DNA of 64,000 bases from positions 3,596,001 to 3,660,000 of the forward strand of contig NZ_QWEV01000005.1 in assembly GCF_003858395.1 (NCBI RefSeq). Direction: 5' to 3'. Both the position numbers and the translations under genes were made by a program. Below, one piece after another: positions 1-64,000 of the stretch (positions within the stretch are counted from its first letter, which is position 1; each line of letters opens with the position of its first letter). This DNA comes from Acidipila sp. EB88. GTDB taxonomy: Bacteria > Acidobacteriota > Terriglobia > Terriglobales > Acidobacteriaceae. The notes beneath the pieces were generated by a model. It saw nothing but the letters and a program-made list of their open reading frames with translations. It made no database searches and was not told where the DNA came from.

Positions 1-2
1 GC

Positions 3-119
3 GTGGCGGTGGACCTTGTTATCACGCAACTGGTGGACACCAACGTCGGCGTGCACGCGATCCTGCCCAAGGCCTTGTTCACGCAGCGCGCCAGGCCTGG
101 CAGCGGAGGCGCCCAGTAA
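3..119 (+). CDS. 3' end of an unidentified protein (truncated by window edge)
   Basis: An open frame runs from the left edge to a TAA at 117-119 and gives 38 residues, including a stretch VDLVITQLVDTNVGVHAILP. It points toward cpoB, which ends at 162 on the other strand, so the two genes converge with a gap of about 40 bases. The fragment is too short to assign to a family. Codon third positions are GC-rich like the neighbouring genes, which favours real coding sequence. Confidence 0.45.
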   Translation: MAVDLVITQLVDTNVGVHAILPKALFTQRARPGSGGAQ

Positions 120-161
120 GGCTGGCGCTGTCGGGCACGGGCGGCTTACCGCGAGTGAGGC

Positions 162-1133
162 TTACTGCCGGGAGGGGCTGGGCTTGGCGGCCGTGCTGAT
201 GCGCACGCCCATGCCGTTCAACAGGCTGCGGGCCTGTGCGCCTTCAGGGGAGGTGGGGTAGCGCTGGACCAGCGCCCGGAGGTCGGCCACGCCGGCATCG
301 CGTTGCGAACTGGCGATTTCGGCTTCGCCCTTGCGCAGCTGCGCGGCGGCGGCCTTGGGGCTGCCGGCGAAGTGTTCCAGCACGATGTCGTAGTTGCGGA
401 TCGCTGCCGGGTAGAGGCCTTGCCGGTAGGCCATTTCGCCAAGGTAGTACGAGGCGTTGCCGGCCATGGGGCTGTCCGGGTAGAACTTCACCACGTCGGC
501 GAACTCGCTGGTGGAAAGGTCGTACTTGGCCCCGTTGTAGTCACGCACTGCACTCTGGTAGAGCTGCTCCACCGGCGGCGCCTGCGCCCCGCCGCCGCGT
601 ACCGGACCCATGGCAGGCGCCGAGGCCAAGCCGCCGGGACCGTTGCCGCCATTCGTCTGCGGTGCGCTCAGGGGCACGCTGGTGCCGCCCGCGGGTGCTC
701 CCTGGGGAGCTGCGTCCTGCGGTGCAGTGGAGCCGCCTGCCGGGGCTGCGTTCACGTTCTGCATCTGGCTCTGGATGTTGCCCAGGGTCGCGTCGATCTT
801 GCCGAGGCGGTTCTTGAGTTCGTCCACCGAGTCATTGAGGCTCTGGATCTGCCCGGAGAGCTGCGTGTTCTGACCCTCGGCCTCGACCTTGGCCTGCAGC
901 GAGGTCATCTGCTGGGCCATCCGGTTCAGGTTGTCGTTGGACTGCTCGACGAGGTGCTGCAGCACGCCCATCTGCTCGGAGTTGGAACGCTGCAACTGCC
1001 CAAGCATGTCCTGCAGCGCCTGGACCTGCGTCTGGAGCTGGATCATCTCCTTGGACACGGCATGCGCCGGGAACGCCGGCAGGAACAGGGCAAGGCTGAG
1101 CAGGGCAGGAGCGAGGATCGAACTCTTCCGCAT
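162..1133 (-). CDS. cpoB: Tol-Pal cell division coordinator CpoB (YbgF)
   Basis: Periplasmic protein of 323 residues, last gene of the tol-pal operon. A signal peptide (MRKSS, then a hydrophobic run ending in PAHA) is followed by a coiled-coil segment rich in Gln, Leu and Asn at roughly residues 30-125, as in the trimerising N-terminus of CpoB. A Pro/Gly/Ala linker follows, and then TPR-like repeats over the last 120 residues (YNGAKYDLSTSEF, YRQGLYPAAIRNYD). The start at 1133 has AAGGAGA seven bases upstream; the frame stays open further upstream, but that part lacks a signal peptide. In E. coli CpoB couples outer-membrane constriction to peptidoglycan synthesis. Context and architecture agree. 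Confidence 0.9.
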   Translation of the reverse strand: MRKSSILAPALLSLALFLPAFPAHAVSKEMIQLQTQVQALQDMLGQLQRSNSEQMGVLQHLVEQSNDNLNRMAQQMTSLQAKVEAEGQNTQLSGQIQSLNDSVDELKNRLGKIDATLGNIQSQMQNVNAAPAGGSTAPQDAAPQGAPAGGTSVPLSAPQTNGGNGPGGLASAPAMGPVRGGGAQAPPVEQLYQSAVRDYNGAKYDLSTSEFADVVKFYPDSPMAGNASYYLGEMAYRQGLYPAAIRNYDIVLEHFAGSPKAAAAQLRKGEAEIASSQRDAGVADLRALVQRYPTSPEGAQARSLLNGMGVRISTAAKPSPSRQ

Positions 1134-1318
1134 GGGCAATCTCCTTAAAAGCCTGAAACGATGAAGCCGGTGGGCGCAGCCCCGAAGCTCGGGAGCCGCG
1201 CCTGCTGAAGTACCGTAGCGACAGCCGCAGAGCAGGCTTGCCAACAAAGGCCCGGCTGCGGGGATATCCCAGCATCCGGGCCTTTGCTTACACGTGCAAC
1301 CAGTGCCACAGCCGGGCG

Positions 1319-2083
1319 TTAGCGATCAACAGTGAACTGTGCGCGACGGTTCTGCTGGTAGCAGCTTTCGTCATGCTCGGAGCAGAACTGCTTTTCCTTG
1401 CCGTAGCTGACCGTGCGGATACGCTCCGCCGGGACCCCCGCGGCAACCAGCGCCTGCTTGGCGGCATTGGCGCGATTTTCGCCCAGTGCCAGGTTGTACT
1501 CGGTGGAACCGCGATCATCGCAGTAGCCGCCCAGAACAATCTTTACGCCCGCATGCTGGTTGAGATAAGCGGCGTCCTGTGACACCACAGAGGCGGACGG
1601 GGCATTCACTTCATAGGAGTCATAGTCGAAGAAGATGTCCTTGACGTTCTGGTGGAACGTCGCATCGTCGATGTCGCCTTCGTTCATGCGGCCCGAGTTC
1701 GCATTGTTGTTGTTGCCGGTGCCGATGGTGACGCGCGCCGTGGCATCCGCCGTGCCGCCGTCGCCGCGTGCGACCAGGTGGTAGTTGGTGGAGTCGGTCG
1801 GACGCACGGTCTGCGTGCCCGAGGTCGCGACGGCGCCCATACCCTCGATGGACACGTCGGTCGCGCCGGTGGTGTGCCAGGTCAGGATCGTGCTGTCACC
1901 CGCGTTGATGGCCGCAGGGGTCGCGGTGATATCAGCCGTGGGTGCGGGGGCCGACATAACCGGGGGCGGCGGCGGCGGCGGAGAAGCCTTTTTGTGGCAG
2001 CCGGCAACAGCAAGCAGAGCGGCCAGGCCGATCAGCGACAGTTTGCGCCCTTGCCATGAGGCAGTACGTACAGGTTGGGTCAC
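1319..2083 (-). CDS. pal: Peptidoglycan-associated lipoprotein Pal (OmpA family)
   Basis: Outer-membrane lipoprotein of 254 residues that tethers the outer membrane to peptidoglycan and binds TolB. The precursor has a hydrophobic signal ending in the lipobox AVAGC, then a run of eight or so prolines. An unusual Ig/Big-like segment (ADITATPAAINAGDSTILTW, residues about 50-130) precedes the C-terminal OmpA domain, which shows FFDYDSYEV, GYCDDRGSTEYN and the NRRAQF end. The start is a GTG at 2083 with AAGGAG about seven bases upstream; an upstream ATG in the same frame has no such signal. The extra beta-rich segment makes it longer than E. coli Pal (173 residues). It lies between tolB and cpoB. 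Confidence 0.93.
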   Translation of the reverse strand: MTQPVRTASWQGRKLSLIGLAALLAVAGCHKKASPPPPPPPVMSAPAPTADITATPAAINAGDSTILTWHTTGATDVSIEGMGAVATSGTQTVRPTDSTNYHLVARGDGGTADATARVTIGTGNNNNANSGRMNEGDIDDATFHQNVKDIFFDYDSYEVNAPSASVVSQDAAYLNQHAGVKIVLGGYCDDRGSTEYNLALGENRANAAKQALVAAGVPAERIRTVSYGKEKQFCSEHDESCYQQNRRAQFTVDR

Positions 2084-2158
2084 AGAGTTCTCCTTGAAAT
2101 AATTCCGCTCTTCGAGTTTGGTGCCGAGTGTGGTTCCAGGACGCAAGGCGCTTCGCAT

Positions 2159-3505
2159 CTACTTCAGGCTCCAGTTTGGCTGCGAGAAGCTGCCTCCGTG
2201 GGTCAATGGCTGCTGTTCGCTGCCGTCGGCCAGCATCGTCCAGATCTGCAGGCCTCCTTCGCCCTCACGCTGGAAAGCGATATGACGGCCATCGGGGGAC
2301 CAGGTGGGGAAGTCGTTGCGACCGGCATCATGCGTCAGCTGGATCCAGCGGCGGCTGGCCACATCCATGATGTAGATATCCTGGCCGCCGGGCGCGCCGG
2401 GACCATACTTGCGGTTCCAGGCGTAGGCCAGGAACTGGCCATTCGGCGACCACGATGGCGAGGTGGCATACCCGCCGTCGGTCATGCGCATCACGTTGGC
2501 GCCGTCCGAATCCATGGTGTAGATCTGCGGCAGCCCGGTGCGACCGCTCACCCAGGCAATCTGGGCGTTGGTCTTGGGGTTCCAGCAAGGGGAGACGTCG
2601 GGCCCGTGGAAGCTGGTGAGCCGCCGCACACCATTGCCGGCCGCGTCGCTCACGTAGATTTCGGAGTCACCGGCCGGGCGGTCTGACGAGAACGCAACCT
2701 GCGCCCCGTTGCTCGACCATGCGGGCGACAGGGTGGTGCCGGCGGGCGAGTTGAAGTTCACCGGCCGGTTCAGCTCCAGCGAGTACATCCGGATCGACCA
2801 GCCTTGCTTGCCCAGCGAGGAAAACGCCACGCGTGCGTTGTCCGGCGAGATGTGCGGCGAGAGCGAGATGGTGCCGAGGTGCGTTACCGCACGGGGGCTC
2901 TGGCCGTCGTAGTCCATCGCCATGATCTCCTTGGTGCCGCTGTGCGCGGACACGTAGTAGATCGTGGTTTCGGCGATCCCGGGGAGTCCGCCCAGCCGCT
3001 CGATGATCTCGTCAGCGAACCGGTGCGCGATATGGCGCGCGCTCTGGGTGGAAGCGGCTTCGGAGTACTGCTTGCCCAACACCTGGGGGCTTTGCGTGTT
3101 CTTGGTATCGTCCAGAAAGCCGGTGACGGCGAGCTGGCCACCATTAACCGTGAGAGTGCCGAAGGCGAGCATCTCCGCATTGGCTGGCGCTGCGGCCCAG
3201 GTGGCAAGCTGTGCTTCGCCCTGCGAACCCGGCGTCAGCGGGGGCGCCATGCTCTTCGAAACCATGTCGAAAATGCCGGCGTTCTGCAGATCCGTGAAGA
3301 GTGTCTGGTCGAATACCTGCTTCAACGATCCGGTCTCGGAGTCGGCGGAGCCCGGCTTGAAGTTCGCCGCGGCGATGCGGATCCGCTGCGCTCCGAGGTT
3401 GGTGCCGGTGCGTACCCAGTCCTGCGCATGCGCGGAGGGCGCGGTTACCAAGGACAACAGCAGGGCACTCGAACCACCCCACGAAAACAAGCGCATCTTC
3501 TTCAT
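2159..3505 (-). CDS. tolB: Tol-Pal system beta-propeller protein TolB
   Basis: Periplasmic TolB, 448 residues, binds Pal and links it to the TolQRA motor. The N-terminus is a Lys/Arg-led signal peptide ending in SAHAQ. An N-terminal domain (residues about 30-160, IRIAAANFKPG) is followed by WD40-like beta-propeller repeats with typical PAWSSNGAQVAFSS, PSWSPNGQFLAYAW and PTWSPDGRHIAFQ motifs. The start at 3505 (MKKMRLF) gives a clean signal peptide; a second ATG three codons in is possible because no strong SD is seen for either. The gene begins 28 bases after the upstream TonB/TolA-type gene. Confidence 0.95.
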   Translation of the reverse strand: MKKMRLFSWGGSSALLLSLVTAPSAHAQDWVRTGTNLGAQRIRIAAANFKPGSADSETGSLKQVFDQTLFTDLQNAGIFDMVSKSMAPPLTPGSQGEAQLATWAAAPANAEMLAFGTLTVNGGQLAVTGFLDDTKNTQSPQVLGKQYSEAASTQSARHIAHRFADEIIERLGGLPGIAETTIYYVSAHSGTKEIMAMDYDGQSPRAVTHLGTISLSPHISPDNARVAFSSLGKQGWSIRMYSLELNRPVNFNSPAGTTLSPAWSSNGAQVAFSSDRPAGDSEIYVSDAAGNGVRRLTSFHGPDVSPCWNPKTNAQIAWVSGRTGLPQIYTMDSDGANVMRMTDGGYATSPSWSPNGQFLAYAWNRKYGPGAPGGQDIYIMDVASRRWIQLTHDAGRNDFPTWSPDGRHIAFQREGEGGLQIWTMLADGSEQQPLTHGGSFSQPNWSLK

Positions 3506-3533
3506 TCTTTTAGCCTGCGTCCGCTCGCAACCG

Positions 3534-4397
3534 CTAGCGCGACTGCTCACAATAGTACTGCACCAGAAGAGTGGAACCGGTGTACCCGCCGGGCAGCGGA
3601 CCGTAACTATCGGTACGTTGCACCGCGCGCACACACGAGCTGTCCAGGGTTGAGGAACCGCTTGATTGCTGCACGTGCACATCGGTCGGCGAGCCGTCAC
3701 GATGCACGGTGAAGGTGACGAAGACGCGCGCGCCCTGCTGGGTGCCCGGGTCTACCTCCTGCTTGTACCAGTTCTGGGCAGTCATGCGCTTGATCTTGTC
3801 CACGTACCAGGGGAACATCGCGCCGAAGTTGCCGCCCTGCACGTTTACCTGGGCCGCGGGGGTGGCCTGCGTCATCGAGCGCGGCACAGCCGCGGGTGTG
3901 GCCTCGCCGTACTCGGCGCGGTTGACCGGGCGTACAGGCTCGGGGTGCGGCGCGGCCTTGGTAATTGGCACATGCTGTACCGGCACCTTGAGTGGCTTTT
4001 CCTGCTCCACCTGCTTCTTGGGCTCGAGCTTTGGCTTCACCGGCTGCTTCACGGCAATCGGGATGGAGTCCTGCGCCTCGGCTGCTCTGGCTTTGGGTGC
4101 GGGGGGCGCGGGCGCGGGACTCGGTGTCTGCGTGGCCAGCACCTGGTCGGTCGGCTTTTCTTCGCGCGGCAGCGGGATGGCGGGAGCGGAGCTCACCATA
4201 GTCGCCTGGATGGCGCCCTGCGTGTCGCTGTGGTTGCCCCAGGCGTTGCCGTGAATATGCGCGATCACGAGCGCCGAGATGGTCAGCGCTGCGAATACGC
4301 CGGCATGCAGCGCGAGTGAACCCAGCGCTGACTTGCGGAATGGATCCTGGTCGGGATTGCGCGGGTAGAAGTCTGCCCCTGCGGTGCGTGCGGCCAT
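3534..4397 (-). CDS. tolA: TolA/TonB-type energy transducer
   Basis: Inner-membrane protein of 287 residues that spans the periplasm and carries force from TolQR to the outer membrane. A short cytoplasmic N-terminus is followed by one membrane helix (residues about 27-46, LALHAGVFAALTISALVIAH). A long Pro/Lys/Glu-rich periplasmic linker (PAPAPPAPKA, KPVKPKLEPKK) leads to a C-terminal TonB-like domain from about residue 190 (PWYVDKIKRMTAQNW, VFVTFTVHRDGSPTDVHVQ). The sequence does not separate TolA from TonB, but the position between tolR and tolB favours TolA function. It abuts tolR with no gap. Confidence 0.85.
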   Translation of the reverse strand: MAARTAGADFYPRNPDQDPFRKSALGSLALHAGVFAALTISALVIAHIHGNAWGNHSDTQGAIQATMVSSAPAIPLPREEKPTDQVLATQTPSPAPAPPAPKARAAEAQDSIPIAVKQPVKPKLEPKKQVEQEKPLKVPVQHVPITKAAPHPEPVRPVNRAEYGEATPAAVPRSMTQATPAAQVNVQGGNFGAMFPWYVDKIKRMTAQNWYKQEVDPGTQQGARVFVTFTVHRDGSPTDVHVQQSSGSSTLDSSCVRAVQRTDSYGPLPGGYTGSTLLVQYYCEQSR

Positions 4398-4814
4398 TTA
4401 TTTCTGCTCGATCGGCTGGGTCACGATGCTGATGTTCGTGATGCCAGCCTGTTTCACCGCGTCCATCACGGAGGCGAACGCGCCGAAGGGTACCTTTTCA
4501 TCAGCACGCAGGTAGATCACCTGCCGCGCCACGTCGGTATCGGGCTTGCGGAGCTTGGCAGGCAGCTCGGCCAGGTTAACGGGCGCATCGCCCAAGAATA
4601 CGCGCTGCTGCCGGTCGATCGTCACCACGGCGCGCTGTTCCGTAACTTCCTTGACGGTGTGCGTCTTGGGCACCGCGACCTCGATGCCCGACTGCAGCAC
4701 GGGGGCCGTGAGCATGAAGATCACGAGCAGCACCAGCACCACGTCGACCAGTGGGACGATGTTGATCTCGGCGAGCGAGGTGCGGGTGTGGCCTTCTCTA
4801 GTTGTGAATGCCAC
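4398..4814 (-). CDS. tolR: TolR/ExbD-family biopolymer transport protein
   Basis: Small inner-membrane protein of 138 residues and part of the proton-driven Tol motor. A cytoplasmic N-terminus (TSLAEINIVPLVDVVLVLLV) contains the single membrane helix with the conserved Asp (PLVDVVLVLLVIF) that carries protons in this family. A periplasmic domain (VIYLRADEKVPFGAFASVMD) follows. The start chosen is GTG at 4814, which overlaps the end of tolQ by 17 bases. The frame continues upstream inside tolQ but reads as shadow sequence there, and this start gives the usual family length. Confidence 0.9.
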   Translation of the reverse strand: MAFTTREGHTRTSLAEINIVPLVDVVLVLLVIFMLTAPVLQSGIEVAVPKTHTVKEVTEQRAVVTIDRQQRVFLGDAPVNLAELPAKLRKPDTDVARQVIYLRADEKVPFGAFASVMDAVKQAGITNISIVTQPIEQK

Positions 4815-5604
4815 GCGTGGACTCCCGTTCCATCTGCAGCTCGCCGGTCGCCTGCCGCGGATCCTGACCGGGGCGAAGCTGCACCTCTTCAAGCGAGTTG
4901 AGCAGCTCGCGCGCGAAGTCGTCGTTGCGTGCGCCAAACTCCCGCAGCCGCGCGGTGAACTGGTTGTAGGCGATAACCGCAGGGATCGCGACCAGCAGGC
5001 CGGCAGCGGTGGTAATCAACGCTTCCGACACTCCGGGCGCAACAGCGCGCAGCGTGGCCGAACCCTGCGTGCCCAACCCGTGGAACGCGTCCACGATGCC
5101 CATCACTGTGCCGAACAGGCCGACATAGGTGGAGATGGAGCCAATGGTGGCGAGCCAGGTCAGGCGTGTTTCCAGAACGGTGAGCGACTCGCTCGATGCA
5201 GTCTGCGCCGAGCGCTCGAGCGCCGTGATGTTGCGCGGCGGGCCGCCACCGCCGGTCTGCCGGCGATATGTCTCGTACACCTCGTCAAACACGGAGACCA
5301 GGGGCGAAGGCTTGAACTGTTCACTGACGGTGGCGATTTCCTGCAGGCGCTGCGCTTTGCGGAAAGCCCGGAGAAAGCGCAGGCTCTGCGCGCGCGCCTT
5401 GCGGAACGTGCCCAGCTTGCCTAGGATGATGGCCCAGGAGTACAGGGAGAGCAGCAGCAACGCGAGCAGCACTGCCAGGGCAACGGGCCCGGAGTTGCGC
5501 AGCATCTCCAGCAATGCGGAACCATGCTCGGCGACAGGTGGGGGCGCGCCGGTGTCGGTGTCGGCCTGAAATAGAAGTACGGCTAGGGTCAAGGAATATG
5601 TCAT
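4798..5604 (-). CDS. tolQ: TolQ/ExbB-family proton channel protein
   Basis: Inner-membrane motor subunit of 268 residues and first gene of the tol-pal operon. Three membrane helices are visible: about 37-62 (VALAVLLALLLLSLYSWAII), about 148-174 (LATIGSISTYVGLFGTVMGI) and about 188-216 (SEALITTAAGLLVAIPAVIA). A large cytoplasmic loop lies between helices 1 and 2. The GLFGTVMGI and TTAAGLLVAIPA signatures define the MotA/TolQ/ExbB family. No clear SD precedes the ATG. The operon is divergent from recN, with 285 bases between them. Confidence 0.93.
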   Translation of the reverse strand: MTYSLTLAVLLFQADTDTGAPPPVAEHGSALLEMLRNSGPVALAVLLALLLLSLYSWAIILGKLGTFRKARAQSLRFLRAFRKAQRLQEIATVSEQFKPSPLVSVFDEVYETYRRQTGGGGPPRNITALERSAQTASSESLTVLETRLTWLATIGSISTYVGLFGTVMGIVDAFHGLGTQGSATLRAVAPGVSEALITTAAGLLVAIPAVIAYNQFTARLREFGARNDDFARELLNSLEEVQLRPGQDPRQATGELQMERESTRGIHN

Positions 5605-5889
5605 TCGTAGGAAAGGAAGCCCGCGTTCACGTTAGCAGACGCCGGATACGGCTTCCAAGTTGCCACTGCACCTGAAGCCTGCGTTACCACTGCTTCAAGC
5701 AGATTCCCCTGCGTGGGAGGCGGGCACTTCGTGACCGGTCTTTTCGCTGGTTGCTCGTCCCGTCGACCAAAGTAGGCTGCTTGATTGCCGGGAAGAGCAG
5801 TGCGCGAGGGGCTTTGTTCGTAACCTGTTCCCTGAGTGATCCCGACCAGCCTGCAGGCCCTGGGCTGCTATGCTCCCGAATAGGACCCC
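5605..5889. promoter_or_regulatory. Divergent intergenic region, tolQ / recN
   Basis: This 285-base gap must hold the promoters of the tol-pal operon (leftward) and recN (rightward). On the recN side there is a TATGCT -10 candidate at 5868-5873 and an AGGA Shine-Dalgarno sequence at 5882-5885 before the ATG. No convincing -35 box or operator repeat was found, and no clear -10 was identified for tolQ. Confidence 0.4.
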
Positions 5890-7575
5890 ATGCTGCTCGA
5901 ACTGCGCGCTGAAAACTACGCCGTCATCGATCACGCGATCGCTACCTTTGGCCCCGGGCTCAACCTGCTGACGGGCGAAACCGGCGCCGGCAAGTCCATC
6001 CTGGTCGACGCGCTGGCGCTGTTGCTTGGCGAAAAGGCGTCGAGCGACATCGTGCGTCACGGCGCCGAGCGTGCCGTGGTTGCCTGCGTGTTCGAGTCGA
6101 CCACGGGGGCCGAGGGCATCCTTGAGGAAAACGGCATCGATCCGCAGGGCAGCGAGATCATCCTGCGCCGAGAGGTGCTGGCGACCGGCAAGGGCCGCGT
6201 CTTCATCAACAACCAGCCAGCAACGGTGAGCGTGTTGCGCCAGCTCGCGCCGGAGCTTGCCCTGGTGCACGCGCAGACAGAAACCGGCGCAGACTTTGAC
6301 GAGGCGCAGCAGCGTGGCCTGCTGGATCGCTTCGCCAGCCTCTCCTGCGAAGCGGTGGCCCAGGCGCACCGGAACTGGCGCACCATTCAGCAGCGGCTTC
6401 GGTCGCTCGAGCAGGAAGAGCAGGACCGCCTGCGTGCGCTGGACCTTTGGAGCTTTCAGCACAAGGAGATCTCCTCGGTCGCACCCCAGGACCAGGAGGA
6501 TGCGAGCCTCGAAGCCGAGCGCCGCGTGCTGGCCAACTCTGAGAAATTGCTGGCCGCCTCGCTGAGCGCGCACGACCTGCTCTACGAGGGCTCTGCTTCC
6601 GCCGAAACGACGCTGGCTGCCGCGTTGCGCCAGGTGGAGGAGCTGGCCCGCTACGATACGCGTTTTGCCGAGCAGGTTTCGCAGCTGGTGGAGGCCCGCG
6701 CCATGATCGGGGACGTCTCCGCAACGGTGCGCGATTACGCCGAGACGGTGCAAAGCTCGCCCGACCGGCTGGAAGAGATTGAAGATCGTCTTGCCGCGCT
6801 CGACCGGCTCAAGCGCAAGTATGGCGCGACGCTTGCCGAGGTGATCCGCTACGGCGAAGAGGTCGCGGGCAAGATCGCCGAGATCGAGAACCGGGACGAG
6901 CTCGTGAAGCTGCTGCGCGTGGAACTCGCAGCAGCCGAGAGCGCGTACGGGGCCGCGGCAGAAGCATTGTCGGCCGAGCGCAAGGCAGCCGCCGCGCGCC
7001 TGGGCAAGTCAGCGGCGCAGCAGATCAACGACTTGGCCATGAAGGTCCGCTTCGAGGTGCTGGTGACCGCGCGCCACGAACAAGCCGGCTGGCAGAGCCA
7101 CGGCTGGGATCTGGTGACCTGCCGGATTGCGACCAACGCGGGCGAGCCGCTCAAGCCTTTGAACGAGGTCGCGTCGGGCGGGGAGATGTCGCGGGTGCTG
7201 CTGGCGCTCAAGGTCAGCGTGGAAGAGGGCGCGAACGCGCGAAACCGCCGCAAGGCGCCGACGCCGCGCACGCTGGTCTTTGACGAGATCGACATCGGTA
7301 TCGGCGGCCGCGCGGCTGAGGCGGTGGGGCAGAAGCTCAAGGCGCTTTCCCGTTCGCAGCAGGTGCTGTGCGTCACGCACCTGCCGCAGATCGCCGCCTT
7401 TGCCGACCAGCACTTCCTGATCGAGAAGCGCGAGAAGCAGGCCCGTACGGCCACTAGCGTGCGCCTGCTGACCTCGAGCGAACGCACCGAGGAGCTGGCC
7501 CGCATGATCTCGGGCGCGACCGTGACCGAAACCAGCCGCAAGCACGCCGAGCAGATGCTGGCCTCCAGCCGCTAG
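5890..7575 (+). CDS. recN: DNA repair protein RecN
   Basis: SMC-like ATPase of 561 residues that acts at double-strand breaks in recombinational repair. Walker A is GETGAGKS at residues 29-36. The ABC signature SGGEMSRVLLALK and Walker B (TLVFDEIDIGIGG) lie in the C-terminal half, followed by VTHLPQIAAFADQH, which is diagnostic for RecN. Between the two ATPase halves lies a Glu/Arg/Ala-rich coiled-coil region (residues about 160-350). The length is normal. AGGA precedes the ATG by five bases. The gene appears monocistronic. Confidence 0.96.
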   Translation: MLLELRAENYAVIDHAIATFGPGLNLLTGETGAGKSILVDALALLLGEKASSDIVRHGAERAVVACVFESTTGAEGILEENGIDPQGSEIILRREVLATGKGRVFINNQPATVSVLRQLAPELALVHAQTETGADFDEAQQRGLLDRFASLSCEAVAQAHRNWRTIQQRLRSLEQEEQDRLRALDLWSFQHKEISSVAPQDQEDASLEAERRVLANSEKLLAASLSAHDLLYEGSASAETTLAAALRQVEELARYDTRFAEQVSQLVEARAMIGDVSATVRDYAETVQSSPDRLEEIEDRLAALDRLKRKYGATLAEVIRYGEEVAGKIAEIENRDELVKLLRVELAAAESAYGAAAEALSAERKAAAARLGKSAAQQINDLAMKVRFEVLVTARHEQAGWQSHGWDLVTCRIATNAGEPLKPLNEVASGGEMSRVLLALKVSVEEGANARNRRKAPTPRTLVFDEIDIGIGGRAAEAVGQKLKALSRSQQVLCVTHLPQIAAFADQHFLIEKREKQARTATSVRLLTSSERTEELARMISGATVTETSRKHAEQMLASSR

Positions 7576-7706
7576 CGGCGGCTGCTGGTGCGGGCTTCAC
7601 TGCCATAGCCCTCGGCATCGCCGCATTGCCGCCGCGCAAGGCCAGAGGCGCCGAACAAGAGACATGGACGTAAGTGCGCGCCGGTGCAATGGCCGGCGGC
7701 TCGTGC

Positions 7707-8126
7707 CTAGTGTACGGATCCAAGCGCGACTGCGATGACGATCAAAACGCACAGCACGTAGGTGATCAGTTGCTGGGGTGCGAGGCCGAGCGGTGCCGGC
7801 GTGATCGCGGCAAACTCGGGATCGGTCCAGGCGGTGCCGGGAAAGAGCGGCGCGAAGACCATTGCGAAGAAGTAGCTGCCCGCGGCCGCGCAGGCGAGGA
7901 ACAAGTGCAAGCGGGTAAGCGGCCCGCAACCGAACAGCAGGATCAGGGACAGCGTTCCTCCGAAAAGCCCCATGACCATGGTCTGGCCATTATGGAACTT
8001 GGCATGGGGCGGCCACGCGGGGTTCCACAGGTGCTGCCTGGCCGTGCCGGGCACGATGGCGTCGGCCACCACGCCACCGTAGTTGGCTAAGGCTACGATC
8101 ACGACGAGCCACCTCGCTTTATCCAT
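7707..8126 (-). CDS. Small four-helix membrane protein (DUF6640-like)
   Basis: Membrane protein of 139 residues with about four hydrophobic segments. The first holds NYGGVVADAIVP, followed by a conserved-looking loop NPAWPPHAKFHNGQTMVMG that faces one side of the membrane. I recall the WPPHAKFHNGQ motif from small uncharacterised membrane proteins of the DUF6640 type, but this rests on memory of the motif. No biochemical role can be stated; the His/Asn cluster could bind a metal or substrate. It stands alone, converging on recN, with a weak GGGGTG before the ATG. Confidence 0.7.
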   Translation of the reverse strand: MDKARWLVVIVALANYGGVVADAIVPGTARQHLWNPAWPPHAKFHNGQTMVMGLFGGTLSLILLFGCGPLTRLHLFLACAAAGSYFFAMVFAPLFPGTAWTDPEFAAITPAPLGLAPQQLITYVLCVLIVIAVALGSVH

Positions 8127-8496
8127 GCGACACCCCTTCTCTGCTGCCGGGGAAGATGACGCGATTGGTCCCAGCCAGCCCGACTATCTGCCCAGCGTGA
8201 CGTGACGATGCGCTTGTTCCCGGACGGATCGAGGCTCCAGGGCGTGCGCGCGTCTCGCGGCAAACTAGAGCGATGGCATGATCCTGGTCAACACGTGGCC
8301 CGGGCAGCCTGGAAGCCTGGACGGTCTTGCATCCCGGGGTGGGCTGCGGAGCGCGTGTGCCGCGCGCAAAAGGGAGATGCGCGTAAAGTTTTGAACAAAC
8401 TCTGAAAGCGTAGGGGCGTCGGCTTTGCTGAAGCTTTGCACCGACTGCAGTGCAAACTGCTTACCCTGTGGCGCCGCGCACGATATACTGACCGAC
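8127..8496. other. Intergenic region upstream of ispH
   Basis: A 370-base gap between two divergent genes. The only structure I can support is the ispH promoter at its right end. An in-frame ATG at 8425 would extend IspH by 24 residues, but that extension (Cys-rich, unlike the family) lies across the promoter and is probably not translated. Confidence 0.4.
8461..8489 (+). promoter_or_regulatory. Candidate ispH promoter, leaderless geometry
   Basis: A TATACT -10 box (8484-8489) stands 17 bases after a weak -35 (TTACCC, 8461-8466). The GTG start of ispH follows the -10 box after only seven bases, where transcription would be expected to begin, so the mRNA would have no leader. No Shine-Dalgarno sequence is present. 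Confidence 0.5.
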
Positions 8497-9528
8497 GTGA
8501 CCTCCACCGTTCAAATCACCCTCAAGACGCCGCGTACCCCTGGATCGAAGCGCATCCTTCTGCTCAAGCCGCGCGGGTTCTGCGCCGGCGTAGTGCGCGC
8601 TATCGACATCGTGAACATCGCGATCGAAACCTTTGGCGCCCCAATCTATGTGCGCAAGGAGATCGTGCATAACAGCTTTGTTGTGAACGAGCTGGCCGCG
8701 AAAGGTGCAATCTTCGTTGAAGATATCTCCGAGGTGCCGGAAGGCGCGCGTGTGATCTATTCGGCGCACGGTGTCTCGCCGGCCGTGCGTGAGAACTCCA
8801 AGCGGCGCGGACTCAAGGTGATTGACGCGACCTGCCCGCTGGTCACCAAGGTGCACGTGGAAGCGATCAAATTCGCCAAGCAGGGATACTCGCTGGTGTT
8901 GATCGGCCATCGTGACCACGACGAAATCGAAGGCACGCTCGGGGAAGCCCCGGACGTAACGCAGGTGGTGTCCACCGTGGAGGAGGTGCAGGCGCTCGAG
9001 GTGCCGAACCCGAACCGCGTGGCGTACCTGACCCAAACCACGCTGTCGCTGGACGAAGCCCGCGACATCATCCAGGCGCTCAAGGAAAAGTTTCCCGCGA
9101 TCGCCGGTCCGCACTCGCAGGACATCTGCTACGCGACCGAGAACCGCCAGGTCGCCGTCAAGAACGTCGCGCACCAGGCGGACCTCGTGCTCGTGGTCGG
9201 CTCCACCAACTCCTCCAATTCCAACCGTCTGGTCGAGGTATCGCAGAACCTCAGCACCAGTTCGTACCTGATCGACAAGGCAGAAGACATTCGCGCGGAG
9301 TGGCTGGAGGGCGTGACATCGGTCGCCGTGACCGCGGGTGCGTCCGCGCCCGAGGTGCTGGTGCAGGGCGTGGTCGAGTTCCTTTCGTCGCGTGGCTTTG
9401 GCGATGCCGAGGAGGTCGAGGTCATGCCGGAGAATGTCCGGTTTGGCCTGCCGCCCGAGATTGCCCAGGCTGCAGCGGCACAATCCCTCGCCGGAGCTGC
9501 CACGGGGGCGACCTCGGAACCGGTCTAG
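8497..9528 (+). CDS. ispH: 4-hydroxy-3-methylbut-2-enyl diphosphate reductase IspH
   Basis: Last enzyme of the MEP pathway; it reduces HMBPP to IPP and DMAPP with a [4Fe-4S] cluster. All three cluster cysteines are visible: PRGFCAGV (Cys29), DATCPLV and QDICYATENRQ. HGVSP, IGHRDHDE and the TNSSNSNRL substrate motif are also present. With a GTG start at 8497 the protein has 343 residues and begins near the family's normal N-terminus, with a short alanine-rich C-terminal tail. It lies 86 bases upstream of squalene-hopene cyclase, so C5 supply sits beside its main product pathway. Confidence 0.94.
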   Translation: MTSTVQITLKTPRTPGSKRILLLKPRGFCAGVVRAIDIVNIAIETFGAPIYVRKEIVHNSFVVNELAAKGAIFVEDISEVPEGARVIYSAHGVSPAVRENSKRRGLKVIDATCPLVTKVHVEAIKFAKQGYSLVLIGHRDHDEIEGTLGEAPDVTQVVSTVEEVQALEVPNPNRVAYLTQTTLSLDEARDIIQALKEKFPAIAGPHSQDICYATENRQVAVKNVAHQADLVLVVGSTNSSNSNRLVEVSQNLSTSSYLIDKAEDIRAEWLEGVTSVAVTAGASAPEVLVQGVVEFLSSRGFGDAEEVEVMPENVRFGLPPEIAQAAAAQSLAGAATGATSEPV

Positions 9529-9614
9529 CCCGGTTCGCGTACCTCCACATATACCTTCGCAGCGCCCGAACCTGTGGAATCTCCAGTCACCTTGTTGTAA
9601 TCAGATAAGAGCGC

Positions 9615-11639
9615 ATGAGCACAGCACCCCAGCAGGAACAACTCGGCAACCAGGGCTCACGCTTGCGGTTCGGCCGCCTCGACGTGGCACTCGACTCAGT
9701 GGAGTCGGCGATCGGCCGCGTGCGGGACTGGCTCTTCTCGCAGCAGCACCCGGATGGCTACTGGTGCGGTGAGCTCGAAGCGGACTCGCTGCTCGAGGCC
9801 GACTACATCTTTGGCCACATGCTGCTGGGCACGGGAGACCCTGCCCGGCTCGAGCGCGCGCTTGCCGAGATGATGCGCACACAGGGAGAGGATGGCAGCT
9901 GGGCGAACTACCCCGGAGGGCCCGGCAATATCTCGGTCTCGGTCAAGTGCTACTTTGCCTGCAAGCTGATGGGCTGGTCGCAGGACGAGCCTCGCCTGGT
10001 CAGAGCGCGCGAGTGGATCCTGGCGAATGGCGGCGTGGTGGAGTGCAACACCTTCACCAAGATCTACCTTTGCTTCATGGGGCAGTACGAGTACGACGCG
10101 GTACCGGCTGTGCCGCCCGAGATCGTTCTGTTCCCGAACTGGTTCTACTTCAACATTTACGAGATCAGCTCGTGGTCGCGGGCGATCCTGGTGCCGTTGT
10201 CGATCGCCTACGCCAAGAAGCCGTTCAAAAAGATTGCTCCGGAGCAGGGCATCGATGAGCTGTTCGTGGGTGGCCGCGAGAACGCCAACCTGCACTTGCG
10301 CTGGGACCGTGAGAAGCCGGTCTCGTGGCGAAACTTCTTCCTGTTGACGGATCGTTTGACGCACTGGGCCGAGCGGGTGCATATCCGTCCGCTGCGGCGC
10401 ATGGCGCTGAAGCGCGCGGAAAAGTGGATGCTGGCCCGGCTCGAACTATCGGACGGCCTGGGCGCCATCTATCCGGCCATCCTGAACAGCATGATCGCGC
10501 TGCGCTGGCTGGGGTACTCAATTGACGACCCGCAGATGATCCGCGCGAGTGACGAGTTCGAGAAGCTCGGTATCGACGCGCCCGAGGGCACCGCCGACTA
10601 CGCCGAGCCGACCTTTCGCATGCAGCCGTGCGTATCGCCGGTGTGGGATACGGCCCAGGCCGTGTTCGCGCTGGGGGAAGCAGGGGTTGAGCGTACCGAC
10701 CCGCGCATGCTCAAGGCCGTGGACTGGATGCTGTCCAAGGAAGTCCGGCACAAGGGCGACTGGGCCGAGAAGGTGCGCAACACCGAGCCGGGCGGCTGGT
10801 ATTTCGAGTTTGCCAACGAGTGGTACCCGGACGTGGATGACACCGCGCAGGTACTGCTGGCACTGAACAAGGTCGACAACCCGCGCGAGCGCTACCAGTA
10901 CGACGTGTCCAAGCGTGCGCTCGACTGGATCTTCGCGATGCAGTGCCGCAATGGCGGCTGGGCATCGTTCGACAAAGACAACACCAAGATGATCTTCCAG
11001 TACATCCCGTTTGCCGATCACAACGCGATGCTGGACCCGCCGACGGTGGACATCACGGGCCGCGTGCTCGAGACGCTGTCGACCTATGGCTACACCCGCT
11101 CGGACAAGCGCATCGAGCGGGCGATCAAGTTCATCTTCGATGAGCAGGAGTCGGACGGCTCCTGGTTCGGACGCTGGGGCGTCAATTACCTGTATGGCAC
11201 GTTCCTGGTGCTGCGCGGGCTTGAGGCGATCGGTATCTGGAACCACGAGCCGCAGATTCAGCAGGCCGCCGAGTGGATCCGCATGGTGCAGAACGCGGAC
11301 GGCGGCTGGGGCGAAAGCTGCCTCTCCTACGATGAACCTGACCTGCGTGGCGTCGGCGCGAGCACGCCCTCGCAGACCGCCTGGGCGGTGCTCGGGCTGC
11401 TGTCAGCGGGCGACAAGCGTTCCGATTCGGTGGCCAAGGGCGTGCGCTGGCTGCTTGAGCACCAGGCGGAGTCGGGTGGGTGGGACGAGTCCACCGACGC
11501 TGCGACGCAGAAACAGGCGGTTTATACCGGTACAGGTTTTCCACGCGTGTTCTATCTCGCGTACCACCTGTACCGGGATTATTTCCCACTCCTCGCGCTG
11601 ACGACGTATAAACGCGCGATCGAACGCGGCGACGAGTAA
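9615..11639 (+). CDS. shc: Squalene-hopene cyclase (HpnF)
   Basis: Membrane-associated triterpene cyclase of 674 residues that converts squalene to hopene and hopanol. The catalytic acid motif DXDD is present as DVDD at residues 406-409 in the context WYPDVDDTAQV. Many QW-type repeats are visible (QQHPDGYW, QGEDGSW, QCRNGGWASF, QESDGSWFGRWG, QNADGGWGES). The C-terminal part has the typical TGFPRVFYLAYHLYRDYFP. The length fits the family. hpnH follows 22 bases downstream. Confidence 0.97.
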   Translation: MSTAPQQEQLGNQGSRLRFGRLDVALDSVESAIGRVRDWLFSQQHPDGYWCGELEADSLLEADYIFGHMLLGTGDPARLERALAEMMRTQGEDGSWANYPGGPGNISVSVKCYFACKLMGWSQDEPRLVRAREWILANGGVVECNTFTKIYLCFMGQYEYDAVPAVPPEIVLFPNWFYFNIYEISSWSRAILVPLSIAYAKKPFKKIAPEQGIDELFVGGRENANLHLRWDREKPVSWRNFFLLTDRLTHWAERVHIRPLRRMALKRAEKWMLARLELSDGLGAIYPAILNSMIALRWLGYSIDDPQMIRASDEFEKLGIDAPEGTADYAEPTFRMQPCVSPVWDTAQAVFALGEAGVERTDPRMLKAVDWMLSKEVRHKGDWAEKVRNTEPGGWYFEFANEWYPDVDDTAQVLLALNKVDNPRERYQYDVSKRALDWIFAMQCRNGGWASFDKDNTKMIFQYIPFADHNAMLDPPTVDITGRVLETLSTYGYTRSDKRIERAIKFIFDEQESDGSWFGRWGVNYLYGTFLVLRGLEAIGIWNHEPQIQQAAEWIRMVQNADGGWGESCLSYDEPDLRGVGASTPSQTAWAVLGLLSAGDKRSDSVAKGVRWLLEHQAESGGWDESTDAATQKQAVYTGTGFPRVFYLAYHLYRDYFPLLALTTYKRAIERGDE

Positions 11640-11661
11640 GCACAGAAGGGAAGTACACAGC

Positions 11662-12795
11662 ATGGCAGTTCCCGTATCGCAGGCCTGGACAGTGGCCACC
11701 TACATCCTGAAGCAGAAGCTGAGTGGCCGGAAGCGGTTTCCGCTCGTCACCATGCTCGAGCCGCTGTTCCGCTGCAACCTGGCTTGTGCCGGCTGCGGCA
11801 AAATCCAGTATCCCGCGCACATCCTCAAGCAGGAGCTGTCGCCTGAAGAGTGCTTCCGCGCAGTCGAGGAAGCCGGAGCACCCATGGTGTCGATCCCGGG
11901 CGGCGAGCCGCTGCTGCACCCGCAGATTGCCGAGATCGTGGCGGGGCTGGTGGAGCGCAAGAAGTACGTGTACATGTGCACCAACGCGCTGCTGCTCAAG
12001 GAGAAGCTTCACCTCTTCAAGCCGTCCAAGTACCTGTCGTTCTCGGTGCACCTGGATGGGCAGCGCGAGCACCACGACTTTTCCGTCTGCCGTGAGGGCG
12101 GCTACGATATTGCGGTCGAAGGCATCAAGGCAGCGGTGGCGGCGGGCTTCCGTGTGACCACCAACACCACGCTGTTCGACGGAGCCGACCCGAACTCGGT
12201 GCGCGCGTTCTTCGACGAGCTGATGCAGCTCGGCGTCGAGGGCATGATGGTGGCACCCGGATACACCTACGAGAAGGCGCCCGACCAGAAGCACTTCCTG
12301 GGCCGCGCTCGTTCCCGCCGGTTGTTCCGCGCGATTCTGTCCAATCGCAAGCAGGCATGGAAGTTCAACGCGTCGCCCATGTACATGGAGTTCCTGATGG
12401 GCAAGCGGGAGTTTACCTGCACGCCCTGGGGCATGCCCGCGTACTCGGTGTTTGGCTGGCAGAAGCCCTGCTACCTGCTGCAGGACGGTTATGCGGACAC
12501 GTTCAACGAGCTGATCGAGACCACCGACTGGAACAACTACGGTACGGAGTCCGGCAACCCCAAGTGCGCAAACTGCATGGTGCACTCCGGGTATGAAGCC
12601 TCCGGCGCGTACTACACCTTTTCATCCTGGAAGGGCTTTGCCGAGACGGCGATGGCGACCCTGTTCTCGAAGTACGAGGACCGCGGCGCGCTGGACCTGT
12701 TGAATGAGCCGATCAAGCCGGCGCATGCGCCGCTGGTACAAATCGGCGCCAGCGCGGAAGCCCGTGCCGAGCAGAAGCACGAGACGGTGGCCTGA
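11662..12795 (+). CDS. hpnH: Adenosylhopane synthase HpnH (radical SAM)
   Basis: Radical SAM enzyme of 377 residues that adds the 5'-deoxyadenosyl radical to diploptene to form adenosylhopane, the first step of hopanoid side-chain synthesis. The cluster motif CxxxCxxC is at Cys38, Cys42 and Cys45 (RCNLACAGCGKIQ). The N-terminal MAVPVSQAWTVATYILKQKL and the segments SIPGGEPLLHP and CTPWGMPAYSVFGWQKPCY are typical of HpnH, including the C-terminal SPASM-like cysteines (CANCMVHSGYEA). A GAAGGGAAG purine tract precedes the ATG. Its stop overlaps the next start (TGATG). Confidence 0.96.
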   Translation: MAVPVSQAWTVATYILKQKLSGRKRFPLVTMLEPLFRCNLACAGCGKIQYPAHILKQELSPEECFRAVEEAGAPMVSIPGGEPLLHPQIAEIVAGLVERKKYVYMCTNALLLKEKLHLFKPSKYLSFSVHLDGQREHHDFSVCREGGYDIAVEGIKAAVAAGFRVTTNTTLFDGADPNSVRAFFDELMQLGVEGMMVAPGYTYEKAPDQKHFLGRARSRRLFRAILSNRKQAWKFNASPMYMEFLMGKREFTCTPWGMPAYSVFGWQKPCYLLQDGYADTFNELIETTDWNNYGTESGNPKCANCMVHSGYEASGAYYTFSSWKGFAETAMATLFSKYEDRGALDLLNEPIKPAHAPLVQIGASAEARAEQKHETVA

Positions 12796-13370
12796 TGAGC
12801 ACGAACGCTTCGCCGGACACGCCTGCCTCGACGCACTCGATCTACGCTCCCGGCTCCACGGAATCGCTGTCGCCGCTCGACCCGCACCAGGTGCCCAACT
12901 TCGGCACCGGCATCGCTTCGGGGCCGTCGACCGGAGCGGAGGAAATCAGCGGCAAGGGCATGGACGCGTTTGTGGATCCAGACCAGCTCGAGATCGCCGC
13001 AGGACGCGAGCGCGAGCAGTTGGAAGGCTGGGTGCCTGCTTTGGCCACCGACGCTGAAAAGCAGGAGGCTTTCGAGAAGGCATTCGACTACCGCGGCGAC
13101 GTGACGCTGACGCTGCGCGACGGATCGATCCTGACAGGCTACATCTTCGATCGCCGCGTGGGCAGCAGTCTTGCGACCTCCGTGGTGCGCATCATCCCCG
13201 CCTCCGAGCGAACCAAGATCTCTGTGCCTTACAGCGAGATCGCCGCGCTGAAGTTTACCGGGCGCGACACGGCTGCCGGCAAGAGCTTTGAAGCCTGGGT
13301 GAAGAAGTACCACGAGAAAAAAGCGGCAGGCGAAACCAACATCGCGATCACGCCGGAGACGCTCGACTAA
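12795..13370 (+). CDS. Uncharacterised soluble protein coupled to hpnH
   Basis: A 191-residue protein with no signal peptide or membrane helix. The first 60 residues are Ser/Thr/Pro/Gly-rich and probably disordered. The rest alternates a helical segment (EKQEAFEKAFDYR) with a compact beta-rich core (GDVTLTLRDGSILTGYIFDR) reminiscent of an SH3- or Sm-like fold, then KISVPYSEIAALKFTGRDTA. The ATG shares one base with the hpnH stop, so translation is almost certainly coupled. I do not recognise the family. Its position suggests a role tied to HpnH, for example as a scaffold or partner. Confidence 0.8.
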   Translation: MSTNASPDTPASTHSIYAPGSTESLSPLDPHQVPNFGTGIASGPSTGAEEISGKGMDAFVDPDQLEIAAGREREQLEGWVPALATDAEKQEAFEKAFDYRGDVTLTLRDGSILTGYIFDRRVGSSLATSVVRIIPASERTKISVPYSEIAALKFTGRDTAAGKSFEAWVKKYHEKKAAGETNIAITPETLD

Positions 13371-13416
13371 CTTCGAGTGGATACCCACTGGCCGAACCGG
13401 GAAAACAGTTGGAGCC

Positions 13417-14301
13417 ATGAAGCATATGCCGGATCTTTCCCGCCGCGAAATCCTCGCCGCGCTTGCTGCACTAACAGCTACTGGCCTGGCGCTGACACCG
13501 CTCTCAGCCCAGGACGACCCACTCCAGGCAATGGAACATCGGTACGGCGGACGGCTTGGAGTGTTCGCGCTGGACCTGGCCACGGGGCGCACCCTCACTC
13601 ACCGTGCGGACGAGCGCTTTCTGTGGTGCTCCACCATGAAACTGCCGCTGGTGGCCGCGGTGCTGGCCCGCGTGGACCGCGGCGAGGAACGACTCGACGC
13701 GCCGGTGCACTACATGCGCCAGGACCTGTTTCCGCACTCGCCGGTGACCGAGCAGCACGTGGCTGAAGGCGCCATGTCGGTTGAGGAGTTGTGCGCTGCA
13801 GCCATGACGGTCAGCGACAACGGCGCAGCCAACCTGCTGCTGCGGCGCATCGGTGGGCCTGCGGCGCTCACCCGCTTCGTCCGGTCCGCCGGCGACGCGG
13901 TGTCGCGGTTCGATCGCTTTGAGCTTGCCCTGAACCGGCCATCGGGCGAGCTCGATACCACGACGCCACGGGCGGCGGTGATGCTGCTCAAGAGCCTGGT
14001 GCTGGGTACGGCGCTGGGTGCCGCTTCGCGCCGGCGCCTGGTCGAGTGGCTCTGTGCCACCACCGTGGGTGTGCATCGTCTGCGCGCGGGGTTCCCGGCC
14101 ACGTGGATGGTGGGTGACCGCACCGGCACCGGTGATACGGAAACTAATGACATCGCGGTGGCATGGCCTCAGGGTCGAGCCGCCGAGCGCCCCATCCTGG
14201 TGGCTGCGCTGTACAACCAGGGCGAGGACTCCGTCTCGATCGACACCCGCGAAGAAGCCATTCGCAACATAGGCAGTGTCATTGCGGGCTGGGCCAGGTA
14301 G
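13417..14301 (+). CDS. Class A beta-lactamase with Tat signal and Arg at position 234
   Basis: Serine hydrolase of 294 residues. The N-terminus LSRREILAALAAL is a twin-arginine-type signal, cut near residue 31. Class A motifs are complete: CSTMK (residues 71-75, catalytic Ser72 = Ambler S70), SDN (133-135) and the general base in FELALN (Glu169 = E166). The KTG triad reads RTG (235-237), as in CARB/PSE carbenicillinases. The Cys at Ambler 69 resembles carbapenemases such as KPC, but the partner Cys238 is absent. It lies 46 bases after the hopanoid gene 12795-13370 with GGAG before the ATG. Substrate range cannot be predicted. Confidence 0.93.
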   Translation: MKHMPDLSRREILAALAALTATGLALTPLSAQDDPLQAMEHRYGGRLGVFALDLATGRTLTHRADERFLWCSTMKLPLVAAVLARVDRGEERLDAPVHYMRQDLFPHSPVTEQHVAEGAMSVEELCAAAMTVSDNGAANLLLRRIGGPAALTRFVRSAGDAVSRFDRFELALNRPSGELDTTTPRAAVMLLKSLVLGTALGAASRRRLVEWLCATTVGVHRLRAGFPATWMVGDRTGTGDTETNDIAVAWPQGRAAERPILVAALYNQGEDSVSIDTREEAIRNIGSVIAGWAR

Positions 14302-14327
14302 AGACAGCTCGCTTGCGGCCGAGACGG

Positions 14328-14367
14328 AAGAAAGGCCAGATCCGCAGGACGCGGTCTGGCCTTTCTT
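14328..14367. terminator. Bidirectional terminator hairpin
   Basis: A perfect 13-bp inverted repeat (AAGAAAGGCCAGA and its complement, 14328-14340 and 14355-14367) with a 14-base loop sits between the convergent beta-lactamase and ABM-domain genes. The A/T-rich stem ends give short U tracts in both directions. Confidence 0.8.
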
Positions 14368-14393
14368 GAGGTAAGTGGGATAAGTCAAGCCAG

Positions 14394-14699
14394 CTAGGCG
14401 CCGGGAGCCTTGACCGCCAGGATCTCCGGCTTGTCGATCTCTGGTGGCTTTGCCAGCAGTTCGTCGGCCTTAGCGAACAGGGCCTTGGCGATCTCGCCGG
14501 TCAGGTGCTTTTCCCGTGCTGTATCGTCCGCAAATGTGTCGAAGATCCCGTACTTGGATGGCCCGATCTTGAGCGCGTACCAGGTAGTGGTACCTGCCTC
14601 GGCCTGCGCCAGCGGCAGCGCTGATTTCAAGAATTCTTCCAGTTCCGTTTCCTTGCCCTGTTTCGCTTCCAGTTGTACCCAGATCGCCAGCTTGTCCAT
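14394..14699 (-). CDS. ABM-domain protein (putative quinol monooxygenase)
   Basis: A 101-residue single-domain protein of the antibiotic biosynthesis monooxygenase (dimeric alpha/beta barrel) fold. Typical features are the opening WVQLEAKQGKETELEEFL, the mid-segment TTTWYALKIGPSKYGIFDTF and the end HLTGEIAKAL. Start at 14699 with GGAGG at good spacing. It is transcribed away from hpnA across a 72-base gap and converges on the beta-lactamase. Family members include YgiN-like quinol monooxygenases and haem-degrading enzymes; which of these applies is not visible. Confidence 0.85.
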   Translation of the reverse strand: MDKLAIWVQLEAKQGKETELEEFLKSALPLAQAEAGTTTWYALKIGPSKYGIFDTFADDTAREKHLTGEIAKALFAKADELLAKPPEIDKPEILAVKAPGA

Positions 14700-14771
14700 G
14701 AAAGCCTCCACTTTCTGTGATGCGCGGTGCACGAGGACGCACCCTCGCGCCTCGTACAATCAGAAGCAGGC

Positions 14772-15827
14772 ATGAAAGTCTTTATTACTGGCGCGACAGG
14801 ATTTCTCGGGGCCCATGTAGCCGCAGCACTGCTGGAGCAGGGTGCGACACTGCGGGTGCTGGTGCGCCCCACCAGCGATCTGCGCAACCTGGAGCGGCTC
14901 AGTGCATTTGAGTCGCATACCGGCGACCTGCGCCAGCCCGAGTCCCTGCGCCTTGGCCTGCGTGGCTGCGATGCGCTGATGCACGTGGCTGCTGATTACC
15001 GTTTGTGGGTGCGCGATCCGGACGAAATGTACGCCTCGAACGTGGAAGGCACGCGCGCATTGTTACAGCTTGCGCGCGATGAAAATGTTCCTCGCGCGGT
15101 GTACACGTCGAGCGTCGCGACCATGGGCTTTCACGAGAGCGGCCTCGTGGTCGATGAGGCAACGCCGGTCTCACTCAACAACATGGTTGGCCACTACAAG
15201 CGTTCCAAATACATGGCGGAAGAAGTGGCCCTTGCCGCAGCACGGGCAGGCCAGCATGTCATCACACTCAACCCGACCACCCCGATCGGACCGGGCGACC
15301 GCAAGCCGACGCCTACCGGTCGCATCGTGGTGGATTTTCTGAACGGTAACTTTCCCGCTTACATGGACACCGGACTCAACCTCGTGGACGTGACCGAGGT
15401 CGCCCGCACCCATGTTGCGGCGCTTGAACGCGGAACGCCGGGTGAGCGCTACATCCTGGGCGGCGAAAACCTGACGCTCAAGCAGATCCTCGACAAGATG
15501 TCGGCGATTACCGGGATTCCCTCGCCGAAGCACAAGGTGCCGCATAGTGTGGCTGCCACTTTCGCATTCTTCGATGAATGGATCACCGGGCGCTTACGTG
15601 GCCGCGAGCCGCGCGCGACGGTCGAGGCGGTGCGGATGGGGCGAAAGAAGATGTTTGCATCGTCGGCGAAAGCAGAGGCAGAGCTGGGTTTTCGCGTGCT
15701 GCCTGTGTACCCGGCGCTCCGGGCTGCCATTGACTGGTTCCGCGCCAATGGCTATGCGCCAGCGGGCGGGGCCCAGGGTGATCCGGTCGATCTTGGTTCG
15801 CCACCGAACATTGGAGCAAGCGCATGA
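14772..15827 (+). CDS. hpnA: Hopanoid-associated sugar epimerase HpnA
   Basis: Extended short-chain dehydrogenase of 351 residues. Rossmann motif GATGFLG at residues 7-13, TSSVATMG, and the catalytic YxxxK (HYKRSKYMAEE). The opening MKVFITGATGFLGAHVAAAL and the segment NPTTPIGPGDRKPTPTGRIV match HpnA. The family is always tied to hopanoid clusters, but its reaction is not settled. A TACAAT -10 candidate lies at 14755-14760, giving a very short leader; AGCAGG may serve as SD. The ATGA overlap with hpnG shows coupling. Confidence 0.92.
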   Translation: MKVFITGATGFLGAHVAAALLEQGATLRVLVRPTSDLRNLERLSAFESHTGDLRQPESLRLGLRGCDALMHVAADYRLWVRDPDEMYASNVEGTRALLQLARDENVPRAVYTSSVATMGFHESGLVVDEATPVSLNNMVGHYKRSKYMAEEVALAAARAGQHVITLNPTTPIGPGDRKPTPTGRIVVDFLNGNFPAYMDTGLNLVDVTEVARTHVAALERGTPGERYILGGENLTLKQILDKMSAITGIPSPKHKVPHSVAATFAFFDEWITGRLRGREPRATVEAVRMGRKKMFASSAKAEAELGFRVLPVYPALRAAIDWFRANGYAPAGGAQGDPVDLGSPPNIGASA

Positions 15828-16510
15828 TCAACGTCGGCATCATTGCCGCACTCCCCGCTGAGCTGCACCCGCTGGTCCGCGAGTGGCCTCGAACCGACCA
15901 GGTGTTCTGCGGCCAGATCGGAAACCTACAGTGCTTTGCCGCTGCCGAAGGTATGGGTGCGGACGCTGCCACGCGCTCGTTCGCGGCGGTGCGCGCGGCC
16001 GCCGGGCAGCTGGATGCGGTGCTTTCCTATGGCTGGTCGGGCGCGCTCTCCTGCGGGGTCAAGCCGCCACAGGTGCACCCTGTGCGCGAAGTGGTGGATG
16101 CGGGTACGGGCGAGCGCTTTCGCACGATTTCGCCGGAAGCCACGCAGCGGCTGGTGACGCTGAACCACGTGGCACGTCCTGACGAAAAGCGCCCACTGGC
16201 TGAGCGTTACCAGGCTTCGCTTGTGGACATGGAGGCGGCTACAGTGGGCCGGCTGGCCCGCGCACACGGGATTCCGTTTCTGTGCCTGCGCGGCATCTCC
16301 GACGGGTACACCGACCACATGCCCGACTTCAACCCCTTTATCGATGGGCGCGGACAGCTGCGTACCGCCCGGTTTCTGCTGCGCACACTGGTGCGTCCGG
16401 CGGACTGGGGCGCGCTGCTGACGCTGCAGCGGCAGAGCAGCGAGTCTGCCCGGTTACTGGCGCGTGAAATTCCTAACCTGCTGGCAAGCGCCAAGTTGGT
16501 ATCCTACTAA
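15824..16510 (+). CDS. hpnG: Hopanoid-associated phosphorylase HpnG
   Basis: Nucleoside-phosphorylase-like enzyme of 228 residues that removes adenine from adenosylhopane to give ribosylhopane. The start MINVGIIAALPAELHPLV, the SYGWSGALS motif and the VDMEAATVGRLA motif (substrate-binding Met-Glu of the MTA/SAH nucleosidase fold) are all visible, as is the C-terminal SDGYTDHMPDF. Its ATG overlaps the hpnA stop by four bases, and the next gene starts two bases after its stop. Confidence 0.93.
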   Translation: MINVGIIAALPAELHPLVREWPRTDQVFCGQIGNLQCFAAAEGMGADAATRSFAAVRAAAGQLDAVLSYGWSGALSCGVKPPQVHPVREVVDAGTGERFRTISPEATQRLVTLNHVARPDEKRPLAERYQASLVDMEAATVGRLARAHGIPFLCLRGISDGYTDHMPDFNPFIDGRGQLRTARFLLRTLVRPADWGALLTLQRQSSESARLLAREIPNLLASAKLVSY

Positions 16511-16512
16511 CC

Positions 16513-17730
16513 ATGGGTATAGCGACACACATCTCTGAGCCGCGCTCCGAAACCGTTGCAGAGCCAGTTTCGAAGCCGGCATCCGAGTCGCTGCCTTCCG
16601 CAGTATCGGCCCGGAGTCCGCTTGACGGTCCTCGCGTCCCGGCGATGATGCAGGCAGCCGTTTATCGTGGCGTTGACGACGTTCGCATCGAACAGGTCGA
16701 AACGCCCGAGATTGCAGCGGGTGAAGTGCTTTTGCGCGTAGAAGCATGCGGAATCTGCGGCACGGACCTGAAGAAGATTCATACCGGCTCCCACTCGGCC
16801 CCGCGCGTCTTCGGGCATGAGACAGCCGGTACGGTAATTGCCGTCGGCGAAGGAGTCACTGCATTCGCGCCGGGCGATCGCGCCATGGTGTTTCATCACA
16901 TTCCCTGCGGTCACTGTTACTATTGCCGCAAAAAGACGTTTGCGCAGTGCCCCGTCTACAAGAAGGTCGGTGTCACCGCGGCCTACGAGCCTTCTGGCGG
17001 AGGGTTCGCGCAATATGTGCGAGTGATGGACTGGATTGTGGAGCGGGGGCTCGTGAGGGTTCCGGATGGAATCCCGTTTGAGCAGGCGGCCTTCATTGAG
17101 CCGGTCAACACCTGTCTGAAGGCCATCAAGAACCTGGCGCTCGAGGCGGACGAGACCGTGCTCGTAATCGGGCAGGGCCCGATCGGGATCATCCTGGCTG
17201 CGCTGGCTGCCCGGACCGGGGCAAAGGTGCTTACCTCTGATCTGTATGCGGAACGACACGCGGTGGCTGCGGGCTACGGACTGTCGCACCCAATCGACGC
17301 AGCGAGGGAAGACGTTGTGGCGCGCGCGCATGCCGAGACGGAAGGCCGAGGAGTGGACGCTGCCATTGTGGCGGTGGCGGGTGATCCGTTGATCAAGGTC
17401 GCGATGAACGCGACCCGTTGTGGCGGCCGAGTGCTGCTGTTCGCGCAGACCCAGCATGGCGACGCGCCGATTGATCCGGCGGCGATCTGCATGGACGAGA
17501 AGGCGCTGATCGGCTCCTACAGTGCCTCGGTCGAGATCCAGGATGAAGGGGCTGCGCTTGTGTTCGAGGGGTATCGCAACGGCTTCGATCTTACCGGACT
17601 CATCTCGCACCGGTTTGCGCTTGCCGACGCCGTGGAGGCAATCGATCTTGCTTCGCATCCCGTGGCCGATTCGATGAAGATTTTTATCCTGCCCCAGCAA
17701 CAGCCCGGCAGCGAGGCAGGGAAGCGATGA
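16513..17730 (+). CDS. Zinc-dependent medium-chain dehydrogenase 1 of hopanoid operon
   Basis: MDR-superfamily alcohol/polyol dehydrogenase, up to 405 residues. Catalytic zinc ligands are seen in CGICGTDLK, FGHETAG and IEPVNTC. The four structural-zinc cysteines are in CGHCYYCRKKTFAQC. The NAD(P)-binding glycine motif is VIGQGPIG. The first 44 residues are a Ser/Pro-rich extension before the fold starts at MMQAAVYRG, so a start at 16645 or 16648 is possible, although no SD supports it. It lies between hpnG and a second dehydrogenase with coupled starts. It is a candidate for ribosylhopane reduction or other side-chain redox; that is inference only. Confidence 0.88.
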   Translation: MGIATHISEPRSETVAEPVSKPASESLPSAVSARSPLDGPRVPAMMQAAVYRGVDDVRIEQVETPEIAAGEVLLRVEACGICGTDLKKIHTGSHSAPRVFGHETAGTVIAVGEGVTAFAPGDRAMVFHHIPCGHCYYCRKKTFAQCPVYKKVGVTAAYEPSGGGFAQYVRVMDWIVERGLVRVPDGIPFEQAAFIEPVNTCLKAIKNLALEADETVLVIGQGPIGIILAALAARTGAKVLTSDLYAERHAVAAGYGLSHPIDAAREDVVARAHAETEGRGVDAAIVAVAGDPLIKVAMNATRCGGRVLLFAQTQHGDAPIDPAAICMDEKALIGSYSASVEIQDEGAALVFEGYRNGFDLTGLISHRFALADAVEAIDLASHPVADSMKIFILPQQQPGSEAGKR

Positions 17731-18794
17731 GCCTGCTGAAGCGATCCCCCCACGGCCCGACGATGCAGGCTGCCGTGTTGTATGGCAAGGAAGACCTGCG
17801 GCTCGAGACAGTGCCGCGTCCCCGCGCTGCCGCGGGTGAAATTGTTCTGCAGGTAGGCGCCGCGCTGACCTGCGGAACCGACCTCAAGGTATTCCGGCGT
17901 GGGTATCACGCGCGCATGCTCAAGCCGCCAATCCCGTTCGGGCATGAAATCGCGGGCGTAGTCGCCGAAGCCGGCGAAGGCTCGACCTTTCGCGTGGGCG
18001 ACCGCGTGGTGGCGCTTAATTCTGCCCCGTGCGGACAGTGCTTCTTCTGCCGTCGCGACCAGGCCAACCTGTGCAACGACCTGCTCTTCAACAACGGTGC
18101 GTATGCGGAGTTTCTGCGGGTGCCGGCACGCATCGCGGGCAAAAACACTTTGCGCGTGCCCGACTACCTGCCGCTCGAGCATGCCGCGCTGACGGAACCC
18201 CTGGCGTGCGTCATGCTGGGGCTCGAAGAGGCCAATGCGCGCCCCGGCGATACGCTTGCAGTGATTGGCTGTGGTCCTATCGGCCTGCTGTTTGTGCATG
18301 CCGCGGCGCTTTCGGGCATGCACGTGATCGCCATCGCCAAGCACCGCGAGCAGGCAGCAATCGCCAAAGAACTCGGCGCGGCCGAAATCGTGATGCTGGA
18401 GCGGGACCAGAGCCCCGTGAATGCGGTGCGGGCGCTTACCGAGGAAAGCCGTGGCGTGGACATCGCGATCGAGGCCGTTGCCTCGCCCACAACGTGGGGA
18501 TGGGCGGTGGACATGGCCCGCAAGGGCGGTACGGTGAACTTTTTCGGAGGCCCCCCGGCCGGCACCCAGGTGCAGCTCGACACCAACCAGCTGCACTACA
18601 GCGGGCTTTCCCTGCGCGCGAGTTTTCATCACACGCCGCGCACGGTGCGTCGTGCCTTCGCGCTGCTGGCGGGCGGCCGCTTCCAGACACGGCAGTTTCT
18701 TACCGCGCGTGCCTCCCTCGGCGATGTAGTCTCGCTGTATCGCACCATGAGCAGTGGAGCCACGCGGGGCATCAAGACGGTGATTCTTCCTTAG
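17727..18794 (+). CDS. Zinc-dependent medium-chain dehydrogenase 2 of hopanoid operon
   Basis: A second MDR enzyme, 355 residues, starting inside the stop of the first (ATGA overlap). Catalytic zinc residues are in ALTCGTDLK, FGHEIAG and LTEPLAC. Structural zinc cysteines are in CGQCFFCRRDQANLC. The cofactor motif is VIGCGPIG. It is only moderately similar to the first copy, so the pair looks like an old duplication with diverged specificity or a heteromeric enzyme. hpnC starts two bases after its stop. The substrate is unknown. Confidence 0.88.
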   Translation: MSLLKRSPHGPTMQAAVLYGKEDLRLETVPRPRAAAGEIVLQVGAALTCGTDLKVFRRGYHARMLKPPIPFGHEIAGVVAEAGEGSTFRVGDRVVALNSAPCGQCFFCRRDQANLCNDLLFNNGAYAEFLRVPARIAGKNTLRVPDYLPLEHAALTEPLACVMLGLEEANARPGDTLAVIGCGPIGLLFVHAAALSGMHVIAIAKHREQAAIAKELGAAEIVMLERDQSPVNAVRALTEESRGVDIAIEAVASPTTWGWAVDMARKGGTVNFFGGPPAGTQVQLDTNQLHYSGLSLRASFHHTPRTVRRAFALLAGGRFQTRQFLTARASLGDVVSLYRTMSSGATRGIKTVILP

Positions 18795-18796
18795 TC

Positions 18797-19807
18797 ATGG
18801 CGACCTTTCCGATCGAGCACGACCCTCAGGCCCGGCCCGGTGAACAGCCCGACGCGGAACGCGCGCAGCTGCTTGCAGCAGGCTGGGCTGCGCTGCCTGC
18901 CGCGTACCGGCCGCCGTCCTACACGCCCAGTCTCGAGGAAGCCCGGCGCTGGTGCCAGCACCTCACCGAGACACACTACGAGAACTTCCACGTGGCCAGC
19001 ATTTTTCTGCCGGCCCGCATGCGCACGCACTTTCACGCCATTTACGCGTACTGCCGCGTGTCCGACGACCTTGGCGACGAGGTAGGCGACGCAGCCCAGT
19101 CGCTGGCCCTGCTGGATTGGTGGCAGGAACAGCTTGAGCTTTGCTACCGTGGTATTGCGACGCACCCTGTGTTCGTGGCGCTGCTCCCGACGATCCAGGC
19201 CTGCAACATTCCGATCAAGCCGTTCGCCGACCTGCTGCACGCCTTCCGGCAGGACCAGCACACGACCCGTTTCGCCTCGATTGAAGACGTGCTCGACTAC
19301 TGCCGCTACTCGGCGAACCCGGTGGGCCGGCTGGTGCTTTATGTCGCGGGCTACCGGGATGAAGAGCGTTTTCGCCTGTCGGACCAGACCTGCACCGCAC
19401 TGCAGCTTGCGAACTTCTGGCAGGACGTGCGGGTCGACCACGAGAAGGGCCGGATCTACCTTCCCCAGGCCGATATGAAGCGTTTCAAGGTCACGGAGGC
19501 GATGCTGGCCGAAGGCATTGCCGCACGCGTGGCCAACCCTGCAGTGCGGGAGCTGCTCCGCTATGAAGTGGGGTATGCGCGGGTGATGTTCCGCAGCGGG
19601 ATGCCATTGATCGGCATGGTGAATCGCGAGCTTGCTGTGGACCTGGACCTGTTCTCCCGCGGCGGCCTGGAGATTTTGCGGGCCATCGAAAAGCAGGAGT
19701 TCGACGTGCTGTGTGCGCGTCCTTCCATCTCCAAACCACGCAAAGCTGCTTTGCTTCTGCACGCAATCGCCGGCAAGTACCTGCGCCTGCGAGGCAGCAA
19801 GGGCTGA
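18797..19807 (+). CDS. hpnC: Squalene synthase HpnC (hydroxysqualene synthase)
   Basis: Phytoene/squalene synthase family protein of 336 residues. In the three-step bacterial route HpnC converts presqualene diphosphate to hydroxysqualene. The first Asp motif is in YCRVSDDLGDEVGD and the second in NFWQDVRVDHEKGRIYLP. ENFHVASIFLP and HFHAIYAYCR are typical of the HpnC branch. The ATG at 18797 directly follows the dehydrogenase stop; a longer open frame upstream is only the shadow of that gene. The next gene starts five bases on. Confidence 0.94.
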   Translation: MATFPIEHDPQARPGEQPDAERAQLLAAGWAALPAAYRPPSYTPSLEEARRWCQHLTETHYENFHVASIFLPARMRTHFHAIYAYCRVSDDLGDEVGDAAQSLALLDWWQEQLELCYRGIATHPVFVALLPTIQACNIPIKPFADLLHAFRQDQHTTRFASIEDVLDYCRYSANPVGRLVLYVAGYRDEERFRLSDQTCTALQLANFWQDVRVDHEKGRIYLPQADMKRFKVTEAMLAEGIAARVANPAVRELLRYEVGYARVMFRSGMPLIGMVNRELAVDLDLFSRGGLEILRAIEKQEFDVLCARPSISKPRKAALLLHAIAGKYLRLRGSKG

Positions 19808-19812
19808 GCCGA

Positions 19813-22347
19813 GTGCCGACACCTTCCGAGATTCTCAACAGCGCGTACCGCACCTGCCGCCTCATCGCGCGCAGGGAGGCGAAGAACTTCTACTTTGCAT
19901 TCCTGGCGTTGCCCCCGGCCAAGCGCAATGCCATCTGCGCGGTGTATGCGTTTATGCGGCAGGCCGACGACATCTCTGATGACGAGTCCGTGCCGCGTGC
20001 CGAGCGGCGTGCCCGCATGGCTGCCTGGACGGCGGCCTGGCACCAGGCTGCGACACTGGGAAACTCCGACGACCCGGTCTTTTTCGCCCTGAACGATGCC
20101 CGTCTCCGCTTCCGGATCCCGCTGACGCTGCTGGACCAGCTCGTGGAAGGCACGACGATGGATCTCAGCGAGGAGCATGACGCGGGGCAGACCTTCGCCG
20201 ATTACGCCGCGCTCCGCCACTACTGCTACCTGGTGGCATCGGTGGTGGGGCTGGTGTGCATTCGCATCTTTGAGTACAGCGGCGCGGAAGCCGAGTCACT
20301 TGCCGAGGAGCTGGGCATTGCGTTCCAGCTGACCAACATCCTGCGGGACGTGCGGGAAGATGCCGAGCGTGGCCGCGTGTATCTCCCGGTCGATGAGCTG
20401 GATGCCTATGGCTTTACGCCCGAGTCGCTTGCCGCTGCCGCGCGCAGTGGCAAGGCGCCCGACGCCACGATGCGCACCATGCTGGCCGCGCAGTGCACGC
20501 GCGCCGATCAGCTGTATCGCTCCGGGACTCTCTTGTTGCCGTACATCGCGCCTGACAGCCGTCCTGCGCTGCAGGTGCTGATGCAGATCTACCATCGGCT
20601 GCTGCTGCGCATCCGGCGTGCAGACTACGACGTGTTTACCGAGCGGCACAGTGTACCGACCGCAGAAAAGCTCGGGCTGCTTGCGCGCGGGCTGATGCGC
20701 ACGTTCGGCGTGCGGGTGCTGCGCACCCGGCATGAGTCTCCCGAGGGTGCGCGCACTGCTGTCCTGCCGGGTACCGCCAGCACTTTGCAGACCCCCGGTA
20801 CGCCCAAGATGCAGCCTTCTGCCGGCTCGCCGGCAATGCTGGATTCGGTGACGTGTTCGTGTAGCCGGGTATCAGTCGATCCGTTCGGGCAGAATTCCAA
20901 GCACGGTTCGGGGCGTTCCGTCGCTATCGTGGGCGCCGGGGTCTCGGGCCTCGCGGCTGCCTGCGCGCTTGCCGAAGCCGGCCACGCTGTGACGGTTTTT
21001 GAGCGGCGACCCTACGTGGGTGGACGTGCATCGTCGTACCTCCATCCTGGTTCGGGCGAGGTCATCGATAACTGCCAGCACATCCTGCTGGGCTGCTGCA
21101 CCAGCCTGCGCTCGCTGCTGGAGCGGGTGGGGCGCGCCGACGCGATTGCCTGGACTTCGGCCATCACCTACATCGAACCGGGCGGCCGCCGCAGTGTCGT
21201 GCAGCCCACGGCACTGCCCGCGCCGCTGCAGTCCGCGCCCTCGTTCCTGCGGGCACGGTGCTTCTCCCCGGGAGACAAGCGCGCCATTGCGCACGGTCTG
21301 CGCCAGTTCTTCTCGGGCTACCCGGTCGACACGCCGGGTGGCGAAAGCTTTCTTGCGTGGGCGCTGCGAAACCGGCAGACGCCGGGAGCGATCAAGCGGT
21401 TCTGGGAGCCGATCCTGCAGTCCGCGCTCAATGATGATCTGGACCGCATCTCGGTGCATTACGCGGGCAAGGTGCTCAAGGAGTCCTTCCTGAACTCGGC
21501 CGAGGCCGGGCAGATCGGCGTGCCGCTGTTGCCGCTGTCAGAGATGTATGCGGGCGCGGCGCGCTACCTCGTGCAGCTAGGCGGCACGGTGCACCTGCGC
21601 ACCTCGGTGGAGAAGCTGGAGCAGGTTACGGAGGCTGGGCGTGACACGGTCGGGTGGCGCGTGCATACGGCCGACGGTCCCCATGCCGGGGTGTTCGACG
21701 ACGTAATCGTTGCGCTCCCGTTCGAAGCCACGCAGCGTCTCGTCCCTGCACTGCCGGCCGGGCCGGATCGTGACGAGCTCGCGCATACCCTGGAGCAGTT
21801 TGAGCATGTGCCGCTGGCCGGTGTGCATCTCTGGTTCGATCGAGAGATCACCGAGCTGGCGCATGCCGTCCTACTGGATACCACGATCCAGTGGATGTAC
21901 CAGCGCGACAAGCTGCGACCGAAAGAAGCCTCCGCGGATGCATCGGCGGCAGCCTCCGGCAGTCACCTCGAGCTTGTCATCAGCGTCGCTCACAAGCTGG
22001 TGCCAATGACGCAGCCCGAAATCATCGAGCTCGCCTTGCGGGAGCTTGCGCTGTTCTTTCCGGCCGTTGCCGAAGCTACCCTGCTCAAGGGCGTCGTGAC
22101 CAAGGAAGTGCGCGCCACCTTCGCCGTTACGCCGGGGGTGGATGCCCACCGGCCTGGTGCGCGCACTGCGTGGCCAGGGTTGTTCCTCGCCGGTGACTGG
22201 ACAGACACGGGCTGGCCCGCGACCATGGAAGGCGCGGCCCGCTCCGGATTCCTTGCCGCGGAGGCCGTGCATGCCCGGTCGGGCCATTACCGGCGATTCG
22301 TGGCTCCCGACCTCCCGCCGCGCGGGCTGATGCGTTTTCTCGGCTAG
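19813..22347 (+). CDS. hpnDE: HpnD-HpnE fusion: presqualene diphosphate synthase + hydroxysqualene dehydroxylase
   Basis: One uninterrupted reading frame of 844 codons from a GTG at 19813. Residues 1 to about 290 are HpnD (condenses two FPP to presqualene diphosphate): QADDISDDE (Asp52-57) and NILRDVREDAERGR (Asp179, Asp183). A Pro/Ser/Cys-rich linker spans about 300-365. From residue 368 the chain is HpnE, a flavin amine-oxidase-type enzyme that removes the hydroxyl of hydroxysqualene: VAIVGAGVSGLAAACALAEA (FAD motif, Gly374-Gly379) and the C-terminal GLFLAGDWTDTGWPATMEGA. In model organisms hpnD and hpnE are separate genes. No internal stop or frameshift is visible, and no clear internal SD start for HpnE. 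Confidence 0.92.
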   Translation: MPTPSEILNSAYRTCRLIARREAKNFYFAFLALPPAKRNAICAVYAFMRQADDISDDESVPRAERRARMAAWTAAWHQAATLGNSDDPVFFALNDARLRFRIPLTLLDQLVEGTTMDLSEEHDAGQTFADYAALRHYCYLVASVVGLVCIRIFEYSGAEAESLAEELGIAFQLTNILRDVREDAERGRVYLPVDELDAYGFTPESLAAAARSGKAPDATMRTMLAAQCTRADQLYRSGTLLLPYIAPDSRPALQVLMQIYHRLLLRIRRADYDVFTERHSVPTAEKLGLLARGLMRTFGVRVLRTRHESPEGARTAVLPGTASTLQTPGTPKMQPSAGSPAMLDSVTCSCSRVSVDPFGQNSKHGSGRSVAIVGAGVSGLAAACALAEAGHAVTVFERRPYVGGRASSYLHPGSGEVIDNCQHILLGCCTSLRSLLERVGRADAIAWTSAITYIEPGGRRSVVQPTALPAPLQSAPSFLRARCFSPGDKRAIAHGLRQFFSGYPVDTPGGESFLAWALRNRQTPGAIKRFWEPILQSALNDDLDRISVHYAGKVLKESFLNSAEAGQIGVPLLPLSEMYAGAARYLVQLGGTVHLRTSVEKLEQVTEAGRDTVGWRVHTADGPHAGVFDDVIVALPFEATQRLVPALPAGPDRDELAHTLEQFEHVPLAGVHLWFDREITELAHAVLLDTTIQWMYQRDKLRPKEASADASAAASGSHLELVISVAHKLVPMTQPEIIELALRELALFFPAVAEATLLKGVVTKEVRATFAVTPGVDAHRPGARTAWPGLFLAGDWTDTGWPATMEGAARSGFLAAEAVHARSGHYRRFVAPDLPPRGLMRFLG

Positions 22348-22436
22348 CAGTACCCCAGCAGGCCCCTCGGCTTCCCTCGTTCGGTTCGGCATCCAACAAA
22401 CGTTGGCCCTCGTGCGCCAATTGGTGGAGGACCATT

Positions 22437-24290
22437 TTGTTGAACGTTCCCGGTAGTTCGCAACCCATTGAGAACCATGCTGTCATCGGCAATATGCGCT
22501 CTGCAGCCGTTATCGCTGTTGACGGCACTATTGATTTCTTCTGCTTTCCTAACTTTGACTCGCCGACGATCTTTGCTTCGCTGCTGGACACGCAGAAGGG
22601 TGGCTGCTTCCGCATCGACCCCCAGATGGACGATGTGCGCTACAAGCAGCTTTACCTGCCCGACACCAACATCCTGTTGACCCGGTATCTGTCCGAGTGC
22701 GGGGTAGCCGAGGTGACGGACTTTATGCCGGTGACCGAGGAAGGCGCGCAAAGCGCTTACGCCAATCAGATCATCCGCATGGTGCGCGTCATCAAGGGGA
22801 CGGTTCGATTCCAGGTGCGATGCGCGCCGCGTTTTGACTACGCGCGTGGCGATCACCGTGTCGAGCGGCAAGGTGATGCCGTCTGCTTTTGCCCGCAGCA
22901 GCAGGAGCTTCGCTCCATGGCCCTGCACGCCACAGTGCCGCTGACGATTAATGACAACGAAGCGGAGGCTGACTTCACCCTGAACCAGGGTGAGGCTGCC
23001 TCCTTTGCCTTCGGTGCAATTTTGCCGGAAGAGAAGGACCGCCGCGAGCTTCTGGATCCGGAACGGATCGAGCACTGCTTTAAGGAGACTGCGCAGTTCT
23101 GGCGGGACTGGATGGCGAAGTCAGCCTACAAGGGCCGCTGGCGCGAAATGGTGAACCGTTCTGCGTTGACGCTGAAGCTTCTTTTCGACGAGCAGCATGG
23201 CGCCACCATCGCTGCCGTTACCTTCGGGCTGCCGGAGCAGATCGGGGGCTCTCGCAACTGGGACTACCGGTACACCTGGCTGCGCGACTCTTCCTTCTCC
23301 CTGTATGCGCTGGTGCGGCTTGGCTTTTCAAGCGAAGTGCGCGCCTACACCACCTGGCTGCGTGAGCGGGTGATGGATGGCCTCAAGAACGACACCGAGG
23401 ATGGCCCGCTGCGGATCATGTACCGCTCCGACGGGACCAGCGACCTGGAAGAGACTGAACTTTCGCATCTCGCGGGCTATCGCGACTCGCGGCCGGTGAG
23501 AATCGGTAACGGCGCCAACAGTCAACTCCAGCTCGACATCTACGGCGAAGTCATGGATGCGGTGTACCTGTCCAACAAGTACTCCGATGGCATTTCCAAG
23601 GACGGCTGGCGCCGCATCTGCCGGTTGATGGACTGGCTGTGCAAGAACTGGCGACGGCCGGACGAGGGCATCTGGGAGATGCGCGGCGGCCGCCGCGAAA
23701 TGCTGCATTCTCGCCTGATGTCGTGGGTCGCGTTCGACCGCGCCATTCGCCTTGCCGACAAGCGCTCGCTGGAAGCGCCATTGCGTGAGTGGTACGAGGC
23801 GCGCCGGCTGATCAACGAAGACATCCTGGACAACTTCTGGGACGAGGAGTTGCAGTCATTCGTGCAGGTCAAGGGAGAAAAGGCGGTCGACGCAGCCATG
23901 CTGCTGATGCCCATGCTGCGTTACATCAGCCCCACCGACCCTCGCTGGCTTTCTACCCTGAAGCGGATCGAGGAAGAGCTCACCGAGGATAGTCTCGTGT
24001 TCCGCTATGCGCCGGGCTCCGACGGCATGGAGGGTGCGGAAGGTTCGTTTACGGCCTGCTCGTTCTGGTTTATCGAATGCCTCGCGCGCTCGCAGCAGCT
24101 AGACAAGGCGCGGTTGCTGTTCGACAAGATGCTAGGGTACGCCAACCATGTCGGGCTGTACTCCGAGCAACTCGGTTCGAGCGGCGAGCACCTGGGCAAC
24201 TTTCCTCAGGCGCTGACACACCTTGCGCTGATCAGCACTGCGACCTACCTGAACAAGGCTCTGGATGGCGGCAAAGGGGAGTGGCTCTAG
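22437..24290 (+). CDS. Glycoside hydrolase family 15 protein (glucoamylase/trehalase-like)
   Basis: Cytoplasmic GH15-type glucosidase of 617 residues, no signal peptide. The N-terminal beta-sandwich opens with IENHAVIGNMRSAAVIAVDG and DFFCFPNFDSPTIFA. The catalytic (alpha/alpha)6 barrel carries GGSRNWDYRYTWLRDSSF, PDEGIWEMRGG with the likely general acid Glu, and YSEQLGSSGEHLGNFPQALTH with the likely base. The start is TTG at 22437, placed six bases after GGAGG; a second TTG follows directly. Bacterial members often act on trehalose or maltose-type sugars. It follows hpnDE by 89 bases, so linkage to hopanoid synthesis is uncertain. Confidence 0.88.
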   Translation: MLNVPGSSQPIENHAVIGNMRSAAVIAVDGTIDFFCFPNFDSPTIFASLLDTQKGGCFRIDPQMDDVRYKQLYLPDTNILLTRYLSECGVAEVTDFMPVTEEGAQSAYANQIIRMVRVIKGTVRFQVRCAPRFDYARGDHRVERQGDAVCFCPQQQELRSMALHATVPLTINDNEAEADFTLNQGEAASFAFGAILPEEKDRRELLDPERIEHCFKETAQFWRDWMAKSAYKGRWREMVNRSALTLKLLFDEQHGATIAAVTFGLPEQIGGSRNWDYRYTWLRDSSFSLYALVRLGFSSEVRAYTTWLRERVMDGLKNDTEDGPLRIMYRSDGTSDLEETELSHLAGYRDSRPVRIGNGANSQLQLDIYGEVMDAVYLSNKYSDGISKDGWRRICRLMDWLCKNWRRPDEGIWEMRGGRREMLHSRLMSWVAFDRAIRLADKRSLEAPLREWYEARRLINEDILDNFWDEELQSFVQVKGEKAVDAAMLLMPMLRYISPTDPRWLSTLKRIEEELTEDSLVFRYAPGSDGMEGAEGSFTACSFWFIECLARSQQLDKARLLFDKMLGYANHVGLYSEQLGSSGEHLGNFPQALTHLALISTATYLNKALDGGKGEWL

Positions 24291-24380
24291 AGGGTATCGA
24301 TCCAGGTGTTGCGCGGCATGCCGCCTCGCCTTTCTGCGTGATGTCGTTGGCTGTTGCGTTGCTCGGGAGAGCAAGGCAGT

Positions 24381-24806
24381 TCAGAGCGAAAGCAGCCCGA
24401 CGCCCAGGCAGACAAACAGGGCAGCCGCCCAGCGGCGCCCATCCACATTTTCGTGCAGAAAGAACTTTGCTGCCACTGCGTTGCTCACAAACGTCAGCGA
24501 TGCAGATGCAGGACCGATCAGGCTGACGTCCGCGTGCGACAGGGCGAACAGCAGCGAGAAAAACCCGCCCGCCATGCCGAGCACGCCGCATACAAACCTG
24601 AGGTTCGTTACGACCGCCCAGCTGGCGCCGGCGATGCCTCGCTCGGCGCGGATTGCGTCGAGGTCGAGTCGCCGCATGGCGGAGGCGATCAACAGATCGC
24701 CGAGCGTGGCGAAAAATACGATGGCGGCAATCATCGAGGCGATTGCCCAGCCGGAAGAACTGTGCACGGGGGGGAGCAGTAACGCGACTGCCAGGGCCGC
24801 TGTCAC
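24381..24806 (-). CDS. EamA/SMR-like four-helix membrane protein, second of a pair
   Basis: A 141-residue protein with about four membrane helices, half the size of a full EamA transporter. Visible segments are SSGWAIASMIAAIVFFATLG, the central FVCGVLGMAGGFFSLLFALS, and the C-terminal signature SLIGPASASLTFVSNAVAAKFFLHE. The latter is the EamA/EmrE-type helix 4 with its ending loop. The start is GTG at 24806, overlapping the stop of its partner by four bases (GTGA). A longer upstream frame is shadow. The two genes probably form a heterodimeric transporter; the substrate is unknown. Confidence 0.82.
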   Translation of the reverse strand: MTAALAVALLLPPVHSSSGWAIASMIAAIVFFATLGDLLIASAMRRLDLDAIRAERGIAGASWAVVTNLRFVCGVLGMAGGFFSLLFALSHADVSLIGPASASLTFVSNAVAAKFFLHENVDGRRWAAALFVCLGVGLLSL

Positions 24807-25252
24807 AGGTCGCCCGCCGTTCGTCCGCTGAAGGCAGGTTGTGCCGCTGGTTCTGCGTGCTCCGTGTAGGAGCTGCCATTTGCAACAAAACCTACACCCA
24901 TTGTGATCAGCGCGATGCCCAGCCACCGCGAAGCCGAGATGTGTTCGTGCAGCCAGAAGCGCGAGAGCAGCGCGATCAGGACATTGCCGATCGAGGTGGT
25001 GGGAAGCACGAAGGTGAGGTCAGCCCAGGAGAGCGCGGCGGTGTAGGAGGCGAAGAAGCCGATCAGCAACGCAATACCTGCCGCGACCGATGGGTTCAGA
25101 ATCGCATGCAGCAACAGCGCGGGGTGCTCAAGCGAGACCGGACCGATCTGCTTCATGCCGACGGCCAGCAGGGTGTCCCCAAGCGGCGCAGTGACGGCCA
25201 CGATCAACAGGACCAGATAACGCTGCGTCGTCATGGAAGAGGTTGTGGTCAT
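24803..25252 (-). CDS. EamA/SMR-like four-helix membrane protein, first of a pair
   Basis: A 149-residue membrane protein with four helices: YLVLLIVAVTAPLGDTLLAV, a second with PSVAAGIALLIGFFASYTAA, a third with LTFVLPTTSIGNVLIALLSR and a fourth with LGIALITMGVGFV. The WLHEHISASRWLGI loop is typical of EamA-like halves. It shares layout with its downstream partner but not close sequence. The pair lies 99 bases downstream of hpnJ on the same strand, so hopanoid or lipid-head-group transport is a reasonable inference. The start may be 18 bases downstream at a second ATG. Confidence 0.82.
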   Translation of the reverse strand: MTTTSSMTTQRYLVLLIVAVTAPLGDTLLAVGMKQIGPVSLEHPALLLHAILNPSVAAGIALLIGFFASYTAALSWADLTFVLPTTSIGNVLIALLSRFWLHEHISASRWLGIALITMGVGFVANGSSYTEHAEPAAQPAFSGRTAGDL

Positions 25253-25351
25253 CGGCAGGGATCAGCAGCGTGTGCAGGGGAGGTACCAGGTGTGGCTGCG
25301 ACAATGGCGCGGCCGATACGAGATCGCCCACGCCATTGCCCTCTTGCGCGA

Positions 25352-26839
25352 CTATACGCCTGCGCTGACTGCTTCCCGCGATTCGCGGGCCTTGTCACTC
25401 TTGCTTTGCTTCACCATCTTGTTGCGCTCGCTGCGCAGCTTCAGGAACGACTTGGCTTCCACGTACAGGCGAGGCAGGTCGCGGTTGACTACTGCTTTCC
25501 ACACCACGCGGAACGCGGCCTTGGGGCGGAAGTAGTACTCATCGTAGAAGCGGTGCACCATCTCGAGCACATACTCGGTTGGCAACCCCGGGTACTCGAT
25601 GTGCGCCAACTGATGTCCACCTTCGTCGACCATCTTGGTCTCATTGGTGATGAACCCGTGCTGCTTGGCGTAATCGAAGAACTCGGTGCCCGGGAAAGCG
25701 TGTGCGATCGAGACCTGGATCGTTTCGACGTCGAGCTGCTTCGCAAAATCGATCGTGTTGCGGATCGACTCGGCCGTCTCGCCTGGCAGGCCCAGGATAA
25801 AGTCACCGTGGATGATCAGACCGAGATCGTGGCAGTCCTTCACGAAGTCGCGCGCGCGCTGTACGGTAGCGCCCTTCTTGATGTTCTTGAGGATCTGCGG
25901 ATCGCCTGACTCAAAGCCGACGATGAGCAAACGGCAGCCGGCATCCTTCATCGCCTTGAGCGTGTCGCGGTCGGTGGTGACACGCGAGGTGCAACTCCAC
26001 GTAAGGCCGAGCGGCTTGAGCTTGGCGCAGAGCTCGATGGTGCGCGCCTTCTGGATGTTGAAGGTGTCGTCGTCGAAGAAGAACTCTTTCACTTCCGGAA
26101 AGAGCTTCTTGGCGTGCGCCATTTCGGCGGCCACATCATCGGTAGAGCGCTTGCGCCAAGCATGGCCCGACAGCGTCTGCGGCCAGAGGCAGAACGTGCA
26201 CTGCGCCGGGCAGCCGCGCGTGGAGTAAAGCGCCACGTACGGGTGCAGCAGGAAGGGCACGTTGTACTTGGTGACGTCGAGGTCGCGCTTGTAGATGTCG
26301 GTGACCCAGGGCATGTCCGGACGGTCCAGCTTCTCGACCTGCGCACGATCCGGGTTGTGGATGTGCTTGCCCGAGGCATCGCGGTACGAGATGCCCAGGA
26401 TCTCCGCGAGCGGCTTGCCTTCGGCAAACTCGACCACGGAGAAGTCGAACTCGCGGCGGCAGATGAAGTCAATTGCCGCACACTCGTCCAGCGCCTTGTC
26501 GGTGTCAGTGGTGACGGGCGGCCCGACAAACGCGATCTTCAGGTTCGGGTACGCTGCCTTGACCTTTTCCGCCGCGCGCTGATCGCCGGTCCAGCCGATG
26601 GTGCTGGTGAACAGCACCAGAAACTCATAATCCTTGAGGATCTCGATCACGCCATCCCAGGACACATGGTGGGGATTGGCATCGAGCAGGCGGGAGCCTT
26701 CCAGCATGCCGGCCGGGTACGCCAGCCACACCGGGTACCAGTAGCTCTCGATCTCACGGGTCGCGGGCCAGCGTGAGCTGGCGCCACCATCAAAATTCTC
26801 AAAGGAGGGCGGGTTCAGAAACAGTGTCTTTAGCGGCAT
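25352..26839 (-). CDS. hpnJ: Hopanoid biosynthesis radical SAM protein HpnJ
   Basis: B12-binding-domain radical SAM protein of 495 residues, associated with the cyclitol ether head group of bacteriohopanetetrol. It opens with LFLNPPSFENFDGGASSRWP, followed by an N-terminal B12-binding-like domain. The cluster motif CxxxCxxC is in RGCPAQCTFCLWPQ, and GFESGDPQIL and HGDFILGLPGE follow as in B12-radical SAM enzymes. The ATG at 26863 lies inside a TAAAAT -10 candidate (26862-26867), so the second ATG at 26839 (MPLKTLFLNPP) is preferred; it also matches the family N-terminus. It is transcribed against the other hpn genes. Confidence 0.92.
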   Translation of the reverse strand: MPLKTLFLNPPSFENFDGGASSRWPATREIESYWYPVWLAYPAGMLEGSRLLDANPHHVSWDGVIEILKDYEFLVLFTSTIGWTGDQRAAEKVKAAYPNLKIAFVGPPVTTDTDKALDECAAIDFICRREFDFSVVEFAEGKPLAEILGISYRDASGKHIHNPDRAQVEKLDRPDMPWVTDIYKRDLDVTKYNVPFLLHPYVALYSTRGCPAQCTFCLWPQTLSGHAWRKRSTDDVAAEMAHAKKLFPEVKEFFFDDDTFNIQKARTIELCAKLKPLGLTWSCTSRVTTDRDTLKAMKDAGCRLLIVGFESGDPQILKNIKKGATVQRARDFVKDCHDLGLIIHGDFILGLPGETAESIRNTIDFAKQLDVETIQVSIAHAFPGTEFFDYAKQHGFITNETKMVDEGGHQLAHIEYPGLPTEYVLEMVHRFYDEYYFRPKAAFRVVWKAVVNRDLPRLYVEAKSFLKLRSERNKMVKQSKSDKARESREAVSAGV

Positions 26840-27024
26840 ATCCGTATGGGTCAAGTCTAACATTTTAAGTTGGCGTGACCACGTTTCCAGCCTGTAATCG
26901 CAAGCTCAAACCCGCGCAGGGCAGCTCACGGGGACGGGCGACGTGCCGCATATCCGCTGATACGAACTGCACCACAACCGGTGCGGCCGGGCTTGGGGTT
27001 CCCTCCGCAGGCAGTTCGCACGCA
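26840..27024. other. hpnJ promoter region
   Basis: A gap of about 185 bases between hpnJ and the acetyltransferase stop, both on the minus strand. It contains a TAAAAT box (26862-26867, minus strand) with a weak CTGGAA 17 bases upstream, a plausible hpnJ promoter. Nothing else was recognised. Confidence 0.4.
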
Positions 27025-27546
27025 TTACAGTTCCATCGCCATGAAGACATCGGCGCGGGTATACGGCATGGGCGGCAGTGCCGCAGGCGGCACATGGAGA
27101 AAGCCGACCGCCTCGTAAAGGTGCACGGCGTTGGCGAGCCGGGTGCTGCTGCCCAGGAACAGCGACTTTGCCCCGAGCCTTCTTGCTTCCCCGATCACGT
27201 GGAGCAGCAACCGGCGACCGATACCACGGCCCCGCAGGCGCGGCGAAATGGCCATTTTGGAAAGCTCGTACGTGTGCTCCGGCATGGGGATCAATGCGGC
27301 GCAGCCAACTGCTTCCTCGCCCTCGCAGACCATGAAGACGTGTCCGCCCTTGCGCAGGATTGTGTTCTCCGGATCGCCGAGCACCTCAATGTCCTTTGCC
27401 TCAAGCGCGAACAGGGCACGTATCCACTCCTCGTTGAGGGCGCGAAACGCGCGTGCGTCGGCCACTGACTGCAGCGGGCGGATGTGGATCGCGGGCGAAC
27501 GGAGGAGTCTGGCGGAACTGCTATGTGTGGGTGAGTCAGTGTGCAT
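27025..27546 (-). CDS. GNAT-family N-acetyltransferase
   Basis: A 173-residue acetyl-CoA-dependent acyltransferase. The acetyl-CoA loop is seen in SKMAISPRLRGRGIGRRLLL, with FLGSSTRLANAVHLYEAVGF in the C-terminal half. The middle segment VFMVCEGEEAVGCAAL is typical. Start at 27546 with GAGGTG six bases upstream; a GTG three codons earlier is less likely. It is divergent from a LysR regulator across 83 bases holding a palindrome, so it may be that regulator's target. Substrate unknown. Confidence 0.88.
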   Translation of the reverse strand: MHTDSPTHSSSARLLRSPAIHIRPLQSVADARAFRALNEEWIRALFALEAKDIEVLGDPENTILRKGGHVFMVCEGEEAVGCAALIPMPEHTYELSKMAISPRLRGRGIGRRLLLHVIGEARRLGAKSLFLGSSTRLANAVHLYEAVGFLHVPPAALPPMPYTRADVFMAMEL

Positions 27547-27580
27547 GGGTGGCACCTCGTAGAAACAGTGTGCTCGCTCC

Positions 27581-27598
27581 TATTGGTTAGGTCCAATA
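27581..27598. promoter_or_regulatory. Palindromic LysR-type operator candidate
   Basis: TATTGG and CCAATA form a perfect 6-bp inverted repeat with a six-base spacer, and the inner part fits the T-N11-A pattern of LysR-type operators. It lies between the divergent GNAT and lysR starts, about 35 bases from each, the usual place for autoregulation. Confidence 0.65.
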
Positions 27599-27629
27599 TA
27601 TTAAAACTCTGGATCAGGACGTTACGCAT

Positions 27630-28550
27630 ATGGATCAGGATGTTGAACTTCGCCACCTCCGGTACTTTGTCGTAGTCGCCGAAGAACTGCATTTCGGACG
27701 GGCAGCCGCACGGCTGCACCTGTCGCAGCCACCGCTTTCGCAGCAGATTCGCCGGCTTGAGGAGATTCTCGGTTACCCGCTGTTTCAGCGCACGTCGCGA
27801 TCGGTGAAGCTGACCGATGCGGGCGAGTGTCTGCTGGAGCGGGCGCGACGCGTGCTCACAACGATGCAGCGCGACATCGACGAGACCCGCCATGTCGCCG
27901 AGGGAGAGGTGGGCTCGCTGCACATCGGCTTTGTGGGTTCCGCCATGCTGTCCAACCTGCCGGAGATCTTCCGGACGTTTCGCGAGACCCACCCGCGCGT
28001 GCGGCTGCACCTGTACGAATCATTTACGTCGCGGGTGCAGGAAGGCCTGCAGAACGGATCCCTGGACGTGGGCATCCTGCGGGACAGCGATGTGGTGGAA
28101 CAACTGCACACCGCGCCGCTTTATGCCGAGCCGTACGTGGCCGTGCTCCCTGCGACGCACGCATGCGCACGGCAGAAGAGCCTTGCGCCGGCGGCGCTGC
28201 AGGGAGAGCCGTTTGTGTACTACCCGCGCAGCGCGGGCGCGAGGGCTTTTGAAAAGCCGCTGCGCATTTTCGAGGAGCATGGTTTCCGCCCGCAGATCGT
28301 GCAGGAGGCGTCGCACTGGTTGACGATCCTGCGCCTGGTGGGCGCGGGGATGGGAGTCTCGGTGGCGCCGGCCTGCGTTCGGCAAATCACCTCAGCGGAA
28401 GTGGTCTGCCTGCCGCTGCGAGGGACCGAGGCCGCGAGCGAGTTGGAGGTGGCGTATGCGGCGGGGGATACGCGGCCCATCGTGCAGAACTTTGCCCGGC
28501 TTGCCGGTACCCTGCAGACAAAGACGGAGCCGGCGGTGGGTCGCCGTTGA
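27630..28550 (+). CDS. LysR-family transcriptional regulator
   Basis: DNA-binding regulator of 306 residues. The N-terminal winged helix-turn-helix (residues 5-65) reads LRHLRYFVVVAEELHFGRAA then LHLSQPPLSQQIRRLEE, the classic LysR motif. The C-terminal periplasmic-binding-protein-like effector domain (about 95-300) includes LHIGFVGSAMLSNLPEIFRT and SHWLTILRLVGAGMGVSVAP. This subgroup resembles BenM/CatM/AlsR regulators of aromatic or organic-acid genes, but the effector cannot be read from sequence. Divergent to the GNAT gene. Confidence 0.93.
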   Translation: MDQDVELRHLRYFVVVAEELHFGRAAARLHLSQPPLSQQIRRLEEILGYPLFQRTSRSVKLTDAGECLLERARRVLTTMQRDIDETRHVAEGEVGSLHIGFVGSAMLSNLPEIFRTFRETHPRVRLHLYESFTSRVQEGLQNGSLDVGILRDSDVVEQLHTAPLYAEPYVAVLPATHACARQKSLAPAALQGEPFVYYPRSAGARAFEKPLRIFEEHGFRPQIVQEASHWLTILRLVGAGMGVSVAPACVRQITSAEVVCLPLRGTEAASELEVAYAAGDTRPIVQNFARLAGTLQTKTEPAVGRR

Positions 28551-28613
28551 ACTGGGACGCAGTGGGCCTGTTTACTGACCATTCTGCGACTCGTTAGTTG
28601 CCCAAGGCCCGCC

Positions 28614-28644
28614 AGCTATCCTGCCGTAGACGAGCAGGATAGCT
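28614..28644. terminator. Terminator-like hairpin between convergent genes
   Basis: An 11-bp perfect inverted repeat (AGCTATCCTGC, 28614-28624, and 28634-28644) with a nine-base loop. It overlaps the stop codon of the TolC-family gene and lies downstream of lysR. There is no long T tract. Confidence 0.55.
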
Positions 28645-29962
28645 ACTGGCGTGCCGCGGTATCGACCCAGGCGTGCAGGCCGCCGGTCACGCGCAGAAGC
28701 GACAGCTCCGCCTTCAGCAGGGCAAAGCGGGCATCCAGCGCATCGCTGAAACGCGCCCTTTCGTTGATGCGCGCCTGCATCTCGTCGGCTGGTGTCAGCG
28801 GAGTGGCCGAGGCCGGCGGGCTCGCAAGCTGCAGCAGCACCGATTGCAGTTGCTGGCTGGCAAGCTGCGCTTCCAGGTCCGCGATCTTCGCCTGCGCACG
28901 CAGGGTGGCCAGGCTCTTGCGCAGTTGCACCACCTGCTCATCGGCGTTCTGCCGGTCCTGCTCGGCCTGCGTGTCCGCGTGCACTGCATCGGCTGCGCTC
29001 TGCCGCGCATGGGCCGTCTTGACAGCGTCGAATAGCGGAATGGTCAGCTGGATACCGACATCGAAGTTGTTGTGCTGAAACGCGTTGTAGTACTGGCGAT
29101 AGTTGTTGAACATTGCAAAACGCGAGTACTGCACGCCGAAGGCTGCCTGCGGCCGAAGGATCTGCCGATCGTCGCCGCGCGCGAGGTAGTGCTTGCTGGC
29201 CGCATCGCTGAACGCCGCCTGCACCCCGGAGGTCTGCATCGGCAAGGCTGTGCGGTCCAGGTTGGGCGGTGCCCCGGGTACCGACTCCGGCTTGGTGCGG
29301 AAGCTGTCTGCAGGCAGGCCGGCAAGGTGGCTGAGCCGCTCGCGCAGCACCGCGGCCTGCGCTTCCAGGTCGAGGCGCTTCAGGTCAGCCCGCGACCCAT
29401 TAAGCTCGGCCTTTGTCGCTGCGATCTGGCTTTCCACGCCGGCCGAGAGCCGTGCTTCTTCAACCTGCTCGAGCTTTTCGGCGTAGCTTTTTTGCTCGCC
29501 CAACGCCACCAGCTGCTGGGTAATGGTGTCCAGCTGCAGGTAATCTAGCGAGGCGTCGAGTTCCACCTGGTCCAGCGCATCCTGCAGGCTCAGCGTTGCC
29601 GCGTGCAGTCCGGCACGCGCTGCGCGGATGTAGTCCGGCTGCGAAAACGACACCACCAGCGATTGCGCCTGCCCATTGAAAAGCGTTGGCTGTCCCACGG
29701 GGAAGCCGTACGTGTAACCGACCGAAGAGCCGGCCGAGAACGAAGGCAGGTAAACGTCGCGGGTCTCCGACAAAGAGGCCTGGGCGCGCGCCACGTCGGC
29801 CTGCGCGATCCGCACCGGCGCACTGTTGCGGCGTGCCAGGTCAACCGCCGTGTACAGCGACACCTGGGCCTGCGCCGGCGCGCTTAGCAGCATCGCTCCA
29901 AGCGGCCCAGCCATCGCGAACCAGACGGCCAGTATGCCGCGCAGCGAAACAGTTCCGATCAA
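28643..29962 (-). CDS. TolC-family outer-membrane efflux protein
   Basis: Outer-membrane channel of 439 residues. A signal peptide ends at SAPAQAQ. The mature chain has the two TolC-like repeats: SLYTAVDLARRNSAPVRIAQ opens the first, long helices rich in Ala/Gln/Leu follow, and NFDVGIQLTIPLFDAVKTAH opens the second. This is the last gene of a minus-strand run after a membrane-fusion adaptor and a TPR protein. The pump component is missing locally, so the partner must be encoded elsewhere. Confidence 0.88.
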   Translation of the reverse strand: MIGTVSLRGILAVWFAMAGPLGAMLLSAPAQAQVSLYTAVDLARRNSAPVRIAQADVARAQASLSETRDVYLPSFSAGSSVGYTYGFPVGQPTLFNGQAQSLVVSFSQPDYIRAARAGLHAATLSLQDALDQVELDASLDYLQLDTITQQLVALGEQKSYAEKLEQVEEARLSAGVESQIAATKAELNGSRADLKRLDLEAQAAVLRERLSHLAGLPADSFRTKPESVPGAPPNLDRTALPMQTSGVQAAFSDAASKHYLARGDDRQILRPQAAFGVQYSRFAMFNNYRQYYNAFQHNNFDVGIQLTIPLFDAVKTAHARQSAADAVHADTQAEQDRQNADEQVVQLRKSLATLRAQAKIADLEAQLASQQLQSVLLQLASPPASATPLTPADEMQARINERARFSDALDARFALLKAELSLLRVTGGLHAWVDTAARQ

Positions 29963-30123
29963 ATGCTGCTTCCTTTGGAAGAAAAGACTCCACTCATACT
30001 ACTGCGACCGAACGCGCCGGCGCGTCCTGTGGCCGCAACATGCGCTGCGGCGTCCTGGCTGAACGGAACCGGCGAGTGGCCAGCCGCGGCATGCGCGCTC
30101 GCTCCAGAGGAGTAGCTTCGCAG

Positions 30124-31272
30124 TCAGGCACCCTGCCGGTCGCTGCCTGGGCCTTGCCTGTTTCCCCGGTGTGGCTGCCAGCCCGTGGCCAGCGCACGGG
30201 CCGCGGCCATTTCCTGGTCTGCTCCGCCGGTGTCACCCATCTGCGCGAGCACCCGTGCCAGCTCCGCATGCACCACGAACGCCGGCGCACCCTCGGACTG
30301 ATTGGGCGAGGCGAGGTAGCTGCGGAGCAGCGTGGCCGCCTCGGAGAGGCGCTGCCCGCTGTGCATCAGCTCACGCGCTGCCGCGACCAGCGCATCGTCC
30401 TGCGCGGTGTCGAGCGCGATCGCCCGGTCGAGCGCGGTGAGCATTTCGGGGATGCGGTTCTGTTTGCGCTCGAATGCCGCCAGCGTCACCCACTCGTCGG
30501 GTCGCGCATCGCGGCTCGCTGCGGCGGCTTTCCACTCGGTTTCGGCGGCGGCAGGGTCTTTGGCGGACTGAGCAAGCTCGGCGCGCAGGGTGTGCGCCAG
30601 CGCGGGCGACCACACCTCGACCTCGTTGGCCAATGCCTGGGCTTTCGCCTGGCCGCCACCCACGAATCGAGGGGCCTCCACGTAGAAGCGGCCCAGATCG
30701 GCTGCCGCTCCGGCATCGTGCGGGTCCAGCTGGTGTGCTGCTTCAAACTCCGCCCGGACCTGCCTGGCCAGGCCATACGCCGAAAACAGCGAAGCATGTT
30801 CGGCCTCGACACCCAGCACGCGCCCCAGCCAGAGGTGATAGCTGCTTACGCCGGGTGCCAGTTGCGCGGCGCGTGTGCAAGGCTTCTCGGCGTCCGTGGC
30901 CCGCTGTTCCGCGTACAGCACGCGGCACTGGAGGTTCAGTGCCAGCGCGTCCTTGGCGTTTGTGGCGAGGCGGCGACCCAGCACGGTAAGTGCCTGGTCG
31001 GCTTCGCCCCGCGCGAGCAGCCTTGCCGCGGCCTGCGGCTCGTTGCCGGTCCGCGCATCGCCCGGAGCGGCTATGGCCGGGTGCAACAGGGTGAGGGCGC
31101 ACAGAGTTGCGACGGCCAGGCGGCCGGGAAAGGCGAGGGTTGCCGCGTGGCAGACCGTCCGGGGAGTTGGTACTGGCTGGGAACTGGCTGGCGGTGGAAT
31201 GGCTTTGCCACTGCTGGCCGTGCCGCGAACCCACCGTCTGCAGTCATGAGGAAGCCTGGTGAAACTCCACAT
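30124..31272 (-). CDS. Secreted TPR-containing protein of efflux operon
   Basis: A 382-residue protein with degenerate tetratricopeptide repeats: RLLARGEADQALTVLGRRLA, LQCRVLYAEQRATDAEKPCT, EFEAAHQLDPHDAGAAADLG and MLTALDRAIALDTAQDDALV. An internal hydrophobic stretch (LAVATLCALTLLHPAIAA, residues about 52-69) looks like a signal peptide, so the true start may lie downstream of 31272, but no start codon with a good SD was found there. It lies between the adaptor and TolC-like genes. A scaffolding role for envelope complexes is inference. Confidence 0.7.
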   Translation of the reverse strand: MWSFTRLPHDCRRWVRGTASSGKAIPPPASSQPVPTPRTVCHAATLAFPGRLAVATLCALTLLHPAIAAPGDARTGNEPQAAARLLARGEADQALTVLGRRLATNAKDALALNLQCRVLYAEQRATDAEKPCTRAAQLAPGVSSYHLWLGRVLGVEAEHASLFSAYGLARQVRAEFEAAHQLDPHDAGAAADLGRFYVEAPRFVGGGQAKAQALANEVEVWSPALAHTLRAELAQSAKDPAAAETEWKAAAASRDARPDEWVTLAAFERKQNRIPEMLTALDRAIALDTAQDDALVAAARELMHSGQRLSEAATLLRSYLASPNQSEGAPAFVVHAELARVLAQMGDTGGADQEMAAARALATGWQPHRGNRQGPGSDRQGA

Positions 31273-31310
31273 AGCAAGCAAGGATGAGCCGAAGCGGTCA
31301 GCGGATGCAG

Positions 31311-32558
31311 CTACTGCTGCTGCACCGCAACCGCGACCTTGTCCACGAGCGGTTGCCCGCCCAGGGTATTGAGCGCTACCACATCGCCCGCAGCTACCCC
31401 GGTCACGATCTGCACCTGCGTCAGGTTGAGGTTGCCCACCTGTACGGCAGCACGCTTCAGCGCGCCGTGCACGACCTTGTAGACATAAGTCAGCCCCTGC
31501 TCGGTGTGCAGCGCTTCGCGCGGAACATACAGGGCATCCTGCACCTCGCGGGTCGTCACGGTGACGTCCACGTTGGTGTCGGGCAGAAGGCCATCATGCG
31601 GGTCGTCGAGGGAGCAGATCAACTCGCCCACGTTGCGGGTGGTGTAGGTCACCACCGTGGCCGGCAACCGCTTGATGTGGCCGTGCCACACTTCGTCGGG
31701 CTTGCCCGTCCAGGTGACGCGCACGGGCTGGCCGATGCTGAGCTTGCCGATGTCGGGCTCGTCGAAGTAGGCCAAGACCTCCATGTGTGTCAGGTCGGCT
31801 TCCTGCAGAAGCTTGTCGCCCTGCTGCACGTACTCGGTCTGCGAGGCGGGCACGGAGTAGACGGTGCCTGCAAAGGGCGCGCGCACGCTGCTCTTGTTGA
31901 GCGCATCGAGCGCGCCATTGACTGCTGCCTGCGCCTCCACTACCTCGGCGCGTGCCTGCTCGGCGTTGGGTGGTGTCTTGCGGGCGGTCTGGCGCTGCTG
32001 CAGCACCTGGAGGTTGGCGTGATCACTGGCCAGGCGGTTCTGCGCCTGGAGCACTTCACTCGGTGAGGCTGCCCCCTTGGCGGCCAGCTGCTGCAAAGTC
32101 GTGAGCGACTGCTGCGCGGCGCGCTCATCGGCCTGGGCCTGCTCTACCTGGCCATTGAAGGTGTACCGGTCTTCCGGCACGCCGCCGCTCTCTACGGAGC
32201 GCTGGTTGGCAAGGGCGCCGGCCAGGGTGGCGCGCGCCTGCGCCAGGCGCGTTTGCGCGTCCACGCTATCCATGGTGAGCAGCAGCTTACCAGCCGGCAC
32301 CACGTCGCCCTCGTGCACCAGTAGAGACTTCACCAGTCCCGGGTACGGCGCATGCGCCTCGTAGTTGTTTACGGGTTGCACCTTGCCGTTGGTCGAAACG
32401 GAACTACGAATCGGGCCGCGCACGACGGTGAAGGCTCGCACCTGCAGCACGGTACGGGTGGCAACGTGCGCCATGTAAGACACCAGTGCTACAACGAGTA
32501 CGGCGGCTGTCCAGATGATGATGTTGCGGGTGCCGCTGGTCGGTCGATCATTTGCCAT
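31311..32558 (-). CDS. HlyD/RND-type periplasmic adaptor (membrane-fusion) protein
   Basis: Membrane-fusion subunit of 415 residues. One N-terminal membrane helix (residues about 12-32, IIIWTAAVLVVALVSYMAHV) is followed by half of a lipoyl domain (VKSLLVHEGDVVPAGKLLLT). A long alpha-helical hairpin rich in Gln/Ala comes next, then the second lipoyl half (VRAPFAGTVYSVPASQTEYV), a beta-barrel and a membrane-proximal domain (DALYVPREALH). It starts the operon and likely pairs with the TolC-like protein 28643-29962 and an unlinked ABC or RND pump. The cargo is unknown. Confidence 0.88.
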   Translation of the reverse strand: MANDRPTSGTRNIIIWTAAVLVVALVSYMAHVATRTVLQVRAFTVVRGPIRSSVSTNGKVQPVNNYEAHAPYPGLVKSLLVHEGDVVPAGKLLLTMDSVDAQTRLAQARATLAGALANQRSVESGGVPEDRYTFNGQVEQAQADERAAQQSLTTLQQLAAKGAASPSEVLQAQNRLASDHANLQVLQQRQTARKTPPNAEQARAEVVEAQAAVNGALDALNKSSVRAPFAGTVYSVPASQTEYVQQGDKLLQEADLTHMEVLAYFDEPDIGKLSIGQPVRVTWTGKPDEVWHGHIKRLPATVVTYTTRNVGELICSLDDPHDGLLPDTNVDVTVTTREVQDALYVPREALHTEQGLTYVYKVVHGALKRAAVQVGNLNLTQVQIVTGVAAGDVVALNTLGGQPLVDKVAVAVQQQ

Positions 32559-32707
32559 CGAGGTCTTGGAATCCCGCTTGAGTATACCGGAGCGTTTTGG
32601 CGGCCTCTTCCTGCCCGGGCCCTAAGGCAGCGAGTCTGCCTGCGATCCGGCAGGGCTCGGCGTGTATGCCCAATGCGGGTGGGCGCCGGTCAGCTAAACT
32701 GGTAGGT

Positions 32708-33139
32708 ATGGCGACCACCACCTCAGCCTCATCCGCTTCTTCCGCAGCGAGCCCCCGATACACCGACGAGCACGCCCGCGCAGGCCTCGACACCGTGTTC
32801 CCCGAAATTGAAACTTGGGAGAACCAATTCGCCGGCTACGAGATCCTCATCGATGATCCGGAGTTCACCTCCGTGTGCCCCAAGACTGGCCTGCCAGATT
32901 TCGGCGTGATCCAGCTGCGCTACATGCCGCGCCACCGTTGCCTGGAGCTCAAGAGCTACAAGGAATACCTCTTCTGCTACCGCAACCTCGGCATTTTTCA
33001 GGAGAACATCGTCAACCAGGTGCTGAACGACGTGGTCAAAGCCTGCGACCCGATCTGGGCGCATGTGCACGGGAACTTCCGTCCGCGTGGCGGCATTTCC
33101 ACGTTGGTGGATGCCCGCTGGCCGCGGCCTAAGAAGTAG
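32708..33139 (+). CDS. queF: NADPH-dependent 7-cyano-7-deazaguanine reductase QueF
   Basis: Reduces preQ0 to preQ1 in queuosine synthesis. At 143 residues it is the short, unimodular type. The catalytic Cys and Asp are in TSVCPKTGLPDFG, and the NADPH-binding QueF motif and substrate Glu are in ELKSYKEYLFCYRN and FQENIVNQ. The ATG at 32708 follows a TAAACT -10 candidate (32695-32700) by seven bases, another possible leaderless start; GGTAGG in between is too close to act as a normal SD. No other queuosine gene is nearby. Confidence 0.95.
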   Translation: MATTTSASSASSAASPRYTDEHARAGLDTVFPEIETWENQFAGYEILIDDPEFTSVCPKTGLPDFGVIQLRYMPRHRCLELKSYKEYLFCYRNLGIFQENIVNQVLNDVVKACDPIWAHVHGNFRPRGGISTLVDARWPRPKK

Positions 33140-33408
33140 GGTGCTGGCGTAAAGCGCCCGTGGCTTCTGGCTGGCGGTAGCGTGGTGCGCGCCAGTCCGC
33201 CTGTCGACCACACCATGATGGTCCGGCCGTCGACGGCGGGCGTTTTAGCCGTTGCACTGCGGCAATGAGCGAGTAGCGAGCGCTCCGAGCGGCCGGGCAT
33301 TGCGCCGCCGGTATGCTCGGCTTCGGATCGCTACTGCATACCTCGCTAGACTCACTTCATCCACGCGTTCTGCAGCAACCAGGCCTGCACTGCCTTCGTG
33401 AGGACACC
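33140..33408. other. Intergenic region queF - glycosyltransferase
   Basis: A 269-base gap. I see no gene, tRNA or clear hairpin with a T tract. The right part (33313-33408) is open in frame with the glycosyltransferase from an ATG at 33313, but lacks an SD there and is treated as leader. Confidence 0.35.
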
Positions 33409-34722
33409 GTGCCGCAGGTCCACTTCGCTATTCCGCTGCTTCTGGGTCCCTGGCACCGTGCGCTCACACTGCCTGGCCTGTTTCGCCTGCTGGTTCTCGG
33501 GCTGCCGTGGCTGGTTTCCTGTGCGTGGCTGCTGCGGACGCTTGAGGCCTTGGCGTATTCGCACCGCATACCTGATCTGGTGCGGCTCCCGGAGCCCGCG
33601 CCATTCGCTCCTTCCACCGAGCCACTACTCAGCGTGATTGTTCCGGCCTGCAACGAGGAAGCCGCGATCGCGGCTACGATCCACTCGCTGCTTGCGAGCC
33701 GGGGCGTGCCGTTGCAGATCATCGCGGTGAATGATCGTTCCACTGACCAAACCGGGAGCATCCTGGACTCGATCGTGGACTCGATTGCCGCTACGCGGGC
33801 GGCGCCCCGCGCGCACTCGCCCGATGCGGAGCAAAGCGCTGCAGATGTGGGGCCGCATACGTTCGAGGTGCTGCACATTTACACGCTTCCGGAAGGCTGG
33901 CTTGGCAAGCCGCACGCGCTGGCACAGGGCTTCGCGCGCGCCCGTGCACCCCTGCTGCTGTTCACCGATGCCGACATCCTCTACCGGGCTGACGCACTGT
34001 TGCGGTGTGTCGCGTTCTTTCAGCAGCAGCAACTGGATCACCTCGCGTTCGCGGCGACCCCTGTTTCCGAAACGGTGGGCGAGCGCATGGTGATCGGCGC
34101 CTTGCAGGCTATTGGCGTGTGGTCGCTGCGGCTTTGGAAGATCAGCGACCCAAGAGCCAAGGATTCCGTTGGCGTCGGTTCGTTCACGCTGGTTCGACGG
34201 GAGGCTTACCTGCAGGTGGGCGGCTGGGACCGGTTGCGTTTGGAGGTGCTGGAAGACCTGCGTTTCGGATGGGAGATCAAACGGAGGCACCATCTGCATC
34301 AGCAGTTCGCGACCGGCCGGGACCTGCTGCGATTGCGCTGGGCTGTGGGGGCGCTGGGGCTGGCGAATAACCTCACCAAGAATGGCTTCGCCTTGTTCCG
34401 CTACCGGCTTGTCCCGGCGCTCCTGGCCGTGGTTTCGCTGTGCGTGATGGTGTTTGCGCCCATTGCCGCGCTGTTCGGGCCGCCGGCGACGCGTTGGTCG
34501 TTCGCGCCGTTTGCGCTGGCGCTGCTGCTGCTGTACCGGCGCGACCTGGGCAAGACCGGCAACAGTGTCGGGTACGCTCTGCTTTTCCCATTCGGCGCGC
34601 TGGTGTTTGTCTACGCCATCCTGCGCTCCATTTGCCTGACGCTCGTGCGTGGCGGCGTGGAGTGGCGCGGCACGCTGTACCCGCTGGCGACGCTGCGCAG
34701 GGAAGCCGGGCCGCTCCGGTAA
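33409..34722 (+). CDS. Membrane glycosyltransferase family 2 (HpnB/CrtQ-like)
   Basis: A GT2 enzyme of 437 residues with one N-terminal helix (LLVLGLPWLVSCAWLL) and about three C-terminal helices (VPALLAVVSLCVMVFAPIAA onward). The GT-A domain shows LLSVIVPACNEEAAI, VNDRSTDQTG, the DXD-type FTDADI and RLEVLEDLRFGWEIKRRH as the acceptor motif. The LPEGWLGKPHALAQG segment resembles hopene-associated (HpnB) and carotenoid (CrtQ) glycosyltransferases, so a polyprenoid acceptor is plausible. GTG at 33409 with GAGGAC five bases upstream is preferred over ATG 33313. Not adjacent to the hpn cluster. Confidence 0.82.
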   Translation: MPQVHFAIPLLLGPWHRALTLPGLFRLLVLGLPWLVSCAWLLRTLEALAYSHRIPDLVRLPEPAPFAPSTEPLLSVIVPACNEEAAIAATIHSLLASRGVPLQIIAVNDRSTDQTGSILDSIVDSIAATRAAPRAHSPDAEQSAADVGPHTFEVLHIYTLPEGWLGKPHALAQGFARARAPLLLFTDADILYRADALLRCVAFFQQQQLDHLAFAATPVSETVGERMVIGALQAIGVWSLRLWKISDPRAKDSVGVGSFTLVRREAYLQVGGWDRLRLEVLEDLRFGWEIKRRHHLHQQFATGRDLLRLRWAVGALGLANNLTKNGFALFRYRLVPALLAVVSLCVMVFAPIAALFGPPATRWSFAPFALALLLLYRRDLGKTGNSVGYALLFPFGALVFVYAILRSICLTLVRGGVEWRGTLYPLATLRREAGPLR

Positions 34723-34902
34723 GCGGGTGCAAGCGCTGGACGCGCCAGTGCCGCGCCATTGCTCCCGGCTTCACGTGCCCTTAAGCTTGCCGAGTTACCG
34801 TGCATAAAGCTGTACTCGGGGATGCCGGCCGGAGCGTCTATGACTGCAAAGCAAAGCGCACCCAGCGCAGGCAGTTTGCCCCCGAGCAGATCAGGAGACC
34901 AG

Positions 34903-35649
34903 ATGAAGCGTGTGCATACACCTCAGATGGATGTGCGGTACTGGGCGGCCATCACGCTTGCCAGTGTGTTTGGAACCAACATGGGCGACCTGTATGCCCA
35001 TAAAAGCGGGCTTGGGATTGGCATGGGCCTGGTGGTGCTGGCGCTGCTGGCAGCCGCCGTGTTCCTGCTTGAGCGCTTCGACGATCATCGGCGTGAGATT
35101 TACTACTGGTTGGTGATCCTGCTGATTCGGACCGGGGCCACCAATATTGCTGACTACTCTGCCTATCGCCTGCGCGTGCCCGGCCTGCCGCTTACGCTGG
35201 GGACGGCAGCGCTGATCGGGCTCTTCGGCTGGATGAGTTCACGTCGTGCGCGCGGCCCGGAACACACCCCCGGCCTGCCGGGAACCAACGCGGCGTACTG
35301 GCTCGCCATGCTGAGTGCCGGGATCTTTGGCACGGTGCTTGGCGACATTTGCGAGCATGCGTTTGGAGAGGGCTTTGCCGCGCTCGCCCTCGGGGCGATC
35401 CTGCTGCTGGCGCTGCTGGCGGGGTACCGCCGGGCTGCGCAGTGGGCAGTGGGGTACTGGAGCATCATTGCGGTGGCTCGCACCACCGGTACCGCGATAG
35501 GCGACTGGGTTGCCGAAAACAAGATCATCCCAATCGGGCTTCCGCTTGCGACCCTGTTGAGCGCGACCGCGTTTGTGCTTGTGCTGCTTGCCTGGGGCCG
35601 GGGCGACAAAGGAGCTGGTCGGCTCGAAGCGGACGGGAACAGAGCGTAG
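34903..35649 (+). CDS. Four-repeat integral membrane protein (COG4705-like)
   Basis: A 248-residue membrane protein with about eight helices. It contains four related units, each starting with YW and ending in a Gly/Ala-Asp pair: YWAAITLASVFGTNMGD, YWLVILLIRTGATNIAD, YWLAMLSAGIFGTVLGD and YWSIIAVARTTGTAIGD. Units 1 and 3 match each other best, as do 2 and 4, so an ancient two-unit module was duplicated. The pattern resembles the uncharacterised COG4705 membrane proteins. Start at 34903 with AGGAGA five bases upstream. Function unknown; the repeated Thr/Asp residues in helices could bind ions. Confidence 0.82.
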   Translation: MKRVHTPQMDVRYWAAITLASVFGTNMGDLYAHKSGLGIGMGLVVLALLAAAVFLLERFDDHRREIYYWLVILLIRTGATNIADYSAYRLRVPGLPLTLGTAALIGLFGWMSSRRARGPEHTPGLPGTNAAYWLAMLSAGIFGTVLGDICEHAFGEGFAALALGAILLLALLAGYRRAAQWAVGYWSIIAVARTTGTAIGDWVAENKIIPIGLPLATLLSATAFVLVLLAWGRGDKGAGRLEADGNRA

Positions 35650-35700
35650 CGGGATGAAGAACGACCCCGCGCGCAGCGCCACCCGACTGGCGCGAACGCG

Positions 35701-36210
35701 CTAATGCTCGGGATAACCCGCGAAGACGCTGGTGTTCTTGTGCTTGCGCGCGCTCAGGGCAGGGTCTCGAAACGCGGTGGCGCCGCTGCCCGCCGCGAAG
35801 CCGCTGATCAGCTCGGGGTTGGGGCGGAACTTTTCCGGACCATCATGCAATTGCCGGGCGTGACTCAACAGCATAATGGACTCGCCTCTCAGCGCGTGCA
35901 CCGTGCCGCGTACGTGTACATCCTGCTCCTTGAGTCCGTCGATGGGGCCAACGTCGTTGCGGTCTGCTGCCATGCTGACTACCGTGAAGCGGCAGCCTTC
36001 CATGGATGTTCCAGGGCGGCACACGTCGAGGTAGCGCGTGCCGTCCTCGGCTGTGACCACGTCATACACGTGCGCTGCAAGGCAGATCTCCTTGCCTGCC
36101 ATCGCAGCGGCATCCTCCGGCGCATAACAGCGCCGCGTTCCTGCGAGGCAGGCCGTGGCCGCCAGCGCTGGACCGATCGCAAACAAGGCAAAGAGCCGCA
36201 AAGGGGACAT
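35701..36210 (-). CDS. Secreted protein of unknown function
   Basis: A 169-residue precursor with a signal peptide (residues 1-22, ending CLAGT). The mature part is beta-rich, with EICLAAHVYDVVTAEDGTRY, four cysteines likely to form disulfides, and VHVRGTVHALRGESIMLL, a pattern reminiscent of an OB fold. The last 40 residues are polar and unstructured (GSGATAFRDPALS). GGTGTC precedes the ATG. I do not recognise the family. It may be periplasmic. Read away from ispG, with nearly 300 bases between. Confidence 0.75.
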   Translation of the reverse strand: MSPLRLFALFAIGPALAATACLAGTRRCYAPEDAAAMAGKEICLAAHVYDVVTAEDGTRYLDVCRPGTSMEGCRFTVVSMAADRNDVGPIDGLKEQDVHVRGTVHALRGESIMLLSHARQLHDGPEKFRPNPELISGFAAGSGATAFRDPALSARKHKNTSVFAGYPEH

Positions 36211-36507
36211 AGAGACACCACAAAGTCAGGATGAGGTGCCAACAGCCTAGCCTGCGGGTCAGCGGCACGCCAGAGTACGGGCGTCATGGTGCTTTGGGGG
36301 GATCTGCTGCGTGGTGCTAGGGGATGCGTGTGGCGGCCCGGTGTGACCGAGCGACCGCATAGGAGTGATCGCGTCGGCCCCAAGACTGGGATAACTGCCG
36401 CAACATCGGCAGTCTTGAGGCTGCCATCGTCCGAACAGGTAGAGGCGCGGCCCAGACCCGCGGGGCTTCAGCGCTGCCGCAAAGCAGGGAAGCCCCGTAC
36501 CGCCCGG
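36211..36507. other. Intergenic region with stem-loops downstream of ispG
   Basis: A 297-base gap without a gene. It holds two competing pairings around 36381-36417 (CAAGACT with AGTCTTG, and ACTGCCG with CGGCAGT, sharing the AGT bases) and a stronger stem at 36461-36497 described separately. The promoter of the secreted protein 35701-36210 must lie at the left end, but no clear -10 was found. Confidence 0.4.
36461..36497 (-). terminator. Stem-loop after ispG
   Basis: CGGGGCTTC (36461-36469) pairs with GAAGCCCCG (36489-36497), and an inner CTGC/GCAG pairing extends the stem. It starts 11 bases past the ispG stop on the transcribed strand. No T tract follows, so termination is only inferred. 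Confidence 0.5.
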
Positions 36508-37761
36508 TTAGTGCACTTCCACCAGCTGCGAACTTTCGGCTGCTGCTGCGCCATAGTGCGTCCGCACATACTCGTCGAGGATGCGCTGGAAGTCGGTCAC
36601 GATGGTGTCGCCGCGCAGCGTGGTCACGAGCTTGCCGTCGACATACACGGGGGCCTTCGGCTCCTCAAATGTGCCGGGCAGCGAGATGCCGATGTTGGCG
36701 TGTTTGGACTCGCCGGGACCGTTGACGATGCAGCCCATGACCGCTAGCTTCATCTCTTCGACGCCCGGGTACTGCTCGCGCCAGGCCGGCATGGAGACGC
36801 GCAGGTAGTCCTGGATCTGCTCGGCAAGCTGCTGGAAGAAGGTGCTGGTGGTGCGGCCACACCCCGGGCATGCCGTGACCTGCGGGGTAAACGAACGGAT
36901 CGAAAGCGATTGCAGGATCTGCTGCGCGCACAGCACTTCTTCACTGCGGTCGCCACCCGGCTTGGGCGTGAGCGAGACCCGAATGGTGTCGCCGATGCCG
37001 GCAAGCAGCAAGGGTGCGAGGCCGGCAGCCGAAGCAACGATACCCTTGACACCCATGCCAGCCTCGGTGAGCCCCAGGTGCAGCGGGTAGTCGCAGCGCG
37101 CGGCAAGCATCGTGTAGACGTCGATCAGGTCGCGTACGCCGGAGACCTTGGCGCTCAGGATGATCTGGTCATGGCGCAGGCCGTAACGCTCGGCGGCCTC
37201 GGCGGAGGAAAGGGCCGAGACAAGCATGGCCTCGATCATGACGTCGCGGGCGGGCAGCGGCTGCGGGAGGCGGCTGTTCTGATCCATCATCGTGGTCAGC
37301 AGGGCCTGGTCGAGCGAACCCCAGTTGACACCGATACGCACCGGCTTCTGGTTGCGCACCGCGCACTCGATCATGGTGCGGAAGTTGTCGTCGTTCTTGC
37401 GACCGATCGAGACATTGCCGGGATTGATGCGGTATTTCGCGAGCGCCTGGGCGCATGCCGGGTATTTGTTCAGCAGCAGGTGCCCGTTGTAGTGAAAGTC
37501 GCCTACGATCGGGGTCTGCAACCCGAGCTTGTCGAGCCCTTCCACGATGTAGGGAACGGCCTGCGCTGCTTCGTCATTGTTGACGGTGACGCGCACAATC
37601 TCGGAGCCGGCAGCCGCCAGGGAGGCGATCTGGTCGATGCTGCCCTGCACATCGGCAGTGTCCGTATTGGTCATGGACTGCACCACGACCGGAACGTCGG
37701 AACCCATGCGCACGTTGCCGATGGTCGCGGTCACTGTTTTTCTGCGGTAGATCTCAGGCAT
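36508..37761 (-). CDS. ispG: 4-hydroxy-3-methylbut-2-enyl-diphosphate synthase IspG
   Basis: Penultimate MEP-pathway enzyme (MEcPP to HMBPP) of 417 residues with a [4Fe-4S] cluster. The TIM-barrel half opens with [14 protein letters not shown] and includes [10 protein letters not shown]. The C-terminal half carries the cluster ligands in ACPGCGRT and [11 protein letters not shown]. The length fits the direct TIM-barrel plus cluster-domain form. A TAAAAT -10 box (37776-37781) with upstream TG and a GAGG Shine-Dalgarno sequence precede the ATG. With ispH in the same window, both iron-sulfur steps are present. Confidence 0.96.
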
Positions 37762-37844
37762 AGGACCTCACCCGGATTTTACAGGAGACAGGGGTGGCGG
37801 GAGTGTGAAACGACGTGCGCGCAGGCAGGAGTCAGCCTGCGGAA

Positions 37845-38399
37845 CTACTGCTCGGGTGTGGGAGCCTTGCCGTTCTTGCCCGCCTCATCCTTGTGCGCTG
37901 CGAAGTAGGTTTCTTCCTCGGCCAGGGTCTTTTGCGCCTGCTCTGCCATGGACTGCGCCGCCAGCAGGGCAGTCGTGCGGGCAAAGTCGTAGGTGTGGTC
38001 AGGAGGCGGTGCCTTCAGCACCGCCTCCCACTTGCCGCTGCTGTCGACCAGCGGGCGCAGCGCCTTGCGAATATCTGCCCTGTCGCCATGGTAAGTCTCT
38101 ACATTTTCGGAGAGTTCGTCAGTGAGCCGGGTGAACTCTTCAAAGCGGGCCCGCAACTCGGCAGGCCTGCTGTTCTCAGTACTGCTCGGAGTTAACTCCT
38201 TGATTGCCGAAGCCCGTTCATTCACAAACTTCAAGTAAAGCTTTATGCGATCTACCGGGCGGTCGCCCAGCTCACGGACCTGGTCCACTTGTCCGCTGGA
38301 AAGGGGATCATGTGCCCGCTGAAGGGCGAACGCCGGAGTCAGCATGCTGCCGAGCATGCTTGCCATCACCAGCGTCGTCCTTGCCTTGCGGTCGTTCAT
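37845..38399 (-). CDS. Secreted helical protein of unknown function
   Basis: A 184-residue precursor with signal peptide (MNDRKARTTLVMASMLGSML, cut near PAFA). The mature chain is charged and predicted helical: KLYLKFVNERASAIKEL, ELRARFEEFTRLTDELSENV and a Gln/Glu-rich end. GAGGAA precedes the ATG. It lies between ispG and a Gfo/Idh/MocA oxidoreductase on the same strand but with separate spacing. I recognise no motif; a periplasmic helical-bundle protein is the most that can be said. Confidence 0.75.
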   Translation of the reverse strand: MNDRKARTTLVMASMLGSMLTPAFALQRAHDPLSSGQVDQVRELGDRPVDRIKLYLKFVNERASAIKELTPSSTENSRPAELRARFEEFTRLTDELSENVETYHGDRADIRKALRPLVDSSGKWEAVLKAPPPDHTYDFARTTALLAAQSMAEQAQKTLAEEETYFAAHKDEAGKNGKAPTPEQ

Positions 38400-38446
38400 C
38401 TATTCCTCGGAGCGGGCGTTCAGATCGCCTGCCGCGAATCGACAGC

Positions 38447-39532
38447 CTAGAGCGTGGCTGCTGCGCTGAGATCGACCGGCACCCTGCAACCGGTGCGGCT
38501 GCTTTCGCGCGCGAGCTCGATGATGCGCGCCACAGACCAGGCGGCGCCGACGCCAACTTCAAGCGGAGCCGTTCCGCAGATAGCGTTGCGCACATTCTCG
38601 TAGTACTTGCGGTAGTCGCCGGGCAGAGTGCGGATCACTTCCGGACTGCTGTCAGGCAGCGTGAGTGTGCCCCATGCGCTGGCGGCCTCGGTTCCGAAGG
38701 CATGGTCTGCGAACCGGGCGCCTTCACGCAACGCGTCTTCCTGCGGGTCGAGTCCCCATTTCTCGTAGGTCGCCCGGGTTCCGTGCAGTGTGAATCGTGC
38801 GCCCGGGCTGGCGGCCACCATAGTGGAGCGCAGCCAGACGCGCAGCGCCCGCAGCTCCTTACGGGGCGAGTCTTCGTAAGTAAGCTGGATGTCGTGAGAG
38901 TCGTCGACCTCGACATTAGGGCGGCTGATGCGGACGTCCGCCCACAGGCTGGTAGGCGCCCCGAACAGGCATAACGCCTGATCGATCAGGTGGGGGCCAA
39001 GATCAAACAGGATGCCTCCACCGGCGGCTTCTGTTTCGCGCCAGGCTCCGGGTTTTGGCTCCAGCCGGAACCGGTCGAAATGAGACTCGAAGAGCACCGG
39101 GTCGCCGATACGCCCGCTGTCGAGAAGCTCACGCAACGTCTGGAAGTCGCCGTCCCAGCGGCGGTTCTGGTAGGCCGACAGCACGACTTTCGCGTCGCGC
39201 GCAACCTGTCCCAGAGCGGCAGTGTCGGCGCTGCTCAGGGCCAGCGGCTTGTCCACAACAACGTGCCTGCCAGCGCGCATGCACTGCTCCGCGATGCGGC
39301 AGTGCGTGTCATTGGGAGTCGCCACAACGCAGAGCCGGATGGATGGATCTTGCAGCATTTCTTCGACAGAGGACACGATGCGCGCGCCGGGATACCTGGC
39401 GGCGGCGGTCTTGCCGGACCGTTCCACGATGGCTGCGACTTCCATTCCGGGTGTCTCATTGATCACGGCAGCGTGGAACACCTGCCCGGCCAGTCCAAAA
39501 CCAACAACGCCTGCCTTGATTGTCTCGCTCAT
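38447..39532 (-). CDS. Gfo/Idh/MocA-family NAD(P)-dependent oxidoreductase
   Basis: Sugar-type dehydrogenase of 361 residues. The Rossmann motif GVVGFGLAGQVFHA is at the N-terminus, the family signature VVVDKPLALSSADT (EKP-like, here DKP) near residue 100, and the C-terminal catalytic segment GGGILFDLGPHLIDQAL provides the Asp/His pair. VLSAYQNRRWDGDFQTL is typical of the YdgJ-like branch. Start at the second of two tandem ATGs (39532), with GGAAG four bases before; 39535 is the alternative. Substrate not predictable. Confidence 0.92.
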   Translation of the reverse strand: MSETIKAGVVGFGLAGQVFHAAVINETPGMEVAAIVERSGKTAAARYPGARIVSSVEEMLQDPSIRLCVVATPNDTHCRIAEQCMRAGRHVVVDKPLALSSADTAALGQVARDAKVVLSAYQNRRWDGDFQTLRELLDSGRIGDPVLFESHFDRFRLEPKPGAWRETEAAGGGILFDLGPHLIDQALCLFGAPTSLWADVRISRPNVEVDDSHDIQLTYEDSPRKELRALRVWLRSTMVAASPGARFTLHGTRATYEKWGLDPQEDALREGARFADHAFGTEAASAWGTLTLPDSSPEVIRTLPGDYRKYYENVRNAICGTAPLEVGVGAAWSVARIIELARESSRTGCRVPVDLSAAATL

Positions 39533-39597
39533 CATTCTTCCCAAGCCCTATTGAGGTCGAACCCATTCCAGCGCTAACGTGATTCGCGCGTCAAGAA

Positions 39598-39641
39598 AAA
39601 GAAAGGGCGGCCCATAGGGTCGCCCTTTCTTTGCACCGATA
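39598..39641 (-). terminator. Rho-independent terminator of dps
   Basis: A 12-bp perfect stem (39598-39609 with 39621-39632) is extended inward by a G-T wobble and three G-C pairs to an ATA loop. On the minus strand it is followed by a T-rich run, shortly after the dps stop, so it fits a dps terminator. Confidence 0.85.
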
Positions 39642-39645
39642 AACC

Positions 39646-40218
39646 TTACTGCACGTCGCCAGCCTCGAGGTGCGACTCGAGGAAGTAAAGCTGCTCTTCG
39701 GCCTCGACCACGAGCTGCTTGAAGAAGTCGGAGCTGGGCTCATCGCCGATCTCGTCGATCTTGTCGGAAGCTTCACGAAGCTCCTGGCAGTAGCAACCCA
39801 GGGCATTGGCAAGTGCGTTGACGTGATCCATGCCGCTGGTCAGGGTAGTGTCGTACTCCGGGATTGGCGAAGAGTTCGCCGACTGACGGACCGTGCCATT
39901 TGCCACGCCACCCAGCTGGGTGAGGCGCTCGGCGATCTGATCGATTTGCGGGAAGATGGCGTCCGCAACGCTGTCGAATACCAGGTGAAGCTGGTAGAAG
40001 TTCACACCCTTGACGTTCCAGTGGGCGAACTTGGCCTGCGAGTACATGTCAAGGGATGCCGCGAGGCGCTCCTGCATGACGGCAACCGTCTTGGTCTTCT
40101 GCTCATCCGTGAGCGCAACGCGATTGTGGTACATCTTGCTGTTGATCTTGGTGGCCGGGCCGGGTACGCCTGCACCCTGCTTCTTTGCCGGCATTTCCTT
40201 TATGCTGTTCGACGCCAT
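39646..40218 (-). CDS. dps: DNA-protecting ferritin-like protein Dps
   Basis: Ferritin-fold dodecamer subunit of 190 residues that oxidises and stores iron and shields DNA in stationary phase. Ferroxidase residues appear in KFAHWNVKGVNFYQLHLVFD and IDQIAERL. The N-terminal 30 residues are Lys-rich (IKEMPAKKQGAGVPGP) and may bind DNA. The C-terminal helix ends EEQLYFLESHLE. The ATG at 40218 has GAGGAGAG upstream; the longer open frame beyond it lacks Dps features. Own terminator downstream. Confidence 0.95.
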   Translation of the reverse strand: MASNSIKEMPAKKQGAGVPGPATKINSKMYHNRVALTDEQKTKTVAVMQERLAASLDMYSQAKFAHWNVKGVNFYQLHLVFDSVADAIFPQIDQIAERLTQLGGVANGTVRQSANSSPIPEYDTTLTSGMDHVNALANALGCYCQELREASDKIDEIGDEPSSDFFKQLVVEAEEQLYFLESHLEAGDVQ

Positions 40219-40424
40219 GTGTCTCTCCTCATGTACAACGGTTGATCCTGAATACCGAACGCTTTGCGAGATCCATCCCGGTTGTTCCGCGGGGGCCATC
40301 TCGTCATTGCGCAACAAGCAGTAGGATGCGCAATGCTGCGCGGGGTTACCCCGCACTCCACAGCCTTTCTTGAGCGGTCTCGGCAGCTTGCCAGTGGTCT
40401 GCCGCAGACGGGTACAATCGACCC
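40219..40424. other. Divergent gap dps / secreted protein
   Basis: This 206-base gap carries the SD of dps at its left edge and, at its right end, a TACAAT -10 box (40413-40418) six bases before the ATG of the next gene, with TTGCCA 19 bases upstream as a possible -35. No iron or peroxide operator was recognised near dps. Confidence 0.45.
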
Positions 40425-40958
40425 ATGAACTGGCACCTGTACAACCGCGAACCGAGCCGCGCATCGCACCGGACGTCACTGCTCCTGCTAGCTGGCCTTG
40501 CGTGCGGCTGTTTCTTTGTATCGTCTGCCCTGCACGCGCAGGACCAGAAGCGCGGGCGCAAATACAAGGAGCCGCCCCCGGTCGCACACATCGCTATCAG
40601 CGTGGTGCGCGCCTCCAATGGCAAGCCCGTTGAGAATGCAGCCGTGATCTTCCATACCTTCCACGAAGGCAAGGACCAGGGCAACATGGAAGTCAAGACG
40701 AACGAGGATGGCAAGGCCGTTCTGGACGTCATCCCGATCGGCGACGAGGTGCAGGTGCAGGTGTTCAAGGCCGGCTACCAGACCTACGGCGAGAGCTTCA
40801 CCAACGACCTGGCAGCGCGCGATCTCGAGATCAAGGTGAAGCCGCCCACAGGGCAGTACTCCATCTACCAGAAGGGGCCGCTCGAAGGCAACGCGCAGCA
40901 GTCGGTGACGCCGCAGCCTACGCAAAGCAGCGCCAAGACGACCAAAACACCGAACTAG
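40425..40958 (+). CDS. Secreted CarboxypepD_reg-like domain protein
   Basis: A 177-residue exported protein with one beta-sandwich domain of the carboxypeptidase-regulatory type. The signal peptide is LLLLAGLACGCFFVSSALHA (cut near residue 39). The domain reads IAISVVRASNGKPVENAAVI, then MEVKTNEDGKAVLDVIPIGD and VQVFKAGYQTYGE, the usual order for this fold. A Gln/Thr/Ser-rich tail follows. Such domains are abundant in Acidobacteriota envelopes. The ATG has no SD and lies six bases after a -10 box, so the mRNA may be leaderless. Confidence 0.82.
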   Translation: MNWHLYNREPSRASHRTSLLLLAGLACGCFFVSSALHAQDQKRGRKYKEPPPVAHIAISVVRASNGKPVENAAVIFHTFHEGKDQGNMEVKTNEDGKAVLDVIPIGDEVQVQVFKAGYQTYGESFTNDLAARDLEIKVKPPTGQYSIYQKGPLEGNAQQSVTPQPTQSSAKTTKTPN

Positions 40959-40982
40959 TGGGAACGGAACAAACGGGTGGAT

Positions 40983-41699
40983 CTAGTCGCGGTCTGCGGC
41001 GACCTCGGTGATCAGCACCTGGTGTTCGCAGACCGTCAGTGGCCGCGGGATGATCACAGGGCTGCTCGGGATGCCGGGTGCGCTGATGGCGATCCGGCTG
41101 GCCATCGTGCAGGATGGACCGCTGGTCCATCCAAGCTGAAAGCTGGCTGCTCCATTGGGCACGAGCAACACGTAGGGAGAAGGCGCGGCTTCCACCTCGC
41201 CGGAGACCAGGCTGGCCGATGTTGCCGCGCCCTGGGGAGCCGTGCTGAGTGACGCAGCCAGCACGCCCTCGGACACTCTCCGGATCTCGATGGAACCAAG
41301 GACCGAGCTATCGGCGGCGAGCAGCGCAATGGCCGGAAATCCACGCAGGCGACACGCATCTCCGGCGTTTTGCAGGGTCAACTGGAGCCGGTGCCTGCTG
41401 CCATTTGCCTCGGCTCGCGTTTCGAAGAGGTTAAGCTGCGTGGCCGCGCATGGCGGCACGTCATCTACATCGAGCAGTGGCTGCCGGGCTACCAGCTTCG
41501 GGGCCGACGCCGGCATCGTGAACGGTGCATTTGGATTCGCCACGTTGCGCCGTTGGTGCGAGTCTGCTTCTCCCTGTTGCGACGGGGCGATGCGATATGC
41601 CGTGGGCGAAAGTTGCGCGTCATTGCAGCCTGCCAGCAGGAGCATGGCGAAGCCGGTGATGGCCAGGAGTCGTGGTCGCAGGGCTTCTCGCCGGGACAT
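40983..41699 (-). CDS. DUF4232-like lipoprotein
   Basis: Predicted lipoprotein of 238 residues. The signal ITGFAMLLLAGC ends in a lipobox, so the mature protein starts at Cys25 of the chosen start; a start 24 bases upstream (41723) is also possible. The mature part has the DUF4232 pattern: CAATQLNLFETRAEANGSRH, LTLQNAGDACRLRGFPAIAL and later Cys residues (PSCTMASRI, LTVCEHQVL). The domain is beta-rich, and its role is unknown. It converges on the previous gene with a 24-base gap. Confidence 0.75.
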   Translation of the reverse strand: MSRREALRPRLLAITGFAMLLLAGCNDAQLSPTAYRIAPSQQGEADSHQRRNVANPNAPFTMPASAPKLVARQPLLDVDDVPPCAATQLNLFETRAEANGSRHRLQLTLQNAGDACRLRGFPAIALLAADSSVLGSIEIRRVSEGVLAASLSTAPQGAATSASLVSGEVEAAPSPYVLLVPNGAASFQLGWTSGPSCTMASRIAISAPGIPSSPVIIPRPLTVCEHQVLITEVAADRD

Positions 41700-41905
41700 A
41701 GATGGGCCGCCGGGAGCGCTCATCTCGCCCTGCGGAGGCTCGACCGACGCCGGGCCGGTGCGTGCAGTGGCGCTGTAAACCACCCTGGCCGGGAAGGGAA
41801 GGACGCCAGGCGAGACATAGCGGACGGTGCGAAAAGATCAAACTGCATGCATTCTCCTCCCGTCGTGGTCAGGGCGTAAGTTCCCGGGGATAGCAGGTAA
41901 GAAGC

Positions 41906-41949
41906 ACTAAGTGACAACTTAGTTGCTCGAGGGACTTACTTAAGCAACT
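41906..41949. promoter_or_regulatory. Two overlapping dyads, operator candidate
   Basis: ACTAAGT-gaca-ACTTAGT (41906-41923) is a perfect 7-bp palindrome. AGTTGCT (41921-41927) also pairs with AGCAACT (41943-41949). Both lie between the divergent lipoprotein and SDR genes, in sequence more AT-rich than the surroundings. The form is like a MarR- or PadR-type operator, but no such regulator is nearby. Confidence 0.5.
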
Positions 41950-42026
41950 TTGAGCGAGCCGGTTCAAGCCGGGGTATGCCGAGGGCGCCCATCGGACTCT
42001 CCGCAACGGCGCTGTAAGATTCAGAG

Positions 42027-42806
42027 ATGTCGTTAGCAAGCACTGAGCCTTTGATACTCAAGAGCCGCCCACTGCAGGGGAGGCGGGTCCTGGTAACCGG
42101 GGCTGCCAAGCGGATCGGTGCGGGCATCGCCCGGTGCCTGGCCGAAGCCGGCGCGGACATTGCCATCACCTACCATCACTCCCGCGCCGACGCCGAGCAG
42201 CTGGCCGAGCAGCTCGAAAGCCTGGGCGTGCGGACGGCCGCGATTGCGTGCGATCTGCACGAGCCTGCACAGATCACCGCGGCGGTCGCTGGTGCAGCGC
42301 GGGCGCTTGCCGGCTCCGGGCAGGAGCGGCTTGACCTGCTGGTCAACAATGCCGGAGCCTTCGAAACCGCGGACCTTGAGCACGTATCCGTGGCGCAGTG
42401 GGATGCCATGTTCCAGACCAACACCCGGGCACCGCTGCTGGTGGCACAGGCGGCGCTTCCTTTCCTGCGCGTGGAGGGCGGCCGCATCCTCAACATCGGC
42501 TCGCTGGGCGGGCTCCATCCGTGGGCGACACACGGGCACTACTGCGCGTCCAAGGCTGCGCTGCACATGTTGACGCAAACCATGGCCAAGGCCTGGGCCC
42601 CGGAGGTCGCAGTGAACTGCGTGGCGCCGGGCATGATCGTGACGGGTGCGGAGGCGGAGGAAGGCTATGCACACTTCCTGCAGAAGACGCCGATGCAGCG
42701 TAATGGGCGGGTCGGGGATGTGGCGGAGGTCGTGCTCTACCTGGCCTCGGCAACCATGTTCCTGACCGGGCAGATTATTGCCGTGGATGGTGGGCTGGGG
42801 CTTTAG
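42027..42806 (+). CDS. Short-chain dehydrogenase/reductase (pteridine-reductase-like)
   Basis: NAD(P)-dependent SDR of 259 residues. The cofactor motif is TGAAKRIG, a variant seen in pteridine reductases and FolM rather than the TGASRGIG of FabG. NNAG, the catalytic Ser (NIGSLGG) and YxxxK (YCASKAALHM) are all present, as is VNCVAPGMI. A TAAGAT -10 box (42015-42020) lies six bases before the ATG with no SD, again leaderless geometry. Substrate could be a dihydropteridine or a small ketone. Confidence 0.9.
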   Translation: MSLASTEPLILKSRPLQGRRVLVTGAAKRIGAGIARCLAEAGADIAITYHHSRADAEQLAEQLESLGVRTAAIACDLHEPAQITAAVAGAARALAGSGQERLDLLVNNAGAFETADLEHVSVAQWDAMFQTNTRAPLLVAQAALPFLRVEGGRILNIGSLGGLHPWATHGHYCASKAALHMLTQTMAKAWAPEVAVNCVAPGMIVTGAEAEEGYAHFLQKTPMQRNGRVGDVAEVVLYLASATMFLTGQIIAVDGGLGL

Positions 42807-42811
42807 GGAGC

Positions 42812-42840
42812 GGGCGGCTGCGGGGTGACCGCAGCCGCCC
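42812..42840. terminator. Strong GC hairpin between convergent genes
   Basis: GGGCGGCTGCGG (42812-42823) pairs perfectly with 42829-42840 around a five-base loop. It lies between the SDR and the PHP phosphatase stops and could end transcription from both sides, though T tracts are short. Confidence 0.7.
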
Positions 42841-42850
42841 TTGGGCTGGC

Positions 42851-43654
42851 TCAGCCGAACAGCCGCTTCAGGAAGCTGTTTTTGCGGAACGTGACAAGCT
42901 GGCCCTGGCTGGCGTCGGGATCGAGGTCAAGCGCTTCGGGCTGCTCGGGCCAGTCCTCGCTGCGGAACACCGCCATGGGGTTGTGGATGCAGAGCCGCTC
43001 GGCAGTGGACTGCCCGTAGTGCTTGCGCAGAAACTCGAATCCCTGGCTCATGATCGGCGCGCGCGACTCGACGTTGTGCGCATCGGTGGCGAGAAAGTGA
43101 ACCCAGTTGCGCTTGAGCATCTTCTCAGCCGTTGCCTGCGCGGTGCGTCCGAACCGGCCCGAAAGGCTGGAGGCGGTGACCTGGACCAGGGCGCCGTCGC
43201 GGATCCAGGCTGCCAGTTTCTCGGGGTGGCGCTGCAGAACGGGGTTGCGCTCGGGGTGGGTGATGATGGGGCGCTGCTTCACCATGGTCAGCTCATACAG
43301 GCTGTCGGTTGCCGTCTCCGAGATGTGGGAGTCGGCAAACTCGACCAGCACATACTTGCCGCCGTTGATGCTGTACCGGCCGACGTTGTCGAGCGCGTCT
43401 TGGATGTTGTCGTAGGACATGTGAAAGTCGCAGCCGAGCCCCAGCGTTACCTTGCCGTTGATGCGCGCGCGAAGCTCGTTCAGCAGGGCTTCGTTGCGCT
43501 CGCGGCTATAGGTGAAGCGGTCATTGGCATGCGGGGTGCAAACGATGTGAGTGATGCCGTCGCTTGCCGCCATCTCGGCCATCTTCACCGAGGTTTCCAT
43601 GTTGGGGGAGCCGTCGTCCAAGCCTGGCAATAAGTGGTGATGGATATCGATCAT
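42851..43654 (-). CDS. CpsB/YwqE-type PHP-domain tyrosine phosphatase
   Basis: Metal-dependent phosphatase of 267 residues, PHP fold. It opens with MIDIHHHLLPGLDDGSPNME (metal ligands HHH), then CTPHAND, LGCDFHMSYDN, PIITHPERNP and FLATDAHN, all metal-site motifs of CpsB/CapC/YwqE. These enzymes dephosphorylate tyrosine kinases that control capsule or exopolysaccharide export. It is nine bases downstream of purQ on the same strand, with GAGGAC as SD. A partner kinase is not in the window; an EPS priming transferase lies at 59130. Confidence 0.9.
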   Translation of the reverse strand: MIDIHHHLLPGLDDGSPNMETSVKMAEMAASDGITHIVCTPHANDRFTYSRERNEALLNELRARINGKVTLGLGCDFHMSYDNIQDALDNVGRYSINGGKYVLVEFADSHISETATDSLYELTMVKQRPIITHPERNPVLQRHPEKLAAWIRDGALVQVTASSLSGRFGRTAQATAEKMLKRNWVHFLATDAHNVESRAPIMSQGFEFLRKHYGQSTAERLCIHNPMAVFRSEDWPEQPEALDLDPDASQGQLVTFRKNSFLKRLFG

Positions 43655-43663
43655 GCGTCCTCG

Positions 43664-44374
43664 CTACCTCGCGACAGAGTGCGATCCTTCCAGGGCGTTT
43701 ACCAGGGAGCGGAAGATACCGAAGCCATCCGCGGAACCCAGCAGGGCTTCGCTGGAGCGGTCCGGATGCGGCATCATTCCGAGCACATTGCGACCTGCGT
43801 TTAAAACTCCAGCGATGTTATCAAGGGATCCGTTGGGATTGCTTGAAGAATCGAACTCGCCGGCTGCATTGCAGTAGCGGAAGGCTACGCGGTTCTCGGT
43901 GTGCAGCTCCTGCAGCGTCGCCTCGTCACAGAAGTAGTTGCCTTCCATGTGGCCGACCGGGATCTGCAGAACCTCGCCCTTCGTGAGCTGGTTGGTGAAC
44001 AGGGTGTCGGTGGTTTCGACCCGCAGGTGCACCTGCCGGCAGACATACTTCAGGCCCGCATTGCGCAGCAGGGCGCCAGGCAGGAGCCCACTCTCGCACA
44101 GGATCTGAAAACCGTTGCAGATGCCCAGCACGGGGCCGCCCGCCTCGGCAAAGCGCTTGACGGACTGCATCACGGGAGAAAAGCGCGCGATGGCGCCGGT
44201 GCGCAGGTAATCTCCATAGGCAAAGCCACCCGGGACCAGAATGGCGTCCGCGCCTGCGAGGGAAGGGGAGTCGTGCCAGAGCATCTCCACCGGTTGTGCG
44301 GCAATGGCGGAGAGCACATGCGCTGTGTCCTGGTCGCAGTTGGAGCCGGGAAAGACAAGAACGCCGAACTTCAT
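43664..44374 (-). CDS. purQ: Phosphoribosylformylglycinamidine synthase subunit PurQ
   Basis: Glutaminase subunit of FGAM synthase in purine synthesis, 236 residues. The nucleophile elbow is GICNGFQIL (Cys), and the His/Glu pair is in [27 protein letters not shown] is the classical N-terminus, so the second ATG (44374) is preferred over 44380. Small PurQ works with PurL and PurS, which are not in this window. cpsB-type gene follows closely, an unusual partner. Confidence 0.95.
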
Positions 44375-44489
44375 GGCCATAGCCTAGCAGCTTTTCCCGG
44401 CTGCCAAGCTCGCGGGGCGGCAACCGGTGCCATCCTTCCGGCGGAATTTGCCTTCCTAGTAGCCGACGCCTCACCCTGGAACCGCTCCT

Positions 44490-45008
44490 ATGGCAGATCT
44501 TGGCAACCCACCTGATCGATCGCGTTCGTCGCTGCAGCCCGGGCCGAGCGTTGCACCACCCGGCAACCCGGTGCGTAAAGCCGGGCATGCGCTGGCTCAG
44601 TGGTGGCGGGCTGCCACGCTGGAAGCGCTGTGTGTCGGCATCCTCTGGGGGATCGGACTGCTGCTGCTGCACGTGCCACTGGCACCGATGTGGGCGCTGC
44701 TGGCTGCCTTTGTTTCCTTTATTCCTCACTTCGGCGGAGTGATCAGCCTGATTGGGCCGGTGCTGGCTATCTGCTTCTCAGGGCATGACATGTACCGCCT
44801 GGGCTTGTTGCTCGGGCTCTACGGGGTCATCGTGATCCTGGACCAACTGGTGCTCCAGCCATACCTGCTGCACCGCACCACGCGCGTGCCGGTGTGGGCG
44901 TCGCTGCTGGTGCCTATCGCGCTGGGCATCGTGATCCCGTTCTGGGGTGTGCTGCTCGCGCCGCCGCTGCTGGCTGTTTTTTATGCATTTCGCAAGCCCG
45001 CTGCCTGA
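44490..45008 (+). CDS. Half-length AI-2E/PerM-like membrane protein
   Basis: A 172-residue membrane protein that resembles only the C-terminal half of AI-2E family transporters (usually about 350 residues). It has a polar N-terminus and about four helices: EALCVGILWGIGLLLLHVPL, AFVSFIPHFGGVISLIGPVL, GLLLGLYGVIVILDQLVLQP and SLLVPIALGIVIPFWGVLLA. The FIPHFGG and LQPYLL motifs are family hallmarks. It is intact, starts and stops cleanly and has no upstream fragment, so it is either a true short form or an old truncation. No SD seen. Confidence 0.78.
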   Translation: MADLGNPPDRSRSSLQPGPSVAPPGNPVRKAGHALAQWWRAATLEALCVGILWGIGLLLLHVPLAPMWALLAAFVSFIPHFGGVISLIGPVLAICFSGHDMYRLGLLLGLYGVIVILDQLVLQPYLLHRTTRVPVWASLLVPIALGIVIPFWGVLLAPPLLAVFYAFRKPAA

Positions 45009-45071
45009 ACAGCCGGGATATGACGGGCGGCCCTTTGCAGCGCCCGCGCGGTGAGGCGCATCTTGTAACGC

Positions 45072-46112
45072 ATGGAATATAGACAGCTCGGCTACTCCGG
45101 CCTCAAGGTACCGGTCCTCGCCCTTGGCGTTGCTACGTTTGGCGGCGCGACAGAATTTTTCAAGACATGGGGCTCCACACAGGTTGAGGAAGCACGCAGG
45201 CTTGTGGACATCTGCCTGGAAGAGGGTGCCAACCTTTTCGATACGGCTAATGTGTACTCCAGGGGTGCCGCCGAAGAGATTCTCGGGAAAGCCATGGAAG
45301 GGCGACGCCACGAGGTGTTGCTTTCGACTAAGGCCACGTTCCCGATGGGTGACGGCCCGAACGATCTTGGCTCATCCAGGCACCACCTGATTGAGCAGTG
45401 CCACGCCAGCCTCCGGCGCCTGGGTACGGATTACATCGACATTTACCACATGCATGGTTTCGACGCGGCCACGCCCGTCGAAGAGACGCTGGAGACCTTG
45501 GACACGCTGGTGAAGCAGGGGAAGATTCGCTACATCGCCGCGTCCAACTTCTCCGGATGGCACCTGATGAAGTCGCTTGCCGCGAGTGAAAAGCACTCCT
45601 GGCAGCGCTACGTCGCGCATCAGGTTTCGTACTCGCTTGTGACGCGCGACTACGAATGGGAACTGCTACCGCTGGGGCTGGACCAGAAAGTCGGCGCACT
45701 GGTGTGGAGCCCGCTGGGATGGGGACGCCTGACTGGCAGGATCCGTCGCGATCAACCGATTCCTCCGGATTCGCGCCTGGGCAAGGGCGGCGAGGTGGGC
45801 GGCCCCATGGTCGATAACGAGTACCTGTACAAGGTGGTGGAGGTGCTGGACGAGGTGGCGGCCGAGACCGGCAAGTCCGTCGCACAGATCTCGCTGAACT
45901 GGTTGATTTCGCGGCCTACCGTGTCGAGCATCATCTTCGGCGCCCGCAATGAGGAGCAGCTTCGCTCGAACTTCGGCGCGCTGGGCTGGTCGCTGACCCC
46001 GGAGCAGATCGCGCGGTTGGACGCCGCCAGTGAGCTTCCGGTGCCTTACCCCTACTGGCACCAGGCGCAATTTCCAGCGCTGGCTTCGCGCCCGAAACTC
46101 GGTTCAAAGTAG
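45072..46112 (+). CDS. Aldo/keto reductase
   Basis: NADPH-dependent TIM-barrel oxidoreductase of 346 residues. The catalytic tetrad is visible: Asp and Tyr in LFDTANVYSRGAAEE, Lys in LLSTKAT and His in YHMHGFD. It starts with the typical MEYRQLGYSGLKVPVLALG, and the cofactor-binding WSPLGWGRLTGRI and FGARNEEQLRSN follow. It belongs to the YajO/YghZ-like group. It follows the AI-2E-like gene by 63 bases. Confidence 0.93.
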   Translation: MEYRQLGYSGLKVPVLALGVATFGGATEFFKTWGSTQVEEARRLVDICLEEGANLFDTANVYSRGAAEEILGKAMEGRRHEVLLSTKATFPMGDGPNDLGSSRHHLIEQCHASLRRLGTDYIDIYHMHGFDAATPVEETLETLDTLVKQGKIRYIAASNFSGWHLMKSLAASEKHSWQRYVAHQVSYSLVTRDYEWELLPLGLDQKVGALVWSPLGWGRLTGRIRRDQPIPPDSRLGKGGEVGGPMVDNEYLYKVVEVLDEVAAETGKSVAQISLNWLISRPTVSSIIFGARNEEQLRSNFGALGWSLTPEQIARLDAASELPVPYPYWHQAQFPALASRPKLGSK

Positions 46113-46200
46113 GTTCGCTGCTTGCCGTGTCGGCCAAGAGAACGTCTCGTTTCTCCGGCCGCGCGGCGCACGCCGGCAGCATCGCCAAGCGCTTGGCGGC

Positions 46201-46209
46201 TGGTATACT
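46201..46209 (+). promoter_or_regulatory. Extended -10 promoter of yebC
   Basis: TGGTATACT at 46201-46209 is an extended -10 element (TGn plus TATACT). It gives a leader of about 75 bases with a GAGGG Shine-Dalgarno sequence near the ATG at 46291. No clear -35 box is needed for this promoter type. Confidence 0.6.
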
Positions 46210-46290
46210 GAGCCGTTGCGGAAGGTTGCGTGGCGCGACCGCGCAGCCTGCACCGCCCGACTGTATCTCCAGAAAAGATGAGGGTTTTCC

Positions 46291-47037
46291 ATGTCCGGCC
46301 ATTCCAAATGGGCGACTATCAAGCACAAGAAGGGCGCACTCGACGCCAAGCGCGGGAAAGCATTCACCCGTTTGATCAAGGAAGTCACCATGGCGGCGCG
46401 CCAGGGCGGCGGGGACCCGGACGGTAATCCACGACTGCGCACCGCAATTCTCGCGGCCAAGGCCGAGAACATGCCGGCCGACAACATCAAGCGCGCCATC
46501 CAGCGCGGCACCGGCGAAATCCCCGGCCTGACGTATGAAGAGATCTCGTTCGAAGGCTATGGCCCGGGTGGCGTGGCCTTGATCGTCGATTGCACCACGG
46601 ACAACCGCAACCGCGCGGTCAGCGAAATCCGCCACACCCTTTCAAAGAACGGTGGCAACCTGGGCGAACCAAACTCTGTCCGCTTCATGTTCTCGAAGAA
46701 GGGGCTGATTGTTGTCGACAAGGCTGCGGCTGACGAAGAAAAGCTGATGGCGCTGGCGCTTGATGCCGGGGCCGACGACATGTCGGACGAGGGAGATAGC
46801 TGGGAGATCACGACCGACCCGTCTGTGTACGAGACGGTGGCACAGGCGGTGCGCGACGCCAAGATCGAAACGCTTGCCTCGGAGATCACCATGGTGGCTT
46901 CCACCTACACCAAGCTGGAAGGTGCGCCGGCAGCACAGATGATGCGCCTGCTAGAAGCACTGGAAGACCACGACGACGTGCAGAACGTGTACTCGAACTT
47001 CGACATGGACGAGGAACTCGAGGAAGCAGCGCGCTAG
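46291..47037 (+). CDS. yebC: YebC/PmpR-family transcriptional regulator
   Basis: Cytosolic DNA-binding/translation-associated protein of 248 residues, broadly conserved. It opens with [20 protein letters not shown] and shows [17 protein letters not shown] and [10 protein letters not shown]-like [15 protein letters not shown], all family hallmarks. The C-terminal acidic end is [27 protein letters not shown]. In many genomes it precedes ruvC; here it stands alone. Confidence 0.96.
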
Positions 47038-47281
47038 CCCGCTTGTGTTAAGGGTGGGCAATGACATCGCCTGAGTGGTAGCCGTTCGGGTGTGATTCTG
47101 CCCCGGGTGGCTACTCTCAGGCCGATCGTCCGGCCTAGAGGCTCGCTCACCCTGCTCGTGAAAACGCCGGTCAATGCCAAGGCTGCCCGGTGCCCTGCGG
47201 CTAGGGTGGCTGCCTGTTAGGTATCGCTGCAAAGCTGGATAACCTAAACCTCCAAGCTCGTGTTTGTTCTTTCTGGAGATC
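47038..47281. other. Structured intergenic region after yebC
   Basis: A 244-base gap with two adjacent strong hairpins. GCCTGAG (47069-47075) and GTAGCC (47078-47083) pair with GGCTAC (47109-47114) and CTCAGGC (47116-47122), around an inner CGGG/CCCG pairing. AGGCCG/CGGCCT (47119-47124 with 47131-47136) forms a second stem that overlaps the first. No gene or tRNA was recognised. It may be a terminator or a small RNA. Confidence 0.5.
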
Positions 47282-47995
47282 ATGAAACAACTATCTGCTG
47301 CACTTTTCTGCTTGCTGGTTCCTGGCATCGCAGCCGCCCAGGGATCCGGCACACCCGCTCCGGCCAACCATGCTCCTGCTTCGGCTGCCCTAGCGACCGA
47401 TCCATGGGAATATGGCGTCTTCTTCGGAGGCGGCTTCGGTGTGGGCGACCGCTCGGACTTCTCCTTTACCAATGCCGGTGTGCGCGTGGGCAAGGTGTTG
47501 ACCAATCAGTATCTGCCTGGTTTTCTGCGGGGGCAGTTCGAATATGCTGCCGACTTTATGCCGTACTGGCAGTCGTTTACGCCCGCACCCAGTGTGCGCG
47601 CAACCACCTACACGTTCGACGGGCAGACCGGCTCCGTGCCGTTGCCATACGGGGGCGGCACCTTCACCGGGCTCAGCATCACGCCGATCATCCTGCGCTG
47701 GGACTTGAAACCCACGAAGCGCATCGCTCCATATTTGCAGGGTGCGGGCGGACTGATCTGGACGAACCACAAGTATCCGCCAGACGTGCTGGTGCCGGAA
47801 GGTACCTCGGGCGGCACAAGCGTGTGGAACTTCACGCCGCAGTTCGGCGTGGGGCTGCACTACTTTGTTCGGGACAGGCAGGCAATTGATCTGCAGGCTT
47901 CGGCGGTGCATATTTCCAGTGCGAGCCTGGGCGACCGCAACCCGGGCGTGAATGCGAGTGTGCAGTTTCAGATCGGCTACTCCTGGTGGAAGTAG
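47282..47995 (+). CDS. PagL-like acyloxyacyl hydrolase / lipid A 3-O-deacylase
   Basis: Outer-membrane beta-barrel protein of 237 residues. The signal peptide is MKQLSAALFCLLVPGIAAA. Alternating aromatic strands follow (WEYGVFFGGGFGVGDRSDFS, GLHYFVRDRQAIDLQASAVH) and the chain ends in a C-terminal aromatic (YSWWK). The segment AVHISSASLGDRNPGVNA matches the PagL active-site region with an H-x-S pair and NPGxN. PagL trims a 3-O acyl chain from lipid A. Start at 47282 with GGAGA upstream. The activity is inferred from the motif. Confidence 0.78.
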   Translation: MKQLSAALFCLLVPGIAAAQGSGTPAPANHAPASAALATDPWEYGVFFGGGFGVGDRSDFSFTNAGVRVGKVLTNQYLPGFLRGQFEYAADFMPYWQSFTPAPSVRATTYTFDGQTGSVPLPYGGGTFTGLSITPIILRWDLKPTKRIAPYLQGAGGLIWTNHKYPPDVLVPEGTSGGTSVWNFTPQFGVGLHYFVRDRQAIDLQASAVHISSASLGDRNPGVNASVQFQIGYSWWK

Positions 47996-48144
47996 CGGGC
48001 TGGTAACAGCGTGTGCTGCGGGGCAGCGTCGGTAGCTGTTGCCCGGCTCCCCAGCCGCGGCTGCCGGCAGGGCGGCGCGGGGTAGAGCAGGGCACTCCTT
48101 GGAAGCTGTGGCAAGAGGCTCGTGCGGCAAGACAGGGAGGCCAC

Positions 48145-49146
48145 ATGATTGAACCGTCGGCAGCACAGCCGCATGCACCCGGTGCAAGCGACGCAAACTG
48201 GGTGGCCTCCGTCCCCAACTTCGCGGAAGGCCGGGATCGCCTGGTGGTGCACGCGATCCTGGCCGCGATGCAACTGCCCGGGGTGCTCCTGCTGGACTAC
48301 CTGCTGGATGCGGGTCGCAACCGTTCCGTGATCACGATCGCCGGGCCGTCCACGGCCGTGTGGGAAGCAGTGGTGCGGGCCGCGGGCGTGGCGACCGACC
48401 GCATCGACCTGACACGGCAGGTGGGGTCCCATCCGCGCATCGGTGCAACCGACGTGATCCCGTTTGTTCCCGTTGGCGCAGTCGCCCTGCTGCCGTGCGT
48501 CCTGTTGGCCAGGGAAGCCGCGGCTGCGCTGTGGCAGCGCTACCATGTGCCGGCGTACCTGTACGAGGCCGCGGCCAGCCGTCCCGACCGCGTGTTGCTC
48601 GAGGACGTGCGCCGGGGGCAGTTTGAAGGGCTGCGCGAGGCTGTTCTGCGCGACCCGGGGCGTCGTCCGGATGTGGGTGGGCCTGGGCTGCATCCGTCTG
48701 CCGGGGCCACCGCGGTGGGTGCCAGGCGCGCCCTGATCGAGTACAACATCGCGCTCGACACGGCCGATCTTGCCCCCGCGCGCGCCATCGCGAAAGCGGT
48801 ACGCGGACAGAGCAGCGGCCTCGGCGTCAGGGCGCTTGCCCTGCTCTCTGAAGGCCGGGCGCAGGTCACCCTTGGCATCCCCGACCACCGGCAAAGCAGC
48901 GTCGGCGTGGTGCATGCAGCGGTTGAAGAAGCTGCCCGCAAGCACCGGACCTCCATCCTGTTCGGCGAGATCATCGGACTTCTGCCCGAGGCAGCCTATG
49001 AGGAGTCGAGCGCGTGGGTGGCCGGGCTTCGTGGTTTTCGGGCGGAGGAACACATCCTGGAGCGGCGTTTGAAGAATCCTCTGGCGTGGCCTGCGACGTT
49101 GCTAGAACGGGACGCCCCGTTACCCCCGGAAACGCGGCACCCATGA
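48145..49146 (+). CDS. ftcD: Glutamate formimidoyltransferase (FtcD-type)
   Basis: Folate-dependent transferase of histidine degradation (formiminoglutamate plus THF), 333 residues, the single-domain form without cyclodeaminase. Key parts are WVASVPNFAEGRDRLVV, GSHPRIGATDVIPFVP, GPGLHPSAGATAVGARRALI and EYNIALDT, all family signatures. GGAGG lies five bases before the ATG at 48145; the longer open frame upstream is not supported. No other hut gene is nearby. Confidence 0.92.
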   Translation: MIEPSAAQPHAPGASDANWVASVPNFAEGRDRLVVHAILAAMQLPGVLLLDYLLDAGRNRSVITIAGPSTAVWEAVVRAAGVATDRIDLTRQVGSHPRIGATDVIPFVPVGAVALLPCVLLAREAAAALWQRYHVPAYLYEAAASRPDRVLLEDVRRGQFEGLREAVLRDPGRRPDVGGPGLHPSAGATAVGARRALIEYNIALDTADLAPARAIAKAVRGQSSGLGVRALALLSEGRAQVTLGIPDHRQSSVGVVHAAVEEAARKHRTSILFGEIIGLLPEAAYEESSAWVAGLRGFRAEEHILERRLKNPLAWPATLLERDAPLPPETRHP

Positions 49147-49154
49147 AGTGTGGG

Positions 49155-49183
49155 TTGGAACGTCTAAGATAAGGATTTAGAAA
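49155..49183 (+). promoter_or_regulatory. Promoter candidate of 49223 gene
   Basis: TTGGAA (49155-49160) and TAGAAA (49178-49183) are separated by 17 bases; each matches four of six consensus positions. The predicted start of transcription is about 30 bases upstream of the ATG at 49223, which has its own GGAAG Shine-Dalgarno sequence. Confidence 0.5.
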
Positions 49184-49222
49184 TTCGGAGCGCGACGTCT
49201 CCGTTTGTCGAGGAAGCTGCTT

Positions 49223-50200
49223 ATGTTCTGTTTTGTTCGTTCCACCCGGTTGCGCACTTCGCTGGCGCTGGCATGCCTTGCTGCCGCGGTTGCCGCGATT
49301 CCACCCGCCCATGCAGCGCAGTTGAGCACGGATGCGCAGGGCGCCATTCCCAAGGATGTGCAGCAGCTGATCGTGGTGGATTACCGCGCCATGCAGAACT
49401 CGCAGGCGGCCATGGACCTGAAGGCGCGCGTGATGCCGCCGGAGCTGAAGGAGTTGGAAAAGGCGCTGGTGGCCTCCGGCATCGATGACAACCACGACGT
49501 CGAGGAGCTGGCGTTTGCGTCCTTCCACACGGACCCGAACAGTGATTCATCCAAGATCGTGGGCGTGGCCCAGGGCCAGTTCTCAGTCCCGGACATTCTG
49601 GCAGGCTTCCGCAAGCGCAAGGTCAAGGTACAGATGCTGCGCGCCAACAAGATGTATCCCATGGCCGGCAGTGGCATGCTGGTGTGCTTCGTAAACCCAA
49701 CAACGATGGTGTTTGGCTCATCGGACGCGATCAAGTACGCGCTGAACGCGCGGGATGGTTTTGCGCCGAGCATGCTGGCCAACCAGCCGCTGATGCAGCA
49801 GGTGAGCCTGGTGGACACGGAGCCGTTGTGGAGCGTGCTGGACGGCAAGGGCACGCAGCTGATGATGCGCAGCGTGATGGGACAGGCAGCGCAGCTGGCC
49901 GATTTCGAGTCGGTGCGCAAGCGGCTGATCAGCTCGCGGTACAGCATGAACTTCAACAATGGCGTGAAGTTCAACCTGGCCGTGGTCACACCGGACACGT
50001 TCACCGCAGCCACGATGTCGAGCATGATGAATGCGGGCGCGATGTACGAGAAGATGAGCGGCACGTCGACCGAGAAGCAGGCGATTGACGGTACCGACAT
50101 CTCGTCCAACGCGGGCACGCTGAACGTGAACTTCAACGCTTCGGACAGTGAGTTCGGCACGCTGCTGCACTCTTCACTGTTCCAAAGCGTGGTGCACTAG
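49223..50200 (+). CDS. Secreted protein of unknown function
   Basis: A 325-residue precursor with an Ala-rich signal peptide (SLALACLAAAVAAIPPAHAA). The mature part begins QLSTDAQGAIPKDVQQLIVV and has mixed alpha/beta character with several charged helices and Met-rich segments (MMRSVMGQAAQLADFESVRK, TMSSMMNAGAMYEKM). ATG at 49223 with GGAAG seven bases upstream. I recognise no family; similar-looking proteins with ADP/IPKD-type openings occur in Acidobacteriota. Probably periplasmic. Confidence 0.78.
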   Translation: MFCFVRSTRLRTSLALACLAAAVAAIPPAHAAQLSTDAQGAIPKDVQQLIVVDYRAMQNSQAAMDLKARVMPPELKELEKALVASGIDDNHDVEELAFASFHTDPNSDSSKIVGVAQGQFSVPDILAGFRKRKVKVQMLRANKMYPMAGSGMLVCFVNPTTMVFGSSDAIKYALNARDGFAPSMLANQPLMQQVSLVDTEPLWSVLDGKGTQLMMRSVMGQAAQLADFESVRKRLISSRYSMNFNNGVKFNLAVVTPDTFTAATMSSMMNAGAMYEKMSGTSTEKQAIDGTDISSNAGTLNVNFNASDSEFGTLLHSSLFQSVVH

Positions 50201-50304
50201 GGCGTATTCAGAAGGCTGTTTTTGAGCGAAAACAGGGTGTTTTCGGTGCGCATTTGGGTGCGCAGTGCAAAACACGATTTTATAAATATGCACTGATTTC
50301 GCGG

Positions 50305-50381
50305 TTGGTGCATAAGTATGCACCAAATAACGCGCCATTCGCATAATGCAATTTTTGTGACTGCATAATTATGCGTGTCAC
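50305..50381. repeat. Cluster of TGCATA palindromes
   Basis: TTGGTGCATA-AG-TATGCACCAA (50305-50326) is a perfect 10-bp inverted repeat. GCATAATTATGC (50363-50374) is a perfect 12-base palindrome flanked by GTGAC and GTCAC (50357-50381). Further half-sites occur at ATATGCAC (near 50286) and GCATAATGCA (50341-50350). Confidence 0.75.
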
Positions 50382-50481
50382 AGGATTTGTCGTTTGCGGC
50401 TAAGATGGCGCGTGCGCGGACGGCCCCGCTGTGCGCGGCTGTCCGCGTGTGTTTCGCGCGGCTTTGGTTGATGGTGAGATC

Positions 50482-50531
50482 GCGCTCGTAGGCGTGCGTC
50501 CGTAAGCGCGTTCGTGAGCGCATTCGTGCGG
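50482..50531. repeat. Degenerate 12-base tandem repeat
   Basis: Four units share the pattern GCG-Y-Y-CGT-R-R-GC: GCGCTCGTAGGC (50482), GCGTCCGTAAGC (50496), GCGTTCGTGAGC (50508) and the more diverged GCATTCGTGCGG (50520). They end eight bases before the stop codon of the receiver-PAS gene. Confidence 0.55.
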
Positions 50532-50538
50532 GCAAGGC

Positions 50539-51366
50539 CTAGAGGCTGGTTTTGCGTTCCAGGATCCGGGCGGTGAGCACGACGCCGCTCTCGTTGTTGT
50601 GCAGGGTCATGGGGAAGGCGAGCACGTTCCACACCCACTCCTCGCCCTTGCGCGGGAGGTTCATGACGCCGCGAAAGGTGCGATCGATATAGGTTTCGCG
50701 CGTGGTGGCCACGGTGGCGATGACCTCGCGCCAGTCCGGGGCAAGTTCCGGCATTTCATAGAACATGTTTTTGCCGCTGAACCATTCGCGCGGGCGCTCG
50801 AGCAGGCGGGCACAGGTGTCGTTGACATAGTGCCAGTTGCCGCGCGCGTCGAGCACTTCCATGACCACGTCATCGCCCATGGCCATGTTGATGCGCGAGT
50901 AGAAGAAGTCGCGCGCGTCGACCATGACGGGACGGCCCTGGCGCTTGGCGCGGAACGAGCGCAGGGCCACGACCAGGTCGTCCACCGAGCTATAGCCCTT
51001 GAGCAGGTGCATGTCTTCGGGGCCGCCGAAGCGCCGCTCCAGCGTAGCCGAGAGGATGATGATGGGCACCTCGGGCCGCTGCAAGCGAAGCTTGGCGGCG
51101 ACTTCCGTGCCGAACTGGCCTGCGCCCAGGTGGTAGTCCAGCACAGCGACGTCGATAGAGTGGATCAGGGCGAGTGCCTCTTCGATGGTGGAGGCAGTTT
51201 CGGTCTGGTAGCCATGCTTGTGCAGGATGGTGGAGCGCAGCATGAGGTTTTCGACCTGATCATCGAGGAGAAGCACGCGGATCGGCGTCTCCTCGGCCGA
51301 GCCAAGCAAGGTAAGCAGCGTGTCCACTGCCTGCTCCGGGAGTTCGGGGTCTGTCGGTTCAGCCAT
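50539..51366 (-). CDS. Receiver-PAS protein (response regulator without DNA-binding domain)
   Basis: A 275-residue cytosolic signalling protein. The receiver domain (residues about 28-140) has the acidic pair Asp35-Asp36, the phosphoacceptor Asp77 in VAVLDYHLG, and Ser/Lys in IIILSAT and LLKGYSS. A PAS domain (about 165-275) follows: ARGNWHYVNDTCARLLERPR and TYIDRTFRGVMN with an EEWVWNVLAFPM core. No output enzyme or HTH is present, so it likely acts by protein interaction. Start at 51366. It lies 27 bases downstream of lpxD and is probably co-transcribed. Confidence 0.88.
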   Translation of the reverse strand: MAEPTDPELPEQAVDTLLTLLGSAEETPIRVLLLDDQVENLMLRSTILHKHGYQTETASTIEEALALIHSIDVAVLDYHLGAGQFGTEVAAKLRLQRPEVPIIILSATLERRFGGPEDMHLLKGYSSVDDLVVALRSFRAKRQGRPVMVDARDFFYSRINMAMGDDVVMEVLDARGNWHYVNDTCARLLERPREWFSGKNMFYEMPELAPDWREVIATVATTRETYIDRTFRGVMNLPRKGEEWVWNVLAFPMTLHNNESGVVLTARILERKTSL

Positions 51367-51393
51367 GCCCACAGTAGATGCAGGGGCAGCGGG

Positions 51394-52473
51394 TTACAGA
51401 TGCGCCGGGTCACTCATTCGGGGTAATGTCGTGTCCACGGCGGCAGCCTTCTCGAGGCGGGCGAGGCGGCGCAGGATTTCGGGGAGGCGGGCGAAGCCAG
51501 CGGAGGCCCGGAGCCACTGCCGGTTGGCCATGGCGGGGTAGCCGCTGACAGTTTCGCCGGCGGCGACGTCGTTGGGGATGCCGGTTTGCGCCGTGGCAAC
51601 GGCGTTGTCGCCCACAGAGAGGTGGCCTGCGACGCCGACCTGCCCGGCAAGGATGACGTTTTTGCCGATGTGCGAGGAGCCTGCGAGGCCGACCTGCGAG
51701 CACAGCAGCGTGCGCTCGCCGATGGCCGAGCCGTGCCCGACCTGGACGAGGTTGTCGATCTTGGCGCCTGCGGCGATGGTGGTGGTGCCGATGCTGGCGC
51801 GGTCGATGCAGCTGTTGGCCTGGATCTCCACGTTGTCGCCGATGATGACGTGGCCGCTCTGGGGAATCTTGTACCAGGCGCCAGCCTCGTCGCGGGCGAA
51901 GCCGAAGCCGTCGGAACCGATGATGGCCCCGTTGCCGAGCGTGACGTGATCGCCCAGGATCGAACCTTCGCGCACGATGGCATGGGCATGGGCGAGCAGG
52001 TGAGAGCCGGCCTTAACGCCGGCGTACAGGACGACGTGCGCAAGTAGCACGCCGTGAGCGCCCACCTGCACGCCGGGGCCGACGACCACGTAGGGTCCGA
52101 CGTGGACGGTGTCGGCGAGCCGGGCGGAGGGGTCGACCACGGCGGTGGGATGGATGCCGGGCGCGTAGATGGGCCCCTGGTGGAACAACTCGACGGCCTT
52201 GGCGAAGGCCAGGTAGGGATTTTTGATGCGCAGGGTGGGCACGCCGAGCGGAGCGAACCCTGGCTCGACCAGCACGGCGGCGGCACGCGTGGCGTGGGCA
52301 GCGGCGGTGTAGCGGGGGTTGGCGACAAAGCTGACCTCAGACGGGGAGGCGGTCTCAAGGCCGGCCATGCCCGTGATTTCCAGGGACGATAAATGTGCCG
52401 GGAGGCCCTCCAGATGGGCCTCGCCGGGGTGCAGTGCCGCGCCAAGGGCTGTGGCCAGTTCCTCGAGCTTCAT
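51394..52473 (-). CDS. lpxD: UDP-3-O-acylglucosamine N-acyltransferase LpxD
   Basis: Third enzyme of lipid A synthesis, 359 residues. An N-terminal uridine-binding domain (SEVSFVANPRYTAAAHATRA) is followed by a left-handed parallel beta-helix made of hexapeptide repeats (IHPTAVVDPSARLADTVHVG onward), with the catalytic His in NLVQVGHGSAIGE. The C-terminal helix holds the usual YPAMANRQWLRASAGFARLP. The ATG lies eight bases from a TACAAT -10 box (52482-52487) without an SD. Not next to lpxA or fabZ, as is common elsewhere. Confidence 0.95.
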   Translation of the reverse strand: MKLEELATALGAALHPGEAHLEGLPAHLSSLEITGMAGLETASPSEVSFVANPRYTAAAHATRAAAVLVEPGFAPLGVPTLRIKNPYLAFAKAVELFHQGPIYAPGIHPTAVVDPSARLADTVHVGPYVVVGPGVQVGAHGVLLAHVVLYAGVKAGSHLLAHAHAIVREGSILGDHVTLGNGAIIGSDGFGFARDEAGAWYKIPQSGHVIIGDNVEIQANSCIDRASIGTTTIAAGAKIDNLVQVGHGSAIGERTLLCSQVGLAGSSHIGKNVILAGQVGVAGHLSVGDNAVATAQTGIPNDVAAGETVSGYPAMANRQWLRASAGFARLPEILRRLARLEKAAAVDTTLPRMSDPAHL

Positions 52474-52657
52474 ATGCTGCGATTGTAGACGGGCAAGGGT
52501 GGCGGATCCGGGATAGAGAGTTCGCCGCTGGTCTCAGCCCCCCAGATCTGCTAGCATCGCATTTTGCCCCGGAACGTCGATCTGCGCTGCTCATGGCGAA
52601 TGGTTTGAGGAGCAGCCGGTTGGCTCTGAGGCCCATCCCCGCAAACTGTCTGGACGC

Positions 52658-54613
52658 ATGCCCGAATATATCTACCTGCTCGAGAACCGCCTGAGTGAAG
52701 CCCAGAAGAACGCCTTAGCGAACGTTCGCGATGCTGCCCGCGAAGCCGGCATGACGGTTTTCCTTGCCGGAGGCGCTGTACGCGACCTGACTACCGGCTC
52801 ATCGGTCCGCGACCTTGATTTTTCGATCCAGGGCAATGCCCTGAATCTGCAGGCAGCGCTGGAAGCGCGTGGAGGTGTTCTGTGGGGTCGCCACGAGCCC
52901 TCCCGCGCCCTGTTTTTCTGGTTCCCCGGTTCTGTGCGTGTGGAGGTAGTGAGCACGCGGCAGGAGAAGTTTCCGAAGCCAGGCGAGCCGGTCTACACCT
53001 GGAGCGGCATCGTCGATGACCTGCACCGGCGTGACTTTACGGCGAATGCGATGGCGCTTTCCCTCAACGAGGGTTCGTACGGGCTGCTGCTTGACCCATT
53101 GAACGGGGTCGCGGACATCGAGGCGCGGCAACTGCGCCTGGCCAGCAACTACGGCTTTATTGAAGACCCCTCGCGCCTGGTGCGCGCGGTGCGCCTGCGC
53201 CACCGGCTTGGCTGGCAGCTGGAAGAGCGCACGGCGACCCGGTATGAGAATGCCAAGGAAGCGGATAACTTCGACGCGATCTCGCCGTATCTGCGCGGCT
53301 ATGAACTTGAAAAGATTGCCGCCGAGGAAGAAGCGCTGCCGACCCTGAAGGTCCTCGAGGCCGAGGGCTGGATGGCGAAGCTGATGCCGGGCTGGACCAG
53401 TGCCAGTGTGGACACCGCGGCGCTGGAAGACCTGCACCGCAACCGGATCCAGCTGCTGATGCAGGGCGTGGCCCCGGACCTTTCTGCGGCGCACCTTGAA
53501 ATCCTGACCGCGAAGATGGCGGCGGACGAACGTGCCGAGCTGAAGAAGCGCATGGTGCGGCCCGGTCTGCTGGCGCAGTGGGAAGGCCTGGATGCCGCGG
53601 CAAAGGAGTTTGCCAAGCTTCTGACGAGCAAGGATTCGGCAGTGCCTTCGGCAACGTGGAAGCTGTTCCACAACCATTCGGCGGAAGCGATCCTGTGGCT
53701 GGCGCATACGCGCAAGGCTGGCCCAGTGGATGTGAAGTTCAAGAACTTCTTCACGGTATGGCCGGAAGCCGCAAAGAAGGTGCCGGTTGCGCTGATGATG
53801 GAGATGCGCATCACGCCGGAGCTGCCGATCTATGCCGAGCTGCTGCATGAGCTGTTCCTGGCGCAGATCGATGAGACAGTCGGGACCGATGAGCAGATGC
53901 GCGCGTTCCTGGAGAAGTATTCGCCGCCCGCGCCACCGCCACCGGTGACGCTTCGCCGCTCGCGGACCAAGAAAGCCGATGGCAAGAGCAAGCGCAAGGA
54001 AGCGGCGCGCGACGAAGACGATGACGAGGACCTGGAAGACGATCGGCCCGCGAAGCGCGGCAGCGACGACGATGACGAGGATGTCGATATCGAAGACGAT
54101 CTCGGCACCGACGATGATGACGATGACGAGGATGAGGATGCGGCCGTGCCTGCGATCGACGAGATTGCTGCCGGGCGCAAGCTGAACCTGGACAAGATCG
54201 ATCTGGGCGCGGTGCTGGGGCGGATCCATTCGACCGAGGATGATGAAGACTCCGAGGATGACGACAAGGACGAAGACGATGCGGATGAAAAGCCGGCGTC
54301 GCGGTCCGCGAAGTCAGCCCCGGTGAAGAGCAAGCCGGTCAAGGGCGCCTCCGCCAAGAAGAGTGTGGCGGCTGAGGACGACGACGATGCTGGCGAAACT
54401 GCAGCGGAGCCGACGCCCAAGAAGGCCCCGGCGAAAAAAGCTGTGACCAAGTCGGTCGCAGCGAAGGGTGAGAGCCCGGATGCCGCAAAGAAGGCTGCGC
54501 CGGTGAAGGGTGCGGCGGCCGAGCCTGCGAAGGCGCCGGCGGCTGTGAAAACGGCAGCGGCGAAGAAGGCACCGGCCAAAAAGGCTGCGGCCAAGGGAAC
54601 GGCGAAAGAGTAG
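52658..54613 (+). CDS. CCA-adding/poly(A) polymerase-type nucleotidyltransferase with acidic and H1-like tail
   Basis: A 651-residue protein whose first 420 residues are a class II tRNA nucleotidyltransferase/poly(A) polymerase: VFLAGGAVRD, the catalytic Asp pair in VRDLDFS (Asp52, Asp54), RRDFTANAMALSL (from 124), and EDPSRLVRAVRLRHRL. From residue 422 the chain is low-complexity: PAPPPP, a basic patch, about 100 residues dominated by Asp/Glu (EDDDEDLEDD, DDDDDDEDED), and a final 95 residues rich in Lys/Ala/Pro (KKAPAKKA) like histone H1 tails. The frame is open and uses normal codons. Whether it adds CCA or A tails cannot be read. No clear SD. Confidence 0.9.
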   Translation: MPEYIYLLENRLSEAQKNALANVRDAAREAGMTVFLAGGAVRDLTTGSSVRDLDFSIQGNALNLQAALEARGGVLWGRHEPSRALFFWFPGSVRVEVVSTRQEKFPKPGEPVYTWSGIVDDLHRRDFTANAMALSLNEGSYGLLLDPLNGVADIEARQLRLASNYGFIEDPSRLVRAVRLRHRLGWQLEERTATRYENAKEADNFDAISPYLRGYELEKIAAEEEALPTLKVLEAEGWMAKLMPGWTSASVDTAALEDLHRNRIQLLMQGVAPDLSAAHLEILTAKMAADERAELKKRMVRPGLLAQWEGLDAAAKEFAKLLTSKDSAVPSATWKLFHNHSAEAILWLAHTRKAGPVDVKFKNFFTVWPEAAKKVPVALMMEMRITPELPIYAELLHELFLAQIDETVGTDEQMRAFLEKYSPPAPPPPVTLRRSRTKKADGKSKRKEAARDEDDDEDLEDDRPAKRGSDDDDEDVDIEDDLGTDDDDDDEDEDAAVPAIDEIAAGRKLNLDKIDLGAVLGRIHSTEDDEDSEDDDKDEDDADEKPASRSAKSAPVKSKPVKGASAKKSVAAEDDDDAGETAAEPTPKKAPAKKAVTKSVAAKGESPDAAKKAAPVKGAAAEPAKAPAAVKTAAAKKAPAKKAAAKGTAKE

Positions 54614-54648
54614 TCGCTCCAGCTGAGCTTGTTGTGAGTGTTTGCAGT

Positions 54649-54681
54649 ACAAAGCCACCGCGATTGTTGCGGTGGCTTTGT
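54649..54681. terminator. Bidirectional terminator hairpin
   Basis: ACAAAGCCACCGC (54649-54661) and its complement (54669-54681) form a perfect 13-bp stem with a seven-base loop between the convergent nucleotidyltransferase and glycerate kinase genes. The stem ends in TTTGT on the right. Confidence 0.8.
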
Positions 54682-54727
54682 GCTGTTGGGCGTGCCGATG
54701 AGGGCGGCTGGCCTGGCCGGGGGACGG

Positions 54728-56098
54728 CTAGGAGTCCGACAGAAAGATCCGGAGGTCGCGCAGGTTGTTCCCGGTGGGGCCGGTCATGATGGCGTCGCCC
54801 AGGGCGGTAAACAGCGGGCAGCTGTTGAAGCGGGCCAAGGACTGCTCCGGGTCGAAGTGGAAGGCGCGGGCGCGGGTGGCGGTGGTTGGGTCCACGGTTG
54901 CGCCGGCGGCGGGGCTGTTGCCATCCAGGCCGTCGGAGCCTGCGCTGAGCACCATGACGTCGCCGGGAAAGCCGTCGAGCAGCAGGGCGGTCTTGAGAGC
55001 GAAGTGCTGGTTGCGTCCGCCGCAGCCGTGCCGCACGCGGTCCATCTGCACGGTGACTTCGCCGCTGGAGAGCAGGCAGACGCGGCCCCACTCGGCGCGC
55101 AGGGTGCGCATGCGTTCGACCAGGTAGGCGGCGGCTCGGTCAAAGGGCCACTCGTCGCAGGTGTTGTCGATGACCACCTTGTAACCCAGGGCGCGTGCCT
55201 GGTCGCGGGCGGCGTTGACGAAGTCGTGGTTGGAAAGCAGCACATCCATCTCCATGTTCTGGAGACCCTGCGCAGTGGGGGCGGGCGGTGGCTGGGCGGC
55301 CAGCGCCTGAAAGTAGGCGCGCACCGAGGCGGGGAAGCGCGGGAGCAGATCCCACTGGTCGAGCACGGCAGAGCACTGCGCCCAGGTGGAGGTGTCGGGG
55401 AGCGTGGGCGAGGAGGCGACGACGCCGAGGTCCTTGAGCGGCACGTCGGCGAGCAGCAGGGTGAACCGCATGGCGTCGGGGGCGGCCTGGGCGAGCTGGC
55501 CGCCCTTGATCGAGGAAAAGAACTTGCGCACGGTGTTGATCTCGGCGATGGGTGCGCCGGAGAGCACGAGCGTCTCGTAGAAGGCGCGGACGTCTTCGAG
55601 GGGGATGGAGCGGTCGCGCGGCAGCTCGCAGATGGAGGAGCCGCCGCCGGAGAGCAGGAAGAAGATCAAGGTGTGGCGGTCGGCGCGGCGCACCAGGGCG
55701 AGGGCTTCCCGGGCGGCATCGAAGGATTCTTCGTTGGGCAGGGGGTGCGAGCCGGCGAAGTACTGGATGTGTTTCTGGCGCTTCTCGGGGAGGACCGGGG
55801 CGGCGCAGATGCCGTCGACGCGCAGCCTGGAGGGCAGGCGGCTGAGCAGCGCATCGAGCATGGGCACGGCGGCCTTGCCGAAGGCGATGACCTGGACCCG
55901 TTTCACCCCGGCAAGGGAGTGCTCCACGGGCGGCAGCACGGCGGAGCGGCGACGAAGCATGGACTTCGCGTCGAACTCCAGGTGCCGGGCGAAGGCCTGG
56001 TCCACATTGCAGGCGGCCAGGGACGAATGGAAGATAGCGAGAGCGTCGGAGCGCAACGCGGCCAGGCGGTCATCCTGAAGGTGCGTCAGCGTGTTCAT
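54728..56098 (-). CDS. Glycerate 2-kinase (GckA/TtuD, MOFRL family)
   Basis: Phosphorylates D-glycerate to 2-phosphoglycerate; 456 residues. The N-terminal DUF4147 half shows VIAFGKAAVPMLDALL, FAGSHPLPNEESFDAA and FFLLSGGGSSICELP. The C-terminal MOFRL half has LLSSGEVTVQM, GRNQHFALK and SAGSDGLDGNSPAAGATVDP. Both parts are complete. Its ATG overlaps the stop of the upstream hydrolase gene by four bases. Confidence 0.94.
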   Translation of the reverse strand: MNTLTHLQDDRLAALRSDALAIFHSSLAACNVDQAFARHLEFDAKSMLRRRSAVLPPVEHSLAGVKRVQVIAFGKAAVPMLDALLSRLPSRLRVDGICAAPVLPEKRQKHIQYFAGSHPLPNEESFDAAREALALVRRADRHTLIFFLLSGGGSSICELPRDRSIPLEDVRAFYETLVLSGAPIAEINTVRKFFSSIKGGQLAQAAPDAMRFTLLLADVPLKDLGVVASSPTLPDTSTWAQCSAVLDQWDLLPRFPASVRAYFQALAAQPPPAPTAQGLQNMEMDVLLSNHDFVNAARDQARALGYKVVIDNTCDEWPFDRAAAYLVERMRTLRAEWGRVCLLSSGEVTVQMDRVRHGCGGRNQHFALKTALLLDGFPGDVMVLSAGSDGLDGNSPAAGATVDPTTATRARAFHFDPEQSLARFNSCPLFTALGDAIMTGPTGNNLRDLRIFLSDS

Positions 56099-56847
56099 GA
56101 GCCGACCAGCGTGTTGCCAGCGGCAGCCGCTTCAGCCAGCATCGACTGAGCTTCAGGGGAAAGAATGGTCTGCTCGACCCAGAGGCGCAGGGCGGACTGC
56201 ATGGCCGGCAGGTGCCCCAGGAAGAAGTGGTCCCCGCCTTCAATCCACTCGAAGCGCTTCGCAACGGGAATGGGCCCGAGTGCTGCTTCCACTTCTGCCC
56301 GCGGACTGATAGGGTCCTCCGCGCCGCTCATGCTCAGAAAGGGCTTGCGGCAGCGCTGCAGGAAGTCGTAGTTGTACATGCGGCCGGCAGCGGCGATCGG
56401 GGTGCCGAGCGAGACCAGCGCGGGTACCCGTGGGTCATCCCAGCCGGCCCGCAGAACCATGTGCGCGCCGAAGGAAAAACCGGCGGCGAGGACCGGCCGC
56501 TGGTAGCGGGCGGCCAACCAGTTGATGGCGGCGCGGGCGTCGTCCTGCTCGCCCTGGCCGTGGTCGTGGACGCCTTCGCTGCGCCCGGCGCCGCGGAAGT
56601 TGAAGCGCAGCACGGGGAGCCCGAGGTCGGTGAAGACCTTCATGGCGTGGTAGACGACCTTGTTGTGCAGGGTGCCACCGAGAAGTGGGTGCGGGTGGCA
56701 CATCAGCACAGAAACCGGGGCCTCCGCAAGCAGGCGACCGGGGTTGAGCAATGCCTCGAGCCGGCCAGCCGGTCCTCGCAGGTCTTCTATCGTATGCACG
56801 CCGCCCTCACGTAGCGGGGCAATGGCGTTTTCGTTCGGTATGCTCAC
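56095..56847 (-). CDS. Alpha/beta hydrolase
   Basis: Soluble hydrolase of 250 residues without signal peptide. Features are VLMCHPHPLLGGTLHNKVV (oxyanion-side HPHP motif typical of a dienelactone-hydrolase-like group), LRFNFRGAGRSEG, the nucleophile elbow GFSFGAH, Asp in SGAEDPIS and His in EGGDHFFLGH. It is translationally coupled to the glycerate kinase (ATGA). The substrate is unknown; members of this group are often annotated CocE/NonD-like or thioesterase-like. Confidence 0.9.
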   Translation of the reverse strand: MSIPNENAIAPLREGGVHTIEDLRGPAGRLEALLNPGRLLAEAPVSVLMCHPHPLLGGTLHNKVVYHAMKVFTDLGLPVLRFNFRGAGRSEGVHDHGQGEQDDARAAINWLAARYQRPVLAAGFSFGAHMVLRAGWDDPRVPALVSLGTPIAAAGRMYNYDFLQRCRKPFLSMSGAEDPISPRAEVEAALGPIPVAKRFEWIEGGDHFFLGHLPAMQSALRLWVEQTILSPEAQSMLAEAAAAGNTLVGS

Positions 56848-56900
56848 AGGTTCATTGTAGGGCTTCTTTTCGGGTGCTCGTACGGACGGGGTGGGTGGGA

Positions 56901-56906
56901 TATGCT
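56901..56906 (+). promoter_or_regulatory. -10 box of the M20 peptidase gene, leaderless geometry
   Basis: TATGCT at 56901-56906 is followed after six bases by the GTG start at 56913. There is no SD, so initiation at the 5' end of the mRNA is likely. No convincing -35 box is visible. Confidence 0.45.
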
Positions 56907-56912
56907 GGCCCA

Positions 56913-58013
56913 GTGAACCCGACCCAGCAACAGGAAGCCGTGGCGCTTCTGCGCCGCCTGATGGATATTGACTCGACGACCTACGCCGAAGGGGCGGTGG
57001 GTACGTATCTCGCCGACGCCTTGCGCGCGCGCAACTTCGCGGTGGAGTTGATGCCAGTGCCCCAGCCCGAGGGCTCGAGCAGCACGGCCGAGCGATTCAA
57101 CGTGTACGCCGCGGCGCAGCCGGGCGCGCCGCTGGTGACCTTTTCCACGCACATGGACACGGTGCCCCCGTGGATCGCGAGCAGCGAGGATGAGGAGTTT
57201 GTGTACGGGCGGGGCGCGTGCGATGCCAAGGGGATCATCGTGGCGATGATCCTGGCGGCGGAGCAGCTACGGGCGAAGTCGCTGCCGGTGGCGCTGCTGT
57301 TCGTGGTGGGCGAGGAGCGCGACTCGGCGGGGGCCAAGATTGCGAACGAGCAGCCGCGGGGAAGCCGCTTCCTGATCAATGGCGAGCCGACCGACAACCG
57401 GCTGGCGCTGGCCTCAAAAGGCGCGCTGCGTGCGTCGGTGACGGCGACGGGCAAGATGGCGCACTCGGCATACCCCGAGCTGGGGGAAAGCGCGATCCAT
57501 AAGCTGGTGCAGGCGCTTGATGCGGTGCTGCAGGTCGCGTTGCCGGTGAGCGAGGATGTGGGGCCGAGCACGCTCAACATCGGGCTGCTGGAAGGTGGGC
57601 GCGCGCCGAACGTGATCGCGGACGAGGCTTCGGCGCAGGTGCTGGTTCGGCTGGTTGGGCCGTCGGAGCAGACCCGGGCCGAGCTCAAGGCGGCGGCCGC
57701 GCCGTTTGCCGAGGTCGACTTCACGCTGGAGATTCCGTTTGTGCGGCTCAAGGCCATGGAAGGGCTGCCGACGATGATTGCAGCGTTTACGACGGATGTG
57801 CCTGCGCTCACGAACTGGGGCGAGCCGATGCTGCTTGGTCCGGGATCGATCCACGTGGCACATACCACCGGCGAGCGCATCCGCAAACAGGAAATGTGGG
57901 ATGCGGTGGAGTTGTACGTGCAGGTGGCTGAGCGCCTGGCTGCCTCGGTGCCGGGGGAGCAGACCGTGGAGCAATCAGACGCCGGCGTGGCGGGACCTGG
58001 CCCAGGCGCCTAG
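56913..58013 (+). CDS. M20-family metallopeptidase (ArgE/DapE-like)
   Basis: Zinc-dependent amidohydrolase of 366 residues. Metal and catalytic motifs are complete: TFSTHMDTVPPW, YGRGACDAKGIIVAM, VVGEERDSAGAK (Glu-Glu) and GPGSIHVAHTTGERI at the C-terminus. The dimerisation domain lies between (ALRASVTATGKMAHSAYPEL). A GTG start at 56913 matches the family N-terminus; the longer upstream frame is antisense to the hydrolase. Substrate may be an N-acyl amino acid. Its stop overlaps the stop of the convergent HD gene in a CTAG. Confidence 0.9.
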   Translation: MNPTQQQEAVALLRRLMDIDSTTYAEGAVGTYLADALRARNFAVELMPVPQPEGSSSTAERFNVYAAAQPGAPLVTFSTHMDTVPPWIASSEDEEFVYGRGACDAKGIIVAMILAAEQLRAKSLPVALLFVVGEERDSAGAKIANEQPRGSRFLINGEPTDNRLALASKGALRASVTATGKMAHSAYPELGESAIHKLVQALDAVLQVALPVSEDVGPSTLNIGLLEGGRAPNVIADEASAQVLVRLVGPSEQTRAELKAAAAPFAEVDFTLEIPFVRLKAMEGLPTMIAAFTTDVPALTNWGEPMLLGPGSIHVAHTTGERIRKQEMWDAVELYVQVAERLAASVPGEQTVEQSDAGVAGPGPGA

Positions 58014-58630
58014 AAGAGGCAGCCCTGAGCCTCGGCTTCGACCCCGGCCAGAAAGGCGCGAAGCAGCGCGAGCCTGGGTGCGGCGAGTGCACGGGTGGTG
58101 TCCAGGCGGATGTGCGCGGGCAGCTCTTCCAGGCTGCGGGACAGAAACGCGATGATCGGGGTGAAGGTTTCGTAGCGGGTATCGCGACCGGTTTTGGCGA
58201 CGGCGCGCAGGATGCCGATCGCTCCCAGCTGCTCCAGGATGTCAGCATCGCGGAGTACGATGGCCTCGATGCTTTCGGGTTTGTCGTGGGGCTGGTGCGT
58301 GGCGATGGCGGCCAGGACTGCGGGAATCTTGTCCTCGGGAAAGTTGGCGCCCATCAGCATGTCCGGCACCGTCTCGAGCGCGTACTGCACGTGGTTCCAC
58401 TGGCGCAGCTGGTCGGGGGCCTCGGGCCGGTGGCCGATGAACACACCGATGTCGTGGAGGTAGGCGGCGGCGAAGACCACGTCATCGTCGTATTCGGTGC
58501 CTTTGCCGACGAGTCGGGTGAGGGCGTAGAGGCGGGGCTGGTGGCCGTACTTGTCGGCGGGTTTGGCTTCCTTGCGGAGCAGGGTGTCAAGCGTGGTGCG
58601 AAAGGGCGTGGAGCTGGCCGTAATGGACAT
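58010..58630 (-). CDS. HD-domain phosphohydrolase
   Basis: A 206-residue metal-dependent phosphohydrolase. The HD motif is AAAYLHDIGVFIGHR, preceded by HQPRLYALTRLV and followed by MGANFPEDKIPAVLAAIATH and LRDADILEQLGAIG, which supply further metal ligands. This is a stand-alone HD enzyme, probably acting on a nucleotide or small phosphate ester. It converges on the M20 gene with shared stop bases (CTAG at 58010-58013). Confidence 0.9.
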   Translation of the reverse strand: MSITASSTPFRTTLDTLLRKEAKPADKYGHQPRLYALTRLVGKGTEYDDDVVFAAAYLHDIGVFIGHRPEAPDQLRQWNHVQYALETVPDMLMGANFPEDKIPAVLAAIATHQPHDKPESIEAIVLRDADILEQLGAIGILRAVAKTGRDTRYETFTPIIAFLSRSLEELPAHIRLDTTRALAAPRLALLRAFLAGVEAEAQGCLF

Positions 58631-59129
58631 GGGTCTCCCGTGAAGATACAGTGCTCTGCGTGGCCGGGCGGACCCCGGCGAGCCGGGGAGCGCGGTTCGA
58701 TTTCCAGAGTACGATGCGGGCGAAATCCGGAGCTGAACGCACGCAGGGTACCGGGAACCGATGGTTCCTGCATTTCGGTAACGTGCCGGGGCTGAAGGTA
58801 TACCAAAGAGTGGGAGAATGCATCAGTAGCAGAGAGTTTGGTAAAGGTGCAGTGATTAGGTAGCTATCCGGATTGTCGCCACATTCTGTGGCAACAGATT
58901 GGGTAGGTGTCTTTGGTGCATGGTTTTCGCAGGGAATTGTGGCAGGCTTTTCCGCCACATCGGTTACAGTCGGTGCAGGTAGAGAGCGGCATGGCCGCCG
59001 GAAAACAGGGCTTCTTTGACAGTGGCTTGCTCAAACCCTTCTCTCTTTCTTCCAGATCGTCCACCCTCGGTTCAGTTGCGGGCTCTGCTCTGATTTAACC
59101 AAGAAAGTAAGCCAGGGGTTGCAAAGGCA
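58631..59129. other. Long intergenic region upstream of EPS transferase
   Basis: A 499-base gap between divergent genes. It contains GCCACA-ttc-TGTGGC (58878-58892) and a second GTGGC/GCCAC pair near 58938-58957. A minus-strand open frame (58864-59064) encodes a Cys-rich 66-residue peptide that I could not confirm as a gene. A pyrimidine-rich run precedes 59070. No clear promoter was found for 59130. Confidence 0.4.
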
Positions 59130-60653
59130 ATGAGCACTTCAGAGTTTGTCCGACAAGGTGGAGACAACGACACAAGACTGCCAACGCAGCAGGCGCGCCC
59201 GGTGAATGGTTCCCGGAGGCATGCCAGCCCGGCGTTTACCGCCGCGGCTTTGATGATGGTGAACGACGTTCTGGTGACAATCGGGGCGTTCCTGTTCGCG
59301 GTGATCGTGCACTTCCTTTCCATCAGCCGGATGCCGGGTTTTCACATGCGCGGGCTGCCGGCACACATCGTCCCCCAGTCGACCGACCTGTGGTACCTGC
59401 TGGGCTTCCTGGTGGTGCTGCTGTTTGTGCTGCGGCGGTACGGGCTATACAACGGGGTGCCGAACCGGAGCGGCGCGCACGAACTGCGCTTGATTGCGCA
59501 GGCCTGCCTGACGGCCGGGGTGCTGCTGTGCGGCTGGCTCTACCTGATGCACAACGTCGAGGTTTCGAGAGTGCTGGTGGTGATGCTGGTCATTACCACG
59601 GCCCTTGCACTGGGCGTGCGGCGTACGCTGTGGCGGACGGTTCGTTTTGCCCGCTATGCCAAGGGCGTGGAAACGCGCAACGTGGTGATCCTGGGCACGA
59701 ACCAGCTGTCGTTTGCCATCGGGCAGCAGATCGACGACGACTACCACCTCGGCTACCGCCTGTGCGGGTTTCTGCATGCGCCCGGAACGACGGACGCCAT
59801 TGAGGTCCCGCAGGAGCGCATCCTGGGGGATATGGGACGGCTGCGCGAGCTGACGCGGCTGCACTTTATCGATGAACTGGTGATTGCGCAGCCCTGCGCG
59901 ATCGAGACCGTGATCGACCTGCTGGAAGAAGCGCACGACGTGGAGATTGACATCCGCGCGATGTCGGGTTTCTACGGCGAGCTTGGACAGAACGCCCCGG
60001 TGGAGTACCTGGGAGCTTTCCCGATGGTGGCGCTGCACCGCCGCGATCCGCGCACGGTGGCCTTCCTGATGAAGCGCGTGGTGGATATCGTGCTGTCGCT
60101 AGCAGCCCTGATTGTGGTGTTCCCGATCATGCTGTGTATTGCGATTGCCGTGATCACGGATTCGCGGGGACCGATCTTTTATGTTTCGGAGCGGATTGGC
60201 AAGCGTGGCCGCGTGTTTCCGTGCTTCAAGTTCCGCACCATGGTCAAGGATGCCGAGGCCAAGAAGCGCGAGCTGGCGAAGCATAACGAGCGCGACGGCA
60301 TCCTGTTCAAGATGACCAAGGACCCGCGCGTGACCAAGACCGGGCGGTTTCTGCGGAAGTATTCGCTGGACGAGCTGCCGCAGTTCTTCAACGTGCTGCG
60401 TGGCGAGATGAGCATCGTGGGGCCGCGCCCGCCTATTGCGAGTGAGGTAGCGAAGTACGCGCTGGAACACTTCCGCCGGCTGGAAGTGCTGCCGGGACTT
60501 ACCGGGCTCTGGCAGGTGCAGGCGCGGCACGATTCTTCGTTTGCCCGCTACATCGCGCTGGACACGGCGTACGTGGAAAATTGGAGCTTCTGGCTGGATT
60601 TGAAGATCCTGCTGCGCACGGCGCAGGTGGTGATCAAGGGGACCGGCACGTAG
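59130..60653 (+). CDS. Polyprenyl-phosphate sugar phosphotransferase (WcaJ/EpsE-like)
   Basis: Exopolysaccharide priming enzyme of 507 residues that loads a hexose-1-phosphate on undecaprenyl phosphate. The N-terminal part has about four helices and a CoA-binding-like Rossmann domain (NVVILGTNQLSFAIGQQI). A fifth helix (VVDIVLSLAALIVVFPIMLC) leads into the catalytic bacterial sugar transferase domain: FPCFKFRTMVKDAE, SLDELPQFFNVLRGEMSIVG and LPGLTGLWQVQAR, with the Asp-Glu of the active site. AAAGG precedes the ATG. It starts an EPS pathway, but no other EPS gene lies here. Confidence 0.92.
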   Translation: MSTSEFVRQGGDNDTRLPTQQARPVNGSRRHASPAFTAAALMMVNDVLVTIGAFLFAVIVHFLSISRMPGFHMRGLPAHIVPQSTDLWYLLGFLVVLLFVLRRYGLYNGVPNRSGAHELRLIAQACLTAGVLLCGWLYLMHNVEVSRVLVVMLVITTALALGVRRTLWRTVRFARYAKGVETRNVVILGTNQLSFAIGQQIDDDYHLGYRLCGFLHAPGTTDAIEVPQERILGDMGRLRELTRLHFIDELVIAQPCAIETVIDLLEEAHDVEIDIRAMSGFYGELGQNAPVEYLGAFPMVALHRRDPRTVAFLMKRVVDIVLSLAALIVVFPIMLCIAIAVITDSRGPIFYVSERIGKRGRVFPCFKFRTMVKDAEAKKRELAKHNERDGILFKMTKDPRVTKTGRFLRKYSLDELPQFFNVLRGEMSIVGPRPPIASEVAKYALEHFRRLEVLPGLTGLWQVQARHDSSFARYIALDTAYVENWSFWLDLKILLRTAQVVIKGTGT

Positions 60654-60713
60654 TCTGCTTCAGGGCGAATTTAGCTTCGAGAGAACCACCCTGTATGCAA
60701 TGCTAGGAACCAG

Positions 60714-60739
60714 GAAGCGCGGCCATGAGGCCGCGCTTC
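60714..60739 (+). terminator. Terminator of EPS transferase gene
   Basis: GAAGCGCGGCC-ATGA-GGCCGCGCTTC is an 11-bp perfect stem with a four-base loop 60 bases after the stop at 60653. The loop contains an ATG, but the hairpin is better read as a terminator than as coding sequence. Confidence 0.7.
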
Positions 60740-60774
60740 TGCATTCCGGTCTGACTGCAACAGGAGCCACCGCA

Positions 60775-62385
60775 TTGATCCGTTCGAACCAGTCGAGTCC
60801 TCTGAGCCGTTCCCTGGCAGTTTTCCTGCTGGCCGGCAGTTTTGTTGTTCCCGCAGCCCGAGTGTTTGCGCAGGAGCATCCACCGGCCGAGCCCGCTGCG
60901 CATGCTGATGAGCATGCGCACCCTCCCGCGCAGAAGCCTGAAGAGGAGGCGGCGCCGGTGGAGCGATCTTCGGTGACGCAGCACTCGATGATGCTGGGAG
61001 GCCGGCAGATCCGGTACACCGCGACCGCCGGCACCCTGCTGATCCGCAACGAAGAGGACAAGCCGTACGGGTCGATTTTCTACGTGGCGTACACGGCGGA
61101 CGGGGCCGAGTCGAAGACGCGGCCGGTGACGTTTCTGTATAACGGTGGGCCGGGCTCGGCCTCGTTGTGGCTGCACATGGGCTCGGTGGGGCCGATGCGG
61201 GTGATTACGAACTCGCCGGCCGCGACAGGCTCAGGCCCGTACCAAGTGGTGCCGAACGAGTACTCGCTGCTGGACCAGTCGGACCTGGTGTTTATCGATG
61301 CGCCGCTGACGGGGTATTCGCGCGCGGTGGGCAAGGCGACGGTGAAGGATTTTGCCGGGGTCGACCCGGACCTCCGCGCGTTTGCCAAGGTGATTGAGCG
61401 GTACCTGTCGGTGAACCAGCGGTGGAACTCGCCCAAGTTCCTGTTTGGGGAGTCGTATGGCACGACGCGGTCGGCGGGGTTATCGGCGGTGTTGCAGGAG
61501 GACGGGGTGGCGTTGAACGGGATCACGCTGCTGTCGTCGGTGCTGAACTACAACGCGTCAATCGGGGCGGGGCTTGAAGTGTCGTACGTGAACTACCTGC
61601 CTTCGTACGCCGCGATTGCTTATTACCACAAGAAGCTGCCGCAGATGCCGGGCGGCTCGCCGGCGGCGATGGCGGCGTTTGTGGAGGAAGCGCGGGTGTT
61701 TGCCCGTGGGGAGTATGCCGAGGCGCTGGCGGAGGGTGAAGCCTTGCCGCCCGCACGCGTGGACGAGATCGCGGCGAAGCTGAACCACTTCACGGGGCTG
61801 CCGGTGAGCTACATCAAGGAAGCCAAGCTCAGGATCAACCCGACACGGTTTCGCAAGGAGCTGCTGAGAGGGGATGGGGACATTCTCGGGCGGTATGACG
61901 CGCGGTTTGAAGGCACAGAGGTGGATGATGCGGGCGAAAACCCCAGCTACGACCCGTCGGACACGGGGATCAGCGGGGTGTACGTGGCGGCGGTCCATGA
62001 CTACCTGCAACGGGAACTGAAGTACGAGTCGACCGACGAGTACAAGCTGAGCGCGAATACGATCGGCGAGTGGGACTGGCATCACCGGGCGGTTGGAGCC
62101 GGGGGCAGGGGAGCGCAGCAGTTGCCGTACGTGGCCGGGGACCTGGGAGATACGATTCGGAAGAATCCCAAGTTGCAGGTGCTCTCGGCGAATGGCTGGT
62201 TTGACCTGGCGACGCCGTTCTTCGCGACCGAGTACGAGCTGAACCACATGATGCTCGCGCCGGAGCTGGCGAAGAACGTCCACTTTACGTACTACCCGGC
62301 GGGGCACATGGTGTATCTGAATGTGGACGCGCTGCGGCAGCTCAGGGATGATCTGCGGCCGTTTTATCAGCAGGCGGAGAAGTAG
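60775..62385 (+). CDS. Secreted S10-family serine carboxypeptidase
   Basis: A 536-residue exported peptidase. The signal peptide (LSRSLAVFLLAGSFVVPAAR) is followed by a His/Pro/Glu-rich linker (HADEHAHPPAQKPEEEA). The S10 fold shows VTFLYNGGPGSASLWLH, the catalytic Ser in FLFGESYGTTRSAG, Asp in SANGWFDLATPF and His in YPAGHMVYL. The start chosen is TTG at 60775 with AGGAG upstream; an ATG at 60700 would read through the terminator hairpin and place 25 odd residues before the signal. Probably periplasmic or secreted. Confidence 0.88.
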   Translation: MIRSNQSSPLSRSLAVFLLAGSFVVPAARVFAQEHPPAEPAAHADEHAHPPAQKPEEEAAPVERSSVTQHSMMLGGRQIRYTATAGTLLIRNEEDKPYGSIFYVAYTADGAESKTRPVTFLYNGGPGSASLWLHMGSVGPMRVITNSPAATGSGPYQVVPNEYSLLDQSDLVFIDAPLTGYSRAVGKATVKDFAGVDPDLRAFAKVIERYLSVNQRWNSPKFLFGESYGTTRSAGLSAVLQEDGVALNGITLLSSVLNYNASIGAGLEVSYVNYLPSYAAIAYYHKKLPQMPGGSPAAMAAFVEEARVFARGEYAEALAEGEALPPARVDEIAAKLNHFTGLPVSYIKEAKLRINPTRFRKELLRGDGDILGRYDARFEGTEVDDAGENPSYDPSDTGISGVYVAAVHDYLQRELKYESTDEYKLSANTIGEWDWHHRAVGAGGRGAQQLPYVAGDLGDTIRKNPKLQVLSANGWFDLATPFFATEYELNHMMLAPELAKNVHFTYYPAGHMVYLNVDALRQLRDDLRPFYQQAEK

Positions 62386-62464
62386 CGGAGCGGAGCTGTC
62401 CCGCAGGCACGGCTGCGTCTGCGTAGCCTGCGGAAGCTCGGCACGGCGGCTTACCGGTAAGCTA

Positions 62465-62493
62465 TTGAAATTGGAAGAATAACTGCATAAAAT
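62465..62493 (+). promoter_or_regulatory. Near-consensus sigma70 promoter
   Basis: TTGAAA (62465-62470), a 17-base spacer and TAAAAT (62488-62493) match five of six positions in each box, the best promoter seen in the window. Transcription would start near 62500 and drive the small gene at 62569. Confidence 0.8.
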
Positions 62494-62510
62494 AGAAGGA
62501 ATTCGTGTTT

Positions 62511-62542
62511 AGCCGGTTTTGCCTGCACTGCAGGCGCCGGCT
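62511..62542 (+). other. Stem-loop in 5' leader of small gene
   Basis: AGCCGG (62511-62516) and GCCTGCA (62521-62527) pair with TGCAGGC (62529-62535) and CCGGCT (62537-62542). The dyad fills the middle of a leader of about 70 bases between the promoter and the ATG at 62569. It may stabilise the mRNA or bind a regulator. Confidence 0.6.
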
Positions 62543-62568
62543 TAACGCTTGCGAGGGGTAGACAAAGC

Positions 62569-62796
62569 ATGGCAAAGCGTCGCGGTAATCCAAACTGGGG
62601 TAAGCCCGAGCCGATCGGTCCGGTGGTTCCCACGGTGACTTCGTTCGAGCTTGTGGTCAAGGAATTCAAGCTGACACCCGACCAGTATGAGCGTTCCACG
62701 CGCCTGCGTGAATGGGCGCGGCGCAACCGCAACTCCAAGTACATCCCGGAAGCGCTGCTGGAAGCGTGGGGATTCGAGATCGAGTCGACGTTGTAA
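62569..62796 (+). CDS. Small basic protein of unknown function
   Basis: A 75-residue protein, basic at the N-terminus (MAKRRGNPNWGKPEP) with many Arg/Asn/Glu residues in the C-terminal half (YERSTRLREWARRNRNSKYI) and a helical end (PEALLEAWGFEIEST). No signal or membrane segment. The near-consensus promoter, structured leader and its own strong terminator suggest a highly expressed single-gene unit. GAGGGG lies about 12 bases before the ATG, a little far. Nucleic-acid or ribosome binding would fit the charge, but this is inference. Confidence 0.8.
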   Translation: MAKRRGNPNWGKPEPIGPVVPTVTSFELVVKEFKLTPDQYERSTRLREWARRNRNSKYIPEALLEAWGFEIESTL

Positions 62797-62819
62797 ATCG
62801 TCCCGGCTCCAGGAAGATG

Positions 62820-62841
62820 GCCGCCTACGGGCGGCTTTTTT
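62820..62841 (+). terminator. Rho-independent terminator with UACG tetraloop
   Basis: GCCGCC-TACG-GGCGGC followed by six T. The loop closed by C-G is a stable UNCG-type tetraloop. It lies 23 bases after the stop of the small gene and 70 bases before ribBA. Confidence 0.92.
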
Positions 62842-62910
62842 CATGCCCGCGAGACGGTAGATTCTCCAGTGCTGTTTCCATCCGTAGGGAAGTAGCTGAC
62901 AATAGGGCAT

Positions 62911-64000
62911 ATGGCAGCAGCAGGGAACCCGTTTACCACCGTGGAAGAGGCGCTCGCGGAGTTTCGCGCAGGCCGCATGATCGTCGTTGTGGACGACGAG
63001 GATCGCGAGAACGAGGGGGATCTGACCCTGGCCGCAGAGTTCGCGACGCCCGAGGCGATCAACTTCATGGCGAAGTGGGGGCGGGGGCTGATCTGCCTGA
63101 CACTGACCGAGGAGCGCGCCGATCATCTCCGGTTAAGTCCTATGGTCGCTTCCAACTCTTCGCGATTTGGGACGGCGTTTACCGAGAGCATCGAGGCGCG
63201 GGAAGGCGTGACCACGGGCATCTCTGCCGCGGACAGGGCGCACACGATCCTGGTGGCGATCGACCCGGAAGCCACGGCGGCGGACCTGGCGCGGCCGGGG
63301 CACGTGTTTCCGCTGCGAGCGCGTAAGGGCGGCGTGCTGGTGCGGGCAGGGCAAACCGAGGCCTCGGTGGACCTGGCGCGTATGGCGGGGCTGAAGGCGG
63401 CGGGTGTGATCTGCGAGATCATGAACGACGATGGCTCGATGGCTCGCGTGCCGGACCTGGTGGCGTTTTGCCAGGAGCATGGCTTGAAGATGCTGACGGT
63501 AGCGGAGCTGATCCGCTACCGGTTGCAGCACGAGCGCTACATTCGCCGGGTGGCGGAGACGCTGTTGCCCACACCTTACGGCGAGTTCCGCATGATTGCT
63601 TACGAAAACGAGGTAAACGGTGGGGAGAGTCACCTGGCGCTGGTGCGGGGCGATGTGACGCAGCCTGACGACCAGCCGGATGCGGGTGCCCCGGTGCTGG
63701 TGCGGGTGCACTCACACTGCCTGGCTGGCGAGGTGTTTGGCTCGAGCCTGTGCGATTGCAGCGGCAGTGTACAGCGCTCGCTGCGCGCGATTGCCGAGGC
63801 TGGCCGTGGGGCGTTGATCTACCTGCACAACGGGAGTCGCGGGTTCGATATTGACCGCGCGCCGGCGCTGGTGCCGGGCAAGCCGGCGGAGATCCTGCTG
63901 CATCGCGATGTGCGGGAGCCGGATCAGCATGAAGACCGGCAGGGACGCATCCTGCGGCAGGTGGGGCTGGGCGGGCAGATTCTGTCGGACCTGGGGATCC
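62911..64000 (+). CDS. ribBA: Bifunctional DHBP synthase / GTP cyclohydrolase II RibBA (3' truncated by window)
   Basis: Riboflavin synthesis enzyme; 363 codons are in the window and the frame is open to the edge. The RibB half (residues 1 to about 210) shows [18 protein letters not shown], the acidic metal and substrate motif, and [17 protein letters not shown]. The RibA half shows the zinc-binding cysteines in [20 protein letters not shown] and [12 protein letters not shown]. The ATG at 62911 has AGGG about five bases before it. The missing C-terminus should include the rest of the cyclohydrolase domain. Confidence 0.95.

Follow-up and report, generated by a model that had tools for sequence, protein, structure and literature searches.

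Which enzyme reduces ribosylhopane to bacteriohopanetetrol (BHT)? Bacteriohopanepolyols are widely used bacterial biomarkers in sediments, and the reductase that forms BHT from ribosylhopane is without an assigned gene. The question is raised by a hopanoid locus of Acidipila sp. EB88 (assembly GCF_003858395.1, contig NZ_QWEV01000005.1) in which two dehydrogenase genes, here called DH1 and DH2, follow hpnG. The window, that is, the whole stretch analysed, comprises 64,000 nucleotides (3,596,001-3,660,000 of the forward strand), and all coordinates given here are window positions. A first-pass annotation of this DNA regarded the enzyme for the step as not firmly assigned and put the pair forward as candidate ribosylhopane reductase. 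On the first point a paper of November 2025 (PMC12583986) says likewise, describing the enzyme as not established, and our literature search found no paper naming the ribosylhopane reductase. Cell-free reduction of ribosylhopane in Methylobacterium organophilum (Bodlenner et al. 2015), as cited in PMC12583986, is the same reaction as that proposed for the pair, but there an activity is known without a gene.

The plus strand of the window carries shc for squalene-hopene cyclase (9615-11639; TIGR01507, 723 bits) and hpnH for adenosylhopane synthase (11662-12795; TIGR03470, 542 bits), followed by hpnA for a hopanoid-associated SDR 'sugar epimerase' (14772-15827; TIGR03466, 474 bits, cut-off 368) and hpnG (15824-16510) for a nucleoside phosphorylase-like protein thought to strip adenine from adenosylhopane. 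HpnG scores only 76 bits against its own family model TIGR03468 (cut-off 187), and is assigned from this weak match together with its PNP_UDP_1 fold and its position, both of which fit. Then come DH1 (16513-17730), DH2 (17727-18794), hpnC for hydroxysqualene synthase (18797-19807; TIGR03464, 343 bits, over cut-off) and a fused hpnD-hpnE reading frame (19813-22347), with HpnE over its cut-off at 440 bits and HpnD under its cut-off of 279 at 226 bits. This frame is open from a GTG at 19711 (878 aa, to 22347), the GTG at 19813 being the likelier start; in three other loci (L111, L116 and L117) hpnD and hpnE are separate genes. The radical SAM gene hpnJ (25352-26863; TIGR03471, 736 bits) lies on the minus strand. 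Directly 3' of hpnH is ug3 (12795-13370), whose 191 aa product has no match in Pfam or NCBIfam and has counterparts of 53-71% identity in several relatives (L096, L099, L116 and L118).

The five genes from hpnA to hpnC are tightly coupled, as had been described at first pass: hpnA overlaps hpnG, and DH1 overlaps DH2, by an ATGA, and two bases separate hpnG from DH1 and DH2 from hpnC. The dehydrogenases do stand right after hpnG. The start of DH1 is uncertain because about 37 N-terminal residues (the first 37-43) show no conservation and are modelled with low confidence; if translation begins internally near 16642, which is possible, hpnG and DH1 would be about 130 bp apart.

Both proteins are zinc-dependent medium-chain (MDR) dehydrogenases by their domains, zinc ligands, Rossmann GxGxxG motif and overall fold. 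Each contains ADH_N and ADH_zinc_N over the Pfam gathering score; in position, DH1 lies after hpnG and DH2 before hpnC or hpnD. In DH1 the catalytic zinc site is formed by C82, H102 and E196 and the structural site by C132, C135, C138 and C146. Every one of the 57 DH1-type rows of the alignment has the catalytic Cys/His/Glu and the four structural Cys, as do all or nearly all the 59 DH2-type rows, which upholds the earlier claim of complete zinc sites in both proteins. The NAD(P) motifs claimed for both are also present, although they differ in type. Asp or Glu at the end of the second nucleotide-fold strand is the usual sign of NAD(H), and Gly, Ala or Val followed by Arg-Arg or Lys-Arg that of NADP(H). 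The motif reads SDLYAER in DH1 and AKHREQ in DH2 (GRR or GKR in relatives); at the strand end Asp/Glu is found in 46 of 46 hopanoid-linked DH1 rows, and Gly/Ala/Val, mostly then Arg-Arg or Lys-Arg, in 43 of 44 hopanoid-linked DH2 rows. The motifs thus predict an NAD(H)-type DH1 and an NADP(H)-type DH2, and this difference makes it unlikely that the two are interchangeable; they probably have different jobs.

The predicted structures (mean pLDDT 86 for DH1 and 92 for DH2) both match MDR structures with Z about 40, the nearest folds being those of polyol and ketose dehydrogenases of the MDR superfamily. For both proteins 4ej6/4ejm ranks first, a putative zinc-binding dehydrogenase of Sinorhizobium meliloti solved with NADP (Z 43.5 for DH2 and 40.8 for DH1), at about 30% identity. 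Sorbitol dehydrogenase, ketose reductase 1e3j and xylitol dehydrogenase 7y9p share the fold and the catalytic and structural zinc ligands at about 24-29% identity; unlike these enzymes, DH1 and DH2 have hopanoid synthesis as their genomic setting. Named MDR equivalogs (threonine, galactitol-phosphate, idonate, scyllo-inosose and other dehydrogenases) were rejected as identities for the pair, every NCBIfam cut-off being missed; the highest scores were 144 and 156 bits, where 380 and 450 are required.

Scanning a single genome for each species yielded 80 loci, 75 of them treated as acidobacterial, whose gene maps were drawn by tblastn. A search of related genomes for the same gene order had been suggested in the first-pass annotation, and the order hpnA-hpnG-DH1-DH2-hpnC is indeed kept in about 70 acidobacterial loci. 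Most of the 75 have shc-hpnH-hpnA-hpnG-DH1-DH2-hpnC-hpnD-hpnE. Upstream of DH1 lies hpnG in 71 and hpnA in two; downstream, DH2 follows DH1 in 74 and hpnC follows the pair in 64. As the order repeats in dozens of species, the arrangement is not due to chance. Where clusters are split, the two genes keep different company. Throughout family f1, to which the window belongs, DH1 is immediately 3' of hpnG (27 of 27 loci), DH2 is away from DH1 in 18 loci, and a DH2 placed elsewhere precedes hpnC-hpnD. The order in family f28 is ispH-hpnA-DH1-DH2-hpnD. Therefore, DH1 tracks hpnA-hpnG and DH2 tracks hpnC-hpnD-hpnE. One f1 genome (G007) has no match to hpnG, DH1 or DH2, yet its hpn contig stops just past ug3, so the absence carries no firm weight. 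A MAG titled Bacillota (L142) has a typical acidobacterial hopanoid operon and may be misnamed or mixed.

The genes themselves were already noted in 2017 by Sinninghe Damste et al. (PMC5462960), whose description of acidobacterial hopanoid clusters places ug1 after hpnA-hpnG and ug2 before hpnC-hpnD-hpnE, both of unknown function. DH1 is ug1 and DH2 is ug2, matched by position rather than accession. In that description ug2 is an alcohol dehydrogenase that binds Zn and is about 350 aa long, ug1 is given no protein family, and neither is given a step or a cofactor. What is added here is the link to a second phylum and the split in cofactor type.

The pair and HpnH tend to occur together. Among 247 acidobacterial genomes HpnH scores over its cut-off in 65, and a close DH1 is found in 42 (E values up to 2e-106, before a jump to 6.5e-56 at the next match), all with a close DH2 and 39 with HpnH. 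In two of the three exceptions (G103 and G230) hpn genes flank the pair and the assemblies are fragmented. The genome G209, which is 100% complete, has a close pair without HpnH and without squalene-hopene cyclase (SHC); the neighbours of this pair, as read by eye, are presumably QueF and proline dehydrogenase. The close pair is missing in 26 of the 65 HpnH-positive genomes. Many of these have shc-hpnH-hpnA-hpnG without any dehydrogenase, and in several a diverged MDR pair is present at another place. Alternative reductases were sought by eye near hpnG in operons of this other type (L080-L094), and no obvious one was seen. The downstream frames there we take, again by eye, to encode squalene synthase-like and glycosyltransferase-like proteins, IPP isomerase, HMG-CoA reductase, and flavin monooxygenase-like and decarboxylase-like proteins. 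HpnG, searched with a single protein as query, was not traced in distant lineages.

Five loci lie beyond the Acidobacteriota, three titled Chthonomonadales, Chthonomonas or Armatimonadetes and one a Verrucomicrobia MAG, and HpnH is over cut-off in all five genomes. The phylum of the Chthonomonadales genome (G247), Armatimonadota, was sampled with 151 genomes. DH1 was detected in 17 of them and DH2 in exactly those 17 (E 1.2e-95 or better, the matches that follow being at 2e-66 and 4e-68). HpnH is present in 30 of the 151, and in 14 of the 17 pair carriers against about 3.4 expected; the hypergeometric p of 3.5e-9 is too small, because the test takes genomes as independent and ignores phylogeny. 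The close pair is missing in 16 of the 30 HpnH-positive genomes. The pair or DH2 adjoins or is near hpnC-hpnD-hpnE in seven of the 17 carriers: hpnC is directly after DH2 in G326, G287, G382, G281 and G359 and within 1 kb in G333, and in G252 DH2 is ahead of hpnC-hpnD-hpnE with DH1 on a separate contig. SHC and HpnH were searched for in three of these (G252, G281 and G359) and neither was found. A further genome, G249, has HpnH with no SHC seen, so gaps in assembly are a plausible reason for missing SHC or HpnH.

A quick-search tree of 116 rows places the hopanoid-linked DH1 in one clade (46 rows, SH-aLRT 99) and the hopanoid-linked DH2 in another (SH-aLRT 95; 45 rows, one of which is a lone acidobacterial DH2-like row), both separate from the diverged acidobacterial pairs. 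The separate clades indicate that the pair arose by an old duplication. The tie to hopanoid genes is common to two phyla, whether by descent or by transfer. The diverged tandem pairs were rejected as orthologues, since in the tree they lie apart from the hopanoid-linked clades and some of their host genomes have no HpnH. Such pairs, unlinked to hpn genes and in some cases without HpnH or SHC, are seen in other acidobacterial families (L062-L071 and L073).

The acidobacterial gene order, the joint occurrence with HpnH in two phyla and the adjacency to hpnC-hpnD-hpnE in the second make the link to the hopanoid pathway strong, and we are confident, short of certainty, that DH1 and DH2 have a role in hopanoid metabolism. 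As to the step, the best single reading, and a tentative one, is that DH1 or DH2 is the ribosylhopane reductase in these organisms. The two, an old pair of paralogous zinc-dependent medium-chain dehydrogenases, would act on C35 hopanoids at their polyol end. HpnH would add adenosine and HpnG would then remove adenine to leave ribosylhopane, the open-chain form of which would bind the catalytic zinc. DH2 with NADPH would reduce the C35 aldehyde to BHT, and DH1 with NAD(H) would carry out a second redox step on this side chain, serving either as an alternative reductase or to dehydrogenate a hydroxyl next to it. On the grounds of its predicted cofactor, DH2 is the better candidate. With two candidate genes, a clear genomic case in two phyla and differing cofactor predictions, the question becomes testable, and resolving the role of the pair would aid prediction of which lineages make which C35 hopanoids.

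The pair is not the general ribosylhopane reductase, given its absence from the 26 acidobacterial and 16 armatimonad HpnH-positive genomes. Of the first-pass proposal, gene order and co-occurrence bear out the tie to the hopanoid pathway, and the reductase role is plausible for these organisms. That annotation had itself held that relatives making BHT without the genes would speak against it. Such a relative is Chloracidobacterium thermophilum (type species), which, according to the part of PMC5462960 that treats it, produces BHT and BHT cyclitol ether and lacks ug2; it counts against a universal role. Three presumed Chloracidobacterium genomes (G087, G113 and G153) have only a diverged DH2-like gene. 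An orthologue is thus not found wherever BHT is made, and if the pair is the reductase, HpnH-positive genomes without it would need a different one. Also counting against a reductase role are the two cofactor motifs, which exceed the needs of one reduction, the wider conservation of HpnA, another protein with an NAD(P) fold, the pair of G209 without HpnH or SHC, and the three Armatimonadota without detectable SHC or HpnH.

The opposite cofactor motifs, kept across two phyla, would suit a two-step chemistry in which DH1 with NAD+ oxidises a side-chain hydroxyl and DH2 with NADPH reduces the ketone, ribosylhopane being reduced by another enzyme; the product would be a stereoisomer of BHT or a modified BHT. 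The likeness of the pair to secondary-alcohol polyol dehydrogenases, its patchy presence, as expected of an optional modification, and the occurrence of HpnA in both operon types are consistent with such stereo-inversion or remodelling. The cofactor assignment, however, comes from a motif, and DH1 and DH2 can sit in separate clusters; overall, this alternative seems unlikely, if worth keeping in mind. Since the NAD/NADP split leaves two-step remodelling open, a dedicated couple that inverts or remodels a side-chain hydroxyl through a ketone, besides or instead of reducing ribosylhopane, may also be entertained, at low probability. If real, it would give Acidobacteriota and Armatimonadota a branch of hopanoid synthesis not recognised so far.

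The linkage to hpnC-hpnD-hpnE likewise leaves open a role in the steps that form squalene, or on a squalene-derived C30 product, rather than on the C35 side chain. DH2 adjoins hpnC or hpnD in split clusters, and hpnC-hpnD-hpnE are beside or near the pair or DH2 in the seven Armatimonadota, including the three without detectable SHC or HpnH. DH1, however, remains with hpnA-hpnG, and one genome (G127) retains DH2 where hpnC is missing at that place. Furthermore, the relevant passages of PMC5462960 report ug2 from every SD1 and SD3 genome, including some that lack hpnC and/or hpnE, and cite Pan et al. 2015 for HpnC, HpnD and HpnE being sufficient for squalene in E. coli. A squalene-side role is therefore rather improbable.

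Ribosylhopane reduction by HpnA, with DH1 and DH2 accessory or redundant, was suggested for the step to BHT, as far as HpnA is concerned, in PMC5462960, and hpnA is present in both acidobacterial operon types. The same source, where it discusses hpnA, reports that Burkholderia cenocepacia can make BHT without the gene and that Rhodopseudomonas lacks it, and hpnA is missing in six of 48 hpnH-bearing alphaproteobacteria (PMC12583986), so we consider this very unlikely. A general polyol dehydrogenase pair co-transcribed with hopanoid genes by happenstance would account for the diverged tandem pairs in acidobacteria without HpnH and for the close pair of G209, but is hard to credit when the association with hopanoid genes is repeated in two phyla.

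A few other features of these loci may be recorded. Putative armatimonad hopanoid operons (L200, L202 and L217-L232) have the order hpnH-hpnA-ispH-like-hpnG, with shc in several, and their ispH-like gene has about 30% identity to the ispH of the window. Two loci, L187 (11204-12031) and L188 (5898-6229), share a gene after DH2 that is methyltransferase-like by eye and has no NCBIfam match. In the window, a class A beta-lactamase family gene (13417-14301; 275 bits, cut-off 200) separates the part of the cluster with hpnH from that with hpnA, and hpnE is followed by a trehalase/glucoamylase-like gene (22437-24290; TreH1 387 bits, under the cut-off of 820).
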